Positions 1-64,000 of a stretch of 64,000 nucleotides of DNA are shown here, piece by piece. Origin of the DNA: Goekera deserti (lineage in GTDB: Bacteria > Actinomycetota > Actinomycetes > Mycobacteriales > Geodermatophilaceae); contig NZ_JAAGWK010000009.1 of the NCBI RefSeq assembly GCF_010685995.1, positions 62,001 to 126,000 on the forward strand, read 5' to 3'. The stretch's first letter is position 1. The number at the start of each line of letters is the position of its first letter. Below the pieces are notes generated by a model, which was given only the letters and a program-made list of their open reading frames with translations, did no database searches and was not told where the DNA came from. The translations under genes were made by a program, and so were the position numbers.

Positions 1-1533
1 GTCGACCGGGACCTGGAGCTCGTCCAGCGCCTGCACGGCGCGGGTCACCATGTCACCGAGCATCGCGGCCGGCTGCTCGTCGAGGTCGAAGGTGTACGTG
101 GCCGGGAAGAGGAAGCCCTCCAGCAGCCCGTTGGCGTAGGGCGGCAGCCCCAGCGCGGCGGGGTCGGCGGCCGCGGCGGTGAACTGCTCGACCGGGATCT
201 GCGTCGCCTCGCTCAGCGTCTGGAACGTCTGGGCGACGGTGAGGCCCTCGCGCACGGTGACCCCGAAGGACAGCTTGGATTCCGGCTGCAGCAGCCGGTC
301 CAGCGCCGCCTGCCCGCTCATCTGCAGCTGCATGCTGTAGACGCCGGGCTGGATGCCGGTCGCCGCCGGGTCGGCCGCGGCGGCGTCGGTGAACGGCGGG
401 ACGGACGCGATCACGTCGGCGGCGACCAGCGTGCGGCCGATCTGCCGGAGGTTGTCCCCCGGGTTGATCCGCACCTTCACCTCACCGGACCCGGCGCCGG
501 CGTAGTCCTCGGCCACCGGGTTGATCTGGGCGATGAGCGCGCGGCCGCCGTAGAAGACACCGGCCACCAGGCCGGCCAGCACGACCAGCGACAGCAGCAC
601 CGCGATCGGCCGGCGCTTGCGCCGGCCACCCCCGCCGCCGCCACCACGACCGCCCCGGCCACCGCCCCCGCCGCCCCCGCCGGCGCCGACGACCTCCAGG
701 CCACCGGTCTCGTCCAGGTCGTGCAGGGAGTAGCCGTCGGTCTCGTCGGGGTGGTGGTCGTCGTGCTGGTCGTCGTGCGCGTCGTCGTCGCGGGAGTGCC
801 GGTACTCGAGCTGGCGGGTGGGCACCTGGCGACCCGCCGCCGGGGTACCGGCGCGCAGCGGACCGGGCGCGGGCTCGTCGTCGAGCCAGGCCGCGGTGTC
901 CTGCTCGTGGTCGTCCGGCGCGCCGGAGGGGTCCCGGCGGCCACGATCGCCCTCCCACCTGCCGGCGTCGACGAGCGCGACGGCCGGGGCGGGGGCGTGG
1001 GTCGTGACGGGGACATGGGTCGTGACGGGGGCATGGGGTGCGGCAGGAGCAGGGGGTGCGGCGGTGTCGCGGGGCGCGGCGGACCGGCCCGCGTCCGGTG
1101 GCAGCACCCGGCGCTGCTCGAGGGTCGGGGCCACCGGTGGCAGCACGACGGTCTCCGAGCCCGGGTCGACGTCCCCGCCGTCGGCGGCCAGGGGGCCGGC
1201 CGCGGACGGGCCGGCGGACGGGCGACCGGCCGGGGCGGGACCGGCGGCGCGAGGGTGACCCGCGCTCAGGGGGTGGCCCTCGCCGGTGCCGGCGGCGGGG
1301 CGCTGGGAGCGCCGCTGGGCCAGCGTGCGCGCCATGCTCGCCTTGGGCAGGCCACCGGGCATCCGCCGCTGGCGGCCGGTGGTGCGCAGCCCCGCGGTGC
1401 CGGTCGCCCGGTCCTCTGCGGCACCGTCGCCGGGCTGCACGCCGGAGGGCAGCCAGCTGAACGGACCGGTCGAGCTGCCGGTCTCCTCCGGTTCGGGCGA
1501 GGAGTGGCGACCGCCGCCCCGTCCGGCGCTCAC
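1..1533 (-). CDS. mltG: Endolytic transglycosylase MltG (partial, 3' end outside window)
   Basis: Membrane-bound lytic transglycosylase of the YceG family, which cleaves nascent peptidoglycan strands and ends glycan polymerisation. The first 511 codons are visible. A long Pro/Ala-rich cytoplasmic part, an Asp/His-rich patch and two glycine runs come first, then RRKRRP, one membrane helix (about residues 305-327) and the start of the YceG domain (NPGDNLRQIG near residue 352, LEGFLFPATYTF near 480). The catalytic glutamate lies beyond the window. The GTG start overlaps the ruvX stop by 4 bases, so the two are translationally coupled. The N-terminal extension is much longer than in E. coli; long extensions are common in actinobacteria. 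Confidence 0.9.
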   Translation of the reverse strand, partial: MSAGRGGGRHSSPEPEETGSSTGPFSWLPSGVQPGDGAAEDRATGTAGLRTTGRQRRMPGGLPKASMARTLAQRRSQRPAAGTGEGHPLSAGHPRAAGPAPAGRPSAGPSAAGPLAADGGDVDPGSETVVLPPVAPTLEQRRVLPPDAGRSAAPRDTAAPPAPAAPHAPVTTHVPVTTHAPAPAVALVDAGRWEGDRGRRDPSGAPDDHEQDTAAWLDDEPAPGPLRAGTPAAGRQVPTRQLEYRHSRDDDAHDDQHDDHHPDETDGYSLHDLDETGGLEVVGAGGGGGGGGRGGRGGGGGGGRRKRRPIAVLLSLVVLAGLVAGVFYGGRALIAQINPVAEDYAGAGSGEVKVRINPGDNLRQIGRTLVAADVIASVPPFTDAAAADPAATGIQPGVYSMQLQMSGQAALDRLLQPESKLSFGVTVREGLTVAQTFQTLSEATQIPVEQFTAAAADPAALGLPPYANGLLEGFLFPATYTFDLDEQPAAMLGDMVTRAVQALDELQVPVD

Positions 1534-2003
1534 GATCGGCGCCGCCCGGCGTCCAGGTGCGATTGGAGGATCACCACGGCCGCCGCCTGGTCGATCACCG
1601 CCCGCTGGTCGCGGCTGCGGATGCCGCCGGCACGCAGGTGACTTGCTGCGGTCACGGTGGAGAGCCTTTCGTCGATGAGAACGACCGGCACGCCGTCCAG
1701 CCGGCCTGCCAGTGCGCGAGCGTATGTCGCAGCGTCCTGCGCCGACGCCCCCGACGCACCCGAGAGGTGCCGCGGGTCCCCCACGACCACCTCCAGCACC
1801 TCGTGTTCCGTCACGAGCCCGGCGAGCCGGTCCAGGTCGGCGCCGTTCCTGGCCCGCTGCAGGGTGACCAGGGGGCTGGCCAGCATGCCGGTAGCGTCCG
1901 ACATCGCGACGCCGACCCGCACCGTGCCCACGTCGACCCCCAGCCGGCGGCCGGGCACCCACGCGGCGCCCGCGCCGGCCTGCACCGGCGCGGGCTCAGG
2001 CAC
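1530..2003 (-). CDS. ruvX: Putative pre-16S rRNA nuclease / Holliday junction resolvase homolog RuvX (YqgF)
   Basis: YqgF/RuvX family protein with an RNase H-like fold, 157 residues, the usual size. The N-terminal motif GVDVGTVRVGVAMSD carries the first acidic catalytic residue. VVGDPRHLSG and the IDERLSTVTA segment supply the other conserved active-site positions, and DQAAAVVILQSHLD closes the domain. The family acts in maturation of the 16S rRNA 5' end in E. coli. It sits in the classical alaS-ruvX-mltG order, overlaps the gene upstream by 8 bases and mltG by 4. Confidence 0.93.
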   Translation of the reverse strand: MPEPAPVQAGAGAAWVPGRRLGVDVGTVRVGVAMSDATGMLASPLVTLQRARNGADLDRLAGLVTEHEVLEVVVGDPRHLSGASGASAQDAATYARALAGRLDGVPVVLIDERLSTVTAASHLRAGGIRSRDQRAVIDQAAAVVILQSHLDAGRRRS

Positions 2004-2505
2004 CGTGGCCGCCGTCGTCGGCCGGGGGTTCCACCGAGGAGCTGGTGCGCCTCGGGTCGTCCGGGCCCGGCACGCGGGGCGGGTACTCGCTGAGGTACAG
2101 CCGGCCCGTCTCGTCCGGCTCGGGGTCCCGCGGCTGGGGCCGGGCCGGCGGCGCGGGCGGCGGGGACGGCGGCGGCCAGGGCACCTGCTCGGTGCGGTGC
2201 TGAGCGCCGGCCGGCGGAGCCGGGGGCCGGACGGCCGGCCCGTGGGTGGTCGGCGTCTGTGTGGTCGGGGTGGGGGCGGCCGCGGGTGCCGAGCGCGGGT
2301 CCAGCGGCGGCAGCGGCCAGGGCACCTGCTCGGTGCGGTGCTGCGCGCCCGCCTCCGGCGCCCCGCCGGCCCGCTCCCGGGCCTCGCGTTCCCGCGCGGC
2401 CCGGGCCCGCGCCTCCCGGTCCCGGGCGGCCTGCTCGCGGCCGGCCCGTTCGCTGGCCGCCCGGTCGCGGGCCGCGCGTGCCCGTTCCTCCTCGTGCCGG
2501 CTCAT
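1996..2505 (-). CDS. Low-complexity hypothetical protein between alaS and ruvX
   Basis: 169 residues, no recognisable domain. The first 45 residues are almost entirely Arg, Ala and Glu, likely one charged helix (RARAARDRAASERAGREQ). The rest is Pro/Ala-rich and disordered. The motif GAQHRTEQVPWP occurs twice, encoded by a 36-bp direct repeat. The start ATG overlaps the alaS stop (ATGA) and the end overlaps ruvX, so it is expressed as part of the alaS-ruvX-mltG unit. Function unknown; the operon position suggests only a lineage-specific accessory role. Confidence 0.7.
   Translation of the reverse strand: MSRHEEERARAARDRAASERAGREQAARDREARARAAREREARERAGGAPEAGAQHRTEQVPWPLPPLDPRSAPAAAPTPTTQTPTTHGPAVRPPAPPAGAQHRTEQVPWPPPSPPPAPPARPQPRDPEPDETGRLYLSEYPPRVPGPDDPRRTSSSVEPPADDGGHGA
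2173..2349. repeat. 36-bp direct repeat pair inside the low-complexity gene
   Basis: Two 36-bp copies at 2173-2208 and 2314-2349 differ at one base and are 105 bp apart. Both are in the same frame and encode the duplicated GAQHRTEQVPWP segment. Confidence 0.85.
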
Positions 2506-5168
2506 GCCCCCGCCGCCCCGATCGCCTCGACCCCGGCGGCGAGCGCCGCGGGGATGCCTGCGGGGTCGGTGCCGCCGCCCTGCGCGACGTCCGCCTTCCC
2601 CCCGCCCCGGCCACCGACGGGGACCGCGGCGGCGCGCAGCACGGTGTTCGCCGACAGCCCGCGCTGCTGGGCCAGCGGGGTGACCGCGGCGACCAGCGCC
2701 ACCTTGCCGCCGGCCTCGGAGGCCAGCAGGACCACACCGGGCCGCTCGGCCGGCAGCCGGCCGCGCACGTCCAGGGCCAGCGTGCGCAGGTCGCCGGCGG
2801 CGAGCCCGGCCGGGGAGCCGGTCACCACCTGCACACCGGACACGTCCCGGGCGGCCGCGGCCAGCTCACCGGCGACGGCCAGGGTCTGCTGCCCCCGCAG
2901 CTCGGCGAGCTCCCGGTCCACGTCGCGCAACCGGGACAGCATCCCGGAGACCCGCTCGACCAGACCGTCCTGCGGCGTCTTGAGCAGGTCGGCCAGCTGG
3001 CGCACCAGGTCGCGCTCGCGGGCCAGGTAGCGGAAGCCCTCCAGACCGACGACGGCCTCCACGCGGCGCACCCCGGAGCCCACCGAGGACTCCCCGGTCA
3101 GCGCCAGCGTGCCGATCTGGGCGCTGCCGCGCACGTGCGTGCCACCGCAGAGCTCCCGCGACCAGGGACCGCCGATCTCGACGACGCGCACCTGCTCACC
3201 GTAGGTCTCCCCGAACAGGGCCAGCGCGCCGAACTCGCGGGCCTCGGGCAGCGTCATCTGCAGGGCACGGACGGCGTGGTCGGCCCGGACGGCGGCGTTG
3301 GCGACGTCCTCGACGTCGTGCCGCTGCTCCGGGTCCAGCGCGCCCTGCCAGGCGAAGTCCAGGCGCAGGTAGCCGGGCCGGTTGTAGGAGCCGCTCTGCA
3401 GTGCCTGCGGGCCGAGCACCTGGCGCAGCGCGGCGTGCACCACGTGGGTGCCCGAGTGCGCCTGGCAGGCGCTGCGCCGCCACTCCTCGTCCACCTCGGC
3501 GGTCAGCTCGACACCCGGGCGGAGCTCACCCTCGAGCACCCGCACCTGGTGGGCGACCAGGCCCTTGACCGGGCGCTGCACGTCGAGCACCTCGGCGCGG
3601 CCGCCGTCCCAGACCAGCTCGCCGGCGTCGGCGACCTGGCCACCGGACTCGGCGTAGAACGGCGTGCGGTCCAGCACGACGCGGCTGACCCCGCCCGGCG
3701 TCACGACCGCGTCGGAGCCGTCGTCGCCGACGACGCCCAGCACCCGGGAGTCGGTGCGCAGCGTCTCGTAGGCCTGCCAGTCGGTGGGGCCGTGCTGCTC
3801 GAGCAGCCGCCCGTAGACGGCCACGTCGACCGAGCCCGCGCGCTTGGCCCGGGAGTCGGCCCGGGCCCGCGCGCGCTGCTCGGCCATCAGCGCGCGGAAC
3901 CCGGCCTCGTCGACGGTGACGCCCTGCTCGGCGGCCATCTCCAGCGTGACGTCGATCGGGAAGCCGTAGGTGTCGTGCAGGCTGAAGGCCTGCTCGCCGC
4001 TCAGCGCGGGGGTGCCGGACTCCTTGGCGCGCCGCACCTCGGTGTCGAACAGCGCGGTGCCGGCCACCAGGGTGCGCCGGAAGGCCTCCTCCTCGGCGTA
4101 GGCGACCCGCGAGATGCGCTCGAAATCGGTGACCAGCTCGGGGTAGCTGGCGCTCATCGCGTCCCGGGAGACCGGCAGCAGCAGCGGCAGGCTGGCGTCC
4201 TCCACACCGAGCAGCTTCATCGAGCGCACCGCGCGGCGCAGCAGCCGGCGCAGGATGTAGCCGCGGCCCTCGTTGCCCGGGGTGATGCCGTCGCTGATCA
4301 GCATCATCCCGCTGCGCACGTGGTCGGCCACGACCCGCAGGCGCACGTCGGCGTCACGGTCGGCGCCGTAGGTGACCCCGGCGAGCTCGGCGGCCCGGTG
4401 CAGCACCGGGGCGACCTCGTCGATCTCGTACATGTTCTCGACGCCCTGCAGCAGGAAGGCCACCCGCTCCAGGCCCATGCCGGTGTCGATGTTCTTCTTC
4501 GGCAGCTCACCCAGGATCGGGAAGTCCTTGCCCTCCCCCGGGCCGCGCTCGTACTGCATGAAGACGAGGTTCCAGATCTCCAGGAACCGGTCGCCGGTCG
4601 GGTCGCCCTCCGGCCCGCCGTCCGGGCCGTAGGCCGGGCCGCGGTCGTAGTGGATCTCCGAGCAGGGGCCGGCCGGGCCCGGTGCGCCGGTGTGCCAGTA
4701 GTTGTCCTCCTTGCCGCGGCGCTGGATGCGCTCGGCCGGCACGAAGGTCTCCCACGCGCGGAAGGCCTCGTCGTCGTCCAGGTACACGGTCGGCCAGATG
4801 CGCTCGGGGTCCAGCCCCAGCCCACCGTCGTCCACGCTGCCGGTGACCAGCTCCCAGGCGAGCCGGATGGCGTCGTCCTTGAAGTAGTCGCCGAAGCTGA
4901 AGTTGCCGTTCATCTGGAAGAAGGTGCCGTGCCGGGTGGTCTTGCCGACCTCCTCGATGTCGAGGGTCCGCACGCACTTCTGCACGCTGGTCGCCCGCGG
5001 GTAGGGCGCCGGCTCCCGGCCGGTCAGGTACGGGATGAACGGCACCATCCCGGCCACGGTGAACAGCAGGGACGGGTCCGGGGACACCAGCGAGGCGCTG
5101 GGGACGACGGTGTGCCCCCGCTTCTCGAAGTGCTCCAGGAAGCGGCGGCGGATCTCGGCGGTCTGCAT
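2502..5168 (-). CDS. alaS: Alanine--tRNA ligase
   Basis: Class II aminoacyl-tRNA synthetase that charges tRNA-Ala, 888 residues, full length. The aminoacylation domain begins at the N-terminus (RRRFLEHFEKRGHTVVPS, then FFQMNGNFSFGDYFK). The editing domain shows the zinc-binding HSGTHVVH and CGGTH motifs that hydrolyse mischarged Ser/Gly-tRNA-Ala. The C-Ala region ends in GGRGGGKADVAQGGG. It follows two small membrane-protein genes on the same strand after 194 bp and is coupled to the downstream gene by an ATGA overlap. Confidence 0.98.
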   Translation of the reverse strand: MQTAEIRRRFLEHFEKRGHTVVPSASLVSPDPSLLFTVAGMVPFIPYLTGREPAPYPRATSVQKCVRTLDIEEVGKTTRHGTFFQMNGNFSFGDYFKDDAIRLAWELVTGSVDDGGLGLDPERIWPTVYLDDDEAFRAWETFVPAERIQRRGKEDNYWHTGAPGPAGPCSEIHYDRGPAYGPDGGPEGDPTGDRFLEIWNLVFMQYERGPGEGKDFPILGELPKKNIDTGMGLERVAFLLQGVENMYEIDEVAPVLHRAAELAGVTYGADRDADVRLRVVADHVRSGMMLISDGITPGNEGRGYILRRLLRRAVRSMKLLGVEDASLPLLLPVSRDAMSASYPELVTDFERISRVAYAEEEAFRRTLVAGTALFDTEVRRAKESGTPALSGEQAFSLHDTYGFPIDVTLEMAAEQGVTVDEAGFRALMAEQRARARADSRAKRAGSVDVAVYGRLLEQHGPTDWQAYETLRTDSRVLGVVGDDGSDAVVTPGGVSRVVLDRTPFYAESGGQVADAGELVWDGGRAEVLDVQRPVKGLVAHQVRVLEGELRPGVELTAEVDEEWRRSACQAHSGTHVVHAALRQVLGPQALQSGSYNRPGYLRLDFAWQGALDPEQRHDVEDVANAAVRADHAVRALQMTLPEAREFGALALFGETYGEQVRVVEIGGPWSRELCGGTHVRGSAQIGTLALTGESSVGSGVRRVEAVVGLEGFRYLARERDLVRQLADLLKTPQDGLVERVSGMLSRLRDVDRELAELRGQQTLAVAGELAAAARDVSGVQVVTGSPAGLAAGDLRTLALDVRGRLPAERPGVVLLASEAGGKVALVAAVTPLAQQRGLSANTVLRAAAVPVGGRGGGKADVAQGGGTDPAGIPAALAAGVEAIGAAGA

Positions 5169-5234
5169 CTCGGCTCAGTTCGTCGCTGGAGGGCGGTCCC
5201 GTGGGGCGGGCCGGTGGGCCCGGCGACCCCCGGG

Positions 5235-5338
5235 CGGGTCGGGCTGGTGCGGGTCGTGCGGGTGGCCGGTGCGGGTCGGGCGGGCGTCCGGGCCGGTGCG
5301 GTCGTGCGGGTGGCCGGGCCGGTGCCGCCCGGCACGCC
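5235..5338. repeat. Degenerate GC-rich direct repeats upstream of alaS
   Basis: The gap between alaS and the DUF6167 gene holds imperfect repeats of a roughly 23-base unit related to GTGCGGGTCGTGCGGGTGG. It lies in the alaS 5' region. No T-box elements were seen, and no function can be assigned. Confidence 0.45.
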
Positions 5339-5362
5339 GGCGGGCTCGGGGAGCCCGGTGGC

Positions 5363-5662
5363 TCAGCTGTCGGCGGCGTGCGCCCCGCGGCGCAGCGCGG
5401 CCGGGCCGCCCGGGGCCGCCTCGTCGCGGGTGGGCAGCGGGGCGTCCAGGCCGGTGCCGGCCCGCAGCTCATCCTCGCGGTCGGCGGCCGCGGCGCGCAC
5501 GTCGGCACCGAAGTCGGCGATGGCCTCGCCGAGCTCGCGCAGCCCGTCGGCCAGCTGCCCGGCGATGCTCTGCGGGGTGAGCCGGTCGGCGGCCGCGGTC
5601 AGCTTGCGCACCACCAGCGCGCCGATGGTCACGCCCATGGCGAGCCAGAACAGCCGGCGCAT
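5363..5662 (-). CDS. DUF6167-type small membrane protein
   Basis: 99 residues with an N-terminal hydrophobic segment (LFWLAMGVTIGALVVRKL) followed by an amphipathic, charged cytoplasmic tail containing LADGLRELGEAIADFGADVR. It matches the small actinobacterial family annotated DUF6167, typically found next to alaS and a DUF948 protein. Start overlaps the upstream DUF948 stop by one base, so the two probably work as a pair. Molecular role unknown. Confidence 0.75.
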   Translation of the reverse strand: MRRLFWLAMGVTIGALVVRKLTAAADRLTPQSIAGQLADGLRELGEAIADFGADVRAAAADREDELRAGTGLDAPLPTRDEAAPGGPAALRRGAHAADS

Positions 5663-6087
5663 CAGGCGGCCCGCCGCGACGCGCGACGCGAGCGGCGCTC
5701 GTCCTTCGCCGACCGCGCGGCCGACGCCTGCGCGGCGCCCTCGCGCTTCTTCTTCGCCGCGGTGCGCACGCCGTAGCTGAAGGCGGCCACCTTGATCAGC
5801 GGGCTGCCCAGCGTGGCGGCGAACACGCTGGTCAGCGCGGCGACGTTGCTGGACACGTTCTCGGCGTTGCCGGTGATGCCGTCGACCCGCTCGAGGTTGG
5901 AGTTCACCTGCGCGACGGTGGTCGAGGCCTGGCTCAGGATCGGCTGCGACTGCTCGCGGACCTGACGGATGGTGAGCGTCGTCTCGTCGAGGGTGCGGCC
6001 CAGCTTGAGCAGCGGCACGGCGATCACCGCCACCAGGACCAGGAAAACGAGGACTGCGACCAGCCCGATGATCTCTCCTGCGGACAC
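5662..6087 (-). CDS. DUF948 domain-containing membrane protein
   Basis: 141 residues. An N-terminal transmembrane helix (residues 5-27, IIGLVAVLVFLVLVAVIAVP) leads into a long helical region (TLDETTLTIRQVREQSQPIL) typical of DUF948, with a basic Lys/Arg-rich C-terminus (AAKKKREGAAQ). DUF948 proteins are single-pass proteins of unknown function with coiled-coil character; some appear with general stress genes. Here it pairs with the DUF6167 gene upstream of alaS. Confidence 0.85.
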   Translation of the reverse strand: MSAGEIIGLVAVLVFLVLVAVIAVPLLKLGRTLDETTLTIRQVREQSQPILSQASTTVAQVNSNLERVDGITGNAENVSSNVAALTSVFAATLGSPLIKVAAFSYGVRTAAKKKREGAAQASAARSAKDERRSRRASRRAA

Positions 6088-6158
6088 GCGGTCCCTCTCA
6101 TCTGCATCGTCGTGGGTCTGGTGTGCCGACCCCGGTCTGCCACAGGGCCCCGATCACC

Positions 6159-7514
6159 CTAGCCGCGACGTCGGACGATCGCCCGGAGCTTGCCGAGCCG
6201 GGCGCCGAGGCCCGCCTCCACCCCGCGCGCCGTGGGGCGGTAGTAGTCCCGCCCGACCAGCGCGTCCGGCGGGTACTGCTGCGGCAGCACGCCGTCGGGG
6301 TGGTCGTGCGGGTAGCGGTAGGTGGCGCCGTGACCCAGCTTCCGGGCCCCGGCGTAGTGCGCGTCGCGCAGGCCCGCCGGCACCGGGCCGGCCAGCCCCG
6401 CCCGCACGTCGGCGACCGACTCGCCGATGGCCACGGTGAGCGCGTTCGACTTGGGCGCGGTGGCCAGGTGCACCACCGCCTGGGCCAGCGCGAAGTGCCC
6501 CTCCGGCATCCCGATGAACGCCACTGCGTCGGCCGCGGCGACCGCGGTGAGCAGCGCGGTGGGGTCGGCCATGCCGACGTCCTCGCTGGCCGCGATCACC
6601 AGCCGCCGGGCGACGAACCGGGGGTCTTCCCCCGCCTCGACCATCCGCGCCAGGTAGTGCAGCGCCGCGTCGACGTCGCTGCCCCGGATCGACTTGATCA
6701 GCGCGCTGGCCACGTCGTAGTGCTGGTCGCCCTGCCGGTCGTAGCGCACCGCCGCCTGGGCGACCGCGGTCTCCAGCGTGGCCAGGTCGAGCACGTCGCC
6801 GCCCGCGGCCCGGGCCGCCCCCGCGCCGGACTCCAGCGCGGTGAGCGCCTTGCGCGCGTCACCGCCGGCCACCCGCAGCAGGTGCTCCTCGGCGTCGGCG
6901 GTGAGCGTCACCGCGCCGTCCAGCCCGCGGTCGCTGGCCAGCGCCCGGCGCAGCACCGCCCGGACGTCGTCGTCGGCCAGCGGTTGCAGGGCGAGCACCA
7001 GCGACCGGGAGAGCAGCGGGGAGACGACGGAGAAGAACGGGTTCTCGGTGGTGGCGGCGATCAGGCTGACGATCCGGTCCTCCACCGCCGACAGCAGCGA
7101 GTCCTGCTGGGTCTTGGAGAACCGGTGCACCTCGTCGATGAACAGCACGGTGCGCCGGCCGGCGTGGGTGAGCTCGCGCTTGGCCTGCGCGATGACCGCC
7201 CGCACCTCCTTCACCCCGGCGTCCAGCGCGGACAGCTGCACGAAGGAGCGCTCGGTGGCCAGGGAGATGACGTGCGCCAGCGAAGTCTTGCCGGTGCCGG
7301 GCGGGCCGTAGAGCACCAGCGACATCGGTTCGTCGGCCTCGACCAGCCGGCGCAGCGGCGCCCGGGGGCCGAGCAGGTGCTGCTGGCCGACCACCTCGTC
7401 GAGGCTCCGCGGCCGCATCCGCACCGCCAGCGGGGCGGACGGGTCGAAGGCGGGGGCGGCCCCGGGGTCGCCGTCGGGCGCGGTGTCGAAGAGAGTGGTG
7501 TCGCCCGCCGTCAC
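6159..7514 (-). CDS. rarA: Replication-associated recombination protein A (RarA/MgsA AAA+ ATPase)
   Basis: AAA+ ATPase related to clamp loaders and RuvB that acts at stalled replication forks; 451 residues. Walker A is [13 protein letters not shown], Walker B is [10 protein letters not shown], sensor 1 is ATTENPFF. The C-terminal tetramerisation domain includes [18 protein letters not shown] and [18 protein letters not shown]. The GTG start is preceded by TAGCGT at 7522-7527 with exactly 7 bases between, the layout of a leaderless transcript. It lies upstream of DUF948-DUF6167-alaS, as in other actinobacteria. Confidence 0.96.
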
Positions 7515-7521
7515 GACGGCG

Positions 7522-7551
7522 ACGCTACCCGCGGGGGACGACGTCCCCCGC
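7522..7551. promoter_or_regulatory. rarA -10 box and palindrome in the rarA/aldo-keto reductase divergent region
   Basis: On the minus strand TAGCGT (7522-7527) sits 7 bases before the rarA GTG. Next to it, 7531-7551 is an inverted repeat with a 9-bp perfect stem (GCGGGGGAC / GTCCCCCGC) and 3-base centre, lying in the rarA -35/spacer region and upstream of the divergent reductase. It could be an operator or a hairpin in the reductase mRNA. Confidence 0.5.
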
Positions 7552-7573
7552 CCGTCCCGTGAGGAGAACCGCC

Positions 7574-8449
7574 GTGCAGCAGCGCACCATCGGCAACGAG
7601 ACCGTCGGCCGGGTCCAGGTCGGCGCGATCGGCATGGGCGTCATGCCGCTGTCGACCAAGGACCCCCGGCCCTCGGCCGACGAGGCGGTCGGCGTGGTGC
7701 ACGCCGCGCTGGACGCCGGGGTCACGCTGTTCGACACCGCCGACGCGTACTCCTACGACGAGGCCGAGTTCGGGCACAACGAGCTGCTGCTGGCCCGCGC
7801 GCTGGCCGGCCGCGGCGATGACGTGCTGGTGGCCACCAAGGGCGGGCACACCCGCAGCGGCACCGAGTGGGGCGTGGACGGCTCCGCGGCCTACCTGCGG
7901 CATGCCGTGGACGGCTCCCTGCAGCGGCTCGGCGTCGAGGCGATCGGGCTGTACCAGTACCACCGGCCCGACCCGGCGACGCCGTGGGCCGACGTGATGG
8001 GCACGCTGCGCGAGCTGTACGACGCCGGCAAGGTGCGCATGGTCGGCATCTCCAACGCCGACGTCGGCCAGATCGACGTGGCCCGCGAGATCGTCGGCGA
8101 CGCCCTGGTCAGCGTGCAGAACCAGTTCTCGCCGGCCTGGAACTCCTCGCTGGACGAGCTGCGGCACTGCGCCGCCCACGGCCTGGCCTGGCTGCCGTGG
8201 AGCCCGTTCGGCGGGGTGTCGGCGGCGCCGTCGCTGGGCTCGTCGGCCGGTGAGTTCAGCGCGGTCGCCGGCGAGCTCGGCGTGTCGGTCTACCAGGTCA
8301 CGCTGGCCTGGCACCTGGCCCAGGCCGACGTGGTGCTGCCGATCCCCGGCGCCTCCCGCGCGGACTCCATCCGCGACTCCGCCGCCGCCGCCGACCTGAC
8401 CCTCACCGAGGACCACAAGCGCCGCCTCGACACCTGCCTCACCCCCTGA
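7574..8449 (+). CDS. Aldo/keto reductase
   Basis: NAD(P)H-dependent TIM-barrel oxidoreductase of the AKR superfamily, 291 residues from this start. The catalytic tetrad is visible: Asp in [12 protein letters not shown], Tyr in the same segment, Lys in VATKGGHT, His in YQYHRPDP. The cofactor-binding end has [15 protein letters not shown] at 7574 was chosen because GAGGAG lies 7 bases upstream; an in-frame GTG at 7559 lacks a ribosome site. It is monocistronic and divergent from rarA. Substrate unknown. Confidence 0.9.
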
Positions 8450-8497
8450 CCCCCACCCCCGACCCCCGACCCCCGACCCCTGACCCCTGACCCCCGC
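8449..8497. repeat. Heptanucleotide tandem repeat (GACCCCC/GACCCCT)
   Basis: About seven near-identical heptamers follow directly after the aldo-keto reductase stop codon. They are non-coding and may be a slippage-prone tract. Too short and uniform for a CRISPR array. Confidence 0.75.
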
Positions 8498-8517
8498 GGG
8501 CGCCGATCGCCCCGCCT

Positions 8518-8590
8518 GTCGATCATCGCCTCGTGGTCGTCCGGCACGCGGTGCCACGGCGCGTCGCACCGCCACGAGACGATGATCGAC
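8518..8590. repeat. Imperfect palindromic intergenic element (copy 1)
   Basis: Arms 8518-8536 and 8572-8590 pair at 18 of 19 positions; the left arm reads GTCGATCATCGCCTCGTGG. The left arm matches that of the element at 9566 at 18 of 21 positions, and the two bracket the DUF559 gene. This looks like a repeat family or a small non-autonomous mobile element. Confidence 0.65.
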
Positions 8591-8615
8591 GACGGGGGAC
8601 GGCGACGGGTGAGGC

Positions 8616-8643
8616 CTGTCCACAGGTGGGTGGGGTGTCCACA
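8616..8643 (+). promoter_or_regulatory. Pair of DnaA-box-like 9-mers upstream of the DUF559 gene
   Basis: CTGTCCACA (8616-8624) and GTGTCCACA (8635-8643) each match the actinobacterial DnaA box TTGTCCACA at 8 of 9 positions, in the same orientation and 19 bases apart. Two boxes alone do not make an origin. Confidence 0.3.
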
Positions 8644-8693
8644 GGAGCGATTGCAGCCGGCTCGTCGGGCGGTCGCGGCGGCAGGGTCCGGGC

Positions 8694-9569
8694 ATGGAGT
8701 CACCACGCCCGTGGTCGGCCGCCGCAGCTCGCGCAGCCGGGACGAGCCGGAGCCGGCGACGCGGGATCGAGCACGTCCGGCTGGCGCACGACGTCCGGGT
8801 CCCGCTCACCGACGCCGTCGACCGGGTGGAGCTGCTCGGCCTGCTCGCGTCGGCGCTGCCGGCGGACGCGGCGTTCAGTCACGACACCGCTGCGGCGCTG
8901 CTCGGCGCCCCGGTCGACCTGCCCGCGCGGCCGCAGATCGCACTGACCCCTCGCCGGGTGCTGCCCCAGCACGGCTGGGTGGACGTGCACGCCCGCGCGT
9001 TGACCGACGTCGACGTCGTGGCCGCCGGGGGGCTGCGCGTGACGTCGGGGGCGCAGACCTTCCTGGACCTGGCGGCACGGCTGCCCGCCGCGGAGCTCAC
9101 CGCCGTCGGTGACGCGCTCATGCGACGCGGACACCTCACCGCCGACCACCTCACCGAACGGCTGATGCGGGCCGGCCGGGTCCGTGGTGTGGTGCGGGCC
9201 CGCGCGGTGGCACCGCTGCTGACCCCGCTCGCGCAGTCCCGGCCGGAGAGCCTCATGCGCTACTGGCTGCTCGCCAGCGACCTGCCCACCCCGGAGCCCC
9301 AGGTCCCGGTGCACGACCGCTCCGGCCGGGTCGTGGCCCACGGTGACCTCGGCTACCGCGAGTGGCGGACCTTGCTGGAGTACGAGGGCCGCCAGCACGC
9401 CGACGCCGAGCAGTTCGACCGCGACGTGGACCGGTACTCGCTCATGGCCACCGGCGACTGGCTCGTGCTCCGCTTCTCCCGGCGGCACCTGCGCGGCCCG
9501 CACGTGGTCGTCGCCCGCACCCGCGCCGTCCTGCTCAACCGCGGCTGGCGCCCCGGCCCGCCGAGTTGA
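8694..9569 (+). CDS. DUF559/AbiEi-like protein with a predicted restriction-endonuclease-fold C-terminus
   Basis: 291 residues. The N-terminal half resembles AbiEi-type antitoxin proteins (FSHDTAAALLGAPVDLP, GGLRVTSGAQTFLDLAARLP). The C-terminal 100 residues resemble the DUF559/Vsr-like nuclease fold: a Glu in RPESLMRYWLL, Asp in VVAHGDLGYREWRTLLEYEG, and FDRDVDRYSLM, where D...E.(D/E) would form the active site. Such genes occur as many dispersed orphan copies in Geodermatophilaceae and other soil actinobacteria. No toxin partner is adjacent. It is bracketed by two related palindromic elements, suggesting past mobility. Nuclease activity is an inference. Confidence 0.7.
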   Translation: MESPRPWSAAAARAAGTSRSRRRGIEHVRLAHDVRVPLTDAVDRVELLGLLASALPADAAFSHDTAAALLGAPVDLPARPQIALTPRRVLPQHGWVDVHARALTDVDVVAAGGLRVTSGAQTFLDLAARLPAAELTAVGDALMRRGHLTADHLTERLMRAGRVRGVVRARAVAPLLTPLAQSRPESLMRYWLLASDLPTPEPQVPVHDRSGRVVAHGDLGYREWRTLLEYEGRQHADAEQFDRDVDRYSLMATGDWLVLRFSRRHLRGPHVVVARTRAVLLNRGWRPGPPS

Positions 9570-9780
9570 TCATCGGCACGTGGTCGCTCGACACACCGTG
9601 CGCCGGCGTGTCGAGCCACCAGATGGCGATGGTCAACGGGTCGGCGGGGTGGGGGGCGCCGAGCTCGGCGAGCAGCGCGGAGACGTGCGACGTCACCGTC
9701 CGCTCCCGCATCCGCAGCTCGGCGTTGTTCGCGCCGCGGCACACCAGCCGCAGCACGTCGGTCTCCCGGGGCGTCAGCCG
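9535..9780 (-). pseudogene. LuxR-type helix-turn-helix remnant
   Basis: A minus-strand frame just downstream of the carbonic anhydrase reads RLTPRETDVLRLVCRGANNAE and then RTVTSHVSALLAELGA, the hallmark of the C-terminal DNA-binding domain of LuxR/NarL regulators. About four residues of the usual AxxLxVS turn are missing, there is no receiver domain and no start codon with a ribosome site, and beyond LTIAIW the frame runs through the palindromic element. This is most likely the decayed 3' end of a response regulator gene. Confidence 0.6.
9566..9636. repeat. Imperfect palindromic intergenic element (copy 2)
   Basis: Arms 9566-9594 and 9608-9636 pair at 24 of 29 positions around a 13-base centre; the left arm starts TTGATCATCGGCACGTGG and includes the DUF559 stop codon. 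It is related to the element at 8518. On the minus strand it supplies the last part of the frame of the LuxR remnant. Confidence 0.65.
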
Positions 9781-9811
9781 GGCCAGGACCCGGCGCCGAG
9801 GCCGCGCGGGC

Positions 9812-10309
9812 TCAGGTCGCGTGCAGCTCCACCGCGCCGGTCGACACGTCGTACACCCCGCCGACGACGGGCATGTCGGCCGGCAGGTAGGGGCTGCTGC
9901 GGATCCGCTGCACGTCGTGGGCGAGGGTGGCCTGCTGGTCGTCGATGGTCTGGAAGTCGACGCTGCGGCTGTCCACGCCGGACCGCTCCCGGATCGTGGC
10001 GTGCACCTTCTCGTCGGTGGCCTTGGCCATCCCGCAGTCGGTGTGCGCGAGCACCATCACCCGCTCGACGCCGAGCAGGTGGTGGGCGAGCACCAGGCTG
10101 CGCAGCACGTCGTCGGTCACCCGGGCGCCGGCGGTGCGCAGGATCTTGGCGTCACCGGCGTGCAGGCCGAGCAGCCCCAGCGGGTCGATCCGCGAGTCCA
10201 TGCAGGTCACCAGGGCCAGCCCCTTGGCCGCCCGGCCGGGCAGCCCGGCGTCGGTGAAGGTGCGCTGGTACTGCTGGTTGGCGCTGAGCACGTCGTCGAA
10301 GGCGTCCAT
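9812..10309 (-). CDS. Beta-class carbonic anhydrase
   Basis: Zinc enzyme that interconverts CO2 and bicarbonate; 165 residues. Zinc ligands and the catalytic dyad are visible in CMDSRIDP (Cys, Asp-Arg dyad) and in HTDCG (His and Cys), with VYDVSTGAVELH at the C-terminus. This is the short, actinobacterial type similar to mycobacterial Rv1284. The ATG at 10309 begins MDAFDDVLSANQQYQ, the family's usual N-terminus; the frame continues upstream without a credible start. It lies 89 bases downstream of aspS on the same strand. Confidence 0.9.
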   Translation of the reverse strand: MDAFDDVLSANQQYQRTFTDAGLPGRAAKGLALVTCMDSRIDPLGLLGLHAGDAKILRTAGARVTDDVLRSLVLAHHLLGVERVMVLAHTDCGMAKATDEKVHATIRERSGVDSRSVDFQTIDDQQATLAHDVQRIRSSPYLPADMPVVGGVYDVSTGAVELHAT

Positions 10310-10398
10310 GACCGGTGATGATGGCCGATGGACGCCCCGGACGGAACGTGACCCCGCTCGCCCGGAGGAGAGCGGCCCGCCCCCCGCGTGCCCGGAGC

Positions 10399-12135
10399 TC
10401 AGGCGGGGGCCGGGGGCTCGGCGACGTGGTCGATCCCGGCCTCGACGCGCTGGGCATCGGAGATCGGCGTCGGGGCGCCGGTCAGCGGGTCGTAGCCGGC
10501 ACCGGTCTTCGGGAAGGCGATGACCTCGCGGATGGAGTCGACGCCGGCCAGCAGCGCGGTCAGCCGGTCCCAGCCCAGGGCCGCGCCGGCGTGCGGCGGC
10601 GGCCCGTAGGCGAAGGCCTCGAGGAAGAAGCCGAAGCGGTCGCGCGCCTCCTCGGTCGACATCCCGAGGGTCTCGAACACCTTCTCCTGCAGCGCCGCGT
10701 CGTAGATGCGGACCGAGCCGCTCATCACCTCGTTGCCGTTGATGACCATGTCGTAGGCGTCGGACAGCGCGGCGCCCTTGTCCTCGGCGAACCGGTCGCG
10801 CCACTCGGGGGTGGGCGAGGTGAAGGGGTGGTGCATGAACGTCCACGACCCGTCCTCGGACTCCTCGAACATCGGGAAGTCCACGACGAACAGGAACGAC
10901 CACGAGCCGGGCGTGATCAGCTCCAGGCGCCTGGCGATCTCGTTGCGGGCCGCACCCAGCAGCTCCTGCGCACCCCGGCGGGCCCCGGCGGCGAAGAACA
11001 CGCAGTCACCGGGTGCGGCGCCGACGGCCTCGACCAGGCCGGCGCGCTCGGCGTCGGAGATGTTCTTGGTGACCGGCCCGCCCAGGGTGCCGTCCTCGGC
11101 GACGGTCACGTAGGCCAGCCCGCGGGCGCCCCTGGACTTGGCCCAGTCCTGCCAGGCGTCGAAGGCCCGGCGGGGCTGCGCGGCACCACCGGGCATCACG
11201 ACCGCGCCGACGTAGGGCGCCTGGAACACCCGGAACGGGGTGTCGGCGAAGAACGAGGTCAGCTCGGTGAGCTCCACGCCGAAGCGCAGGTCGGGCTTGT
11301 CGGAGCCGAAGCGGTCCATCGCCTCCCGGTAGGTCATCCGCGGGATCTCCGGGACCTCGTAGGACGCCAGCTCCCGCCACAGCGCCCGGACGACGTCCTC
11401 GGCGATCGCGAGCACGTCGTCGCGCTCGACGAAGCTCATCTCGAAGTCCAGCTGGGTGAACTCCGGCTGCCGGTCGGCGCGGAAGTCCTCGTCCCGGAAG
11501 CAGCGGGCGATCTGGTAGTAGCGCTCCAGGCCACCGATCATCAGCAGCTGCTTGAACAGCTGCGGCGACTGCGGCAGCGCGTACCAGCTGCCGGGCTGCA
11601 GCCGCACCGGGACGACGAAGTCGCGGGCGCCCTCGGGCGTGGAGCGGGTCAGCGACGGCGTCTCGACCTCGACGAAGCCGTGCCCGGCCATGACGCCGCG
11701 GGCGACGCGGTTGAGCTCGCTGCGCAGCCGGATCGCCGCCGCGGGGCCCTGCCGGCGCAGGTCGAGGTAGCGGTACTTGTAGCGCACGTCGTCCCCGGCC
11801 GGCTGGGCCGTCTCGATGGGGAACGGCAGCGGCGCGGCGGCGGACAGCACCCGCAGCTCGGCGGCGGCGACCTCGATCTCCCCCGAGGGCAGGTCGGGGT
11901 TCTCGTTGCCGGCCGGGCGGCGCTGCACCTCACCGGTGACGAGCACGCAGTACTCGGCACGCAGCGCGTGCGCGTCGGACTCCCGCACCACCACCTGGGC
12001 GTAGCCCGAGGCGTCGCGCAGGTCGAGGAAGACCACCCCGCCGTGGTCGCGGCGGCGGGCCACCCAGCCGGCGAGGGTGACGGTGGAGCCGGCGTCGGCG
12101 GCCCGGAGGGTGCCGGCGTCGTGGGTGCGGAGCAC
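10399..12135 (-). CDS. aspS: Aspartate--tRNA(Asp/Asn) ligase
   Basis: Class IIb synthetase, 578 residues. An N-terminal OB-fold anticodon-binding domain ([20 protein letters not shown]) leads into the catalytic core: motif 2 in [20 protein letters not shown], the GAD insertion domain in the middle, and motif 3 in GAALGWDRL. Bacterial-type length and insertion support a bacterial AspRS; whether it is non-discriminating was not determined. The GTG at 12135 begins the typical [11 protein letters not shown]-terminus, with AAAGG about 8 bases upstream. It follows the aldo-keto reductase after 47 bases and probably belongs to the hisS transcription unit. Confidence 0.97.
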
Positions 12136-12182
12136 GGAGGAGCCTTTCGAGACAGGGCGGGCGGCAGGGAGGGGGCCGGAGG

Positions 12183-13187
12183 TCACCAGCGGTCGTGCAC
12201 GTGCGCGCGGATGCGCTCGTCGTACACCCGCTCCAGGTCGGCGAGCTGCGCCGCGGTCAGCGCCGGCAGGCCGGCCGCCGAGACGTTGCCCAGCGCCTGC
12301 TGCACGGTGCGGGCACCGGGGATGACGGCGGTGACGCCGGGCTGGTCGATCACCCAGCGCAGCGAGAACGCGGCGGTGCTGAGGTCCGGGCCGGCGATCT
12401 CGGCGACCTCGCGGGCGGCGGCGACGCCCACCTCGAAAGGCACCCCGGAGAACGTCTCGCCGACGTCGAAGGCCTCGCCGTTGCGGTTGTAGGTGCGGTG
12501 GTCGTCGGCACCGAAGGTGGTCGACTCGTCGTACTTGCCGCTCAGCAGGCCGCTGGCCAGCGGCACCCGGGCCAGGATGCCGACCTGCGCCGCGGCCGCG
12601 GCGGGCAGCAGTTCCTCCAGCGGCTTGCGGCGGAACACGTTGAGGATGACCTGGATCGACTGCACACCGGGGTGCTGCAGCGCGGTCAGGCCCTCGGCCA
12701 CCGTCTCCACCGAGACGCCGTAGCCGGCGATCGCCTCCTCGGCGACCAGCGCGTCCAGGGTGTCGTACACCCGCTGGTCGCTGTAGACCGCAGGCGGCGG
12801 GCAGTGCAGCTGCACCAGGTCCAGGGTGTCCACCCCGAGGTTCTGCCGGGAGCGGTCCACCCAGGCGCGCAGGTTCTCCGGTGTGTAGGTGGCGGCCTCG
12901 AACGGGTCCGCGCGCCGGCCGGCCTTGGTGGCCACGAACGGCCGGTCCCCGCGGGCGGCCAGGCAGCGCCGGATGCGCTGCTCGGACACGCCGTCGCCGT
13001 AGACGTCGGCGGTGTCCAGCAGGGTGACCCCGGCGTCCAGGGCGGCGTCGAGCAGCTCGGCGGCGGCCTCGTCGGACACCTCGCCCCAGTCGGCGCCCAG
13101 CTGCCAGGTGCCGAGGCCGACGACGGACACGTCGGCACCGGTCCGGCCCAGGGGCCGGGTCTCCATCGGCGTCACGGAAGCAGTCAT
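12183..13187 (-). CDS. Aldo/keto reductase between hisS and aspS
   Basis: 334-residue AKR-superfamily oxidoreductase of the YajO/Tas-like type. Catalytic residues are visible: Asp and Tyr in [12 protein letters not shown], Lys in FVATKAGRR, His in LVQLHCPPP. The phosphate-binding end is [14 protein letters not shown]. The start overlaps the hisS stop as ATGA, so it is co-translated with hisS. It is not closely similar to the aldo-keto reductase at 7.6 kb; substrate unknown. Confidence 0.9.
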
Positions 13188-14446
13188 GGGCCCACCGTGT
13201 CACGGACCACCGACAGCAGCTCGCCGAGGGGCACAGCGGTCTGCTCCTGGCTGCGCAGGTCCTTGAGCTGCGCCACCCCGGCGGCGAGGTCCCGGTCGCC
13301 GACGACCACTGCGTGCGTGGCCCCGGACCGGTCGGCGGCCTTCATCGCGCCCTTGAGCCCCCGGTCGCCGTAGACGGTGTCGGCGGCGACCCCGGCCTCG
13401 CGCAGCTGCCCGACGAACCGGACGGCGAAGCGCTTGGCCTCGGCCCCCAGCGGGACGACGAAGGCCCGCACCCCGGCCGCGACGGCGACGTCCAGGCCCT
13501 CGGCCTGCACCGCGAGCAGCGTGCGGTCCACGCCCATCGCCCAGCCGATGCCGGGCAGGTCGGGGCCGCCCAGGGCCGCGGACAACCCGGCGTAGCCACC
13601 GCCACCGCCGATCGCCGACTGCGCACCCAGGCCGCCGTGCACGAACTCGAAGGTGGTCTTCGTGTAGTAGTCCAGCCCGCGCACCAGCCGGGGCGCCTCC
13701 ACCCAGGCCACGCCGAGGTCGGTGAGGTGCTGCCGGACGGCGTCGTGGTGGGCCCGGGCGGAGTCCGACAGGTGGTCGACCATCAGCGGGGCGTCGGTGA
13801 GCTGGGCCTGCACCTCGGGCCGCTTGTCGTCCAGCACCCGCAGCGGGTTGATCTCCGCCCGGCGCCGGGTGTCCTCGTCCAGGTCCAGCCGGGCGAGGAA
13901 CGCGGTGAGCAGCTCGCGGTACTGCGGGCGGCAGGTGGAGTCGCCCAGCGAGGTCAGCTGCAGCTGCCAGTCGGTCAGCCCCAGGTCGCGGAAGCCCTGC
14001 ACGCCCAGGGCGACCACCTCGGCGTCCAGCGCCGGGTCGTCGACGCCGAGGGCCTCGCAGTCGACCTGGGTGAAGTGCCGGAAGCGGCCGGCCTGGGGCC
14101 GCTCGTAGCGGAACGCCGAGCCGACGGTCCACAGCTTCACCGGCAGGCCGCCGGTGTGCAGGCGGTGCTCGATGAAGGCCCGCATCAGCCCGGCGGTGAG
14201 CTCCGGGCGCAGGGTCAGCGAACGGCCACCGCGGTCGCTGAAGGTGTACATCTCCTTCGCCACGACGTCGGTGGACTCCCCCACCCCGCGGGCGAACACG
14301 CTGGTGTCCTCGAAGACCGGGGTCTCCACGTAGCCGTAGCCCGCCCGCCGCAGCGGCGCGGTCAGCGTGTCGCGGACGGCGACGAACTGCGCCGACGCCG
14401 GCGGCAGCGTGTCGAACGTGCCCTTCGGCGCCCGCATCTCGCTCAC
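13184..14446 (-). CDS. hisS: Histidine--tRNA ligase
   Basis: Class II synthetase, 420 residues, normal length. Opening [12 protein letters not shown] is the usual N-terminus. Motif 2 is [20 protein letters not shown], the histidine-specific motif [15 protein letters not shown] is present, and motif 3 is [10 protein letters not shown]. An anticodon-binding domain follows. GTG at 14446 overlaps the preceding gene's stop (GTGA); an ATG three codons later is an alternative. Confidence 0.96.
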
Positions 14447-15126
14447 AGGCCGCGGCCCTTGGGCGCGGCGGCGGCCTCGGCCAGGTAGGGGTTGGTGGCC
14501 CGCTCCCGGCCGATCGTGGTGGCCGGGCCGTGCCCGGGCAGCACGACGGTGGCGTCGTCCAGCGGCAGGACGACGTCGCGGAGCGAGCCGAGCATCGCCT
14601 CCCAGGAGCCGCCGGGCAGGTCGACCCGGCCCACCGACCCGGCGAACAGCACGTCGCCGGCCAGCAGGCCGGGGCCCTCGCCGAGGTCCAGGGAGAACAC
14701 CACCGAGCCCTCGGTGTGCCCGGGGGCGTGCCGGACCGTGAGGTCGACGCCGGCCAGCGACAGGGTGGCGCCGTCGTCCAGGGAGAGCACGTCGGCCGGG
14801 TCGGGCAGCGCCACCTGGCCGATCAGCGGCGCCAGGGCCGGGCCGTGCCAGCGCATCGGGTCGCTGAGCATCCCGGAGTCGGCCGGGTGCAGGTAGGCCG
14901 GGATGCCGTACCCCTCGCAGACCGGCAGCACGGAGAAGGTGTGGTCCAGGTGGCCGTGGGTGAGCACGACGGCCACCGGCTTGAGCCCGTCGGCGGCCAG
15001 CAGCTCGCGCAGCGGCTCCAGGGCCTCCATGCCGGGGTCGACGACGACGCACTCGGCGCCGGGACCGGAGGCGACGGCATAGCAGTTGGTGCCGAACGCG
15101 CCGGCGGGGAACGAGCGGATGAGCAC
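14443..15126 (-). CDS. Metallo-beta-lactamase-fold hydrolase (glyoxalase II-like)
   Basis: 227 residues. Binuclear metal site motif THGHLDHT is followed by HAPGHTEGS and [10 protein letters not shown] and a final GHGPATT, as in hydroxyacylglutathione hydrolase-like proteins. Actinobacteria make mycothiol rather than glutathione, so the natural substrate may be a mycothiol thioester; this is inference. It is conserved just upstream of hisS in actinobacteria. TAGCCT lies 6 bases before the GTG start, consistent with leaderless translation. Confidence 0.87.
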
Positions 15127-15132
15127 CGGTGC

Positions 15133-15138
15133 AGGCTA
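15133..15138 (-). promoter_or_regulatory. -10 box of the hydrolase-hisS-aspS unit
   Basis: TAGCCT on the minus strand, separated from the GTG start at 15126 by 6 bases, so the mRNA should begin at or very near the start codon. Confidence 0.5.
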
Positions 15139-15363
15139 CGCGGGAGCCGCGCGGGGCCCTCCCGGCGCGGGCCCGGCACCGGCGGCCGGTCCGGCGGTCG
15201 GGCCGGCGGACAGGCCCGGGGCCGCGTCCTGGCAGGGGACGCCCAGGCGGCCCGCCTAGACTCCCGCCGAGTGCCGGGGCGCGCCACCGAGCCGTCCCGA
15301 GCCCGGACCGGTCGGCCCGGACGGTCCACCCGCCGATCAGCACCCGCCGAGGAGTACGCCCCC

Positions 15364-16185
15364 GTGCCCAGCAACAAGCAGCGCCGCGAGGCCGCCCAGC
15401 GTCGCCTGCAGCGCCAGCTCGAACGCCGCGCCGAGTTGGCCCGCAAGCGCCGTCGCAACGTCCTGGTCGGCACCGCCGCGCTCGCCGTCGTCGTCGTGGT
15501 GGGTGCGGTGCTGCTGATCACCGGACTGAACGGCGACGACTCGACCGACACGGCCAGCAGCCCCGGCGCCGCGGCCAGCACCCCGGCCGCCGACGGCGTG
15601 GTCGACGGCGCCGACGGCACCTGCGACTTCACGCCCGACCCGGCCGCCAGCGACACCACCACCGACGTCGGCATCCCGCCGGCCGAGGTGGTGGCCACCG
15701 GCACCTCGATGCTGTCCATGGTCACCAACGTGGGCACCATCGGGCTCACGCTGGACCGCGCCGCGGCACCGTGCGCCGCCGCCAGCTTCGACTACCTGAC
15801 GCAGCAGAAGTTCTTCGACGGCACGCCCTGCCACCGGGAGACCGACTCCGAGGGCCTGAAGGTGCTGCAGTGCGGCGACCCGTCCGGCACCGGCACCGGC
15901 GGCCCCAGCTACACCTTCCCGACCCAGGTCACCGGCGCGGAGACCTACCCGCGCGGCACGCTCGCCATGGCCAACAGCGGGCAGGGCACCGACGGCAGCC
16001 AGTTCTTCCTGGTCTACGGCGACAGCGACCTGCCCCCGGACTACACCGTGGTGGGCACCATCGACGAGCCCGGCCTGGCCGTGCTGGACACCATCGCCGC
16101 GGCCGGCAACGACGGCTCCAACGGCCCGAACGACGGCGCCCCCACCCAGCCGGTCACCATCGAGTCGATGACGGTGGTCGCATGA
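15364..16185 (+). CDS. Membrane-anchored peptidyl-prolyl cis-trans isomerase (cyclophilin type)
   Basis: 273 residues. A strongly basic cytoplasmic N-terminus ([18 protein letters not shown]) precedes one transmembrane helix near residues 40-58, then a Ser/Thr/Ala linker and an extracytoplasmic cyclophilin domain with [10 protein letters not shown] and [13 protein letters not shown]. It corresponds to the actinobacterial gene beside relA (mycobacterial ppiB, Rv2582). A TAGACT box at 15257-15262 may be its -10 element. It overlaps the next gene as ATGA. Predicted to assist folding of exported proteins. Confidence 0.9.
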
Positions 16186-16868
16186 GGTCCACCCCCGCCG
16201 CCCTGGCGCTGACCGCCCTGCTGCTGGCCGGCTGCTCCGACTCCTCCGACGGCGACAGCGCCGACACCCCGGCGGCCGCCGACGGCACCGCGACCTGCGA
16301 GTGGATCCCCACCGACGGGTCCAACCCGGACGAGCGCGACGTGGGCACCCCGCCGGCGCAGGTGCCGGCCACCGGCATCGGCACGCTGACCCTCACCCTG
16401 GGCCAGGGCGACCTGGGGATCACCCTGGACCGCTCGGGCACGCCCTGCGCCGCGGCGAGCTTCACGTACCTCGCCGAGCAGGGCTTCTTCGACGGCAGCC
16501 CGTGCCACCGCGAGGTCAACCAGCCGAGCTTCGGGGTGCTGCAGTGCGGCGACCCGTCCGGCACCGGGCGGGGCGGGCCGACCTACCGCTACGCGCAGGA
16601 GGTCCGGGACACCACGACCTACCCGCGCGGCACGGTCGCGATGGCGAACACCGGGCAGCCGGACTCCACCGGCAGCCAGTTCTTCCTGTGCTTCGTCGAC
16701 ACCGAGCTGTCCCCGGACTACACCGCGGTCGGCGTGGTGGACGAGGCCGGCCTGCTGGTGCTCGACGGCATCGCCGAGGCCGGCAACGACGGTTCCCTGG
16801 ACCCCAGCCCCGGCGGCGGCGCACCGGTCACCCCGGTCACCATCGAGAAGGCCGCGGTCCAGTCGTGA
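16182..16868 (+). CDS. Cyclophilin-type peptidyl-prolyl isomerase lipoprotein
   Basis: 228 residues, with lipoprotein signal LALTALLLAGC and mature N-terminal Cys at residue 18. The cyclophilin domain has FFDGSPCHRE and STGSQFFLCFVD and closely resembles the preceding protein, from which it probably arose by tandem duplication. The membrane helix of the first copy is replaced by a lipid anchor. Catalytic His-Arg is retained in both. Confidence 0.9.
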   Translation: MRSTPAALALTALLLAGCSDSSDGDSADTPAAADGTATCEWIPTDGSNPDERDVGTPPAQVPATGIGTLTLTLGQGDLGITLDRSGTPCAAASFTYLAEQGFFDGSPCHREVNQPSFGVLQCGDPSGTGRGGPTYRYAQEVRDTTTYPRGTVAMANTGQPDSTGSQFFLCFVDTELSPDYTAVGVVDEAGLLVLDGIAEAGNDGSLDPSPGGGAPVTPVTIEKAAVQS

Positions 16869-16892
16869 CGGTCGTGTCGTGAGGCACCTGTC

Positions 16893-17450
16893 GTGACCGC
16901 GTGGCGGGTGCCGGTCGCCCTGGCGGCGCTGGCCCTCGCCGGGTGCACGTCGACCGTGGACGGCGCCGCCTCGGCGGCCGCGGTCAGCGTCGGCGGCACC
17001 CGGGTGGCCGACTACGCCGCCGGGCAGCAGCACCGCACCACCAGCGTCGACTACGCCGAGAGCCCGCCCGTGGGCGGGCCGCACGACCCGCAGTGGGCCG
17101 ACTGCACCGGCACCGTCTACGCCGTCGTCATCCGGCCGGAGAACGCCGTGCACTCCCTGGAGCACGGCGCCGTGTGGGTGACCTACGACCCGGACGTGGC
17201 CTCGGCCGAGGACGTCGCGACCCTCACCGAGCTGGTCGAGGGCCGCAGCGGGCTGTTCCTGTCGCCCTACCCCGACCAGGCCGCCGCGGTCTCGGTGCAG
17301 GCCTGGAACCACCAGCTGCGCACCGCCTCCGCCGCCGACCCGCGGATCGGCCAGTTCGCCGACCTGCTCACCTACAACCCGGAGACGACGCCGGAGCCCG
17401 GCGCGACGTGCGAGAACCCCGGCTTCGCCGCCGACCCGCCGACGTCGTGA
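16893..17450 (+). CDS. DUF3105 lipoprotein
   Basis: 185 residues with lipobox LALAGC. The DUF3105 signature is clear: YAESPPVGGPHDPQWADCTG, then AVHSLEHGAVWVTYDPD and LFLSPYPDQAAAVSVQAWNH. The paired His and Cys residues suggest a metal or redox site, but no function is established for the family. It lies 24 bases after the second cyclophilin gene and overlaps the following lipoprotein gene by GTGA. Confidence 0.87.
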   Translation: MTAWRVPVALAALALAGCTSTVDGAASAAAVSVGGTRVADYAAGQQHRTTSVDYAESPPVGGPHDPQWADCTGTVYAVVIRPENAVHSLEHGAVWVTYDPDVASAEDVATLTELVEGRSGLFLSPYPDQAAAVSVQAWNHQLRTASAADPRIGQFADLLTYNPETTPEPGATCENPGFAADPPTS

Positions 17451-18184
17451 GCCCGCGCCCGGCACGCCTGCTCGCCGCCGCCGGCGCGGTCGCGCTGCTC
17501 ACCGGCTGCGGCTTCGCGTCCGACCTGACCGACGCGGACCCCGCGCCCTCACCGTTCCCGGACGCGTCCGCCACGGCTGCCGCGGCGCCGTCGACCCCGC
17601 CGGACGAGCCGGTCGTGGTGGCCGAGGCCGTGCTGGTGGCCGTGGACGGCGCCCGGGTGACGCTGACGGTGACCGCCGACCCGGTACGGCCAGGACTCCC
17701 GATGGGCGCCGGGCTGAGCGGGTGCACGCTGGCGCCGGGCGACCCGACCCGCTCGGTGCGGTTGTCCCTCACCCTGTCCGGCGTCGTGACCGACTCCCGG
17801 GGGGAACAGGCCGGTCTCATGGTGGCCGGCCGGGTGCGGGTGGCGGCACAGGACCCGGCCGACGCCGTCGGTGCGCTCGTGGCCTCCTCGGCGGCACAGG
17901 ACGCCTGCCCGGTCGGCACCGGGCTGGAGGGCTCGGACACCTTCGCCGCCCCGGACGTCGGCTCGGGGACCCGCGCCACGGTGCAGGCCTTCGTGGTCGC
18001 CGCCGGTCCCGGCGGTGGGGTGAGCGACCCGGCGGCCCTGCCCCGGGTGACGGTCCGTCTGGAGGACCTCCGGGAGATCCGGTACGACCCGGACACCAGC
18101 GAGCCCGCGTTGACGCTGTCCGACCCGACCGTGGGCAGCCGCTGCCCGGACGACCCCGGGACGCTCTGCGCCACCCTCGGCTGA
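17447..18184 (+). CDS. Hypothetical lipoprotein
   Basis: 245 residues. Signal peptide and lipobox (VALLTGCG, Cys near residue 20), then a Pro/Ala/Asp linker and a beta-rich domain (VLVAVDGARVTLTVTADP, VRLSLTLSGVVTD) with several cysteines (SGCTL, DACPVG, SRCPDDPGTLCA) that could form disulfides. The family is not recognised. Its GTG start overlaps the DUF3105 stop, so these two lipoproteins are probably made together. Confidence 0.75.
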   Translation: MSPRPARLLAAAGAVALLTGCGFASDLTDADPAPSPFPDASATAAAAPSTPPDEPVVVAEAVLVAVDGARVTLTVTADPVRPGLPMGAGLSGCTLAPGDPTRSVRLSLTLSGVVTDSRGEQAGLMVAGRVRVAAQDPADAVGALVASSAAQDACPVGTGLEGSDTFAAPDVGSGTRATVQAFVVAAGPGGGVSDPAALPRVTVRLEDLREIRYDPDTSEPALTLSDPTVGSRCPDDPGTLCATLG

Positions 18185-18206
18185 GCCGGACGCGCACCAC
18201 TCGAGG

Positions 18207-18224
18207 TCGTCGTCCGGACGACGA
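18207..18224. promoter_or_regulatory. 18-bp perfect palindrome upstream of the two small genes
   Basis: TCGTCGTCCGGACGACGA is self-complementary with no spacer. It lies 23 bases after the lipoprotein stop and 78 bases before the next start. Absence of a loop favours a dimeric regulator site over a terminator, but either is possible. Confidence 0.4.
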
Positions 18225-18301
18225 GCATCCCGCCCGGTCCTGTGCGAACGTGGGGTGCGGGCTCCGGCCCCGCCCAGACCACCACCCGACGAGGAGTTCG
18301 C

Positions 18302-18553
18302 ATGACCGCCAGCACCAAGAACGACGTCGCCACCGGCTCCCGGGACATCAAGTCGCACGAGACCACCAGCTTCGCCGACCTCGGCAAGGAGATGTGGGCC
18401 TACCTGACCGGCAAGGGCGCGGCGATCAACTACGAGTTCGTCGACATGACCGTCGAGGTGCCCCGGGAGACCGGCGCCCAGGCCCCGCGCGCCACGTGGA
18501 AGCTGAACGGCACGCTGCGCATCACCACCGCCGAGAACGCCAGCCGGGGATGA
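18302..18553 (+). CDS. Small hypothetical protein
   Basis: 83 residues, acidic/neutral and soluble, containing TTSFADLGKEMWAYLTGKGA and a beta-strand-rich second half (INYEFVDMTVEVP, TWKLNGTLRITT). GAGGAG 8 bases before the ATG is a strong ribosome site. Coupled by ATGA to the next gene. Not a family I recognise with confidence. Confidence 0.75.
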   Translation: MTASTKNDVATGSRDIKSHETTSFADLGKEMWAYLTGKGAAINYEFVDMTVEVPRETGAQAPRATWKLNGTLRITTAENASRG

Positions 18554-18981
18554 CCGGGGAGGGTCGGCCCGCACTCGACGTGACCGCCGACCTCACCCTC
18601 GACGTCGACGGCGTCCCGGTGGAGGTCAGCGCATCGGGCTCCGAGGTGACCGTGACGTCGGGCGACCTGCGGCAGCTGTTCGCCGCGGTGCGGGTCGCCG
18701 GTGGCGCCACCACGCAGGGCGCGCCGGGGCGGACCGAGTTCGCCCGGGTCGCCGACACCCTCGCCGAGCACGGGCTCACCGCCCGGCTCGACGGGCCCGC
18801 GGGCCGGGTGCTGACCCTGGGCGCGGCGGTCGACTCCCCCGCCGGCTCTGCCCTGCTGGGCACCCGGCGGGCCCGGCTGCACGCCGGTGCGGCGCTGCGC
18901 AGCGGCGGCCCGGCCGTCCCGGCCGCCGGCGGCGCGCTGCTGCTGCTGGCCCTGGCCGCCCTCTGGCGGCGCCGGCACTGA
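18550..18981 (+). CDS. Hypothetical protein with C-terminal membrane anchor
   Basis: 143 residues. The N-terminal part is Asp/Val-rich beta structure (LDVTADLTLDVDGVPVEV). The C-terminus is a hydrophobic helix followed by RRR (GGALLLLALAALWRRRH), a tail-anchor-like topology. It shares its start with the stop of the 83-residue gene, implying a joint function. No domain recognised. Confidence 0.65.
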   Translation: MTGEGRPALDVTADLTLDVDGVPVEVSASGSEVTVTSGDLRQLFAAVRVAGGATTQGAPGRTEFARVADTLAEHGLTARLDGPAGRVLTLGAAVDSPAGSALLGTRRARLHAGAALRSGGPAVPAAGGALLLLALAALWRRRH

Positions 18982-19000
18982 GGCACTGAGGCAGGAGTCG

Positions 19001-19031
19001 AGGGGGCGTCACCATCGAGGTGGCGCCCCCT
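19001..19031. terminator. Bidirectional hairpin between the convergent small-gene unit and relA
   Basis: A 13-bp stem (AGGGGGCGTCACC / GGTGGCGCCCCCT, one G-T pair) with a 5-base loop lies 3 bases beyond the relA stop and 19 bases beyond the converging gene. No T-tract, as is usual at high GC. Confidence 0.65.
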
Positions 19032-19034
19032 GGC

Positions 19035-21602
<2,568 letters not shown>

Positions 21603-21642
21603 GGGATCTCCTGCGTTCTCGAGGAGGGAGGGGAGCTCCTCC

Positions 21643-21648
21643 ATGCTA
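21643..21648 (-). promoter_or_regulatory. Probable relA -10 box
   Basis: TAGCAT on the minus strand. Transcription would begin near 21636, downstream of the ATG at 21644 and upstream of GTG 21602, supporting the shorter Rel start. Confidence 0.4.
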
Positions 21649-21733
21649 GCGGCGGGGCGGCACCGGGTGCCGCCCGAGCCCCCGCTGAGGGGGGTGTCCG
21701 GGCCGGCCGCCGCGCCGGAGGTGAGGGCCCGGC

Positions 21734-22372
21734 TCAGACCAGCCAGAGTGCGTGCACGGCGTGCGGGGCGATCCGCTGCCGGCCGCCGAGGGCGGCGAGC
21801 TCCACGACGACGGCCACCGTGGTCACCACGCCGCCGAGCTGCTCGACGAGGGAGACGGCCGCCTCCAGCGTCCCGCCGGTGGCGAGCACGTCGTCGACCA
21901 CGAGGACCCGCTGGCCCGGGGTGATCGAGTCGGTGTGCAGCTCCAGGGTGGCCGTGCCGTACTCCAGGGCGTAGTCGGCGGAGACCCGCTCCCGCGGCAG
22001 CTTGCCGGCCTTGCGCACCGGCACGACACCGGTGCCGGTGACCAGCGCGACCGCCGCCGCCAGCAGGAACCCGCGGGCCTCCACCCCGACCACGACGTCG
22101 AAGTCCGGCTGCCGCGCCGCACCGGACAGCGCCGCGGCCCGCGGGTCGACGGCGGCCGGTGCGGCCAGCGCCTCCACCACCCGGCGGAAGGCCCCGGCGT
22201 CGGCGAACACCGGGGTGAGGTCACGGAAGACGATCCCCGGGGACGGGAAGTCCGGCACGTCGACGACGAACGCCGCGATCAGCTCGTCGACCGGCAGCTC
22301 CCCGCCGAGCGCCGGGACCCCGACCTGCTCCGGGGTCCCGCCCCGCGCCTCGTCCCCGCCCGCGGAGGTCAC
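21734..22372 (-). CDS. apt: Adenine phosphoribosyltransferase
   Basis: Purine salvage enzyme converting adenine and PRPP to AMP, 212 residues including about a 30-residue extra N-terminus. Signature segments: [33 protein letters not shown], and the PRPP-binding loop [18 protein letters not shown]. The GTG start overlaps the secF stop (GTGA). Position between secDF and relA is conserved in actinobacteria and links purine nucleotide supply with (p)ppGpp synthesis. Confidence 0.95.
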
Positions 22373-23835
22373 CGACGCTTCTTGGTGCCCGGGCCGCGCT
22401 GTCCCGGCCGCTGGGGGCGGGCCCCCGGGCGCGGGGCGGAGGTGGGGGCCGAACGGGTCACCGACGACGGGGACTCGATGGGCACGTCGGCCTCGATCGG
22501 CCCGGGCAGCTCGGTCCCCCGCTCGGCCTCGGCCAGCGCGGTGGCGCCCCCGGAGCTCGCGCGGACGGCGCCGTCGGCGGTGGCGCTCGCCGGGCCGCGC
22601 CGGGCCCGGCGGGCGGTGGCCACCGGACCCGCGGCGACGCCGGAGCGGGCCGCGGCCTGCCGGGCCTCCGACGAGCGGCGGGCGAGCACGCGCTTGCGCA
22701 GGGCGACCTGGGCGGGCTCGCGCTCCTTGAGCTCGGCCAGCACCGGCGTCGCCAGGAAGATCGAGGAGTAGGTGCCCACGGCCATGCCGACGAACAGCAC
22801 CAGCGCCAGGTCCTTGAGCGTGCCCACGCCGAGCAGGCCGGCGCCGACGAACAGCAGCCCGGCGACCGGCAGCAGCGCGATCACCGAGGTGTTGATCGAG
22901 CGCATCAGCGTCTGGTTGACCGCCAGGTTGGCGGCCTCGCCCCACGTCATGCGGGCCCCGCGGTCGAGGTCCTTGACGTTCTCGTCGACCTTGTCGAACA
23001 CCACCACGGTGTCGTACAGCGAGAAGCCCAGGATGGTCAGCAGCCCGACGACCGTCGAGGGCGACACCTCGAAACCGATCAGGGCGTAGATGCCCGCGGT
23101 CACGATGATGTCGTGCAGCAGCGCGGCCATGGCCGCGATGGCCATCTTCGGCTGGAAGCGGATGGCCAGGAACAGCACCACCGCGACCAGGAACACGGCG
23201 AGGGCGAGCAGCGCCTGGTCGGTGATGTCCCGGCCCCAGTCGGCGCTCACCGCCTCGACGCTCACGTCCCCGGGGGTGGCGCCCACGGCGCCGGCGACGG
23301 CGTCGACGACGGCGTCCTCCTCGCTGTTGGTCAGCGCCGAGGTGCGCAACAGCACCTCGTTGCCGCCGACCACCTGCACGCTGGCCACCTGGGCGCCGGC
23401 GTCCTCGGCCGCCGAGCGGACCGCGGCGATGTCGGAGCTGGTGCCGGCCACCCGCAGGCTGTTGCCGCCGGCGAAGTCGATGCCGAAGTTGAACTGCCGC
23501 ACGCCCATGAACAGCACGCACAGCAGCACGATGACAGCGGTCACCGTGAACCAGAAGCGGCGCCGGCCCACGACGTCCAGCCCGGTCTCGCCGTTGTAGA
23601 GCCGGTGGGCCAGCGAGCCCCTGGCCTGGCGTGGGCCGGCTGCCCCCTCGGCGCCGAGGCCGGCGTGGGCCAGCGCGCGGTCGTCGGCGGACTCGGCGGC
23701 CTGCTGCTCGACCTCGGCCGCGGCGGTCGCCTCGGCGGCGGCCTCGTCGGCGTCGGTGCCCTGCGGGACCGGGAGGACGGCGTGGTCGTCCGCCGCGGGG
23801 GTGCCGGCGCCGTCCGGGCGGGTGCTGCCTGTCAT
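22369..23835 (-). CDS. secF: Protein translocase subunit SecF
   Basis: 488 residues, six membrane helices expected. The first helix is preceded by RFWFTVTAVIVLLCVLFMGV, with the periplasmic P1 domain starting FGIDFAGGNSLRVAG. The helix 4-6 block has LTILGFSLYDTVVVFDKVDEN, the conserved SecF signature. Both tails are long and disordered. With SecD it uses the proton gradient to pull preproteins through SecYEG. Coupled to secD by ATGA. Confidence 0.96.
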   Translation of the reverse strand: MTGSTRPDGAGTPAADDHAVLPVPQGTDADEAAAEATAAAEVEQQAAESADDRALAHAGLGAEGAAGPRQARGSLAHRLYNGETGLDVVGRRRFWFTVTAVIVLLCVLFMGVRQFNFGIDFAGGNSLRVAGTSSDIAAVRSAAEDAGAQVASVQVVGGNEVLLRTSALTNSEEDAVVDAVAGAVGATPGDVSVEAVSADWGRDITDQALLALAVFLVAVVLFLAIRFQPKMAIAAMAALLHDIIVTAGIYALIGFEVSPSTVVGLLTILGFSLYDTVVVFDKVDENVKDLDRGARMTWGEAANLAVNQTLMRSINTSVIALLPVAGLLFVGAGLLGVGTLKDLALVLFVGMAVGTYSSIFLATPVLAELKEREPAQVALRKRVLARRSSEARQAAARSGVAAGPVATARRARRGPASATADGAVRASSGGATALAEAERGTELPGPIEADVPIESPSSVTRSAPTSAPRPGARPQRPGQRGPGTKKRR

Positions 23836-25628
23836 CGGGGGCTCCTCGTCGTGGTGCCCCGGCCGGCGGCGACGAGGTCGCGGTCGGGAGCGGTGTCGCC
23901 CGGCACCCGGGGCGCGGCGGACCGGCGGGTGCGGTCGACCTGGCCGAGGCCGGAGAAGCGGTTGCTGCCGAAGCGCTTGAACCGCGACAGCACCGCCATG
24001 AGCGGGTGGGTGAAGAGGAAGACGACGACCAGGTCCAGCACGGTCGACAGGCCCAGGGTGAACGCGAAGCCCTTCACGTCACCGATGGCCAGCCAGTACA
24101 GGATGGCCGCGGCCAGGAAGCTGACGGCGTCGGCGGAGAGGATCGTGCGCCGGGCCCGCACCCAGGCGCGGGGCACGGCGCTGCGCAGCGTGCGGCCCTC
24201 CCGGATCTCGTCCTTGAGCCGCTCGAAGTAGACGACGAAGGAGTCGGCGGTGATGCCGATCGACACGATGAACCCGGCGATCCCGGCCAGGCTCAGCGCG
24301 AAGCCGATCTGCCGGCCCAGCAGCACCAGGCTGGCGTAGACGACCAGGCCGGACAGGATCAGGCTGGCGATCATGACCAGGCCGAGGCCGCGGTAGTAGA
24401 GCAGCGAGTACACGAACACCAGCAGGATGCCCAGCCCACCGGCGATCAGGCCCGCGCGCAGCTGCTCGCCACCCAGCTCGGTGGAGATCGACTGGGCGGT
24501 GGCCTGGGTGAAGGTCAGCGGCAGCGAGCCGTACTTCAGCTGGTTGGCCAGCGACTCCGCCTCGGCCTGGGTGAAGTTGCCGCTGATCTCGGTGGACCCG
24601 CCGTTGATGACGCCGTTGATGGTGGGCGCGGAGACGACCCGCTGGTCCAGCACGATGGCGACCTGGTTGTTCACGTTGGCCGCGGTGTACTGGGCCCAGG
24701 ATGCGGTGCCCTCGCTGTTGAGATCCAGGGTGACGATCCACTCACCGGTGTTGGCCCGGGTGCCGGCGGCGGCGTCGGTGACCTGGGTGCCCTCCAGCAC
24801 GGCCGGGCCGAGCAGGTACTTGGTGCTGCCGTCCTCCGAGCAGACCGCGATGTTGTCCTCGGGCCGGTCGGGCTGGGTGTTGGTGGCGTCGCCGTCACAG
24901 GTGAGGGTGGCGTAGGCGGCCTGCGCCTCCTCCAGGGAGACGGCGGGCGTGGCCGGGTCGGTGCCGGGGTCGGCCGGGGCGCCGTCCCCGGACGTGGCCG
25001 GGGCGGACGTCGGCGCAGCCGGGTCGGTGCTCGGCGCAGCCGGGTCGGTGGTCGGGGTGGGGTCGTCCACGAAGCCCTGGGTGGGCGGGGCGCTCGTCGG
25101 CGCAGCCGGGTCGGTCGTGGGTGCAGCCGGGTCGGTCGTGGGCGCGGCCGGGTCCGCCGGCGGCGCGGCCGGGTCGCTCGTGGGCGCGGCCGGGTCCGCG
25201 GGCGGGGCGGCCGGGTCGGTCGCCGGCGCGGCCGGGTCGGTCGGCGCGCCGCCGACCGGCTCACCCTGGATGACGCCGCGGAAGCGGAGCTGGGCGGTCT
25301 GGCCGAGCTCCCGGGCCTGGTCGCCGTCGTCGCCGGGCACGGAGATGACGATGTTCGAGTCGCCCTCGGTGACGACCTCGGCCTCGGCGACGCCCAGGCC
25401 GTCGACGCGCTGCTCGATGATGCTGCGCGCCTGCTCCAGGTCGACCTGGCTGGGCGGGCCGCCGCCCGGGGTGCGGGCGGTCAGGGTGACGGTGGTGCCG
25501 CCCTGCAGGTCCAGGCCCAGGGTCGGCGTCCGGGAGTTGCCGGTGAAGAACACCAGGCCGTACATGACGGCGAGGACGGCGACGAGGGCGAGGAAGTAGT
25601 TCCGCGCGGAGAACGTGCGTGAGGCCAC
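23832..25628 (-). CDS. secD: Protein translocase subunit SecD
   Basis: 598 residues. The N-terminal helix is followed by the P1 head with TLGLDLQGGTTVTL, then a low-complexity insertion at residues 125-225 built of DPAAPT-type repeats, then the rest of P1 (SWAQYTAANVNNQVAIVLDQ) and five C-terminal helices with GFIVSIGITADSFVVYFERL, the conserved SecD signature. A good AGGAG site precedes the GTG start. Operon order yajC-secD-secF is typical. Confidence 0.96.
   Translation of the reverse strand: MASRTFSARNYFLALVAVLAVMYGLVFFTGNSRTPTLGLDLQGGTTVTLTARTPGGGPPSQVDLEQARSIIEQRVDGLGVAEAEVVTEGDSNIVISVPGDDGDQARELGQTAQLRFRGVIQGEPVGGAPTDPAAPATDPAAPPADPAAPTSDPAAPPADPAAPTTDPAAPTTDPAAPTSAPPTQGFVDDPTPTTDPAAPSTDPAAPTSAPATSGDGAPADPGTDPATPAVSLEEAQAAYATLTCDGDATNTQPDRPEDNIAVCSEDGSTKYLLGPAVLEGTQVTDAAAGTRANTGEWIVTLDLNSEGTASWAQYTAANVNNQVAIVLDQRVVSAPTINGVINGGSTEISGNFTQAEAESLANQLKYGSLPLTFTQATAQSISTELGGEQLRAGLIAGGLGILLVFVYSLLYYRGLGLVMIASLILSGLVVYASLVLLGRQIGFALSLAGIAGFIVSIGITADSFVVYFERLKDEIREGRTLRSAVPRAWVRARRTILSADAVSFLAAAILYWLAIGDVKGFAFTLGLSTVLDLVVVFLFTHPLMAVLSRFKRFGSNRFSGLGQVDRTRRSAAPRVPGDTAPDRDLVAAGRGTTTRSPR
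24950..25245. repeat. DPAAPT/DPAAPP repeat array inside secD
   Basis: About fifteen degenerate units of 12-24 bases encode (T/S)DPAAP(T/P) repeats with short interruptions (QGFVDDPTPT). All lengths are multiples of three. Encodes a Pro/Ala-rich extracytoplasmic insertion in the SecD P1 domain. Confidence 0.85.
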
Positions 25629-25655
25629 GGTGGGCAGCTCCTGTCGGCTCGGGGC

Positions 25656-26021
25656 TCAGCGGGAGCGGTCGGTGGGGTCCGGCCCGCGGTCCAGGCCGGT
25701 GCTGCCGCCCGTGGACGGGACGTCGTCACCGAGGTCGGCGGTCCGGTCGGGGGCGGCGCCGGGCTGCGGGCGCACCTCCAGCACGGCGGCCCGGACGACG
25801 GTGAGCACCACGCCGGGGGACACCTCGATGCCGATCGTGCCGTCGCCGAGCTCGGCGACCGTGCCGTGGATGCCGCTGGTGAGCATCACCGGCGTGCCGA
25901 TGGTCAGGGACTCCTGGAGCTCCTGGGCGCGGGCGGCCATCTTCTTGCGCTGGCGTGCGGGCAGCACGACCAGCAGCGCGAAGGCCAGCACGATGACGAG
26001 CAGCGGGAACAACGAGTCCAC
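25656..26021 (-). CDS. yajC: Preprotein translocase accessory subunit YajC
   Basis: 121 residues. N-terminal membrane helix (SLFPLLVIVLAFALLVVLP), basic RQRKKMAARAQELQESL, then the conserved small domain GTPVMLTSGIHGTVAELGDGTIGIEVSPG. The C-terminus is disordered and acidic. First gene of the yajC-secD-secF unit, 27 bases upstream of secD. Confidence 0.95.
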   Translation of the reverse strand: MDSLFPLLVIVLAFALLVVLPARQRKKMAARAQELQESLTIGTPVMLTSGIHGTVAELGDGTIGIEVSPGVVLTVVRAAVLEVRPQPGAAPDRTADLGDDVPSTGGSTGLDRGPDPTDRSR

Positions 26022-26092
26022 GGTGGAGGTGCCTCTCTACCGCGCCGGGTGCGCGCGGTGGGTGCGGCCGCCGGGGCGGGCCGCTCGGGTCG

Positions 26093-26108
26093 ACAGGTCG
26101 GGACCTGT
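26093..26108. promoter_or_regulatory. 16-bp inverted repeat upstream of yajC
   Basis: ACAGGTC-GG-GACCTGT, perfect 7-bp arms, 72 bases before the yajC start. Could be an operator for the yajC-secDF unit. Confidence 0.3.
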
Positions 26109-26133
26109 GCGGTCGGGACGGGGGCGCGGGGCA

Positions 26134-26182
26134 CCCGGGCGCAGCGTGCGCCCGGGCAGTGGCCCCGGACGCAGCCGGGGCC
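26134..26182. terminator. Tandem hairpins downstream of ruvB
   Basis: Two adjacent perfect hairpins, CCCGGGCGCA/TGCGCCCGGG with a 3-base loop and GGCCCCGG/CCGGGGCC with a 6-base loop, 18 bases after the ruvB stop. Probably ends the ruvCAB transcript. Confidence 0.65.
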
Positions 26183-26200
26183 TGCGCCAGCGGGGTGAGT

Positions 26201-27316
26201 CTAGGCGTCGAACAGCGTCTGTGACGAAGCCCCGCCCGGGTCCGGCTCCCCTGCGCCCCCGCGCAGCACACCAGCCCCTTGCGGCGGCGTGTGCCCCAGG
26301 TGCGTCCAGGCCGCCTCGGTCGCCACCCGGCCGCGCGGGGTGCGGGCCAGCAGGCCGGCGCGTACCAGGAACGGCTCGCACACCTCCTCCACGGTGTGCG
26401 GCTCCTCCCCCACGGCGACCGCGAGCGTGCTCACACCCACCGGTCCACCCCCGAAGCGCACCACCAGGGCCTCCAGGACGGCGCGGTCCAGCCGGTCCAG
26501 ACCCAGGTGGTCGACGTCGTAGAGCCGCAGCGCGGCCTCGGCGACGCCGCGGGTGACCCGGCCGTCGGCGTGCACCTCGGCGAAGTCGCGCACCCGGCGC
26601 AGCAGCCGGTTGGCGATCCGCGGCGTGCCGCGCGACCGCCCGGCGATCTCCGCGGCGCCGTCGCCGGTCAGCTGCACCCCGAGCAGCGACGCGCTGCGGT
26701 CCAGCACCCGCTGCAGGTCGGCCGGTGAGTAGAACTCCATCTGGCCGACGAAGCCGAACCGGTCGCGCAGCGGGCCGGTGAGCAGCCCGGCGCGGGTGGT
26801 GGCCCCGACCAGGGTGAACGGGTTGATGTCCAGCGGGATGGCCGTGGCACCGGGACCCTTGCCGACGACGACGTCGACCCGGAAGTCCTCCATCGCCATG
26901 TAGAGCAGTTCCTCGGCCGGGCGGGCGATGCGGTGGATCTCGTCGATGAACAGCACGTCACCGGGCGCGAGGTTGCTGAGCATCGCGGCGAGGTCGCCGG
27001 ACCGCTCGATCGCCGGGCCGCTGGTGATCTTCACCGCGGTGCCCAGCTCGGAGCCGATGATCAGCGCCAGACTGGTCTTGCCCAGCCCGGGCGGGCCGGA
27101 CAGCAGCACGTGGTCCGGTGGCCGGCCGCGCCTCTTGGCGCCCTCGAGCACGAGCCCCAGCTGGGCGGCGACCTTGGGCTGGCCGATGAACTCGCCCAGC
27201 GAGTGCGGCCGCAGCGCGGACTCGACGACCCGCTCATCGTCGCCGGCCTGCGGGCTCACCTCGCCGAACACGACCGTGTCCGACGGGTCCCCACCGTCGC
27301 GCCCCGGCCCGGTCAC
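26201..27316 (-). CDS. ruvB: Holliday junction branch migration ATPase RuvB
   Basis: AAA+ motor of the RuvAB branch migration complex, 371 residues. Walker [14 protein letters not shown], Walker [10 protein letters not shown], sensor 1 VGATTRAG, arginine finger PLRDRFG, and a C-terminal winged-helix domain ([18 protein letters not shown]). GTG start overlaps the ruvA stop (GTGA). Confidence 0.97.
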
Positions 27317-27951
27317 GGGCGGCCCAGCAGCCGCAGGCCCTGCCGGAGCAGGACGGCGACGTCGACGGCGCCGGTGGCGGCGACCTGCTCGGCGGCGACC
27401 GGCGCCAGCTCGGCGACGGCGCCCTCCGCCTCCCGGCTGGTCCAGCCCAGGCCGACCAGGGCGTGTTCCAGCTGGTCGCGCCAGAGGGCGACCGCGGTGA
27501 CCCCGGCCGCCGGCGACGCGTCCGCGCCGTCGAGCGGGCCGCTGTCGCTGCGCACCCCGAGCCGGTCGCGCAGTTCGATGATCATCTTCTCGGCGCCCTT
27601 CTTGCCGATCCCGGGCACCGCCATCAACGCCTTCACGTCGGCCATCGACACCGCCCGGCGCACCTCGCGCGGCGGGTGCACGGCGAGCACGGCCTGGGCC
27701 AGCCGGGGGCCGACGCCGTTGGCGGTCTGCAGCAGCTCGAACAGCTGGCGCTCGTCGTCGTCGGCGAAGCCGTAGAGGGTCAGCGAGTCCTCCCGGACGA
27801 CGAGGGTGGTCGCCAACCGGGCCTCCTCCCCGACCTGCAGCCGGGCGATCGTGCCCGGCGTGCACTGCACGGCCAGGCCCACCCCGCCGACCTCGACCAC
27901 GGCGCCGTCCGGCGCGACGGCGGTGACCCGGCCCCGCACGCTGGCGATCAC
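27313..27951 (-). CDS. ruvA: Holliday junction branch migration protein RuvA
   Basis: 212 residues. N-terminal OB-fold ([20 protein letters not shown], ending [15 protein letters not shown]), two helix-hairpin-helix motifs ([15 protein letters not shown] and [16 protein letters not shown]), and a C-terminal UBA-like domain that contacts RuvB. GTGA junctions with both ruvC and ruvB show tight coupling in ruvC-ruvA-ruvB order. Confidence 0.97.
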
Positions 27952-28559
27952 CGGCCGATCCCCGTCCAGCGGCTGGCGCGGGGCGCCGGCCGGGCACCCA
28001 GGGACAGCCCGGCGCCGTAGCCGCCGGGCAGGTCGGGGGCGACGCCGGCGCCGGTGGCCAGCGCGGCGACCCGCAGCCGGTCGGTGGCCGGCCCGCGCCA
28101 CACGTGGCAGACCGCCAGCGCCAGTGCGTCGGCGGCGTCGGCGGGCTTCGGTGCGACGGTGAGCCCGAGCACCTTCATGACCATCAGGGTGACCTGCTCC
28201 TTGTCGGCCCGGCCGCTGCCGGAGATCGCGGCCTTGACCTCGCTGGGGGTGTGCCAGGCCACCGAGAGGCTCGCCTGGGCGGCGGCCAGCGCGGCGACGC
28301 CGGCGGCCTGGGCGGTGCCGGTGGCGGTGCCCTTGTTGCTCTGGGTGAAGACCCGCTCCACGGCGACGACGTCCGGGCGGTGCGTGCGCAGCAGCGCGGT
28401 GACCTCCGAGTGCAGCTGCAGCAGGCGCACCTCCAGGGCGAGGTCCGGGGAGCTGCGCACCACACCGACGCCGACGGCGGTGGGACGCTGCCCGGGCACG
28501 CCGTCGACCACGCCCCAGCCGCACCGGGTCAGCCCCGGGTCGATGCCGAGCACCCGCAT
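27948..28559 (-). CDS. ruvC: Crossover junction endodeoxyribonuclease RuvC
   Basis: Holliday junction resolvase, 203 residues. Catalytic acidic residues are in [23 protein letters not shown] and [12 protein letters not shown]. The C-terminal 30 residues are an unstructured extension. ATG at 28559 has GGAGGGG 7 bases upstream. A LexA box lies 23 bases before the start, over the predicted transcription start, so the ruvCAB operon is probably SOS-inducible. Confidence 0.97.
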
Positions 28560-28581
28560 GGGACCGCCCCTCCGTCGTAGC

Positions 28582-28597
28582 CCGAACACACGTTCGA
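28582..28597. promoter_or_regulatory. LexA (SOS) box of the ruvCAB operon
   Basis: On the minus strand TCGAAC-GTGT-GTTCGG matches the actinobacterial LexA consensus TCGAAC-N4-GTTCGA at 11 of 12 defined positions. TAACGT at 28605-28610 could be the -10 box, placing the transcription start inside the LexA site. Confidence 0.75.
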
Positions 28598-28694
28598 CCC
28601 GAGACGTTAGCCTCTCAGGGGGACGGACCCGGCCGCACGACACGCCGCTCCGACGTGTTCGGGCGGGAGCCGGGGCCGGTCGGCGGCCGACTGC

Positions 28695-29450
28695 TCAGGC
28701 GTCGATCTTCTCCATGACCTCGTCGGACACGTCGTAGTTCGCGTAGATGTTCTGCACGTCCTCGCTGTCCTCCAGGGCGTCGATCAGCCGGAAGACCTTG
28801 CCCGCGGCGTCCTCGTCCAGCTCGACCTGCACGCTGGGCACGAACGAGGCGTCCGCCGAGTCGTACTCGATGCCGGCGTCCTGCAGGGCGGTGCGCACGG
28901 CGACCAGGTCGGTCGGCTCGCTGACCACCTCGAAGGAGTCCCCGGTGTCGCGCACCTCCTCGGCACCGGCCTCGAGCACGGCCAGCAGCACGTCGTCCTC
29001 GCTGAGCTCGCCGGCCTTGGGCACGACGACGACGCCCTTGCGGGTGAACATGTACGCGACCGAGCCCGGGTCGGCGAGCGAGCCGCCGTTGCGGGTCATC
29101 GCGGTGCGGACCTCCATTGCGGCCCGGTTCTTGTTGTCGGTGAGGCACTCGATGAGCAGCGCCACACCGGCCGGGCCGTAGCCCTCGTAGGTGATGGTCT
29201 GCCAGTCGGCGCCGCCGGCCTCCAGGCCCGCGCCGCGCTTGACCGCGCGGTCGATGTTGTCGTTGGGCACCGAGGACTTCTTCGCCCGCTGGACGGCGTC
29301 GAACAGCGTCGGGTTGCCGTTCACGTCACCGCCGCCGGTGCGTGCCGCGACCTCGACGTTCTTGATGAGCTTGGCGAAGAGCTTGCCGCGCTTGGCGTCG
29401 ATCCCGGCCTTCTTGTGCTTCGTCGTCGCCCACTTGGAATGGCCGCTCAT
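28695..29450 (-). CDS. YebC/PmpR family regulatory protein
   Basis: 251 residues, full length. Begins [20 protein letters not shown], the family's hallmark. Contains [20 protein letters not shown] and [20 protein letters not shown]. Family members were described as transcription regulators, and recent work links them to translation of polyproline stretches. The ATG overlaps the pdxT stop. Order pdxS-pdxT-yebC-ruvC is conserved in actinobacteria. Confidence 0.95.
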
Positions 29451-30118
29451 CGAACACCTCCCTCACTGGCGCCGTCGTCGGCACCGTCTGCGCGTCTGTC
29501 GTCCCGTCCGGGGTGCTCGCGCACGATCTGCACGAAGAGGTCGTGGACCCGGGTGTCCCCGGTCAGCTCGGGGTGGAAGCTCGTCGCGACCAGCCGCCCC
29601 TGACGGACGGCGACGATCCTACCGGCGGCCGGCCCGGCCACGACCCGGCCGAGGACCTGCACCCCCGCACCGGCCTGCTCCACCCACGGGGCACGGATGA
29701 ACACCGCGTGCAACGGCCCCCCGGGCACGCCGTCCACCTCGACGGTGGACTCGAAGGAGTCGACCTGCCGGCCGAACGCGTTGCGGCGCACGGTGACGTC
29801 GAGGCCGCCGATCGTGTGCTGGCCGGCCGGGGCACCGACGACCCGGTCGGCGAGCATCACCATCCCGGCGCAGGAGCCGTAGACCGGCAGGCCCGCCCGG
29901 ACGGCGGCCCGCAGCGGCTCCAGCAGCCCGGTCCGGGCGGCGACCAGGCCGATGGTGGTGGACTCACCGCCCGGCAGCACCAGCCCCTGGACCGCGGCGA
30001 GCTCCGCCGGCCGGCGCACCGGCACGCCCACCGCGCCGACGCTCGCCAGCGCGGCGAGGTGCTCACGCACGTCGCCCTGCAGCGCGAGCACCCCGACCGT
30101 GGGGCCGCGACCGGTCAC
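29447..30118 (-). CDS. pdxT: Pyridoxal 5'-phosphate synthase glutaminase subunit PdxT
   Basis: 223 residues, class I glutamine amidotransferase that feeds ammonia to PdxS. Triad: nucleophile Cys in [10 protein letters not shown], His and Glu in [10 protein letters not shown]. The glycine strip is LPGGEST. A C-terminal Asp/Arg-rich tail of about 25 residues is extra. Overlaps pdxS by 4 bases. Confidence 0.96.
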
Positions 30119-31035
30119 CAGCCGCGGGTGGCGAAGTGCTCGCTTCCGGTGAGCGTGCTGATGTTGATGCCGACCATGGCCTCGCCCAGCCCGCGGGAGA
30201 CCTTGGCGATCACGTCGGGGTCGTCGTGGAAGGTGGTGGCGGCCACGATGGCCGCGGCCCGCTGCGCCGGGTCGCCGGACTTGAAGATGCCCGAGCCGAC
30301 GAACACGCCCTCGGCGCCCAGCTGCATCATCATCGCCGCGTCCGCGGGGGTGGCGATGCCGCCGGCGGTGAACAGCACGACCGGCAGCTTGCCGGTGCGG
30401 GCCACCTCCACCACCAGGTCGTGCGGGGCCCGCAGCTCCTTGGCCGCCACGAACAGCTCGGTGTCGTCCAGCGTGGTCAGCGCCCGGATGCCGGCCCGGA
30501 TCGAGCGCATGTGCCGGGTGGCCTCCACCACGTTGCCGGTGCCGGCCTCGCCCTTGGAGCGGATCATCGCCGCGCCCTCGGCGATCCGGCGCAGCGCCTC
30601 GCCGAGGTCGGTGGCGCCGCAGACGAAGGGCACGGTGAAGTCGCTCTTGACGATGTGGTGCGCCTCGTCGGCCGGGCTGAGCACCTCGGACTCGTCGATG
30701 TAGTCCACGCCGAGGCTCTGCAGCACCCGGGCCTCGACGAAGTGACCGATGCGGGCCTTGGCCATCACCGGGATGGAGACCGCGGCGATGATGCCGTCGA
30801 TCATGTCCGGGTCGCTCATCCGGGCGATCCCGCCCTGCACCCGGATGTCGGCCGGGACGCGCTCCAGCGCCATGACGGCGACCGCGCCGGCGTCCTCGGC
30901 GACCCGCGCCTGCTCGGGCGTGACGACGTCCATGATCACGCCGCCCTTGAGCTGCTCGGCCATGCCTCGCTTGACGCGGTCGGTGCCGGTGGCCGGGGTG
31001 GTGTCGGGGGTGCGGGTGTCGCTCTGCTCGGACAC
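30115..31035 (-). CDS. pdxS: Pyridoxal 5'-phosphate synthase lyase subunit PdxS
   Basis: 306 residues, TIM-barrel synthase that makes PLP from ribose 5-phosphate, glyceraldehyde 3-phosphate and ammonia. Landmarks: [32 protein letters not shown], the [15 protein letters not shown] segment and [20 protein letters not shown]. Active-site lysines lie in MAKARIGH and [18 protein letters not shown] at 31075-31080 may be its -10 box. Confidence 0.97.
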
Positions 31036-31087
31036 GGTCTGCCTTCGGACGTCGGGGACTGCTCGGGGCCTGCGATGCTACGGCGGC

Positions 31088-31639
31088 TCAGGCGACGTCC
31101 CGCCCGGTCGCCTGCGCCGCCCGGGACCGGGTCACCGCGGTGCCCGCCTGGATGTCGAAGTACCGGGGCAGCGGCCGGCGCCCGTGCAGCCGCAGCCACC
31201 GGGAGCGGCGGCGCCCGCGCAGCGACCGGGTGTCCCGGACGGCGTCGTTGTAGAAGCTGCGCGCCAGGCCCACGCGGGTGCCGGTGTCCTCCACCTCGTG
31301 CTGCAGCGCCGGCGGCAGCGCGGCCAGCCGGTCGGCGGCCTGGGCCAGCGCGCGGGCGAGGCCGTTCTCGGCCGCCTCCCGGTCCGGCCCGGCCGGCACG
31401 CGCACCCGAGCCACGGCCTCGGTGAGCTGGGCCGAACGCCGCTCGCCCAGGACGGCGGGGTGCCGGTCGACCACCTGGGCGACCACCTCGGCGCGGCGCT
31501 GCAGCAGCACGTCCAGGGCCGACCAGGCCAGCTGCACCCGCCGCTCGAGCCGGCGCAGCCGGGTCAGCGTCCAGAGCACCCAGCAGCCGGCGAGGGCCAG
31601 CACCCCGGCACCGATCAGCAGCCAGACCCCGGAGCTCAC
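31088..31639 (-). CDS. LemA family membrane protein
   Basis: 183 residues. N-terminal helix (VWLLIGAGVLALAGCWVLW) then the LemA-type helical bundle: RLERRVQLAWSALDVLLQRR and VGLARSFYNDAVRDTRSL, the conserved LemA motifs. Members are membrane-anchored with no settled function. The GTG start has TAGCCT 8 bases upstream, suggesting a leaderless mRNA. Confidence 0.87.
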   Translation of the reverse strand: MSSGVWLLIGAGVLALAGCWVLWTLTRLRRLERRVQLAWSALDVLLQRRAEVVAQVVDRHPAVLGERRSAQLTEAVARVRVPAGPDREAAENGLARALAQAADRLAALPPALQHEVEDTGTRVGLARSFYNDAVRDTRSLRGRRRSRWLRLHGRRPLPRYFDIQAGTAVTRSRAAQATGRDVA

Positions 31640-31780
31640 GAGGAGTCAGGCTAGCCCGGTGCGGACGCCCCGGTCCGGTTCCTCCCCCGCACGGGGTGGT
31701 CCGCCCGGCGCGCCAGCCGGTGCCGACGGCCGCCCGGCACCGCCCGCGGTGGGGGGCTCGGCCGCACCGGCGGCGGGAGC

Positions 31781-33076
31781 TCAGCGGCGCACGCGGCGGT
31801 GCCACACCGGGCGGGCCGGTGCGCCCGGGCGGGGCGGGTCGTCGTCCGGCGGGCCGGGTGGGTCGTCGTCGTCCACCGGGACGGGCGCGCCGTCCCGCGG
31901 CGGACGGGGCAGCAGCTCCAGCAGCGCCTCGGTGCCGGCCTCGGTGGCCGACACGGCACCGGCACCCGGGAGCACGACCGTCTCGTAGACGGCGACGATC
32001 CGCTCGCTCACCACCGACCAGTCGTACGCCCGGGCCGCGGCAGACCCGGCCGCGGCCAGCGCGGCACGGCGGGCCGGGTCGCCCAGCACGTCGACCAGGG
32101 CGGCGGCCAGCGCACCGGGGTCGCCGCGGCGCACCAGCACCCCTGCGTCGCCGCCGCGCAGCACGCGGGTGAAGGCGTCCAGGTCGCTGGCCACGATGGG
32201 GGCGCCCGCGGCCATCGCCTCGATGAGGATCACCCCGAAGCTCTCCCCCAGCAGGTTCGGCGCGCAGTACACGTCGACCGAGCGCAGGAAGGCCGCCTTG
32301 TCCGCCTCGCTGAGCTCGCCGAGCAGGGTGACCGCCGGTCCGAGCTCCGGCCCGACCAGCGCGTGCAGCTCCTCGGCGTCCCCCCGTCCGGCGATGAGCA
32401 GCCGGGTGCCGGGGTGGGCGGCCAGCACGGCGGGCATCGCCTCCAGCAGCACGGCGAGGCCCTTGCGCGGCTCGTCGTAGCGGCCGAGGAAGCCGATGGT
32501 GAGCGGGGCCCCGCCCCGGGTCAGGCCCGGCAGGGTCGGCCCGTGGGCGAACCGGTCCACGTGCACGCCGTTGGGGATGATCACCGCGTCCCCGCCCAGG
32601 TGCTCCACCTGCAGCCGCCGGGCGAAGTCCGACACCGCGATGCGGCCGCTGATCCGCTCGACCCACGGCCGGGCCCACGGCCCGATCACGGCCAGCCACT
32701 TGGAGCGGACGCTGGCGGCGTGGAAGGTGGCCACGATCGGGCCCTTGGCGATCATGCAGACCAGCAGCGACACCGACGGCGACACCGGCTCGTGCACGTG
32801 CACCACGTCGAAGCTGCCCTCCCGGAGCCAGCGGCGCACCCGGGCGGCGGAGATGGGCCCGAACTGCATGCTGGCCATCGAACCGTTGTAGGGCACCGGC
32901 ACCGTGCGCCCGGCGAAGGTGACGTGCTCGGCGGGCAGGCTCTCCTCGTGCTCGGCCGGGGTGAGCACCTCGACGTGGTGGCCCTGGGCGCGCAGCGTCT
33001 CGGCGAGGTCGCGGACGTGGTACTGCACGCCACCCGGCACGTCCCACTGGTAGGGGCAGACCAGCCCGACCCGCAT
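31781..33076 (-). CDS. pimA: GDP-mannose-dependent phosphatidylinositol alpha-mannosyltransferase PimA
   Basis: GT4-family retaining glycosyltransferase, 431 residues, first mannosylation of phosphatidylinositol on the inner membrane face. N-terminal YQWDVPGGVQYHVRDLAETL binds acceptor; RLLIAGRGD and the EX7E motif in GESFGVILIEAMAAGAPIV bind GDP-mannose. The C-terminal 60 residues are Pro/Asp-rich and disordered. Start and upstream stop share one base (TGATG). The order pgsA-patA-pimA matches mycobacteria. Confidence 0.93.
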   Translation of the reverse strand: MRVGLVCPYQWDVPGGVQYHVRDLAETLRAQGHHVEVLTPAEHEESLPAEHVTFAGRTVPVPYNGSMASMQFGPISAARVRRWLREGSFDVVHVHEPVSPSVSLLVCMIAKGPIVATFHAASVRSKWLAVIGPWARPWVERISGRIAVSDFARRLQVEHLGGDAVIIPNGVHVDRFAHGPTLPGLTRGGAPLTIGFLGRYDEPRKGLAVLLEAMPAVLAAHPGTRLLIAGRGDAEELHALVGPELGPAVTLLGELSEADKAAFLRSVDVYCAPNLLGESFGVILIEAMAAGAPIVASDLDAFTRVLRGGDAGVLVRRGDPGALAAALVDVLGDPARRAALAAAGSAAARAYDWSVVSERIVAVYETVVLPGAGAVSATEAGTEALLELLPRPPRDGAPVPVDDDDPPGPPDDDPPRPGAPARPVWHRRVRR

Positions 33077-34086
33077 CAGGCCACCACCCCCGGGGCGGTC
33101 CGGCCGCGACCCTGCACCTCAGGTCGAGGTCGAGAGCGGGGGCGGGGCCTGCCGCGGGGCGGGTCCGGCGGCACGTCCGGCCAGATCGGGCCGAGCACGT
33201 GCCAGTCCTCGGGCCGGGCACCGATCGTCTCGGTGAACGCGTCGGCGACCTGCTGCATCGCCGTCGCCACCCGGTTGCGCAGCCGGCCGCCGGTCGGCAG
33301 CACCACCTCCGGGCAGAAGACCACCCGCCACCCGGCCGGCGTGAACGAGCAGTGCACCGGCACCAGGGCGGCCCCGGTCTGTGCGGCGAGCAGCCCGGGC
33401 CCGCCGGGCATCGTCGCCGGCCGGCCGAACAGGGTCACCGGGAGCCCGCCGCTCCCCAGGTCACGGTCGACCAGCAGGCAGGTCGACCCACCGGCGGCGA
33501 CCCACTCCCGCAGCACCGTCGCGCTGGGCCGCTCGCCGCCGGTCAGCGGCAGCACCCGGATGCCCAGCGACGCACGGAACGCCACGAACCGGTCGTACAG
33601 CGACTCCGGTCTCACCCTCTCCGCAACGGTGAGGAACTCCCCGCCCAGGAAGTCGACCAGCCAGACGCCGGCGGCGTCCCAGTTCCCGCTGTGCGGCAGG
33701 GCGAAGACGATGCCGCGGCCCTGCTCCGCCGCGGGCAGCACGTGCTCCAACCCGACCACCTCGGTGCCCTCGACGACCCGGCGGGGCGAGATGACCGGCA
33801 GCCGGAACGCCTCCTGCCAGTAGCGGGCGTAGGACGCAAGCGCCCGGGCGGTGAGGGCGTCGAGCTCCTGCTCGCCCAGCCGGCCACCGGTGGCCACCCG
33901 CAGGTTGGCCCGCAGCTGCCGCACCCCGCGGCCGTCCCGCCGGACGGCCACGGCGGCGCCGGCCCGGAACGCCCCACGCGCCCAGGACTCCGGCACCCGC
34001 TGCACCAGCGACCAGCCCAGCCCGTAGCCGAGGTCGACCAGCCGGTCCCGGAGGCGGCCGGTCAGCGGGGCGGGACGGTCAGGCAC
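33076..34086 (-). CDS. patA: Phosphatidylinositol mannoside acyltransferase (PatA-like)
   Basis: 336 residues, LpxL/HtrB-type acyltransferase that acylates the mannose of PIM. The catalytic HX4D motif is HSGNWD, followed by VAERVRPESLYDRFVAFR and LVDRDLGSGGLPVTLFG. It lies between pgsA (3 bases away) and pimA (1-base overlap). The last 30 residues are Arg/Pro repeats ([11 protein letters not shown]). Confidence 0.92.
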   Translation of the reverse strand: MPDRPAPLTGRLRDRLVDLGYGLGWSLVQRVPESWARGAFRAGAAVAVRRDGRGVRQLRANLRVATGGRLGEQELDALTARALASYARYWQEAFRLPVISPRRVVEGTEVVGLEHVLPAAEQGRGIVFALPHSGNWDAAGVWLVDFLGGEFLTVAERVRPESLYDRFVAFRASLGIRVLPLTGGERPSATVLREWVAAGGSTCLLVDRDLGSGGLPVTLFGRPATMPGGPGLLAAQTGAALVPVHCSFTPAGWRVVFCPEVVLPTGGRLRNRVATAMQQVADAFTETIGARPEDWHVLGPIWPDVPPDPPRGRPRPRSRPRPEVQGRGRTAPGVVA

Positions 34087-34089
34087 GGC

Positions 34090-34770
34090 TCACGCGGGAG
34101 GCGCCGACGGCGGGGTGGCCGAGGACGACGCGGCGGGCGCAGGCGGGGCCGCGGGAGCAGTGGGCAGCGACATGCCCTTCGCGCCCTGGTACACCGCCAC
34201 GAAACGCTGGCCCACGGTGACCAGGCTGCCGGCCAGCAGCACCCACAGCGCCACGTCCACCGCGTACGGGATGCCCAGCCCGGTGAAGCCGGTGCCGACG
34301 AGCACCAGGATCAGCCGCTCGGTGCGCTCCACGATGCCGACGTCGCACCGGATGCCCACACCCTCGGCCCGGGCCTTGACGTAGCTGGTGAGGATGCCGA
34401 GCACCAGGCAGAGCAGGGCCAGCAGCACCAGCACCCGGTTGTCCCCGGCGCCGGAGTACCACCACGCCAGCGCAGCGAAGATCGCGGCGTCCGCGGCGCG
34501 GTCACCGGTGGAGTCGAGCACGGCGCCGAACACCGAGCCGCCGCCGCGGGCCCGGGCCAGCGCGCCGTCGAGCATGTCCAGCAACACGAACACGGTGACC
34601 GCGAAGGCGCCCCAGAACAGGTGCCCGGTGCCGATCAGGAAGGCCGCCGACGCGACCGCACCCACGGTGCCGGTGATCGTGATCGCGTCCGGTGTGACGC
34701 CGGCGCGGGCCAGCACGGCGACCAGCGGGGCGATGACCTTGCCCACAGCCGGGCGCGCGAAGCCGAGCAC
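34090..34770 (-). CDS. pgsA: Phosphatidylinositol phosphate synthase
   Basis: CDP-alcohol phosphotransferase, 226 residues, six predicted helices. The family motif is complete: DMLDGALARARG followed by GAVLDSTGDRAADA, giving D..DG..AR........G...D...D. In actinobacteria this enzyme joins CDP-diacylglycerol and inositol phosphate; the PIM gene context supports that over PG phosphate synthesis. C-terminal tail is Ala/Pro-rich. Confidence 0.92.
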   Translation of the reverse strand: MLGFARPAVGKVIAPLVAVLARAGVTPDAITITGTVGAVASAAFLIGTGHLFWGAFAVTVFVLLDMLDGALARARGGGSVFGAVLDSTGDRAADAAIFAALAWWYSGAGDNRVLVLLALLCLVLGILTSYVKARAEGVGIRCDVGIVERTERLILVLVGTGFTGLGIPYAVDVALWVLLAGSLVTVGQRFVAVYQGAKGMSLPTAPAAPPAPAASSSATPPSAPPA

Positions 34771-35397
34771 TCAGCCCACCTGGCCGGACTGCGTCGGGTC
34801 GGTGCCGGTCTGCCAGCGTTCGGCGAGCACCGCGCGGGTCTCGGCGAGCACCTGCGGCAGCACCCGGGTCAGGCCGAGCACCGGCATGAAGTTGGTGTCC
34901 CCGCCCCAGCGCGGCACGGCGTGCTGGTGCAGGTGGTCGGCGATGCCGGCACCGGCCACCGAACCCTGGTTCATGCCGATGTTGAAACCGTGCGCGCCGC
35001 TGACCGCGCGCACGACACGCATCGCCGTCTGGGTGAATGCGCCGAGCTCGGCCACCTCGGCGTCGGTCAGGTCGGTGTAGTCCGGCACGTGCCGGTACGG
35101 CACCACCATCAGGTGCCCGGCGTTGTACGGGTACAGGTTGAGCACCGCGAACACCGTCTCGCCCCGGGCGACGACCAGCCCGTCCTCGTCGCTCATCGCC
35201 GGGATCAGGCAGAACGGGCAGTCGCTGGAGTCCGTCGGCTTGCCGGCACCGCGGATGTAGGCCATCCGGTAGGGCGTCCACAGGTGCTGGAACCCGCTGG
35301 TCGGCCCGCCCTCGTCGGCCGAGACGGGCACCTCGTAGCTCTCCCCGGGTGCCGCGCGCGGGCCGCCGGCGGGGTGCGGCTCGTCGGGCCGGGTCAC
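34771..35397 (-). CDS. HIT domain protein
   Basis: 208 residues, histidine-triad hydrolase related to Ap4A phosphorylases. The HIT motif is [10 protein letters not shown], and [20 protein letters not shown] is the N-terminal zinc-binding part. [18 protein letters not shown] precedes the triad. Conserved between thrS and pgsA in actinobacteria. GTG start overlaps the thrS stop (GTGA). Physiological substrate not known. Confidence 0.9.
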
Positions 35398-37526
35398 GGC
35401 GGGCCCTCCGACCCCACGGGCAGCCCGCCGGCACCGACGGTCGGGTCGGCAGCGGTCTGGTCGGCAGCGGTCTGGTCGGCAGCGGGCGGGGCGGTGGGGT
35501 CGCTGTTGTGCCGGGCGGCGACCCAGTCCACGACCTGCTGGACGGCGTCCGCCACCGGCACCCCGTTGCGCTGGCTGCCGTCGCGGTAACGGAAGGACAC
35601 CGCGCCGGCCTCGGCGTCGGTGGCCCCGGCGATGAGCACGAACGGCACCTTCTGCTTGCTGGCGGTGCGGATCTTCTTCTGCATCCGGTCGTCGGAGTCG
35701 TCGACGTCCACCCGGATGCCGTGGGCCCGCAGCCGCAGCGCGACGTCGGTCAGGTACGGCACCTGCTCGTCGGTGATCGGGATGCCGACCACCTGCACCG
35801 GCGCCAGCCACGCCGGGAACGCACCGGCGTAGTGCTCGGTGAGCACCCCGAAGAACCGCTCGATCGAGCCGAACAGGGCCCGGTGCAGCATCACCGGGCG
35901 CTGCCGGGAGCCGTCGGCCGCGGTGTACTCCAGGCCGAAGCGCTCGGGCAGGTTGAAGTCGACCTGGATGGTCGACATCTGCCAGGTGCGGCCGATCGCG
36001 TCCCGCACCTGCACGGACACCTTCGGGCCGTAGAAGGCGGCGCCGCCGGGGTCGGGCACCAGCTCCAGACCGGAGTCGACCGCCGCCTGGCGCAGGGCCT
36101 CGGTGGCCACCTCCCAGCTCTCGTCGGTGCCGACCGACTTCTCCGGGTTCCGGGTGGACAGCTCCAGGTGGAAGTCGGTCAGCCCGTAGTCGGCCAGCAG
36201 CCCGAGCACGAAGTCCAGCAGACCCCGCAGCTCCCCGGCCATCTGCTCGGGGGTGCAGTAGATGTGCGCGTCGTCCTGGGTGAAGCCGCGGGCCCGGGTC
36301 AGACCGTGCACCACGCCGGACTTCTCGTAGCGGTACACGGTGCCGAACTCGAACAGCCGCAGCGGCAGCTCCCGGTAGGAGCGGCCACGGGAGTCGAAGA
36401 CCAGGTTGTGCATCGGGCAGTTCATCGGCTTGAGGTAGTAGTCCTGCCCCTGCCGCCGCACGTGACCGTCGGCGTCCCGCTCCTCGTCCAGCTGCATCGC
36501 CGGGTACATGCCCTCGGCGTACCAGTCCAGGTGGCCGGAGGTCTCGAACAGCTGGCCCTTGGTGATGTGCGGGGTGTTGACGAAGGAGTAGCCGGCCTCC
36601 TCGTGGCGGTGCTGGCTGTACTTCTCCATCTCCCGCCGGATGATCCCGCCCTTGGGGTGGAACACGGCCAGCCCGGAGCCGACCTGGTCGGGGAAGCTGA
36701 ACAGGTCCAGCTCGGTGCCCAGCTTGCGGTGGTCGCGGCGCTCGGCCTCGGCCTGCTGCTCCTGGTACGCCTTGAGCGCGTCCTTGGACTCCCAGGCGGT
36801 GCCGTACACCCGCTGCAACTGCGGGTTCTTCTCGCTGCCCCGCCAGTACGCCGCCGCCGCCCGGGTCAGCGCGAAGGCCGGGATGGCGGAGGTGCGCGGC
36901 AGGTGCGGGCCGCGGCACAGGTCGGTCCAGACCCGCTCCTTGGTCCGGGGGTCCAGGTTGTCGTACATGGTCAGCTGCGCGCCGCCCACCTCGACGTCGG
37001 CCCCCTCGGCGGCGTCGCCGGCACCGCCCTTGAGCCCGATCAGCTCCAGCTTGTACGGCTCGTGGGCGAGCTCGGCGCGGGCGTCGTCGTCGCCGATCTC
37101 CCGGCGGGCGAAGAACTGGCCCTCCTTGACGATGGCCTGCATGCGCTTCTCGATCGCCTGCAGGTCCTCCGGGGTGAAGGGCCGCTCGGGGTCGACGTCG
37201 TAGTAGAAGCCGTCGGTGACCGGCGGCCCGATGCCCAGCCGGGTCCCGGGGAACAGGTCCTGCACCGCCTGGGCCAGCACGTGCGCGGTGGAGTGCCGGA
37301 TCACCGCGCGCCCGTCCGGGCTGGCGGCCGGCACCGGGGCGACCTCGGCGTCGACGTCCGGGGTCCAGGCCAGGTCGCGGAGGTCACCGGACACCAGCTC
37401 ACGGACGACGACGGCGCCGTCGGGGCCCTTGAGCGGCACCCCGGCGTCCTTGAGCGCCTGCATGGCCGTCGTCCCGGCCGGCACCCGGAGGGCGGCGGCG
37501 GTGGACGGCGAGGGCGCGGTGGACAC
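35394..37526 (-). CDS. thrS: Threonine--tRNA ligase
   Basis: Class II synthetase, 710 residues. TGS-like N-terminus, editing domain ([31 protein letters not shown]), catalytic core with zinc ligand Cys in [11 protein letters not shown] and motif 2 [15 protein letters not shown], and anticodon-binding domain ending [12 protein letters not shown] 15-bp triplet repeat lengthens the C-terminus. AGGAG precedes the GTG start by 7 bases; TACCCT at 37617-37622 may be the -10 box. First gene of the thrS-HIT-pgsA-patA-pimA unit. Confidence 0.97.
35441..35485. repeat. Three tandem 15-bp units at the thrS 3' end
   Basis: Three TCTGGTCGGCAGCGG-type units encode AADQT repeats in the disordered ThrRS tail. 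Frame-neutral. Confidence 0.85.
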
Positions 37527-37651
37527 GAGAGCTCCTGTGGGTCGTACGGTCAGGTCCGGGCGCGGCACGGGGCCGGCTCGCCCGGGGCGGCGGTCCAGGG
37601 ACCACCACCCCCGCAGAGGGTAGTGCCCACCCCTGCCCGTCCCCGACGGTT

Positions 37652-38680
37652 TCAGCCGACGAGCAGCACGGCGTCGCCCACCCGGACCCGTCCGGGGGTG
37701 CGCACCTCCGCGTAGACGCCGAGGCAGTGCTTCGGCGTGCGGGTGACGATGAGCACGCAGTCGCCCACCCGTACCTCGCGACCGACCCAGCCGCGCTCGT
37801 CGTCGTCGGGCAGCTCGAGCACCAGGTTGGCCCGCGGGTCCTCGGCGGAGCAGCCGTCCGGGACCTCCCCGGCGTCGGCGCGTCCCCGCGCCTGCCGGCT
37901 GACCAGGTGCACCGCGGCGACGTCGACCTGCGGGGCCGCCGCGCGTTCCAGGCGCACGGCGCGGCCGAGCGCCCGGCCGATGGTGTCGCCGTCCGCCGCG
38001 GGGTCCCCGACGGCCGTCAACCCGGCCAGCTGCGGGGCCGCCTTCGCCCGCAGCCGCTCCCCCGTCGCCGCGTCGACGACGGCGTACAGCCGGTCGCCGG
38101 CCAACCCTGCCGGGCCCACGTCGACCTCGGGCACCGAGCGGCCGGCCAGGCTCTTCACCGGGTGCACCCACACCGACCCGACCGTGCCGACGACCCGGCC
38201 CGCACCGCCGGTGCCGCTGTCCCGCTCCACGGCGCGGACGCTACGCGGCCCGCCGCCCTGCCGGGCCGGGCGGCGTCCGAGCCGGGTGCGCTGGGCCTCC
38301 AGGTAGGGCCGCGCCCGGCGCTGCCCACCCCGCCGGCCGATCGCCTCGGCGAGGGCGTCCAGGGCGGCCGCCACCCGGGTCTCGTCCGGGCACCAGCCGC
38401 GGCGTTCGCACTCCTCGAGCCAGTCGACGGGACCGCGGTGACCGCGCTCGCCGTTGCAGCGGGGGCAGGCCGCGACCTCGTTCTCCGCCCAGGACGGGCC
38501 GCCCTTGACCCGGGGCACGACGTGCTCGGTGGTGGGCGGGACGGCGGGCCCGAAGGCGCGCCCGCACCAGACGCAGGTGGCGCCGTCCCGGGCCACGGCC
38601 TGCTCCAGCCGGACGGCGCGGCCGGGCTGGCGGGGGCCGGCCGGCCGTGGCACAGGCGGCGGGGACGTCGACCGGGCCAT
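37652..38680 (-). CDS. HNH endonuclease domain and MOSC domain in one continuous frame
   Basis: 342 codons without a stop. Residues 1-140 form an HNH nuclease: CVWCGRAF and [12 protein letters not shown] zinc knuckles around [19 protein letters not shown]. Residues 151-342 form a MOSC protein with [14 protein letters not shown] and, near the end, [19 protein letters not shown] (Cys as molybdenum-sulfur ligand). GTG at 38230 is a plausible separate MOSC start: TAGCGT lies 7 bases upstream. The nuclease part has no stop of its own; a TAG one frame away at the junction suggests loss of a stop by frameshift. Either a real fusion or two genes merged. Confidence 0.65.
38238..38243 (-). promoter_or_regulatory. 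Internal -10 box before the MOSC start
   Basis: TAGCGT, 7 bases before GTG 38230. It would give a leaderless mRNA for a stand-alone 192-residue MOSC protein. Confidence 0.45.
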
Positions 38681-38728
38681 CGACCCGATCGTCCCCCGCG
38701 GCAGCGGGGGCGGCAACGGAGAGCGCAT

Positions 38729-38734
38729 TTGACA
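38729..38734 (+). promoter_or_regulatory. TTGACA -35-like element upstream of the leader peptide
   Basis: Perfect TTGACA 30 bases before the leader GTG. A matching -10 box is not clear; CAAGGT at 38752-38757 has the right spacing but poor sequence. Confidence 0.3.
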
Positions 38735-38763
38735 CCACCCCGATCGACTTACAAGGTGGAGCG

Positions 38764-38874
38764 GTGACGCAGCCCGGTCCGGTCGGCCCTCCGCTGACCC
38801 GTCGGCTGCACATCGACCTCGTCCGGGTCGCCCACGCGGCGTGTCCGGCGACGTCGAGCACCCTGCTGCGCTGA
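38764..38874 (+). CDS. Putative leader peptide of the sulfonate/sulfur unit
   Basis: 36 residues starting from GTG with AAGGTGGAG just upstream. Residues 12-31 contain TRRLHIDLVRVAHAACPA, the RLHIDLxRV(x)nC pattern of actinobacterial putative leader peptides that precede cysteine, sulfate and sulfonate genes. The single Cys could sense charged tRNA-Cys during translation. It lies 118 bases before the SsuD-like gene. The family assignment is from memory of the motif; the regulatory role is inference. Confidence 0.72.
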   Translation: MTQPGPVGPPLTRRLHIDLVRVAHAACPATSSTLLR

Positions 38875-38877
38875 CCT

Positions 38878-38906
38878 CGCGCGCCTCTGCGCGGGCACGT
38901 CCGCGC
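38878..38906 (+). promoter_or_regulatory. Possible attenuator after the leader peptide
   Basis: Segment 38889-38894 (GCGCGG) can pair with 38901-38906 (CCGCGC) or with the CGCGC at 38878-38882. The two pairings exclude each other, as expected for ribosome-dependent attenuation. The leader stop is just before. Confidence 0.35.
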
Positions 38907-38992
38907 GCCTCCCCCCGCTCGCCCACCGCGCGGCCCGGCCCCTGGGCCCGGCCGCCCCCCGGGCTCCCCTCGACCTGACCTGGAGCGACCCC

Positions 38993-40240
38993 ATGACCGC
39001 TGCCCCCGTCCTCTCCCCCACCCCGGCCGGCCCCGGCGAGCCCGGGGCCGCGGACGCCGACGGCGGCCGCCGGCCCCCGCTGGTCGCGCACTGGTTCCTG
39101 CCGACCTACGGCGACTCGCGCGGGCTGGTCGGGGGCGGGCACGGCATGGCGGCCACCGCCGCGACGGCCGCGCGCCCCGCCTCGCTGGGGTACTTGAGCC
39201 AGATCGCCCGGGCCGCGGAGACCGTCGGCTTCGAGGGCGCGCTCACCCCCACCGGCGCCTGGTGCGAGGACGCCTGGCTGACCACGGCGATGCTGGCCGC
39301 GCACAGCGAGCGGCTGAAGTTCCTCGTCGCCTTCCGGCCGGGCCTCGTCTCGCCCACCCTCGCCGCGCAGATGGCGGCCACCTTCCAGCGGCACTCCGGC
39401 GGCAGGCTGCTGCTCAACGTGGTCACCGGCGGGGAGGCCCGGGAGCAGCGGGCCTACGGCGACCACCTGGGCAAGGACGACCGGTACCGGCGGTGCGGTG
39501 AGTTCCTGGAGGTGGTGCGCGGGCTCTGGCGCGGGAAGACCGTGAGCCTGGCCGGCGAGCACGTGCAGGTCGAGGAGGCCCGCCTGGAGCGCGCCCCCGA
39601 CCCGGTGCCGCCGCTGTACTTCGGCGGCTCCTCGCCGCTGGCCGGGGAGGTCGCCGCCCGGCACAGCGACGTCTACCTGACCTGGGGCGAGCCCCCGGCG
39701 GCGGTGGCGGAGAAGGTCGCCTGGATCCGGCGGCTGGCCGCGGCCGAGGGCCGCACCGTGCGTTTCGGCATCCGGCTGCACGTCATCACCCGGGACAGCT
39801 CGGACGCCGCGTGGGCCCAGGCCGAGCAGCTGCTGGCCGGCATCCCGGCCGGGATGATCGAGGACGTGCAGGCCAGCCTGGCCCGCAGCGAGTCCGAGGG
39901 CCAGCGCCGCATGCGCGCCCTGCACTCCGGCGGCTCGGCCTCGGCCGGCGACCTCGAGGTCTCCCCCAACCTGTGGGCCGGCGTCGGCCTGGTGCGCGGT
40001 GGCGCCGGCACGGCGCTGGTCGGCAGCCACCAGGAGGTGGCCGACCGGATCGCCGAGTACCACGCCCTGGGGATCGACGAGTTCGTGCTCTCCGGCCACC
40101 CGCACCTGGAGGAGGCGTACTGGGTCGGGGAGGGCGTGCTGCCCGAGCTCGGCCGCCGCGGCCTGTGGGCACCGCCGGCCGGCTCCGCGGCAGCGACCCC
40201 GGTGGCCGCCGCGGTGCCCTTCGCCGGCAGCGCGCGGTGA
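38993..40240 (+). CDS. SsuD-like FMNH2-dependent alkanesulfonate monooxygenase (LLM family)
   Basis: 415-residue luciferase-like TIM-barrel flavoprotein that would cleave a sulfonate to release sulfite. Landmarks: HWFLPTYGDSRG at the N-terminus, PTGAWCEDAWL, FRPGLVSPTLAAQMAATFQR and LLLNVVTGGEAREQRAYGD, then LYFGGSSPLAGEVAARHSDV. TGGAGCG before the ATG. The upstream leader peptide supports regulation by sulfur. Exact substrate uncertain. Overlaps the transporter gene by GTGA. Confidence 0.82.
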   Translation: MTAAPVLSPTPAGPGEPGAADADGGRRPPLVAHWFLPTYGDSRGLVGGGHGMAATAATAARPASLGYLSQIARAAETVGFEGALTPTGAWCEDAWLTTAMLAAHSERLKFLVAFRPGLVSPTLAAQMAATFQRHSGGRLLLNVVTGGEAREQRAYGDHLGKDDRYRRCGEFLEVVRGLWRGKTVSLAGEHVQVEEARLERAPDPVPPLYFGGSSPLAGEVAARHSDVYLTWGEPPAAVAEKVAWIRRLAAAEGRTVRFGIRLHVITRDSSDAAWAQAEQLLAGIPAGMIEDVQASLARSESEGQRRMRALHSGGSASAGDLEVSPNLWAGVGLVRGGAGTALVGSHQEVADRIAEYHALGIDEFVLSGHPHLEEAYWVGEGVLPELGRRGLWAPPAGSAAATPVAAAVPFAGSAR

Positions 40241-41583
40241 GCACCACGCAGGCCGGTACCGCACCGGCACGCGCGGCGGCGCCCGGCGGGGACACCGGCC
40301 CGGAGGAGAGCCTGGCGTCCGAGCGCCGCACGGTCCTCACCGCCTCGCTCATCGGCACGACGATCGAGTGGTACGACTTCTTCCTGTTCGCCACCGCCGC
40401 CGCGATCGTGTTCCCCCAGGTGTTCTACGGCGACAACGACCCGACCGTGGCCGGCCTGCTGTCCTTCGCCACCTTCGCCGTGGGCTTCCTCGCCCGGCCG
40501 ATCGGCGGGCTGGTGTTCGGGCACGTCGGCGACCGGTTCGGCCGCCGCACCACGCTGATCGTGACGATGGCCATGACCGGCATCAGCACCGCGCTCATCG
40601 GCCTGCTGCCCGGCCACGACTCGATCGGCGTCCTCGCGCCGGTGCTGCTGGTGGTGCTGCGCATCGTGCAGGGCATCGCGGTCGGCGGTGAGTGGGGCGG
40701 CGCCGTCCTGCTGGCGGTGGAGTACGCCCCGCCCGGCCGGCGGGGGCTCTACGGATCGGTGCCGCAGATCGGCCTGGGCCTGGGCCTGGCCCTGGGCACC
40801 GGCGTGTTCGCCCTGCTCGGCGTGGTCATGGACGACGCCGCGTTCACCAGCTGGGGCTGGCGGATCGCCTTCGTGGCCAGCCTGCTGCTCGTGCTGGTCG
40901 GCCTGGTGGTGCGGCTGAAGGTGATGGAGACCCCGGCGTTCCGCCGGGTGCAGCAGGCCGCCGAGGTGTCCCGGGTGCCCGCGCTGGACGTGCTGCGCGA
41001 CCCGCCGTCGCGGCGCAACCTGGGCTGGACGCTGATGGCCCGCTGGGCCGAGGGCGCGTCGTTCAACACCTGGGCGGTGTTCGCGGTGTCCTACACGGTG
41101 GACACCCTGGGCATGGACCGCACGCAGGTGCTGGTGGTGATCACCCTGGCGGCGCTGCTCGAGGCCGCGGTCGTCCCGCTGGCCGGGGCCTGGGGCGACC
41201 GGATCGGGCGCGGGCGGGTCTTCGCCGCCGGCAGCGTGCTGTTCGGCCTGGGGGTGTTCCCCGGCTTCCTCGGCCTGCAGACCGGTGACATCGTGGTCGT
41301 GGGGCTGGTCACCGCCCTCATGCTGGGGGTCGCCTACGGCATCATGAGCGGCGCCGAGTCGACGCTGTTCGCCGAGGTGTTCCCGGCCCGGACCCGCTAC
41401 ACCGGCATGTCGCTGGCCTTCCAGGGCGGCGGCATCTACGCCTCCGGGTTCACCCCGCTCGTCCTCGGCTCGCTGCTGGCCGCGGGCGGCGGCAGCCCGT
41501 GGCTGGCCTGCGGGTACCTGCTCCTGACCGCGGTGGTGAGCACCGTGGGCGCCCTGCGCGCCCGCCCGCTCGAGCACCTCTGA
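40237..41583 (+). CDS. MFS transporter, metabolite:H+ symporter (MHS) family
   Basis: 448 residues, 12 predicted helices. MHS hallmarks: SLIGTTIEWYDFFLFATAAA at helix 1, GHVGDRFGRRTTLIVTM between helices 2 and 3, and RIVQGIAVGGEWGGAVLLAV in helix 4. Related proteins carry organic acids, betaines or amino acids. Its coupling to the monooxygenase suggests it imports the sulfonate substrate; this is inference. Confidence 0.88.
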   Translation: MSTTQAGTAPARAAAPGGDTGPEESLASERRTVLTASLIGTTIEWYDFFLFATAAAIVFPQVFYGDNDPTVAGLLSFATFAVGFLARPIGGLVFGHVGDRFGRRTTLIVTMAMTGISTALIGLLPGHDSIGVLAPVLLVVLRIVQGIAVGGEWGGAVLLAVEYAPPGRRGLYGSVPQIGLGLGLALGTGVFALLGVVMDDAAFTSWGWRIAFVASLLLVLVGLVVRLKVMETPAFRRVQQAAEVSRVPALDVLRDPPSRRNLGWTLMARWAEGASFNTWAVFAVSYTVDTLGMDRTQVLVVITLAALLEAAVVPLAGAWGDRIGRGRVFAAGSVLFGLGVFPGFLGLQTGDIVVVGLVTALMLGVAYGIMSGAESTLFAEVFPARTRYTGMSLAFQGGGIYASGFTPLVLGSLLAAGGGSPWLACGYLLLTAVVSTVGALRARPLEHL

Positions 41584-41593
41584 CCGCACGAGA

Positions 41594-41630
41594 AGGCCCC
41601 GGCGGCTCCTGACGGAGCCGGCCGGGGCCT
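41594..41630. terminator. Strong hairpin terminator between the transporter and tRNA-Val(CAC)
   Basis: AGGCCCCGGC-GGCTCC paired with GGAGCC-G-GCCGGGGCCT, 16 bp with one bulged G and a TGAC loop, 10 bases after the transporter stop. Serves both converging transcripts. Confidence 0.8.
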
Positions 41631-41639
41631 GGTGTGCTG

Positions 41640-41711
41640 TGGGCGATACTGGGTTCGAACCAGTGACCTCTTCGGTGTGAACGAAGCGCTCTACCACTGA
41701 GCCAATCGCCC
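41640..41711 (-). tRNA. tRNA-Val (anticodon CAC)
   Basis: 72 nt with acceptor GGGCGAT/ATCGCCC, D-arm, anticodon stem CTTCG/CGAAG around TTCACAC, T-loop TTCGAAC and discriminator A. No CCA follows. Identical to the tRNA-Val at 44728 except in the anticodon loop. Confidence 0.95.
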
Positions 41712-41743
41712 GCCGTGCGGGTGAGCACGATTGTGCCAGACGC

Positions 41744-42268
41744 TCACCGCCAGAGTGGCACCCACCCCGGGACCCACCCGGGGACGCCGGCGACGTGCAG
41801 CGTGACGACCACGACGCCGTAGACGAACGCCAGGGTGGCCAGCCCGACCAGGCCCTGCACCCACCGGGGCTGCCGGCCCAGCCACTCCGACCAGGCACCC
41901 ACCTTCGCCCGGGCGAAGGCGAGCAGGCGCTCGGCCCAGGTGAACTCGGTGGCCCAGACGAACAACCCGCCGAACACGATGAACCAGCCCGGGCCCGGCA
42001 GCGGGATGAGCAGCAGCCCCAGGCCGACGACGACGGTGCCGGCCAGCGCCACGAGCAGCCGGTAGGCCTGGTTGACCGGGGGGCGCCGGGCGATCCACCG
42101 CCGCGCCGGGGTGTGCGCGACCCGCTCGCGCAGGCTGACGACGTCGTCGGAGTCCAGCCGGGCACGACGCTCGTCGGCGGCCTGCCGGCGGGCCGACCCG
42201 GCGCCCGCTGCCCGACCCGCGGACGGCTCGGGATCCGGCGCGGTCTCGACCGTGTCCGGTGTGCTCAC
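41744..42268 (-). CDS. TIGR02611/PGPGW family membrane protein
   Basis: 174 residues. The signature GLGLLLIPLPGPGWFIVFGG, with two neighbouring helices, marks the actinobacterial PGPGW/TIGR02611 family. A third hydrophobic stretch (GLVGLATLAFVYGVVVVTL) follows. The N-terminal 60 residues are charged and cytoplasmic. Function unknown. Confidence 0.85.
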   Translation of the reverse strand: MSTPDTVETAPDPEPSAGRAAGAGSARRQAADERRARLDSDDVVSLRERVAHTPARRWIARRPPVNQAYRLLVALAGTVVVGLGLLLIPLPGPGWFIVFGGLFVWATEFTWAERLLAFARAKVGAWSEWLGRQPRWVQGLVGLATLAFVYGVVVVTLHVAGVPGWVPGWVPLWR

Positions 42269-42276
42269 CCGGTCAC

Positions 42277-43173
42277 CTACCCCATCGCGACGATGTCCCC
42301 GGGGGTGGCCGGGGCCTGGTTGCCGGGCTCGATGCTGATCCCGTAACCGGTGAAGTCGTCCAACCCGGTCGCCTGGGACGATACGGTGCGCAGGTCCAGG
42401 TCAGCCGTGTGCACGCTGAACGTGCCCAGCGCCGCCGGCGCCGCGTCGTCCGACATGCCCCAGAGCACGTAGGTGTGGTCGCTGTCGTTGGGCCGCATGC
42501 CGTTCGCGACCACCTGCAGCTGCCCCTCCCGGGCCACGACGGTGGCCACCGTGTGGCCGTCCGTGCCGGCCAGCGGGGCGATCCGGGCCTGGCCGGGCCT
42601 CAGCAGCGACTCCATCATGTCCGCCTGCTCGGCGACGGTCTGGCGCGCGTCGTCCCGCTCGCCGATGACCACCACGTTCCAGGTGCCCACCACCAGCGCC
42701 GCGGCCACCGCGGCGGCGGCCAGGGCGTTGGGCACGACCCGGCGCCAGGCCGGCCGGCCACCGAGCGAGCGGCCGTGCCGGGCGCGGGAGCCGGTGGAGC
42801 GCTCGACCAGCCGGCCGGGCAGGGGCGCGGCGGCGGGCTCGGCGTCCGGCACGGGCACGCCGAGCGGCAGCGGGGCCGGGGGCTGGGCGTCGGACGGCCG
42901 CACGACCTGCTCGGTCTGCTCGACGGCGGCCCGCAGCCGGTGCCGCAGCGACTCCGACGGCTCGACCGGCGGCAGGTCGGTGGCCATGGCGGCCATCACC
43001 TCGTGGGTCTCGGCGACGGTGCGCTCGCAGCGGGCGCAACCGGCGAGGTGGGCCAGGAAGTCGGCCTCGTCCTCGGGCTCCAGCGCGTGCAGGGCCCAGC
43101 CGACGGCGAGCTCGTCCAGCGTCTCGTGGTCGTCGTGGTCGCCGGGTCGCCGCGCGCCCAGGTCGCCGCTCAT
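42277..43173 (-). CDS. Anti-sigma factor, RskA type
   Basis: 298 residues. The N-terminal zinc-binding anti-sigma domain shows HLAGCARCERT (H-x3-C-x2-C). A disordered Pro/Ala linker, one membrane helix (NALAAAAVAAALVVGTWNVV) and an extracytoplasmic RskA C-terminal domain (DHTYVLWGMSDDAAPAALGT) follow. By analogy with mycobacterial RskA it holds the sigma factor at the membrane until regulated proteolysis. ATG overlaps the sigma gene stop (ATGA). Confidence 0.92.
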   Translation of the reverse strand: MSGDLGARRPGDHDDHETLDELAVGWALHALEPEDEADFLAHLAGCARCERTVAETHEVMAAMATDLPPVEPSESLRHRLRAAVEQTEQVVRPSDAQPPAPLPLGVPVPDAEPAAAPLPGRLVERSTGSRARHGRSLGGRPAWRRVVPNALAAAAVAAALVVGTWNVVVIGERDDARQTVAEQADMMESLLRPGQARIAPLAGTDGHTVATVVAREGQLQVVANGMRPNDSDHTYVLWGMSDDAAPAALGTFSVHTADLDLRTVSSQATGLDDFTGYGISIEPGNQAPATPGDIVAMG

Positions 43174-43814
43174 CGTGCTGCCCCGTCCGCGCCCCCGTGG
43201 GCGCCGCCGAAGGCGCTGCCGGCAACGGCACCGCCGAGGTTCTCCTTCAGCCGGCGCATGCCGGCGAGCATCCGTGTCTTGACCGTCCCGAGCGGGGTGT
43301 TGGTCAGCGCCGCGACCTCACGCTGGGTGTACCCGCCGTAGTAGGCGAGCGTCAGCGCCTCGCGCTGCGGCGCCGGCAAGGTGGCCAGGGCGACCCGCAC
43401 GCGCTCGGACACGACCCGCGTCCACACCTCGTCCACGACGTCGTCCTGCATCGTCGGCGCGGTGAGGACCATGTCGTCCTCGGCCCGGCCCTGACGCCGC
43501 CGGTGGGACTCCTCGCGGCGGACGGCGTCGACGGCCTTGTGGTGGACCATCGCCATCAGCCAAGACGAGAAGCTGCCCCGTGAGCCGTCGAAGGCCCCGG
43601 GGTCCTTCCAGACGGACAGGAAGACGTCCTGCAGCACGTCCTCGGCGAGCGTGTCGTCGGCGAGGATCCGCCTGGCCAGCGCGAAGGCCGGGCGGCGGAA
43701 ACGCTCATAGAGGTCGTCGATGGCAGTTCGGTCGCCCGAAGTGACACGTCGGACCAGGTCGGCGTCTGCGGAGGCATCCTCCGGACGCCGCGCCGGGCGG
43801 CTCACGAGTCCCAT
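43170..43814 (-). CDS. ECF sigma factor, SigK/SigL-like
   Basis: 214 residues. Sigma region 2 in DLYERFRRPAFALARRILAD and EDVLQDVFLSVWKDPGAF; region 4 in LPAPQREALTLAYYGGYTQREV, with recognition helix TPLGTVKTRMLAGMRRLKE. The next gene is its RskA-type anti-sigma factor. The ATG at 43814 was chosen as the start of the conserved region; ATG codons at 43835 and 43856 are in frame and no ribosome site decides. Confidence 0.92.
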   Translation of the reverse strand: MGLVSRPARRPEDASADADLVRRVTSGDRTAIDDLYERFRRPAFALARRILADDTLAEDVLQDVFLSVWKDPGAFDGSRGSFSSWLMAMVHHKAVDAVRREESHRRRQGRAEDDMVLTAPTMQDDVVDEVWTRVVSERVRVALATLPAPQREALTLAYYGGYTQREVAALTNTPLGTVKTRMLAGMRRLKENLGGAVAGSAFGGAHGGADGAAR

Positions 43815-43838
43815 GGTCACACGTCTGGTTCGCATCCG

Positions 43839-43854
43839 GAACCGCCTGCGGTTC
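43839..43854. promoter_or_regulatory. Inverted repeat in the sigma factor promoter region
   Basis: GAACCGC-CT-GCGGTTC, perfect 7-bp arms, 25 bases before the sigma factor ATG. GAACC resembles an ECF -35 core, so autoregulation is possible. Confidence 0.35.
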
Positions 43855-43939
43855 ACCTCCCCACCGCGGGTGGTCCCGGCGGGTCACCCGGACGGGCGAC
43901 GGCTCGTCACCTCCGGGGCCACCGTTCGTTGACCCGGGC

Positions 43940-44395
43940 ATGCCGAGCAGACGCGCAACCGGGTGCTCCACCCGGGCCACCCTCCACCTCGTCGGCCCGC
44001 ACAGCTGGACGGCCGTGCCGGCGGCGCTGCGCTACGAGCTCGCCGAGCCCTTCGCCGTCCGGGTGCTGTTCGGCACCGACGCCGAGCGCGGCGAGGGCGA
44101 CCCGGGCGTCGAGTGGCTGCTGAGCCGGGACCTGTTGCGGTCGGGCACCACCCGGCCGGCCGGGGAGGGCGACGTCCGGCTCTGGCCGGGCCGCGGCGGA
44201 TCGGACGCGCTGTTCCTCCAGCTGCGGGCGCCCTCCGGCGAGGCGCTGTTCGAGCTGTCCCGCGGGGTCGTGGAGGCCTTCCTCGCCCGCACCGAGGAGC
44301 TGGTGCCCCGCGGCACCGAGACCGGGCTGCTGCTGATCGACGACGAGCTGATTGCGCTGCTGCAGGACGACGGGACCGACCCCACCGGCCGCTGA
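43940..44395 (+). CDS. SsgA-like sporulation/cell division regulator (SALP)
   Basis: 151 residues, the usual SALP length. Family landmarks in order: VPAALRYELAEPFAVRVLF, VEWLLSRDLLRSGTTRP, GDVRLWPGRGG, LFELSRGVVEAFLARTEELV. SALPs occur in actinomycetes with complex morphology and help place FtsZ or guide peptidoglycan synthesis and autolysis; most have SsgB as core member. Which subfamily this is was not resolved. Divergent from the sigma factor. Confidence 0.85.
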   Translation: MPSRRATGCSTRATLHLVGPHSWTAVPAALRYELAEPFAVRVLFGTDAERGEGDPGVEWLLSRDLLRSGTTRPAGEGDVRLWPGRGGSDALFLQLRAPSGEALFELSRGVVEAFLARTEELVPRGTETGLLLIDDELIALLQDDGTDPTGR

Positions 44396-44469
44396 GCCGG
44401 GAAATGGCCCGCCACCTGCGCGTTCACCGTCGGACACCCCCCGGTGTGGAGGGGCCCGGAGCGGTCGGT

Positions 44470-44475
44470 TAGAGT
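44470..44475 (+). promoter_or_regulatory. -10 box of the tRNA-Gly-Cys-Val cluster
   Basis: TAGAGT ends 12 bases before tRNA-Gly, the right distance for a stable RNA promoter. No clear -35 element. Confidence 0.4.
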
Positions 44476-44487
44476 TCTAGGCGCACT

Positions 44488-44559
44488 GCGGACGTGGCTC
44501 AGTGGTAGAGCATCACCTTGCCAAGGTGAGGGTCGCGGGTTCGAATCCCGTCGTCCGCT
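44488..44559 (+). tRNA. tRNA-Gly (anticodon GCC)
   Basis: 72 nt; acceptor GCGGACG/CGTCCGC, anticodon arm TCACC-TTGCCAA-GGTGA, T-loop TTCGAAT, discriminator T. First of three tRNAs in tandem. Confidence 0.96.
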
Positions 44560-44570
44560 CGGAACGAGGT

Positions 44571-44592
44571 GCACCGGCCGAGAGGCCGGTGC
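44571..44592 (+). other. Hairpin between tRNA-Gly and tRNA-Cys
   Basis: GCACCGGCC-GAGA-GGCCGGTGC, a perfect 9-bp stem with a GNRA loop. It may be a processing signal in the tRNA precursor or a partial terminator. Confidence 0.5.
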
Positions 44593-44600
44593 CTTCGTGC

Positions 44601-44671
44601 GGTGGAGTGGCCGAGAGGCGAGGCAACGGCCTGCAAAGCCGTCTACACGGGTTCAAATCCCGTCTCCACCT
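44601..44671 (+). tRNA. tRNA-Cys (anticodon GCA)
   Basis: 71 nt; acceptor GGTGGAG/CTCCACC, anticodon arm ACGGC-CTGCAAA-GCCGT, T-loop TTCAAAT, discriminator T (U73 is the Cys identity base). Confidence 0.96.
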
Positions 44672-44727
44672 CGGCGTCACCCTCGTGGTGATCCGGATGG
44701 AGACGGGCCGGCCGCGAGGCCGGGCAC

Positions 44728-44799
44728 GGGCGATTGGCTCAGTGGTAGAGCGCTTCGCTGACACCGAAGAGGTCACTGGTTCGAACCCAGTATCGCCCA
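44728..44799 (+). tRNA. tRNA-Val (anticodon GAC)
   Basis: 72 nt; acceptor GGGCGAT/ATCGCCC, anticodon arm CTTCG-CTGACAC-CGAAG, discriminator A. The genome encodes CCA right after it (44800-44802). Apart from anticodon-loop positions 32 and 34 it equals tRNA-Val(CAC) at 41640. Confidence 0.96.
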
Positions 44800-44802
44800 C
44801 CA

Positions 44803-44837
44803 GCGAGAGGCCCAGGTCGACGACCTGGGCCTCTCGC
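44803..44837. terminator. Hairpin terminator of the tRNA cluster, shared with coaE
   Basis: GCGAGAGGCCCAGG and CCTGGGCCTCTCGC form a perfect 14-bp stem with a 7-base loop, 4 bases beyond the tRNA and 14 bases beyond the coaE stop. Confidence 0.8.
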
Positions 44838-44851
44838 ACGTCCGGGGCCGG

Positions 44852-45445
44852 TCAGCCGCGCATGGCGACCCGCTCTCGCCAGAACGCCTCGACGGCCGCC
44901 TCCAGGTCCGCACGGGTGCCGCTGTTGTCCAGCACGACGTCGGCGACGGCCGCCCGCTCCTCGTCACTGGCCTGGGCCGCGATCCGCGCCCGGGCGTCGG
45001 CCTCGGTCGTCCCCCGGTCGGCCAACCGCGCCAGCCGTGTGGCCAGGTCCGCCTGCACGACGAGGACGAGGTCGTGGGCGGCGCTCTGCCCGGTCTCCAC
45101 GAGCAGGGGCACGTCCTGGACCACCACGGCGTCCGCCGGGGCCGCAGCGATCGCCTCGGCGGCCCGCTCCCGCACCAGCGGGTGCACGAGGGCGTCCAGC
45201 CGGGCCCGCGCCGCCGGGTCGGCGAACACGACCGAGGCGAGGGCTGCCCGGTCCAGCGACCCGTCGGCCGCCAGCACCGCCTCCCCGAACTCCTCGACCA
45301 CGGCCGCGAGCCCGGACGTGCCGGGCTCCAGCACCGCACGGGCGATCCGGTCGGCGTCCACGAGCACCGCCCCGCGCGCGACGAGCATCGCCGCGACGGT
45401 GCTCTTGCCCGATCCGATCCCGCCGGTCAGTCCGATCCGCAGCAC
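44852..45445 (-). CDS. coaE: Dephospho-CoA kinase
   Basis: 197 residues, last step of coenzyme A synthesis. P-loop [33 protein letters not shown], and the lid region with [20 protein letters not shown]. Actinobacterial CoaE is often fused to a UPF0157/GrpB domain; here it is not. TAGGGT lies 6 bases before the GTG start, suggesting a leaderless mRNA. It sits near rpsA, as in mycobacteria. Confidence 0.95.
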
Positions 45446-45590
45446 ACCGGGACCCTAGCGGCGGGCCCGGCCGTGCGCCGGACACGCTCCGGTCACGGGG
45501 CGCGACCGCGCGGCGCGTCGCACCAGTCCCACCCGTCCCAGGACTTAACGTCCGTCCCGGCGAACACCCGCCGAGAGAGGTAGGCCCCCC

Positions 45591-45857
45591 ATGTCGCTCG
45601 TCACGTCCGCCGTCGCGGCCGCCGCCCCCACCACCGGACGGCGGGGTCCCGGCCGGCACCGCCTCGACCGTCCCGCCGGCGTCCGCTGCTCCGACCTGCC
45701 GGGCGTCCGCGAGCGGCTGGCCGACCGGCCGGCCCGCACCTCCCTGCTGCAGCGCGTGCTCGGCCCGACCACCCCCGCCGGCCGGCACACCTGGGACTTC
45801 CTCACCAGCGTGGGCGGCCGCCCCCGCACGGCGTTCGCGATCATCCTCAGCCTCTGA
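45591..45857 (+). CDS. Small hypothetical protein
   Basis: 88 residues, basic (many Arg), opening MSLVTSAVAAAAPTTGRRG and ending HTWDFLTSVGGRPRTAFAII. No domain recognised. GAGAGAGG lies 10 bases before the ATG. Alone between coaE (divergent) and a convergent lipoprotein gene. Moderately likely to be real; no other support. Confidence 0.5.
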   Translation: MSLVTSAVAAAAPTTGRRGPGRHRLDRPAGVRCSDLPGVRERLADRPARTSLLQRVLGPTTPAGRHTWDFLTSVGGRPRTAFAIILSL

Positions 45858-46042
45858 TCGACCTGCCGGCATCCGAGGCCCACGCCCAGGAGGGCGGCAC
45901 GACCCGGGTCCGGGCACGCAGGCTGTCGTCCCCCGACCGGCCCCCGCGGACGTGCGCGAGACGCTCACAGCCGAGCGGACGCGGCATGCTGCTCCCTAAC
46001 CCACGCACGGGCGGGAGGCGGCGGTGGGGCCCTGCCGCCGAC

Positions 46043-46771
46043 TCAGCCGGTCGTGGTGACCGTGCCCGTCGGACCCGCACCCCCGGGGGTGGCGGCCGGC
46101 TGGGGCGCGTCGTTGGCCACGACCGTGCCGAGCAGCCGCACGGCGACCGGCGACGTGCCGTCCGGCCCGAAGACAGCCGCGGAGAACGTCAGCGCGTAGG
46201 TGCGTGACTGCACCGTGCACAGCGCGGTGACGTCGGACGCCGAGGAGAGCACCGTGGCCCGGCCCGTCGGCTCACCGGGTGCACCGGCACACCCGGCGAG
46301 CGGCACCGCGTCCGAGCGGACGCCCTGGACGGCCTGCGCCTCGACGGTGGCCCGTACCCGGTCGGCTGCGGCTGCGGCATCGGTGTACGTGAACACCGAC
46401 AGTTCCAGCAGCGGCGGCCCGGCCGGTGCGGTGTCCGTGGCCGGGGTGGTGCCGAAGGCGCAGGTGACCCGGCCGGTGCGACCGATCCCGGGCTCGGGCT
46501 CCCCCACCACGTAGCTGGTGCCGCCGGCCAGCGACGACCCGAAGCCGTCCTCGATCTGGGCGACGGTGAGCCGGGCGTTGCACGAGTCGGGCAGCGCGTA
46601 CGGCGGTGCGGCACTCGTGGGGGCCGCGGCGCTGCTCGACGGTGTCGTGGTGCTGGGGGCGGCGGCGGTGGTGCCGCCGCCGGCGGTGCAGCCCGCCAGC
46701 CCCAGCACCCCCATCAGCCCCACCGACGACAGTGCGCCGCCCACCAGAGCTGGTGGACGGCGCACGGTCAT
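46043..46771 (-). CDS. Hypothetical lipoprotein downstream of rpsA
   Basis: 242 residues. Signal peptide with lipobox GVLGLAGC (Cys at residue 28), a Thr/Ser/Ala linker, and a folded region with conserved-looking DSCNARLTVAQIEDGFGSSL, RVTCAFGT and VTALCTVQSRTYALTFSAAV. The cysteine pattern resembles DUF3558-like actinobacterial lipoproteins, but this is not firm. Starts 24 bases after the rpsA stop. Confidence 0.72.
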   Translation of the reverse strand: MTVRRPPALVGGALSSVGLMGVLGLAGCTAGGGTTAAAPSTTTPSSSAAAPTSAAPPYALPDSCNARLTVAQIEDGFGSSLAGGTSYVVGEPEPGIGRTGRVTCAFGTTPATDTAPAGPPLLELSVFTYTDAAAAADRVRATVEAQAVQGVRSDAVPLAGCAGAPGEPTGRATVLSSASDVTALCTVQSRTYALTFSAAVFGPDGTSPVAVRLLGTVVANDAPQPAATPGGAGPTGTVTTTG

Positions 46772-46778
46772 CGGCTGG

Positions 46779-46792
46779 TGATCAGCTGATCA
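46779..46792. promoter_or_regulatory. 14-bp perfect palindrome between rpsA and the lipoprotein gene
   Basis: TGATCAGCTGATCA lies in the 24-base gap, 7 bases before the lipoprotein ATG. It occupies the place of the ribosome site, so protein binding or an RNA hairpin would affect the lipoprotein start. Confidence 0.35.
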
Positions 46793-46795
46793 GGC

Positions 46796-48280
46796 TCACT
46801 CGCCGCCGGCGAGCTTGGCCCGCAGGGCAGCCAGCGCCTCGTCGGAGGCGAGGGTGCCGCCACCGCTGGTGCTGCTGCCGCCGCCGACGCTGGGGGCGTC
46901 GTCGGTGGCCACGTCGGCGCTGGAGTAGCTGCCGCCGGCGCTGGCCTCGGCGTCTGCTGCCTTGGCCTCGGCGATCTGCTTCTGGTGCGCCTCGAACCGG
47001 GCCTGAGCCTCGGCGTACTGACGCTCCCACTCCTCGCGCTGGGCGTCGAAGCCCTCGCGCCACTCGCCGGTGTCGAAGCCCTCCGGGTAGAGGTAGTTGC
47101 CCTCGGCGTCGTAGGACGCGGCCATGCCGTAGGCGGCCGGGTCGAACTGGTCGTCCTCACCGACGGTGCCCTCGTTGGCCTGCTTGAGGCTCAGCGAGAT
47201 GCGGCGACGGTCGAGGTCGATGTCGATGACCTTGACCAGGATCTCGTCGCCGACCTGGACGACCTGCTCCGGGATCTCGACGTGGCGCTCGGCCAGCTCG
47301 GAGATGTGCACCAGGCCCTCGATGCCCTCGTCGACGCGAACGAACGCACCGAAGGGCACCAGCTTGGTGACCTTGCCGGGCACGACCTGCCCGATCTGGT
47401 GCGTGCGGGCGAACTGACGCCACGGGTCCTCCTGGGTCGCCTTCAGCGACAGGGAGACGCGCTCGCGGTCCAGGTCGACGTCGAGGACCTCGACGGTGAC
47501 CTCCTGACCGACCTCGACGACCTCGGACGGGTGGTCGATGTGCTTCCAGGACAGCTCGGAGACGTGCACCAGGCCGTCGACGCCACCCAGGTCCACGAAG
47601 GCACCGAAGTTGACGATCGAGGAGACCTGACCGGTGCGGACCTGGCCCTTGGCGAGCTTGTTGAGGAACTCGCTGCGCACCTCGGACTGGGTCTGCTCCA
47701 GCCACTGACGGCGGGACAGCACGACGTTGTTGCGGTTCTTGTCCAGCTCGATGATCTTCGCCTCGAGCTCGCGGCCCACGTAGGGCTGCAGGTCGCGGAC
47801 GCGACGCATCTCGACCAGCGAGGCGGGGAGGAACCCGCGCAGGCCGATGTCGAGGATCAGGCCGCCCTTGACGACCTCGATGACGGTGCCGGTGACGACC
47901 TCGTCGGCTTCCTTCTTGGCCTCGATCGTGCCCCAGGCGCGCTCGTACTGGGCGCGCTTCTTGGAGAGGATCAGGCGCCCTTCCTTGTCCTCCTTCTGGA
48001 GGACGAGGGCTTCCACCTCGTCGCCGACCTTGACGACCTCGTTGGGGTCGACGTCGTGCTTGATGGACAGCTCGCGCGAGGGGATGACGCCCTCGGTCTT
48101 GTAGCCGATGTCCAGCAGCACCTCGTCCCGGTCGACCTTGACGATGACGCCTTCGACGATGTCGCCGTCGTTGAAGTACTTGATCGTCTGGTCGATGGCG
48201 GCGAGGAAGTCCTCGGCGGTGCCGATGTCGTTGACCGCGATCTGGGGGGTGCTGTTCGGACGGACCTGGGTGGAGGTCAT
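46796..48280 (-). CDS. rpsA: 30S ribosomal protein S1
   Basis: 494 residues with four S1 domains, the actinobacterial number: [60 protein letters not shown] and [20 protein letters not shown]. The first two lack the RNA-binding residues typical of domains 3 and 4. A long acidic, Ser/Gly-rich tail ends [12 protein letters not shown]. Codon use is more restricted than in neighbours, as expected for a highly expressed gene. Conserved neighbours coaE and polA. Confidence 0.97.
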
Positions 48281-48323
48281 GTGGTCGAGTGCTCCGGACG
48301 GGGGATGCGTAGGGACAGGACGA

Positions 48324-48346
48324 CCCGCGGCCGGTACGGCCGCGGG
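48324..48346 (-). promoter_or_regulatory. Hairpin in the rpsA 5' leader
   Basis: CCCGCGGCC-GTACC-GGCCGCGGG (minus strand), perfect 9-bp stem, 43 bases before the rpsA start. TACGAT at 48422-48427 could be the -10 box, giving a leader of about 135 bases. S1 represses its own mRNA in E. coli, so this may be a control element. Confidence 0.4.
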
Positions 48347-48491
48347 GTGGTGTTCGGCGGAGCGGACGCGACACCCACGCCCGTTGCCGGGGGGGGCACC
48401 ACAGACCTCTGGCGCCCCACCATCGTAGAGACCCTGCAGGGTGCGGTCCACCTCGGCTCCCCGCCCGGGCGTGCCACCATCGACGGTGCCC

Positions 48492-49442
48492 ATGACCCCG
48501 CACCCGCCGCCGCTGCCCCCGTCACTGCCGTCACCCGTGAGACCGTCTTCGACCCCGCCGCCCGCGGCGCGACCGTCGGACCGGCCCCCGGCGGCAGACC
48601 CGCTGCCGCTGGCCTCCGACGGCTACCCCGCCGCCGGCGGGGTGGAGCGCCGGGACACCGGGTCGCAGGAGTCGGTGCGGGCCAACCGGCGCTGGTGGGA
48701 CGCCGCGGCGCCCGCGTACCTGGCCGAGCACGGCGACGACCTCGGTGCGGTCGACTTCCTGTGGTGCCCGGAGGGCCTGCGCGAGGCGGAGGCGGGGCTG
48801 CTCGGGCCGGTCGCCGGGCGCCGGGTGGTGGAGATCGGCTGCGGCTCGGCGCCGTGCTCCCGCTGGCTGCGCCGCCAGGGCGCCGAGGTGGTGGCACTGG
48901 ACCTGTCCGCGGGGATGCTCGCCGCCGCGGCGGCGGCCAACCGGGCCACCGGCGTCCCGGTGCCGCTGCTGCAGGCCGACGTGGGTGCGCTGCCGCTGGC
49001 CGGCGACAGCGTGGACGTCGTCTGCTCGGCGTTCGGCGGGTTGCCGTTCGTCGCCGACGTCGAGGCCACGCTGGCCGAGGTGGCGCGGGTGCTGCGGCCC
49101 GGCGGGCGGTTCGTCGCCTCGGTCAACCACCCGCTGCGCTGGGCGCTGCCGGACTCCCCCGACCCTGCGGACCTGCGGGTGGTGGGCTCCTACTTCGACC
49201 GCACGCCCTACGTGGAGACCGGCGAGGACGACGAGGTGGTCTACGTGGAGCACCACCGCACCGTCGGGGACTGGGTGCGCGCGGTCGTCGGGGCCGGGCT
49301 CGTGCTGACCGACCTGGTCGAGCCGGAGTGGACGCCGGGCCGCACCGAGGTGTGGGGCCAGTGGTCACCCGCCCGCGGGGCCCTGGTGCCCGGCACCCTG
49401 ATCCTGGTCTGCTCCCGCCCGGGGACCTCGACCTCGGGCTGA
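48492..49442 (+). CDS. Class I SAM-dependent methyltransferase
   Basis: 316 residues from this start. After a Pro-rich N-terminus, the Rossmann fold begins with motif [16 protein letters not shown], then [36 protein letters not shown] and [21 protein letters not shown] substrate-specific C-terminal part has [15 protein letters not shown]. The same gene stands between rpsA and polA in other actinobacteria. Substrate unknown. The start is uncertain because the first 70 residues are not conserved. Confidence 0.87.
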
Positions 49443-49488
49443 GGGTCGTCCTGCCGGTCCACGGCGGCCGACCCCCGGGCCCGTGCCG

Positions 49489-49518
49489 GGGCCCCCGGCG
49501 CGCCGGCGCCGGGGGCCC
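49489..49518. terminator. Hairpin terminator between the methyltransferase and the secreted-protein gene
   Basis: GGGCCCCCGGCGC and GCGCCGGGGGCCC form a perfect 13-bp stem with a GCCG loop, 46 bases after the methyltransferase stop and 22 bases after the converging gene. Confidence 0.75.
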
Positions 49519-49540
49519 GGTCAGGGCCGGGAGCCAGGGG

Positions 49541-50272
49541 TCAGACGTCCAGCTTCAGCGCGATGTCGAACGAGATCGACGACGCGCCGGGGGCCAGCGG
49601 GAGGCCCAGCAGCAGGTTGCTGCTCGAGGTGAGCAGCACGTTGCAGGCCCAGGACGGCTGGAACTTCGGGACGGAGAAGTCGTTGGCCACGACCTTGCCC
49701 CTCAGCAGCCCGTCCGTGCCGCCGCCGACCAGCGGGGTGCCGGTCAGCTTGCCGCTCGTGCCGGTGGTCAGCGAGAGATCCAGCGGGAAGGAGCACTTCG
49801 AGCCGAGGATGGTCGTGGTCACCTGCACCTTGCCGCGCAGCGTCACGTTGGTGACCCCGTTGACCAGGCTGGCTGGGCCGGTCAGGTCGCCCAGCGGGGT
49901 GACGGTGGTCGGCAGGCCGAGGAACGTGACCTTGGTGGTGGTCGGCGCGAAGAAGACGTTCTCCTTCTTCACAACCGAGGTGAGCGCCGCGAAGTCCGAG
50001 CCGGTAACCACGCCACAGGCGGTGGCCGAGGCGCCTGACACAGTCGCCAGCCGGCCGATCTGGAACGAACCGTTGCTGAGCGTGGAGCTGAAGGGGATGC
50101 CGCCTGCGGTGGGGCATGCCGGCGCCGGCGCCGGGGCGGGCGGAGCAGCCGAGGCAGGCGCGGCGAACGCGACGGCGGCGAACGTCATCAGGGCAGCAGC
50201 CGCGAGGGCCATCCCGCCGCGACGACGGGGACGGGCGGTGGCGCGGGCGCGCCGGGGGAACGAGGGTGACAC
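49541..50272 (-). CDS. Secreted hypothetical protein
   Basis: 243 residues with a clear Sec signal peptide (basic RPRRRGG, then ALAAAALMTFAAVAFA, cleavage near APASA). The mature part is Thr/Leu/Val-rich and beta-stranded with four cysteines (ACPTAG, ATACGV, GSKCSF, SWACNV). No enzyme motif. Base composition is a little less GC-rich than the neighbours. Family not recognised; perhaps a cell-surface beta-sandwich protein. Confidence 0.75.
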   Translation of the reverse strand: MSPSFPRRARATARPRRRGGMALAAAALMTFAAVAFAAPASAAPPAPAPAPACPTAGGIPFSSTLSNGSFQIGRLATVSGASATACGVVTGSDFAALTSVVKKENVFFAPTTTKVTFLGLPTTVTPLGDLTGPASLVNGVTNVTLRGKVQVTTTILGSKCSFPLDLSLTTGTSGKLTGTPLVGGGTDGLLRGKVVANDFSVPKFQPSWACNVLLTSSSNLLLGLPLAPGASSISFDIALKLDV

Positions 50273-50483
50273 CGTTGACTCCTCAGCTGTGACGACGGCC
50301 CACGCGATCTGTGGACGAGGGCCGGGTCACATCACATCACGTTACCCACCGTCACGGGAATCATCCGATCGTGTACCGCTTCTCGGTTGACAGCACGTGA
50401 CCGTCCCCTGACCAGGTGATACGTCCCCGCGCCGGCCCCGCAGGAGGCGATCTCGTCACCAGGGCGAGGAGCCGGGTCCCTCG

Positions 50484-53282
50484 TCAGTGTGCGGCGGCGT
50501 CCCAGCTGGTGCCGAAGCCCACCGACACCTCGAGGTCGACCGACAGCTGGGCGGCGCCGGCCATCTCCCGGCGCACCAGCTCCTCCAGCCGGTCGTGCTC
50601 GCCCTCGGCGACCTCGAGCACGAGCTCGTCGTGCACCTGGAGCAGCATCCGGGAGCGCAGGCCCTCGGCGGCGATGGCCCGCTCCACGTTCAGCATCGCC
50701 ACCTTGATCACGTCGGCGGCCGAGCCCTGGATCGGGGCGTTGAGCGCCATCCGCTCGGCCATCTGCCGGCGCTGGGTGTTGTCGCTGTTCAGGTCCGGCA
50801 GGTAGCGGCGGCGGCCGAGGGTGGTCGCGGTGTACCCGGTCTGCCGCGCGTCCTCCACGACGCCGTCCAGGTAGTCGCGGATGCCGCCGAAGCGCTCGAA
50901 GTAGGCGTGCATCTGGGCACGTGCCTCCTCCGGGGTGATCCGCAGCTGCTGGGCCAGTCCGTAGGCGCTCAGCCCGTAGGCCAGGCCGTAGCTCATCGCC
51001 TTGATCCGGCGGCGCATCTCCGGGTCGACCTGCTCGATGGGGATGCCGAAGGCCCGGGAGGCGACGAAGGAGTGCAGGTCCTCCCCCGAGGTGAACGCCT
51101 CGATCAGGCCGGCGTCCTCGGACAGGTGCGCCATGATCCGCATCTCGATCTGGCTGTAGTCGGCGGTCATCAGCGTCTCGTGGCCCCCGCCGACCACGAA
51201 CGCCTGCCGGATGCGCCGGCCCTCGGCGGTGCGGATCGGGATGTTCTGCAGGTTGGGGTCGGTCGAGGACAGCCGGCCGGTGGCCGCGATGGTCTGCTGG
51301 AACGTGGTGTGGATGCGCCCGGCGTCGTCCACCATCGGGATCAGCCCGTCGATGACCGTCCGCAGCCGGGTGACGTCCCGGTGGCGCAGCAGCGCCTCCA
51401 GGAACGGGTGCGGGTGGCTGGCCTGCAGGGAGGCGAGCGCCTCGGCGTCGGTGGTGTAGCCGGTCTTGTTCTTCTTGGTCTTCGGCAGGCCCAGCTGGTC
51501 GAACAGCACGGTCTGCAGCTGCTTGGGCGAGCCGAGGTTGATCTCGGTCCCGCCGATGGCGTCATAGGCCTCGGCGGCGGCCGACGCCACCCCGGCGGCG
51601 AACTCCGACTGCAGGTCGTGCAGCAGGTCCAGGTCGACGGCGATGCCCCGGCGCTCCATCCGGGCGAGCACCGTGGTCAGCGGCAGCTCCAGGTCGGTGA
51701 GCAGGTGGTCACCGCCCTTCTGGCCGAGCAGCTGCTCCAGGGCGTCGGACAGGTCGTTGACCGCCACAGCCTTGAGCACGTCGGCGTGCGCGGCGGCCGC
51801 GGCGACGTCCTCCTCGCTGGGGCCCAGGCCGTCCAGGGTGAGCTGCGCCTCGGCCGGGGCGTCGTCCTTGAGCTCGCGCTTGAGGTAGCGCACCGCGAGG
51901 TCGCCCAGGTCGAAGGAGCGCTGCCCGGGCAGCGCCAGGTACGCGGCCAGCGCGGTGTCGCTGACCATGCCCTCCAGCTCCCAGCCGCGCGCCCACACCG
52001 CCAGCAGTGGGCCCTTGACCTCGTGCACGACCTTCTCCGCGGACGGGTCGGCCAGCCACGCGGCCAGCGCCTGCTCGTCCGCGGTGTCCAGGTCCGGGCC
52101 CAGGTCCACGAAGGTGGCGTGGTCGTCGGCCGCGGCCAGCGCGATGCCGGTCAGCTCGCCGACGCCGCGACCCCAGGTGCCCCGGAAGGCGACGCCGGTG
52201 CGGCCGGGGCGTGCGTGGGTGGCCAGCCAGTCGTCGAGCGCACCGGCCGGGACGTCGTCGGCGGTGACGTCGAAGCCGCCCTCGACCTCCGGCTGGGCGC
52301 TGGTGAGGGTGGCGAACAGCCGGTCGCGCAACACCCGGAACTGCAGGTTGTCGAAGAGCGTGTGCACCTCGTTGCGGTCCCACGCCTGCACGCCGAGGTC
52401 GGCCGGGCCCAGCGGCAGGGCCACTGAGCGGTCGAGCTCGGTGAGCCGCCGGTTCTGCAGCACCGAGGACAGGTGCTCGCGCAGCTTCTCCCCCACCTTG
52501 CCCTTGACCGTGTCGACCTGGTCGACGAGGACGTCCAGCGACCCGTACTCCCGGATCCACTTGGCCGCCGTCTTCTCCCCGACGCTGGGGATGCCGGGCA
52601 GGTTGTCGCTCGGGTCGCCGCGCAGGGCCGCGAAGTCGGGGTACTGGGCCGGCGACAGGCCGTACTTGGCCTCGACCTCCTCGGGGGTGAACCGGGTCAG
52701 GTCCGAGACGCCCTTGCGCGGGTACAGCACGGTGACGTGCGGGGAGACCAGCTGCAGGGCGTCCCGGTCGCCGGTGCAGATGAGCACGTCCATGCCCTGC
52801 GCGGTGGCCTGCACGGTGAGCGTGGCGATGACGTCGTCAGCCTCGAAGCCCTCGGCGGTGATCACCGGCACGTGCAGCGCCGCGAGAACCTCCTGGATCA
52901 GGCTGACCTGGCCCCGGAAGTCGGTCGGCGTCTCGCTGCGGTTGGCCTTGTAGCCGGCGAAGATCTCGCTGCGGAAGGTCGTCCGGCTGACGTCGAAGGC
53001 CACGGCCAGGTGCGTGGGTGCCTCGTCCCGCAGCACGTTGATCAGCATCGAGGTGAAGCCGTACACGGCGTTGGTCGGCTGACCGGTGGTGGTGGAGAAG
53101 TTCTCCACCGGCAGCGCGAAGAACGCGCGGTAGGCCAGCGAGTGGCCGTCCAGCAGCAGCAGCCGCGGCCGCGCGCCGGGCGGACCGCCCACGGCGTCCA
53201 CCGGCGCCGACTCGGGAGCCGACGGCTCGGACGCGGACGACTCGGGGCCGCTGGGCGCAGGGGTGGTGACCGGAGCAGACAT
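50484..53282 (-). CDS. polA: DNA polymerase I
   Basis: 932 residues. 5'-3' exonuclease domain (LLLDGHSLAYRAFFALP, GFEADDVIATL, CTGDRDALQLVSP), a degenerate 3'-5' exonuclease domain lacking the acidic set (as in other actinobacteria), and the polymerase domain: motif A LMTADYSQIEMRIMAHLS, motif B RRRIKAMSYGLAYGLS, motif C LLQVHDELVLEV. ATG at 53282 has TAGGAT 7 bases upstream, suggesting a leaderless mRNA. Confidence 0.97.
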   Translation of the reverse strand: MSAPVTTPAPSGPESSASEPSAPESAPVDAVGGPPGARPRLLLLDGHSLAYRAFFALPVENFSTTTGQPTNAVYGFTSMLINVLRDEAPTHLAVAFDVSRTTFRSEIFAGYKANRSETPTDFRGQVSLIQEVLAALHVPVITAEGFEADDVIATLTVQATAQGMDVLICTGDRDALQLVSPHVTVLYPRKGVSDLTRFTPEEVEAKYGLSPAQYPDFAALRGDPSDNLPGIPSVGEKTAAKWIREYGSLDVLVDQVDTVKGKVGEKLREHLSSVLQNRRLTELDRSVALPLGPADLGVQAWDRNEVHTLFDNLQFRVLRDRLFATLTSAQPEVEGGFDVTADDVPAGALDDWLATHARPGRTGVAFRGTWGRGVGELTGIALAAADDHATFVDLGPDLDTADEQALAAWLADPSAEKVVHEVKGPLLAVWARGWELEGMVSDTALAAYLALPGQRSFDLGDLAVRYLKRELKDDAPAEAQLTLDGLGPSEEDVAAAAAHADVLKAVAVNDLSDALEQLLGQKGGDHLLTDLELPLTTVLARMERRGIAVDLDLLHDLQSEFAAGVASAAAEAYDAIGGTEINLGSPKQLQTVLFDQLGLPKTKKNKTGYTTDAEALASLQASHPHPFLEALLRHRDVTRLRTVIDGLIPMVDDAGRIHTTFQQTIAATGRLSSTDPNLQNIPIRTAEGRRIRQAFVVGGGHETLMTADYSQIEMRIMAHLSEDAGLIEAFTSGEDLHSFVASRAFGIPIEQVDPEMRRRIKAMSYGLAYGLSAYGLAQQLRITPEEARAQMHAYFERFGGIRDYLDGVVEDARQTGYTATTLGRRRYLPDLNSDNTQRRQMAERMALNAPIQGSAADVIKVAMLNVERAIAAEGLRSRMLLQVHDELVLEVAEGEHDRLEELVRREMAGAAQLSVDLEVSVGFGTSWDAAAH

Positions 53283-53430
53283 CGCCACGATCCTAGGTGC
53301 GCCCACCGACACCGCGAGGGGCACCGAGGCACCCGGACACCGACCCGGCGGACCGCGGCGGAGCACCGGGCCGGACCACGGGAGCCGCGCAGGTGCGACC
53401 GGTGGCGGTGAGGGTGGCTACGGTCGGGGG

Positions 53431-53832
53431 ATGCCGACCGCCGCCCCCGACTGGGTGCCCCACGGGACCACGAGCCCGCTCGACGACAAGCTGGGCATCC
53501 GGATCACCGACCACGACCCCGACCGGCTGGTGGCCACGATGCCGGTCGCCGGCAACGAGCAGCCCGCCGGCCTGCTGCACGGCGGGGCCACCTGCGCGCT
53601 GGTGGAGACGGTGGGCTCCTGGGCCGCGGCGCTGCACGCCGGGCCCGAGCGGCAGGTGGTCGGCGTCGAGCTGAACGTGAGCTACCTGCGGGCGGCGACC
53701 TCGGGCACGGTGACCGCCGTGTGCACGCCCGTGCGGCGCGGCCGGACGCTGTCCACCTTCGCCATCGAGCTCACCGACGACGAGGGCCGGGTCACGGCCA
53801 GCGCCCGGCTCACCTGCCTGACCAGGAGCTGA
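53431..53832 (+). CDS. PaaI-family hotdog thioesterase
   Basis: 133 residues. Hotdog fold with the active-site helix LLHGGATCALVETVGSWAA and VGVELNVSYLRAATSG on the following strand. Opens DDKLGIRITDHDPDRLVATM. Conserved next to polA in actinobacteria (mycobacterial Rv1627/Rv1628 neighbourhood differs). Probably hydrolyses aryl- or acyl-CoA esters; substrate not known. Confidence 0.9.
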   Translation: MPTAAPDWVPHGTTSPLDDKLGIRITDHDPDRLVATMPVAGNEQPAGLLHGGATCALVETVGSWAAALHAGPERQVVGVELNVSYLRAATSGTVTAVCTPVRRGRTLSTFAIELTDDEGRVTASARLTCLTRS

Positions 53833-53835
53833 GGC

Positions 53836-54636
53836 TCAGCCGGCGTCCGGCCGGGGTCGGACGACGGGGAACGAGCCGGTCGACGTGCCGGGGCGGCGGC
53901 GCGGCGCGGCGCGGAGCAGCGCCGTGCCGGGCAGCCAGCTGCGCTGCCAGGCCGACAACGACCGGGACAGCTGCTCGCGGGAGACGATGCGCCGGGTGGT
54001 GAGCGGGGCGAAGCCCATCCGGGAGAGGAAGCGCTGACGCTCGGCCTCGTGCCCACCGGCGGCGGCGACGACGTGCTCGGCGCCGGTCTGCTCGGCGTAG
54101 GCGGCAGCCGCGGCGAGCAGCACCGCACCCACGCCGCGCCGCCGGTGGTCGCGGTGCACGACGAAGGAGTCCACGGTGACCTGCGGGCTGCCCAGCACCA
54201 CCGACAGCGGGTCGACCCCGAGCACGGCGAGGCCGACGGCGACCTCCCCCGCGGTGTCGGCGCCGGGTGCGTTCGGGCCGGGCAGGACGGCGAGGACCAC
54301 CCGGTGCTGCGGGTCGGCGAGCAGCCGGCGGAAGCCGGCGGCCGCGGCGGCGCCGGGGCCCTGGCCGGTGAGCACGTGCTCGACGTGCGACTCGGCCCGG
54401 TACTGGCGCACCAGGGCGAGCACGGCGGCGAGGTCGTCCCCGCGGGCGACCCGGGTCTGCACGGCCGACCGGTGGGCCGCACCGGCCCGGCCGCTGCGGA
54501 CGACCCCGGAGGGCGGGCGCGGGCTGGGCACGGGCACGGCGGTCACCGGGGCCCGGAACTCCGTGGGCGCGCTCGTCGCCACCGGCCAGCCGCGGCCCGC
54601 GGTCGATCCTGTCTCACCAGACACAACTGCGGACAC
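53836..54636 (-). CDS. GNAT-family N-acetyltransferase
   Basis: 266 residues. Acetyl-CoA-binding motif A in VDSFVVHRDHRRRGVGAVLL (R-x-x-G-x-G/A), followed by AEQTGAEHVVAAAGGHEAER and FLSRMGFAPLTTR. The first 70 residues are disordered. GTG at 54636 has GGGGAGGG about 5 bases upstream, better than an in-frame ATG at 54687. Acceptor unknown; the convergent thioesterase may be unrelated. Confidence 0.83.
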   Translation of the reverse strand: MSAVVSGETGSTAGRGWPVATSAPTEFRAPVTAVPVPSPRPPSGVVRSGRAGAAHRSAVQTRVARGDDLAAVLALVRQYRAESHVEHVLTGQGPGAAAAAGFRRLLADPQHRVVLAVLPGPNAPGADTAGEVAVGLAVLGVDPLSVVLGSPQVTVDSFVVHRDHRRRGVGAVLLAAAAAYAEQTGAEHVVAAAGGHEAERQRFLSRMGFAPLTTRRIVSREQLSRSLSAWQRSWLPGTALLRAAPRRRPGTSTGSFPVVRPRPDAG

Positions 54637-54816
54637 TGGAGCCCTCCCCGGACGGTGCGTGCAGCCTGCACCCTCCGCGGCATGCACACATGGCGGCGCG
54701 CCGCAACCCTCAGCAACGAACTCGTGGCCCCCACTTCGGACGGGGAGGAACCGCGCCGGGTCGCGATGAGGTCACAGCTCGTACCAGGACGACCCGAGAC
54801 CGTCACAGGCGTGGGT

Positions 54817-54822
54817 TACTGT
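54817..54822 (+). promoter_or_regulatory. Possible -10 box of the livHMGF operon
   Basis: TACTGT, 30 bases before the livH start, which has its own GGGAGG site. No matching -35 hexamer. Confidence 0.3.
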
Positions 54823-54852
54823 CCCGGCTCAATCCAACGGCTGGGAGGTCGA

Positions 54853-56229
54853 GTGACCCACGCGCCACACCGTGCGCCCGAGAACGTGGACCGACCCGTC
54901 CGCGACGCCGGGGACCGCACGGCTCGTCCCGGGGCGCGACTCCGGAGGCGGACGCGATGGTCCTCCGCCCGCCGCCCCCTGCTCCTGACGCTCGTGCTGG
55001 CTGCGCTCGCCATGGCGCTGGCCACGCTGGTGCCCGGCGTGGCCCAGGCGGCCGGTGAGCAGGTGCGCGGCACGCTGACCACCGGCGCCACCGGGCCGAT
55101 CGAGGGCGCCACGATCACCGTGGAGACCGCCGACGGGGCCGAGGTCGACGAGGTCGAGACCGACGAGAACGGCCAGTTCGCGGTCGACCTGCCCGGCCCC
55201 GGCGACTACGTCGTGACCCTGGACGCCGAGTCGCTGCCCGACGGCGTCGAGGTCGGCCCGGCCGGTGACACCCGCACCGTCACGGTCACCACCGGGCGGC
55301 GGGCGCCGGTCAACTTCGCCCTCTCCGACGGCGAGAGCGGCGGCACCGGCCGCATCCTGGCCGTCCAGCTGCTGGTCGACGGCGTCCGGTTCGGCCTGCT
55401 GATCGCCATGTGCGCCGTGGGCCTGTCGCTGATCTTCGGCACGACGGGCCTGACCAACTTCGCCCACGGCGAGCTGGTCACCCTCGGCGCCGTCGTGGCG
55501 CTGGCGGTGAACGTGAGCGGTGGTGTGCCGCTCATCCTGGCCGGCCTCGTCGCCGTGGTGGCCGGCGCAGCGGTCGGCGCGCTCAACGAGCTCGGGTTGT
55601 GGCGCCCGCTGCGCCGTCGCGGCACCGGCCTGGTCGCCGCCCTGGTGGTCTCGATCGGTCTCTCGCTGGCCGGGCGCTACCTCATCCAGACCTTCTACGG
55701 CGGCCGGTCGCGGGCCTACATCGACTACCAGTCGCAGCGGGCCCGGGACTACGGCCTGTTCACCCTCACCGACCGCGACCTGTACTCCATCGTCATCTCG
55801 ATCCTGGTGCTGGTCGGGGTCGCGGTGATGCTGCAGCGCACCCGGATCGGCAAGGCCATGCGGGCCGTCGCGGACAACCGCGACCTCGCTGCCTCCTCGG
55901 GCATCAACGTGGACCGGGTGATCCTGGTGGTCTGGAGCATGGGCGGTGCGCTGGCCGCGCTCGGCGGCGTGCTGCTCGGCCTGTCCGACCAGGTGCAGTG
56001 GGACATGGGCTTCCGGCTGCTGCTGCTGATGTTCGCCGGCGTCACCCTCGGCGGGCTGGGCACGGCCTACGGCGCGCTGGTCGGCAGCCTCATCGTCGGT
56101 GTCTTCGTCCAGCTGTCCACCCTCGTCATCCCCGATGACGTCAAGTACGTCGGAGGCCTGCTCCTCTTGATCGTCATCCTCGTCATCCGACCCCAGGGCA
56201 TCCTGGGCAGTCGCGCACGGATCGGCTGA
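54853..56229 (+). CDS. livH: Branched-chain amino acid ABC permease LivH with an exported N-terminal domain
   Basis: 458 residues. Residues 165-458 are a standard LivH permease (VGLSLIFGTTGLTNFAHGEL, ALGGVLLGLSDQVQWDMGFR, FAGVTLGGLGTAYGALVG). In front is a basic segment, a signal-anchor (LLLTLVLAALAMALATLVPG, ending VAQAA) and a roughly 90-residue beta domain (ATGPIEGATITVETADG, ETDENGQFAVDLPGPGDYVV) like carboxypeptidase-regulatory or CNA-B repeats. The extra domain would face outside. GTG is preceded by GGGAGG. First gene of the transporter operon. Confidence 0.9.
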   Translation: MTHAPHRAPENVDRPVRDAGDRTARPGARLRRRTRWSSARRPLLLTLVLAALAMALATLVPGVAQAAGEQVRGTLTTGATGPIEGATITVETADGAEVDEVETDENGQFAVDLPGPGDYVVTLDAESLPDGVEVGPAGDTRTVTVTTGRRAPVNFALSDGESGGTGRILAVQLLVDGVRFGLLIAMCAVGLSLIFGTTGLTNFAHGELVTLGAVVALAVNVSGGVPLILAGLVAVVAGAAVGALNELGLWRPLRRRGTGLVAALVVSIGLSLAGRYLIQTFYGGRSRAYIDYQSQRARDYGLFTLTDRDLYSIVISILVLVGVAVMLQRTRIGKAMRAVADNRDLAASSGINVDRVILVVWSMGGALAALGGVLLGLSDQVQWDMGFRLLLLMFAGVTLGGLGTAYGALVGSLIVGVFVQLSTLVIPDDVKYVGGLLLLIVILVIRPQGILGSRARIG

Positions 56230-56234
56230 CCGGC

Positions 56235-57251
56235 ATGACCGAGTTCCTCGACGCCCTGCAGCTCGGCGTGCGCGCGATGTTCGCCTACCAGGCGGTGTTC
56301 TTCGCGCTGCTCGCCATCGGCCTGAACCTGCACTTCGGGTACACCGGGCTGCTCAACTTCGGCCAGATCGCCTTCGCGATGCTCGGCGGCTACGGGATCG
56401 CCATCTCGGTCAGCCAGTGGGGCCTGCCCTTCGGGGTGGGCGTGCTGGTCGGCCTGGGCGCGGCGGTGGTCCTGGCGCTGCTGCTCGGCCTGCCCACGCT
56501 GCGGCTGCGCGCGGACTACCTGGGCATCGTGACGATCGCGGCGGCGGAGGCGCTCCGGCTGCTGTTCCGGTCGGTGTCCGCCACCGACCTGACCGGCAGC
56601 ACGCTGGGACTGCAGGCCTTCAACGGCGGCTTCCTGGCGCTGTGCCCGTGGACGGTCGCGAAGCGCTACGACATCCTCGGCACCCGGTGGAGCGGCGCCG
56701 AGCTGTGGGTGATCACGGTCGGCTGGACGCTGGTGCTGCTCTGCTCGCTGCTGGTCTTCGCCCTGATGCGCAGCCCCTGGGGTCGGGTGCTGCGCGCCGT
56801 GCGCGAGGACGAGGACGCCGCCCGCGCGCTGGGCAAGAACGTCTACGCCTACAAGATGCAGTCCCTGGTGCTCGGCGGCGTGTTCGGGGCCCTGGGCGGG
56901 ATGGTCTACGCGGTGGGCACCGGGGCCGTCCAGCCCGACCAGTACCAGAACGCCAACACGTTCCTGGCCTACGGGGCGCTCATCCTGGGCGGTGCCGCGC
57001 GGGTGCTCGGGCCGGTGATCGGCGCGATGCTGCTCTGGTTCATCATCGCGTTCTCCGAGAGCGGCCTGACCGCCCTGGTCGACAGCGGTGTCAGCTTCTT
57101 CGGGCTGTTCCGGCTCGACGAGGTCTTCTCCACCACCGACGTCTCCTACGCCCGCTTCGTGATCATCGGGCTGGGCATCATGCTGCTGATGGTCTTCCGG
57201 CCGCAGGGCATCATCGGTGACCGACGAGAGGTGATGCTCGATGCCCGCTGA
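56235..57251 (+). CDS. livM: Branched-chain amino acid ABC permease LivM
   Basis: 338 residues, about ten helices. Conserved LNLHFGYTGLLNFGQIAFAM near the N-terminus, LPTLRLRADYLGIVTIAAAE and SPWGRVLRAVREDEDAARAL (the EAA-type loop touching the ATPases). Ends FRPQGIIGDRREV. ATG is 5 bases after livH; it overlaps livG by 11 bases. Confidence 0.95.
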   Translation: MTEFLDALQLGVRAMFAYQAVFFALLAIGLNLHFGYTGLLNFGQIAFAMLGGYGIAISVSQWGLPFGVGVLVGLGAAVVLALLLGLPTLRLRADYLGIVTIAAAEALRLLFRSVSATDLTGSTLGLQAFNGGFLALCPWTVAKRYDILGTRWSGAELWVITVGWTLVLLCSLLVFALMRSPWGRVLRAVREDEDAARALGKNVYAYKMQSLVLGGVFGALGGMVYAVGTGAVQPDQYQNANTFLAYGALILGGAARVLGPVIGAMLLWFIIAFSESGLTALVDSGVSFFGLFRLDEVFSTTDVSYARFVIIGLGIMLLMVFRPQGIIGDRREVMLDAR

Positions 57252-58302
57252 CCCGACACCCCACGGCTCCTCCCCCGCCGGCGACCCAGCAGCCGGGGCG
57301 ACCCGGGCGCCGGCGCCCGGCCCCGACGCCGACGCCGACGCACCGGCCCGCGCCTGGGCACGCGGCGACGCCCCCGCCCGGCTCGCCCAGACCGCGCTGG
57401 CCGACCTGCCCTGGCAGGTCGGGGTGCCCAAGCCCGACCCGGTCGTGGTCGTCGACGGCGTCACCCGCACCTTCGGTGGGCTGACGGCGGTCTCGGTCGA
57501 CCACCTGGAGATCCAGCGTGGCGGCATCACCGGCCTGATCGGGCCCAACGGTGCCGGCAAGACGACGCTGTTCAACCTGCTGACCGGCTTCGACCAGCCG
57601 AACACCGGCACCTGGAGCTTCGACGGCCGGCCGCTGGGCAAGCTCGCCCCGCACCAGGTCGCCCGGCTGGGCGTGGTGCGCACGTTCCAGCTCACCAAGG
57701 CCCTGTCCCGGCTGACCGTGCTGCAGAACATGCTGCTCGGCGCCAAGGACCAGAGCGGGGAGAGCTTCTTCAAGGCGTTGCTGCCCACCACCTGGCGCGG
57801 CCAGGAGAAGGCGAACACGGAGAAGGCGCTGGACCTGCTGCGCCGCTTCAAGCTGGACGCCAAGAAGGACGACTTCGCCGGCACCCTGTCCGGCGGGCAG
57901 CGCAAGCTGCTGGAGATGGCGCGGGCGCTGATGAGCGACCCGAAGGTCGTCATGCTCGACGAGCCGATGGCCGGGGTGAACCCCGCGCTGACCCAGAGCC
58001 TGCTCGGGCACGTCAAGGACCTCCGCGAGGAGGGCATGTCGGTGATCTTCGTCGAGCACGACATGGACGTCGTCCGCGACATCAGCGACTGGGTCGTGGT
58101 CATGGCCGCCGGCCGGGTGATCGCCGAGGGCCCACCCGAGTCGATCTCGCAGAACAAGGACGTCGTCGACGCCTACCTCGGCGCCCACCACGACGCGCCG
58201 CTGACCTCCGAGGAGGAGGACCGGGTGCTCGCCGAGTCCCGCGCCGCCATCATCGCCGAGCGGGCCCCCGCCGGGACCCCCAGCGAGAGGACCGGACTGT
58301 GA
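57241..58302 (+). CDS. livG: Branched-chain amino acid ABC transporter ATP-binding protein LivG
   Basis: 353 residues, about 90 longer than usual. Residues 1-70 are a Pro/Ala/Asp-rich extension; the ATPase then shows Walker A IGPNGAGKTTLFNLLTGF, signature LSGGQRKLLEMARAL, Walker B VVMLDEPMAGVNP and the H-loop VEHDMDVVRD. A further 40-residue acidic tail (TSEEEDRVLAESRAA) follows. Pairs with LivF to drive the LivHM channel. Confidence 0.94.
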   Translation: MPADPTPHGSSPAGDPAAGATRAPAPGPDADADAPARAWARGDAPARLAQTALADLPWQVGVPKPDPVVVVDGVTRTFGGLTAVSVDHLEIQRGGITGLIGPNGAGKTTLFNLLTGFDQPNTGTWSFDGRPLGKLAPHQVARLGVVRTFQLTKALSRLTVLQNMLLGAKDQSGESFFKALLPTTWRGQEKANTEKALDLLRRFKLDAKKDDFAGTLSGGQRKLLEMARALMSDPKVVMLDEPMAGVNPALTQSLLGHVKDLREEGMSVIFVEHDMDVVRDISDWVVVMAAGRVIAEGPPESISQNKDVVDAYLGAHHDAPLTSEEEDRVLAESRAAIIAERAPAGTPSERTGL

Positions 58303-58349
58303 GCGCCGAGGGCACGAGCACGGGCACCGCACTGGAGGTGCGACGGTGA
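58299..58349 (+). CDS. Mini open frame bridging livG and livF
   Basis: 16 codons. Its GTG overlaps the livG stop (GTGA) and its TGA overlaps the livF GTG (GTGA). It could hand ribosomes from livG to livF, whose own GGAGG site lies inside it. May be a chance frame. Confidence 0.3.
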   Translation: MSAEGTSTGTALEVRR

Positions 58350-59200
58350 GCGAGCCGCTGTTCGAGGTCGACGAGACCGGCGAGGACGTCACCCGGGCCG
58401 ACACCGCGTCGTCGGCTGCCGAGCTGTCCCCCGCCGAGAAGGCGGCCACCCGCGAGGAGCACCTGAAGCTCGCGGAGGGCGCCCTGGTGCGGGCCGACGA
58501 CCTCGTCGCCGGCTACGTGCCCGGGGTCAACATCCTGCGGGGCTGCGACTTCTACCTGCAGGACGGCGAGCTGGTCGGCATCATCGGCCCGAACGGCGCC
58601 GGCAAGTCGACGCTGCTGAAGACCCTGTTCGGGCTGATCCCGGTCCGCTCGGGCGAGGTCACGCTGCGCGGGGAGTCGATCACCGGTGCGCCGGCGCACC
58701 GGCTGGTCTCGATGGGCGTGGGCTACGTGCCGCAGAACAACAACGTGTTCCCCTCGCTGTCCATCGAGGAGAACATGCAGATGGGCGTGTTCCTGCGGCC
58801 GAAGACGTTCAAGGAGCGCTTCGACTACGTCATCGACCTGTTCCCGCTGCTCGGCGAGCGGCGCAAGGGCAAGGCCGGTGCCCTGTCCGGTGGCGAGCGC
58901 CAGATGGTGGCCATGGGCCGGGCGCTGATGATGGACCCGTCGGTGCTGCTGCTCGACGAGCCCTCGGCCGGCCTGTCGCCGGTCTACCAGGACGAGGTGT
59001 TCATCCGCTGCCGGCGGATCAACGCCACCGGCGTCTCGATCATCATGGTCGAGCAGAACGCCCGCCGGTGCCTGCAGATCTGCGACCGGGGCTACGTGCT
59101 CGACCAGGGCCGCAACGCCTACACCGACTCGGGCCGCTCGCTGATGAACGACCCGAAGGTCATCGAGCTGTACCTGGGGACCCTCGCCAAGGCCCAGTGA
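58346..59200 (+). CDS. livF: Branched-chain amino acid ABC transporter ATP-binding protein LivF
   Basis: 284 residues, including a 45-residue acidic N-terminal extension. Walker A IGPNGAGKSTLLKTLFG, signature LSGGERQMVAMGRAL, Walker B VLLLDEPSAGLSP, H-loop region replaced by VEQNARRCLQICDRGYVL as in LivF. GGAGG is 8 bases before the GTG. Last gene of livHMGF; a strong hairpin follows. Confidence 0.94.
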   Translation: MSEPLFEVDETGEDVTRADTASSAAELSPAEKAATREEHLKLAEGALVRADDLVAGYVPGVNILRGCDFYLQDGELVGIIGPNGAGKSTLLKTLFGLIPVRSGEVTLRGESITGAPAHRLVSMGVGYVPQNNNVFPSLSIEENMQMGVFLRPKTFKERFDYVIDLFPLLGERRKGKAGALSGGERQMVAMGRALMMDPSVLLLDEPSAGLSPVYQDEVFIRCRRINATGVSIIMVEQNARRCLQICDRGYVLDQGRNAYTDSGRSLMNDPKVIELYLGTLAKAQ

Positions 59201-59205
59201 CGCCC

Positions 59206-59235
59206 ACGGCGCCGGCCCGCCGGGGTCGGCGCCGT
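59206..59235 (+). terminator. Terminator of livHMGF
   Basis: ACGGCGCCGGCCC and GGGTCGGCGCCGT pair over 13 bp (one G-T) around a GCCG loop, 5 bases after the livF stop. Confidence 0.75.
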
Positions 59236-59486
59236 CCGCCTCGCCCGGCGTGACCGTCCACCAGGTCGCGGGGGGCCGAGTCCGGGTCGAAGTGGGCCGT
59301 GACCCGCGCGGGGACGTCCCGGGTGCCGGGCATGCAGCACCGGGCCGTCGAGGGTGTGCAGCCGGACGTCGGTCGGGTGCACGCCCGCCGTCCTCGCCGC
59401 CGGCTCGCGGTGGGCGTCGCGGGCAGCCGTCGTCGTGGGGATCTGGGGTGTGCGGAGGGGGTGCGCCCGGTGGGCAGACTGGGCGG

Positions 59487-59807
59487 GTGACACGTGAGCA
59501 GCTGCTGGCCCGCTACCGGCACCTGGTGCTGGGTGAGCTGCCGCGGCGGGCGCGGGCCGGGCGGTGGGTGGTGACCGCCGACCACTGCTTCGGCCGGATC
59601 GTGCTCGACCACGCGGTGGGTGGTCGCTGGTACGACGTGCTGGACCGCCGCCGCTCCCCCGCGTTCGCCCAGTTGGACGACGAGCAGCTGGCCCGGGCGG
59701 TCGGGGTCGCCGAGCAGGTGGCCGCCGGCGGCGACCCGGTGCTGCGGGAGCTCGACGCGCAGAGCCTGGCCTGGCGCGGCAAGCCGCGGAAGCGACCGGC
59801 GCGGTGA
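59487..59807 (+). CDS. Small conserved-looking hypothetical protein
   Basis: 106 residues. LLARYRHLVLGELPRRARAG, then HCFGRIVLDHAVGGRWYDVLDR, and a helical C-terminus (LAWRGKPRKRPAR). Similar proteins are often labelled GCN5-like acetyltransferase in actinobacteria, but no acetyl-CoA motif is visible here. Overlaps the next gene by GTGA. The 280 bases before it hold only the livF terminator. Confidence 0.7.
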   Translation: MTREQLLARYRHLVLGELPRRARAGRWVVTADHCFGRIVLDHAVGGRWYDVLDRRRSPAFAQLDDEQLARAVGVAEQVAAGGDPVLRELDAQSLAWRGKPRKRPAR

Positions 59808-60229
59808 CGCTGCTGCTCGTGCACCTGGTGCTGGTCAGCGCGTACGCCGGGTTCCAGTGGACCGTGCGCGGGCTGGTCTACCCGCAGTTCGCCGAGGTGC
59901 CCGAGCAGGCCTTCGCCGGCTACGAGCGGGCGCACCAGCGCCGGGTCAGCGTCGTGGTCGGGCCGCTGTTCGCCGGGCAGGGCATCACCGTCCTGTGGCT
60001 GCTGGCCGACCGTCCGGACGGGCTGTCCCCCGGCTGGGTGCTCGCGTCCGGGGCGTTGCTCGCGGTCGTGCTCGGCGTCACCGCCCTGGGGGCCGTGCCG
60101 CTGCACCGGCGCCTGGATGCCGGGTGGGACCGCCAGGCACACCGGGCACTGCTCCGGGTGGACGCCGTCCGGCTGGCCGCGGCCCTCGCGAACGCGCTCG
60201 TCGTGCTGGTGGCGGTGCTGCGCGGCTGA
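59804..60229 (+). CDS. Small integral membrane protein
   Basis: 141 residues with four predicted helices: LLLVHLVLVSAYAGFQWTVR, VVVGPLFAGQGITVLWLLAD, WVLASGALLAVVLGVTALGA and LAAALANALVVLVAVLRG. The arrangement, with YPQF after helix 1 and PLHRRLDAGWD before helix 4, recalls DUF1772/anthrone-oxygenase-like membrane proteins; this is tentative. Coupled to the 106-residue gene. Confidence 0.7.
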   Translation: MTLLLVHLVLVSAYAGFQWTVRGLVYPQFAEVPEQAFAGYERAHQRRVSVVVGPLFAGQGITVLWLLADRPDGLSPGWVLASGALLAVVLGVTALGAVPLHRRLDAGWDRQAHRALLRVDAVRLAAALANALVVLVAVLRG

Positions 60230-60414
60230 CGACCCGCGACCGGTCCTGGCCCCGTGGCCGTGCGGTCGGCGCTGCTCCTGGGTCGCCTGCACCGGAGCGT
60301 CCGGGTGGCGTGCCGCCCTGCAGGCGGGGCGGGACGCGGCGGTGAGCGCGTGACGTGCCGCCGGTGGGCCGACGGCCGAGCTCGGCCACGCGACCCTGGC
60401 CCGGCCACGACGCA

Positions 60415-60454
60415 GAGCGGCCCGGCACCTCCTCGTCGAGGTGCCGGGCCGCTC
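60415..60454. terminator. Strong bidirectional terminator facing livK
   Basis: GAGCGGCCCGGCACCTC and its exact reverse complement, a 17-bp perfect stem with a 6-base loop, 31 bases beyond the substrate-binding protein stop. It separates the two convergent units. Nothing else was seen in 60230-60485. Confidence 0.85.
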
Positions 60455-60485
60455 CGTCAGTGCGGTGATGCGGTGGTGCGGTGGG

Positions 60486-61829
60486 TCAGCGGGCCGGGCC
60501 GATGCCCTGCGCGTTGAGCTCCTGGATGATGCGGGCCGACTCGTCGAAGCCGATGACGATGATCGCGTCGGGGGCGAACTCGACCATCTGCTGGACCTCG
60601 GTGTCGTAGGACGACGCCGTCGGGTCGTAGGTGATGGCCCGGATGTCGCCCTCGGCGAGCCCACCGGCGACGAGGTTCTTGGTCACGTTGGTGGCCAGAC
60701 CCGTGCCGTACGCGTCGTTCAGGTTCAGGATCCCGACCTTGGTGTTGCCGTCGGCCAGCACGAGGTCGGCCAGCGGCACGGCCTGCAGCTGGTCCGGCGG
60801 CGCGGTGCGGAAGTAGAGGTTCTTGTCCGCGTAGGTCGTGAACTGGTCGGAGGTGTTGGCCGGGGAGAACTGCACGACCCCGGCGTTCACGATCTTGTCG
60901 ATGACGGTGAGGCTCACCGACGACGACGCGGCACCGATGATGGCGTTCACGTTCGCGGCGAGCAGCCGGTCGACCGTGGTGTTGGCGGTGTCGGTCGACG
61001 TGTCGCCCGAGTCGCCCTCGACCAGCTGGACCGGAGCGCCGAGCACGCCGCCCGCGGCGTTGATCTCCTGCACGGCGAGCTGCACGCCGGCGACCTCGGG
61101 CGGGCCGAGGAAGGCCAGCGAACCGGTCAGCGGCAGCAGCGTGCCGATGATCAGCGGATCGCCGGTGGCGCCGGGGGCGACCGGTGCCGGCGGGACGGCG
61201 GTGTCGGCCATCGACTCGTCGCCGGCGACCTGGAAGTCGGTCAGCGAGTCGTCGATCTTGTTGTCCTCGCCGAACTGCAGCAGGCCGAAGCTGGCGACCG
61301 CGGGCTCACCGGGGGCGGCGAAGTCCAGCGGGCCGGACGGCCCGTCGTAGTCCACGTCGCCGCCGGCGTTCAGGATCGCCAGGCAGGCCGCGAAGTCGGT
61401 GCACTTCTCGCCGCCGGAGGTGAGGCCGTTGATGTACGGCGCGAAGGCGGTGGCGTCGTTGGTGCCGGCCGACTGGGCCGCGAGGGCGGTCAGCACGACA
61501 GCGTCGTAGGACTCACCGGCGTAGTTGTACGTGCCACCCAGGTTGGGGTTCAGCGCGTCCAGGCGAGCCTTGAAGTCCGTGCTGAGGTCGGTGAGCGGGG
61601 TGGTGCCCTTCATCCCGGCGAGAGCACCCTGGTCGGTGAACTGGTCACCCAGGCTGCTGCCCATGTTGCCGTCGGAGCCGTAGATGTTGGTGACGTCCTC
61701 GCCGGCACCGGCGCCGCCGCTGCTGCTGGCGGTCGCCTCGTCGGAGCTGTCGTCGCTGCCGCACGCCGAGGCAGCGAGCAGGACGACTGCCGTGACCGAG
61801 ACCGCACGGGCGATCTTGCCTGTTCGCAT
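60486..61829 (-). CDS. Branched-chain amino acid-type substrate-binding lipoprotein, circularly permuted
   Basis: 447 residues. Lipobox LLAASAC (Cys 23), Ser/Glu/Gly linker, then residues 45-205 match the C-terminal half of LivK-type proteins (NIYGSDGNMGSSL, YNYAGESYDAVVLTALAA, EKCTDFAACLAIL, VDYDGPSGPLDF). A Pro/Ala linker (AVPPAPVAPGATG) leads to residues 222-447, the canonical N-terminal half (IIGTLLPLTGSLAFLGP, FSPANTSDQF, LYFRTAPPDQ, DAIIVIGFDESARIIQEL), ending where the C-terminal half would normally start. Both halves appear complete. Good ribosome site TGGAG. Likely binds the ligand for LivHMGF. Confidence 0.9.
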   Translation of the reverse strand: MRTGKIARAVSVTAVVLLAASACGSDDSSDEATASSSGGAGAGEDVTNIYGSDGNMGSSLGDQFTDQGALAGMKGTTPLTDLSTDFKARLDALNPNLGGTYNYAGESYDAVVLTALAAQSAGTNDATAFAPYINGLTSGGEKCTDFAACLAILNAGGDVDYDGPSGPLDFAAPGEPAVASFGLLQFGEDNKIDDSLTDFQVAGDESMADTAVPPAPVAPGATGDPLIIGTLLPLTGSLAFLGPPEVAGVQLAVQEINAAGGVLGAPVQLVEGDSGDTSTDTANTTVDRLLAANVNAIIGAASSSVSLTVIDKIVNAGVVQFSPANTSDQFTTYADKNLYFRTAPPDQLQAVPLADLVLADGNTKVGILNLNDAYGTGLATNVTKNLVAGGLAEGDIRAITYDPTASSYDTEVQQMVEFAPDAIIVIGFDESARIIQELNAQGIGPAR

Positions 61830-61910
61830 CAAGTGACTCCAGGGAGCTGTGTCGGTTCGTCGGAGAAGCTCCACGCGACACGGGGCCCCGGGAGATTCGG
61901 CGCTGACCGT

Positions 61911-61920
61911 AACCGCGGTT
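61911..61920. promoter_or_regulatory. Short palindrome upstream of the binding protein gene
   Basis: AACCGCGGTT, perfect 10-bp palindrome 82 bases before the start. Possible operator; short enough to occur by chance. Confidence 0.25.
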
Positions 61921-61977
61921 CTGCTCCCTGTGGACGGACCGTCGTGCACCGTGATGAGGTCGTGACCTCCTCCGGTT

Positions 61978-61992
61978 GCCCGGCTCCCGGGC
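61978..61992 (-). terminator. Small hairpin after pdtaR
   Basis: GCCCGG-CTC-CCGGGC, 6-bp perfect stem extended by further pairs after a bulge, 13 bases beyond the pdtaR stop. Confidence 0.45.
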
Positions 61993-62005
61993 CGGAAGAA
62001 CTCCG

Positions 62006-62617
62006 TCAGCGCGCGGCCGGGTCGCCCTCGGGCTCGGTGACGGAGTGCTCCTCCATGATGGCCTCGGCCAGCACCCGCATCGAGGTGCGCTCGTTCATGG
62101 CGGTGCGCTGGATCCAGCGGAACGCCTCGGCCTCGGTGATCCCCCGGTCGGCCATCAGCTTGCCCTTGGCCCGCTCGACCACCTTCCGGGCCTCCAGCCG
62201 CTCCTTCAGGTCGCCCACCTCGGCGTCCAGGGCGGTCATCTCCAGGAACCGGGCGCGGGCCACCTCGATCGCCGGCACCAGGTCGTTCTTGGAGAACGGC
62301 TTCACCAGGTAGGCCATCGCGCCGGCGTCGCGTGCGCGCTCCACCAGCTCGCGCTGGCTGAACGCGGTGAGCACGATGACCGGGGCGATCCGGGCGGCGG
62401 CGATCTGCTCCGCTGCGGCCAGGCCGTCCAGCACCGGCATCTGCACGTCCAGGATCACCAGGTCCGGCGTCAGCGCGCGGGCCTGGTCGACGGCCTGCTG
62501 GCCGTCGCCGACCTCGGCCACGACCACGTACCCCTCCTCCTCCAGCATCTCCTTGAGATCGAGTCGGATGAGGGCCTCGTCCTCGGCGATGAGGACACGC
62601 GTCGCAGCACTGGTCAC
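62006..62617 (-). CDS. pdtaR: ANTAR-domain response regulator (PdtaR-like)
   Basis: 203 residues. Receiver domain with acidic pocket LIAEDEALIRLDLKE, phospho-acceptor Asp in DLVILDVQMPVLDG, Thr in IVLTAFSQRELV and Lys in YLVKPFSKNDL. The C-terminal ANTAR domain is RKVVERAKGKLMADRGITEA and AFRWIQRTAMNERTSM, which binds RNA hairpins and prevents termination. Close to mycobacterial PdtaR (Rv1626). GTG at 62617 was chosen because TAGGCT ends 7 bases upstream; ATG at 62635 would lie upstream of that promoter. The partner kinase is not nearby. Confidence 0.93.
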   Translation of the reverse strand: MTSAATRVLIAEDEALIRLDLKEMLEEEGYVVVAEVGDGQQAVDQARALTPDLVILDVQMPVLDGLAAAEQIAAARIAPVIVLTAFSQRELVERARDAGAMAYLVKPFSKNDLVPAIEVARARFLEMTALDAEVGDLKERLEARKVVERAKGKLMADRGITEAEAFRWIQRTAMNERTSMRVLAEAIMEEHSVTEPEGDPAAR

Positions 62618-62624
62618 GGCTGGG

Positions 62625-62630
62625 AGCCTA
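62625..62630 (-). promoter_or_regulatory. -10 box of pdtaR
   Basis: TAGGCT, 7 bases before GTG 62617; decides the start in favour of a leaderless GTG. Confidence 0.5.
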
Positions 62631-62658
62631 GCCATCACCGGGGGTCCGGCGCGCCCGT

Positions 62659-62664
62659 TAGGCT
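62659..62664 (+). promoter_or_regulatory. -10 box of the tRNA-Leu-like gene
   Basis: TAGGCT, ending 14 bases before the tRNA. Confidence 0.4.
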
Positions 62665-62678
62665 GAGTGCGACTGTGA

Positions 62679-62752
62679 GCCCCCGTACCCCAATCGGTAG
62701 AGGGAGCGGATTCAAAACCCGCGCAGTGTCCGTTCGAGTCGGACCGGGGGCA
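62679..62752 (+). tRNA. tRNA-Leu-like gene (anticodon CAA) with a short variable arm
   Basis: 74 nt. Acceptor GCCCCCG/CGGGGGC, D-arm with CCC/GGG stem and AATCGGTAG loop, anticodon arm GCGGA-TTCAAAA-CCCGC (A-C mismatch at the loop-closing pair), 5-nt variable region GCAGT, T-arm GTCCG-TTCGAGT-CGGAC, discriminator A. CAA reads the leucine codon TTG, but normal leucine tRNAs have a long variable arm. It folds as a class I tRNA. Divergent from pdtaR with its own promoter-like box. Confidence 0.8.
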
Positions 62753-63050
62753 CCGTTCCGCGACCCCGGCTCCCGTCGCGGCCGGGTCCGGGCGCGGCCG
62801 GGTCCCGGCGCGATCGCGACGAACGCGGTGGCGACGAGCGCGGTGGCCCACGCCACGCGTTGCGGTGGCGAGCGCCCGGGCACACCACACACTGCCCGCG
62901 TCCTCCGGGCGTTGCCCGCCGTCCAGAGCCGGCACCGCCGGCCCCGAGCGGGCACCGCCGCCGCCCGAGCGGGCACTGCCCGTCGCGGTGCCGGGGCCGG
63001 GCGGCGCACCTCCCGGGGGCCCGGCTCCGCGGCGTGACCAGAGGGCCACA
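62753..63050. other. GC-rich intergenic region with short direct repeats
   Basis: 298 bases without a credible gene. It contains doubled short motifs (GCGCGGCCGGGTCC twice near 62785, CCGAGCGGGCAC twice near 62945) but no clear promoter, hairpin or attachment site. GAGGG at 63041 serves the next gene. Confidence 0.5.
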
Positions 63051-64000
63051 ATGGGCGCCGTGACCGGCCACATGACCCCTGAGCAGTTCCGCCAGCACGG
63101 CCACGAGGTCGTGGACTGGATCGCCGACTACTGGTCGCGGCTGGAGACCCTGCCGGTGCGCTCGCCGCTGGCACCCGGCGACGTCCGGGCCGGGCTGCCC
63201 GCGCAGGCACCGGAGCAGGGCGAGCCGGTCTCGGCGATGCTGGCCGACCTCGACCGGGTCGTCGTCCCCGGGCTCACGCACTGGCAGCACCCCGGCTTCT
63301 TCGGCTACTTCCCGGCCAACACGTCCGGGCCCTCGGTGCTCGGCGACCTGGTCTCCGCCGGGCTCGGCGTGCAGGGCATGTCCTGGGTGACCAGCCCGGC
63401 CGCCACCGAGCTCGAGCAGCACGTCCTGGACTGGCTGGCTGACCTGCTCGACCTGCCCGCGGCGTTCCGCTCCACCGGCACCGGCGGCGGCGTGGTGCAG
63501 GACTCCAGCTCCGGGGCCAACCTGGTCGCCCTGCTGGCCGCGCTGCACCGGGTCAGCAAGGGCGCCACCGTCCGCGGCGGCGTGCTGCCCGACGACCAGC
63601 TCGTCTACGTCTCCGCCGAGACGCACTCCTCCATGGAGAAGGCGGTGCGGATCGCCGGCCTGGGCAGCGACGCCGTCCGGATCGTCGAGGTGGACGCCGA
63701 CCTGGCCATGCGCCCGGCGGCGCTCGCCGCGCGGCTGCAGCGCGACCGCGACCGGGGCTTCACCCCGGTCATGGTCTGCGCCACCGTCGGGACGACGTCG
63801 ACGACCGCGGTGGACCCGCTGGCCGAGATCGGCCCGATCTGCCGGGAGCACGGCGTCTGGCTGCACGTGGACGCCGCCTACGCCGGGGTCAGCGCCGTCG
63901 TCCCCGAGCTGCGCCACCTGCAGGCCGGCCTGGAGTGGGCCGACAGCTACACCACCGACGCGCACAAGTGGCTGCTCACCGGCTTCGACGCCACCTTGTT
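63051..64000 (+). CDS. Pyridoxal-dependent decarboxylase (aromatic-L-amino-acid decarboxylase type), partial
   Basis: First 317 residues of a group II PLP decarboxylase; the gene runs off the window. Landmarks: HWQHPGFFGYFPAN, SPAATELEQHVLDWLADLL, DSSSGANLVALLAALHR (cofactor phosphate), ETHSSMEKAVRIAGL, ATVGTTSTTAVDPLAEI, WLHVDAAYAGV (Asp to pyridine N) and DAHKWLLTGFD with the Schiff-base Lys. ATG at 63051 has GAGGG 5 bases upstream. Substrate (tryptophan, tyrosine, DOPA or phenylalanine) cannot be told from this part. Confidence 0.93.
   Translation, partial: MGAVTGHMTPEQFRQHGHEVVDWIADYWSRLETLPVRSPLAPGDVRAGLPAQAPEQGEPVSAMLADLDRVVVPGLTHWQHPGFFGYFPANTSGPSVLGDLVSAGLGVQGMSWVTSPAATELEQHVLDWLADLLDLPAAFRSTGTGGGVVQDSSSGANLVALLAALHRVSKGATVRGGVLPDDQLVYVSAETHSSMEKAVRIAGLGSDAVRIVEVDADLAMRPAALAARLQRDRDRGFTPVMVCATVGTTSTTAVDPLAEIGPICREHGVWLHVDAAYAGVSAVVPELRHLQAGLEWADSYTTDAHKWLLTGFDATL

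Follow-up and report, generated by a model that had tools for sequence, protein, structure and literature searches.

The stretch of Goekera deserti DNA analysed here (64,000 nucleotides, hereafter the window) carries a livHMGF importer locus next to the gene of a substrate-binding protein (SBP). On the plus strand, the permeases LivH (open frame 54991-56229) and LivM (56235-57251) match Pfam BPD_transp_2 (4.9e-44 for LivH), and the ATPases LivG (57241-58302) and LivF (58346-59200) match ABC_tran, with BCA_ABC_TP_C in addition in LivG. The SBP gene lies on the minus strand, located with these permease and ATPase genes and convergent with livF; upstream of it and co-directional is the gene of an ANTAR-domain response regulator (62006-62635, minus strand), a frame of 209 amino acids with Response_reg and ANTAR matches on 62009-62614, which we take to be PdtaR-like. 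AmiC/AmiR is another pairing of a binding protein of class I with an ANTAR protein. Near the regulator, no Rfam gathering match to an RNA element was obtained in positions 54000-64000. LivH bears an N-terminal CarboxypepD_reg domain (3.3e-10), an extension that looks unusual for a permease; it was matched beside canonical SBPs too and was rejected as a permutant-specific partner.

The SBP gene (CDS 60486-61829, minus strand, as are all its parts below) starts with ATG and encodes a putative lipoprotein of 447 amino acids; the coordinates, strand and frame of the initial annotation were correct. Judged from the sequence, a signal peptide (residues 1-22; 61764-61829) ends in AASA immediately before the lipobox cysteine C23 (61761-61763), the presumed lipid anchor, and starts of the MRTG..C type are common to many relatives. 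A Ser/Gly/Asp-rich tether follows (residues 24-46; 61692-61760), and the predicted structure has a pLDDT below 50 across residues 1-42. Next comes the canonical C-terminal part, here placed first (residues 47-205; 61215-61691), which opens at the strand bearing YGSDGN and contains a pair of cysteines in GGEKCTDFAAC. A Pro/Ala-rich linker (residues 206-224; 61158-61214) newly joins the old C-terminus to the old N-terminus, and the canonical N-terminal part (residues 225-447; 60489-61157) runs up to the stop codon (60486-60488). The order is therefore signal and lipobox, canonical C-terminal part, linker and canonical N-terminal part.

A profile of 377 positions, built from 54 canonical relatives and searched against the window protein, returned two strong stretches in swapped order: residues 40-195 correspond to profile positions 216-370 (i-E 2e-50) and residues 225-446 to positions 2-221 (i-E 1.5e-99), and the small overlap between them (216-221) sits in the tether. 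The reversed protein and 20 shuffles gave no reported match to this profile, and canonical L084, itself one of the 54 profile rows, gave a single match over positions 2-374. All five of the other permutants tested showed two matches each, again swapped. Because the two stretches are strong, inverted in order and absent from the controls, each half must be present once and nearly complete; duplication or truncation is rejected by the same search, and the half swap claimed in the initial annotation is borne out, the normal order that it had named as counter-evidence not being what the profile alignment gave. Pfam Peripla_BP_6 likewise matches in two stretches (120.1 bits against a cut-off of 31.7), the better of which pairs residues 228-445 with profile positions 4-217 of 343, and the three other Peripla_BP_6 proteins of the Goekera deserti genome span that profile in one normal stretch. 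With phmmer, residues 228-443 fall on positions 10-221 of chain 4gnr (i-E 2.2e-15) and residues 48-123 on positions 224-302, the latter too weak to count alone (5.4 bits, i-E 87). The match to the family profile is thus significant, but the linear N-to-C order of the family is lost: the protein is a permuted variant of the Peripla_BP_6 / LivK type, not a standard member, and the circular permutation is nearly seamless. The score against the NCBIfam LivJ-type model (66.7 bits, far below the cut-off of 477) is uninformative on the permutation, because the canonical relative L033 from Planotetraspora (82.2 bits) also falls far below it.

A structure prediction, which had been proposed as a check, gave a confident fold: with 46 aligned rows, AlphaFold reached a pLDDT of 87.5 and a pTM of 0.85, only residues 1-42 scored below 50, and the linker region was well predicted (block means of 87 and 81 for blocks within residues 201-220). 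A structure search aligned the region from about residue 224 to 445 with roughly the N-terminal 220 residues of chains that bind leucine or amino acids. The nine best VIA-align rows, which include leucine-binding chains and LivK 3td9, match from residues 223-225 to 445-446 with Z of 17.1-18.1 and rmsd of 2.1-2.6. Searching with the whole model and sequential aligners returned no separate match for the C-terminal half; this one-sided result is as expected, since a sequential aligner applied to a permutant covers little beyond residues 221-447. The initial annotation had located the break near a hinge crossing. The model puts it instead in a helix-to-strand loop, between the helix of residues 431-440 and the strand of residues 48-52, and with lobes assigned from LivJ, an assignment that we assume to hold here, the cut lies inside the second lobe and precedes the presumed second crossing by about 25-30 residues. 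The altered placement of the lipid anchor relative to the lobes, also foreseen there, follows from the order of the halves.

Conserved stretches in an alignment of mixed order are GAASS, SPANTS, FRTAPxD and the cysteine pair of GGEKCTDFxxC. The first three, together with the acidic residue in YGSDGN, presumably correspond to ligand-site regions of LivJ. In both halves pN is below pS against all four relatives tested. For three of these, dN/dS is 0.14-0.30 in both halves; towards the most distant one it rises to 0.67 (C-terminal half) and 0.48 (N-terminal half), indicating weaker constraint, and the linker is looser (0.38-1.11), the synonymous estimates behind all these values being rough in GC-rich DNA.

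Comparison of 28 loci from the window's family (f1; f8, f13, f16, f30 and the like are family codes used in the genome sampling) and from f13, a set with some genomes repeated, one contig cut and L002-L020 outside, placed an ANTAR gene beside the permuted SBP in 27. The exception, L137, is a second SBP copy elsewhere in genome G021 that has no liv match nearby (about 8 kb). In each of the nine Streptosporangiaceae loci examined, and also in f8 loci, the ANTAR gene and the liv genes flank a canonical SBP; in five of the nine, the SBP shares its strand with livH, the first of the liv genes, and is not convergent with it. The closest canonical relatives at this kind of locus are about 60-65% identical in their N-halves. 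Since canonical SBPs occupy the same ANTAR/liv locus in Streptosporangiaceae and f8, we infer that the permutation took place in situ. The ANTAR neighbour is found irrespective of SBP order in the window's family, Streptosporangiaceae and f8, and the Arthrobacter loci and the loci of the A and B permutants described below have liv genes and no ANTAR match within the DNA examined. In the 17-kb loci of four f16 permutants (L122-L125), nothing matched liv genes within about 8 kb; one of these genomes, G625, holds both the orphan permutant L125 and, next to liv genes, a canonical SBP (L140). For the liv-orphan permuted SBPs (L122-L125 and L137), receptor or accessory roles are possible.

In an order-level sample of 298 genomes, 122 had a match at E <= 1e-40, and in 92 of these the match was colinear with the permuted query, meaning that the matched query ranges, counted as listed, follow its order. 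The colinear genomes comprise 46 of the 51 listed for f1, along with one f13 and 45 f16 genomes, the last two being counts only and not fractions of the genomes searched; the remaining 30 matched in canonical fashion only, through the N-half and in some cases with a separate C-half match. Further afield, 54 of 396 genomes in a phylum-level sample matched (8 colinear), as did 49 of 66 in the class of G391 (2 colinear) and 59 of 198 in the class of G351 (5 colinear). Looking for the same permutation in related genera, as had been suggested at the outset, revealed it in Blastococcus, Modestobacter and Geodermatophilus; named permuted loci also come from an Acidimicrobiaceae, a Microthrixaceae and another Acidimicrobiia bacterium, and named canonical loci include Streptosporangiaceae, Dactylosporangium and Arthrobacter. 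A set of 143 deduplicated relatives, drawn from best-match loci and hence not a random sample, contained 57 permuted and 86 canonical proteins; from it, the distant loci L059-L076 (18 in all) had been excluded, as had near-identical cores and rows containing X. The permutation is widespread in the window's family and probably recurrent, which goes beyond the single-gene observation.

As one rival explanation, the contig might have joined canonical halves in the wrong order, and the Goekera deserti genome is indeed in 61 contigs; yet numerous independently assembled genomes of the family share this order and these junctions at 56-85% identity, the single-contig G002 and G021 among them, and permutants so divergent cannot share one artefact. 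Misassembly is ruled out by these independent assemblies, and we give it practically no weight. The gene could alternatively be a decaying paralogue whose permuted product folds badly and persists only briefly, as the long branch and missing liv neighbours of the four f16 permutants might suggest. Its presence in nearly all genomes of the window's family, its almost invariable ANTAR/liv locus, and an intact and constrained reading frame make such decay very improbable. Instead, all indirect lines considered predict a functional protein, and we propose, with a probability of roughly 0.9, that the product of this gene is a functional LivK-type protein (Peripla_BP_6, class I) in circularly permuted form, which serves the adjoining livHMGF importer as its substrate-binding lipoprotein. 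The two halves would form one bilobed domain, with the linker of residues 206-224 as the probable fourth crossing between the lobes and ligand-site residues from both halves meeting in one cleft. An amino acid would be captured by closure of the lobes and then delivered to LivHM, and the lipid anchor would hang on lobe 2 instead of lobe 1. The permuted protein thus probably captures nutrients for the amino-acid importer.

Cut sites, numbered on the L084 core, fall into two nearby classes. In the window, f13 and f16 proteins the N-part ends at 219-222 and the sequence resumes at about 227, just before the YG(S/T)DGN strand. In permutants of Acidimicrobiia (group A) and g115 (group B) the N-part ends at about 240-245 and the sequence resumes at 243-247, so that they are cut directly after this strand-helix element, some 20 residues later than the window type, and carry the element at their C-terminus. 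Accordingly, the confident model of the Acidimicrobiaceae A-type permutant L027 (pLDDT 84.7, pTM 0.82) has at its C-terminus the strand and helix that the window protein carries towards its N-terminus. The cuts neither duplicate nor lose sequence, a few loop residues excepted. Some alignments of the window C-part extend back to canonical positions 202-217; they are taken as spurious because they run through the low-complexity tether.

The number of permutation events was addressed with trees of sequences rotated to canonical order, in which an order change is a switch between canonical and permuted; the permuted groups are GEO (Geodermatophilaceae), F16, A and B. From 110 starting rows (54 canonical, 56 permuted), a careful tree of 79 rows retained 48 canonical and 31 permuted ones and omitted near-duplicates, one row with X and most Geodermatophilaceae rows; it has three order changes (bootstrap 3-3), of which the starred branches force two. 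A quick tree of 82 of the 143 relatives, without L058, one L052 copy, L051, L102, near-duplicate canonical rows and permuted rows outside the chosen list, also has three. After removal of 19 long-branch or distant canonical rows, the resulting 63-row tree has three (bootstrap 3-4), all forced by starred branches. The N-half tree has five (three forced) and the C-half tree three (one forced), both being short and weakly resolved. AU tests, with groups named after a tree had been seen, rejected a single clade of all permuted rows (p 0.00056 and 5.4e-5 in two tests), the later-cut groups A and B as one (0.0115 and 0.00083) and, more weakly, A with GEO and F16 (0.009 and 0.033). A branch of the 63-row tree separates GEO and F16 together from all other rows, with weak support (74/33).

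Because the trees need three order changes and the AU tests reject single clades, this SBP family has probably undergone two or three permutations, all cut at close to the same position. Two origins have good support and three are likely, under tests that cannot tell gain from reversal. We lean slightly towards three independent permutations, one in Geodermatophilaceae and allies, one in an Acidimicrobiia clade and one in a genus of another actinobacterial class, with cuts within about 20 residues, every cut seamless and flanking either side of the same strand-helix element. A single ancestral permutation, with the canonical relatives inside the permuted groups as reversions and the 20-residue shift as a later change, seems rather unlikely. 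It would suit the proximity of GEO, F16 and group A with the canonical f8 group among them, the nearly identical cut of A and B, and the low numbers of forced changes in the 79-row and C-half trees, and order changes on a tree cannot separate gain from loss. Moreover, the neighbours of group B vary with the row set (canonical f53 rows, L037 and allies, or L182 and L188 once added). A single origin conflicts with the AU rejections and with the different cut sites of GEO and A. Head-to-tail fusion of halves from two different SBP paralogues is improbable. Tandem SBP genes do occur in the family, and F16 (on a long branch) neighbours GEO in the C-half tree, but in the N-half tree, where canonical f8 splits GEO, its neighbours are the distant canonical L194/L195. 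Nevertheless, the half-trees behind this apparent conflict are the poorly resolved ones, and in both of them B stands beside canonical L182/L188 and GEO and A lie near each other.

The likely route would be tandem duplication of the orthologous canonical gene followed by trimming, leaving the permuted gene in place. Two canonical SBP genes stand in tandem at L038 and at L052, where the first copy is divergent (about 34% identical), and such pairs are what a duplication route to permutation would have to start from. In the model described in PMC3320104, a tandem duplicate acquires a new start and stop, which predicts a fused intermediate; no fused double copy was found among open reading frames of at least 250 amino acids in the loci examined (L059-L076 outside), so the duplication route is put forward as an inference.

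Natural circular permutants of substrate-binding proteins seem to be rarely described, and the present case comes with apparent repeats and with canonical relatives whose loci are of the same kind, which make it more interesting than the single gene suggested. If true, three independent permutations would suggest a permissive site and selection for tethering via the second lobe. The cut sites are naturally proven places for opening LivK-type proteins in sensor building.

Compared with canonical LivK/LivJ proteins (Peripla_BP_6, PF13458; 4gnr, 3ipc, 3td9), the window SBP shares both halves and the liv genes alongside but differs in the order of the halves, the place of the lipid anchor and the linker between the old termini. 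The literature searched, mainly at title and abstract level, contained no report of a natural permuted LivK-type protein, and TpMglB-2 (Tp0684) of Treponema pallidum was the only naturally permuted protein of this class found there. Work on ribose-binding protein, in the parts of PMC9815098 considered, shares the theme of permutation in the same fold, with structures of permuted half-proteins used to study fold evolution, but describes no natural full-length permutant. TpMglB-2, a 'Type Ic' or 'Cluster Bc' ligand-binding protein, is closer: the portions of PMC4990184 considered describe a class I (cluster B) substrate-binding lipoprotein that is circularly permuted in nature, crosses between its lobes a fourth time, and still binds ligand and changes conformation. 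It is of the glucose-binding MglB type and cut in the N lobe, its first three canonical N-lobe strands being relocated to the C-terminus, and the moved part is only 13% identical to EcMglB (PMC4990184). By contrast, the LivK-type window SBP has its cut placed in the second lobe, about 220 residues of the canonical N-terminal part moved as one block, halves with clear sequence identity to canonical relatives, and its place in the locus kept. Circular permutation of a class I ligand-binding lipoprotein is common to both; by analogy, the window SBP would work like TpMglB-2, but with the move of three N-lobe strands lacking it is not a member of Type Ic / Cluster Bc.
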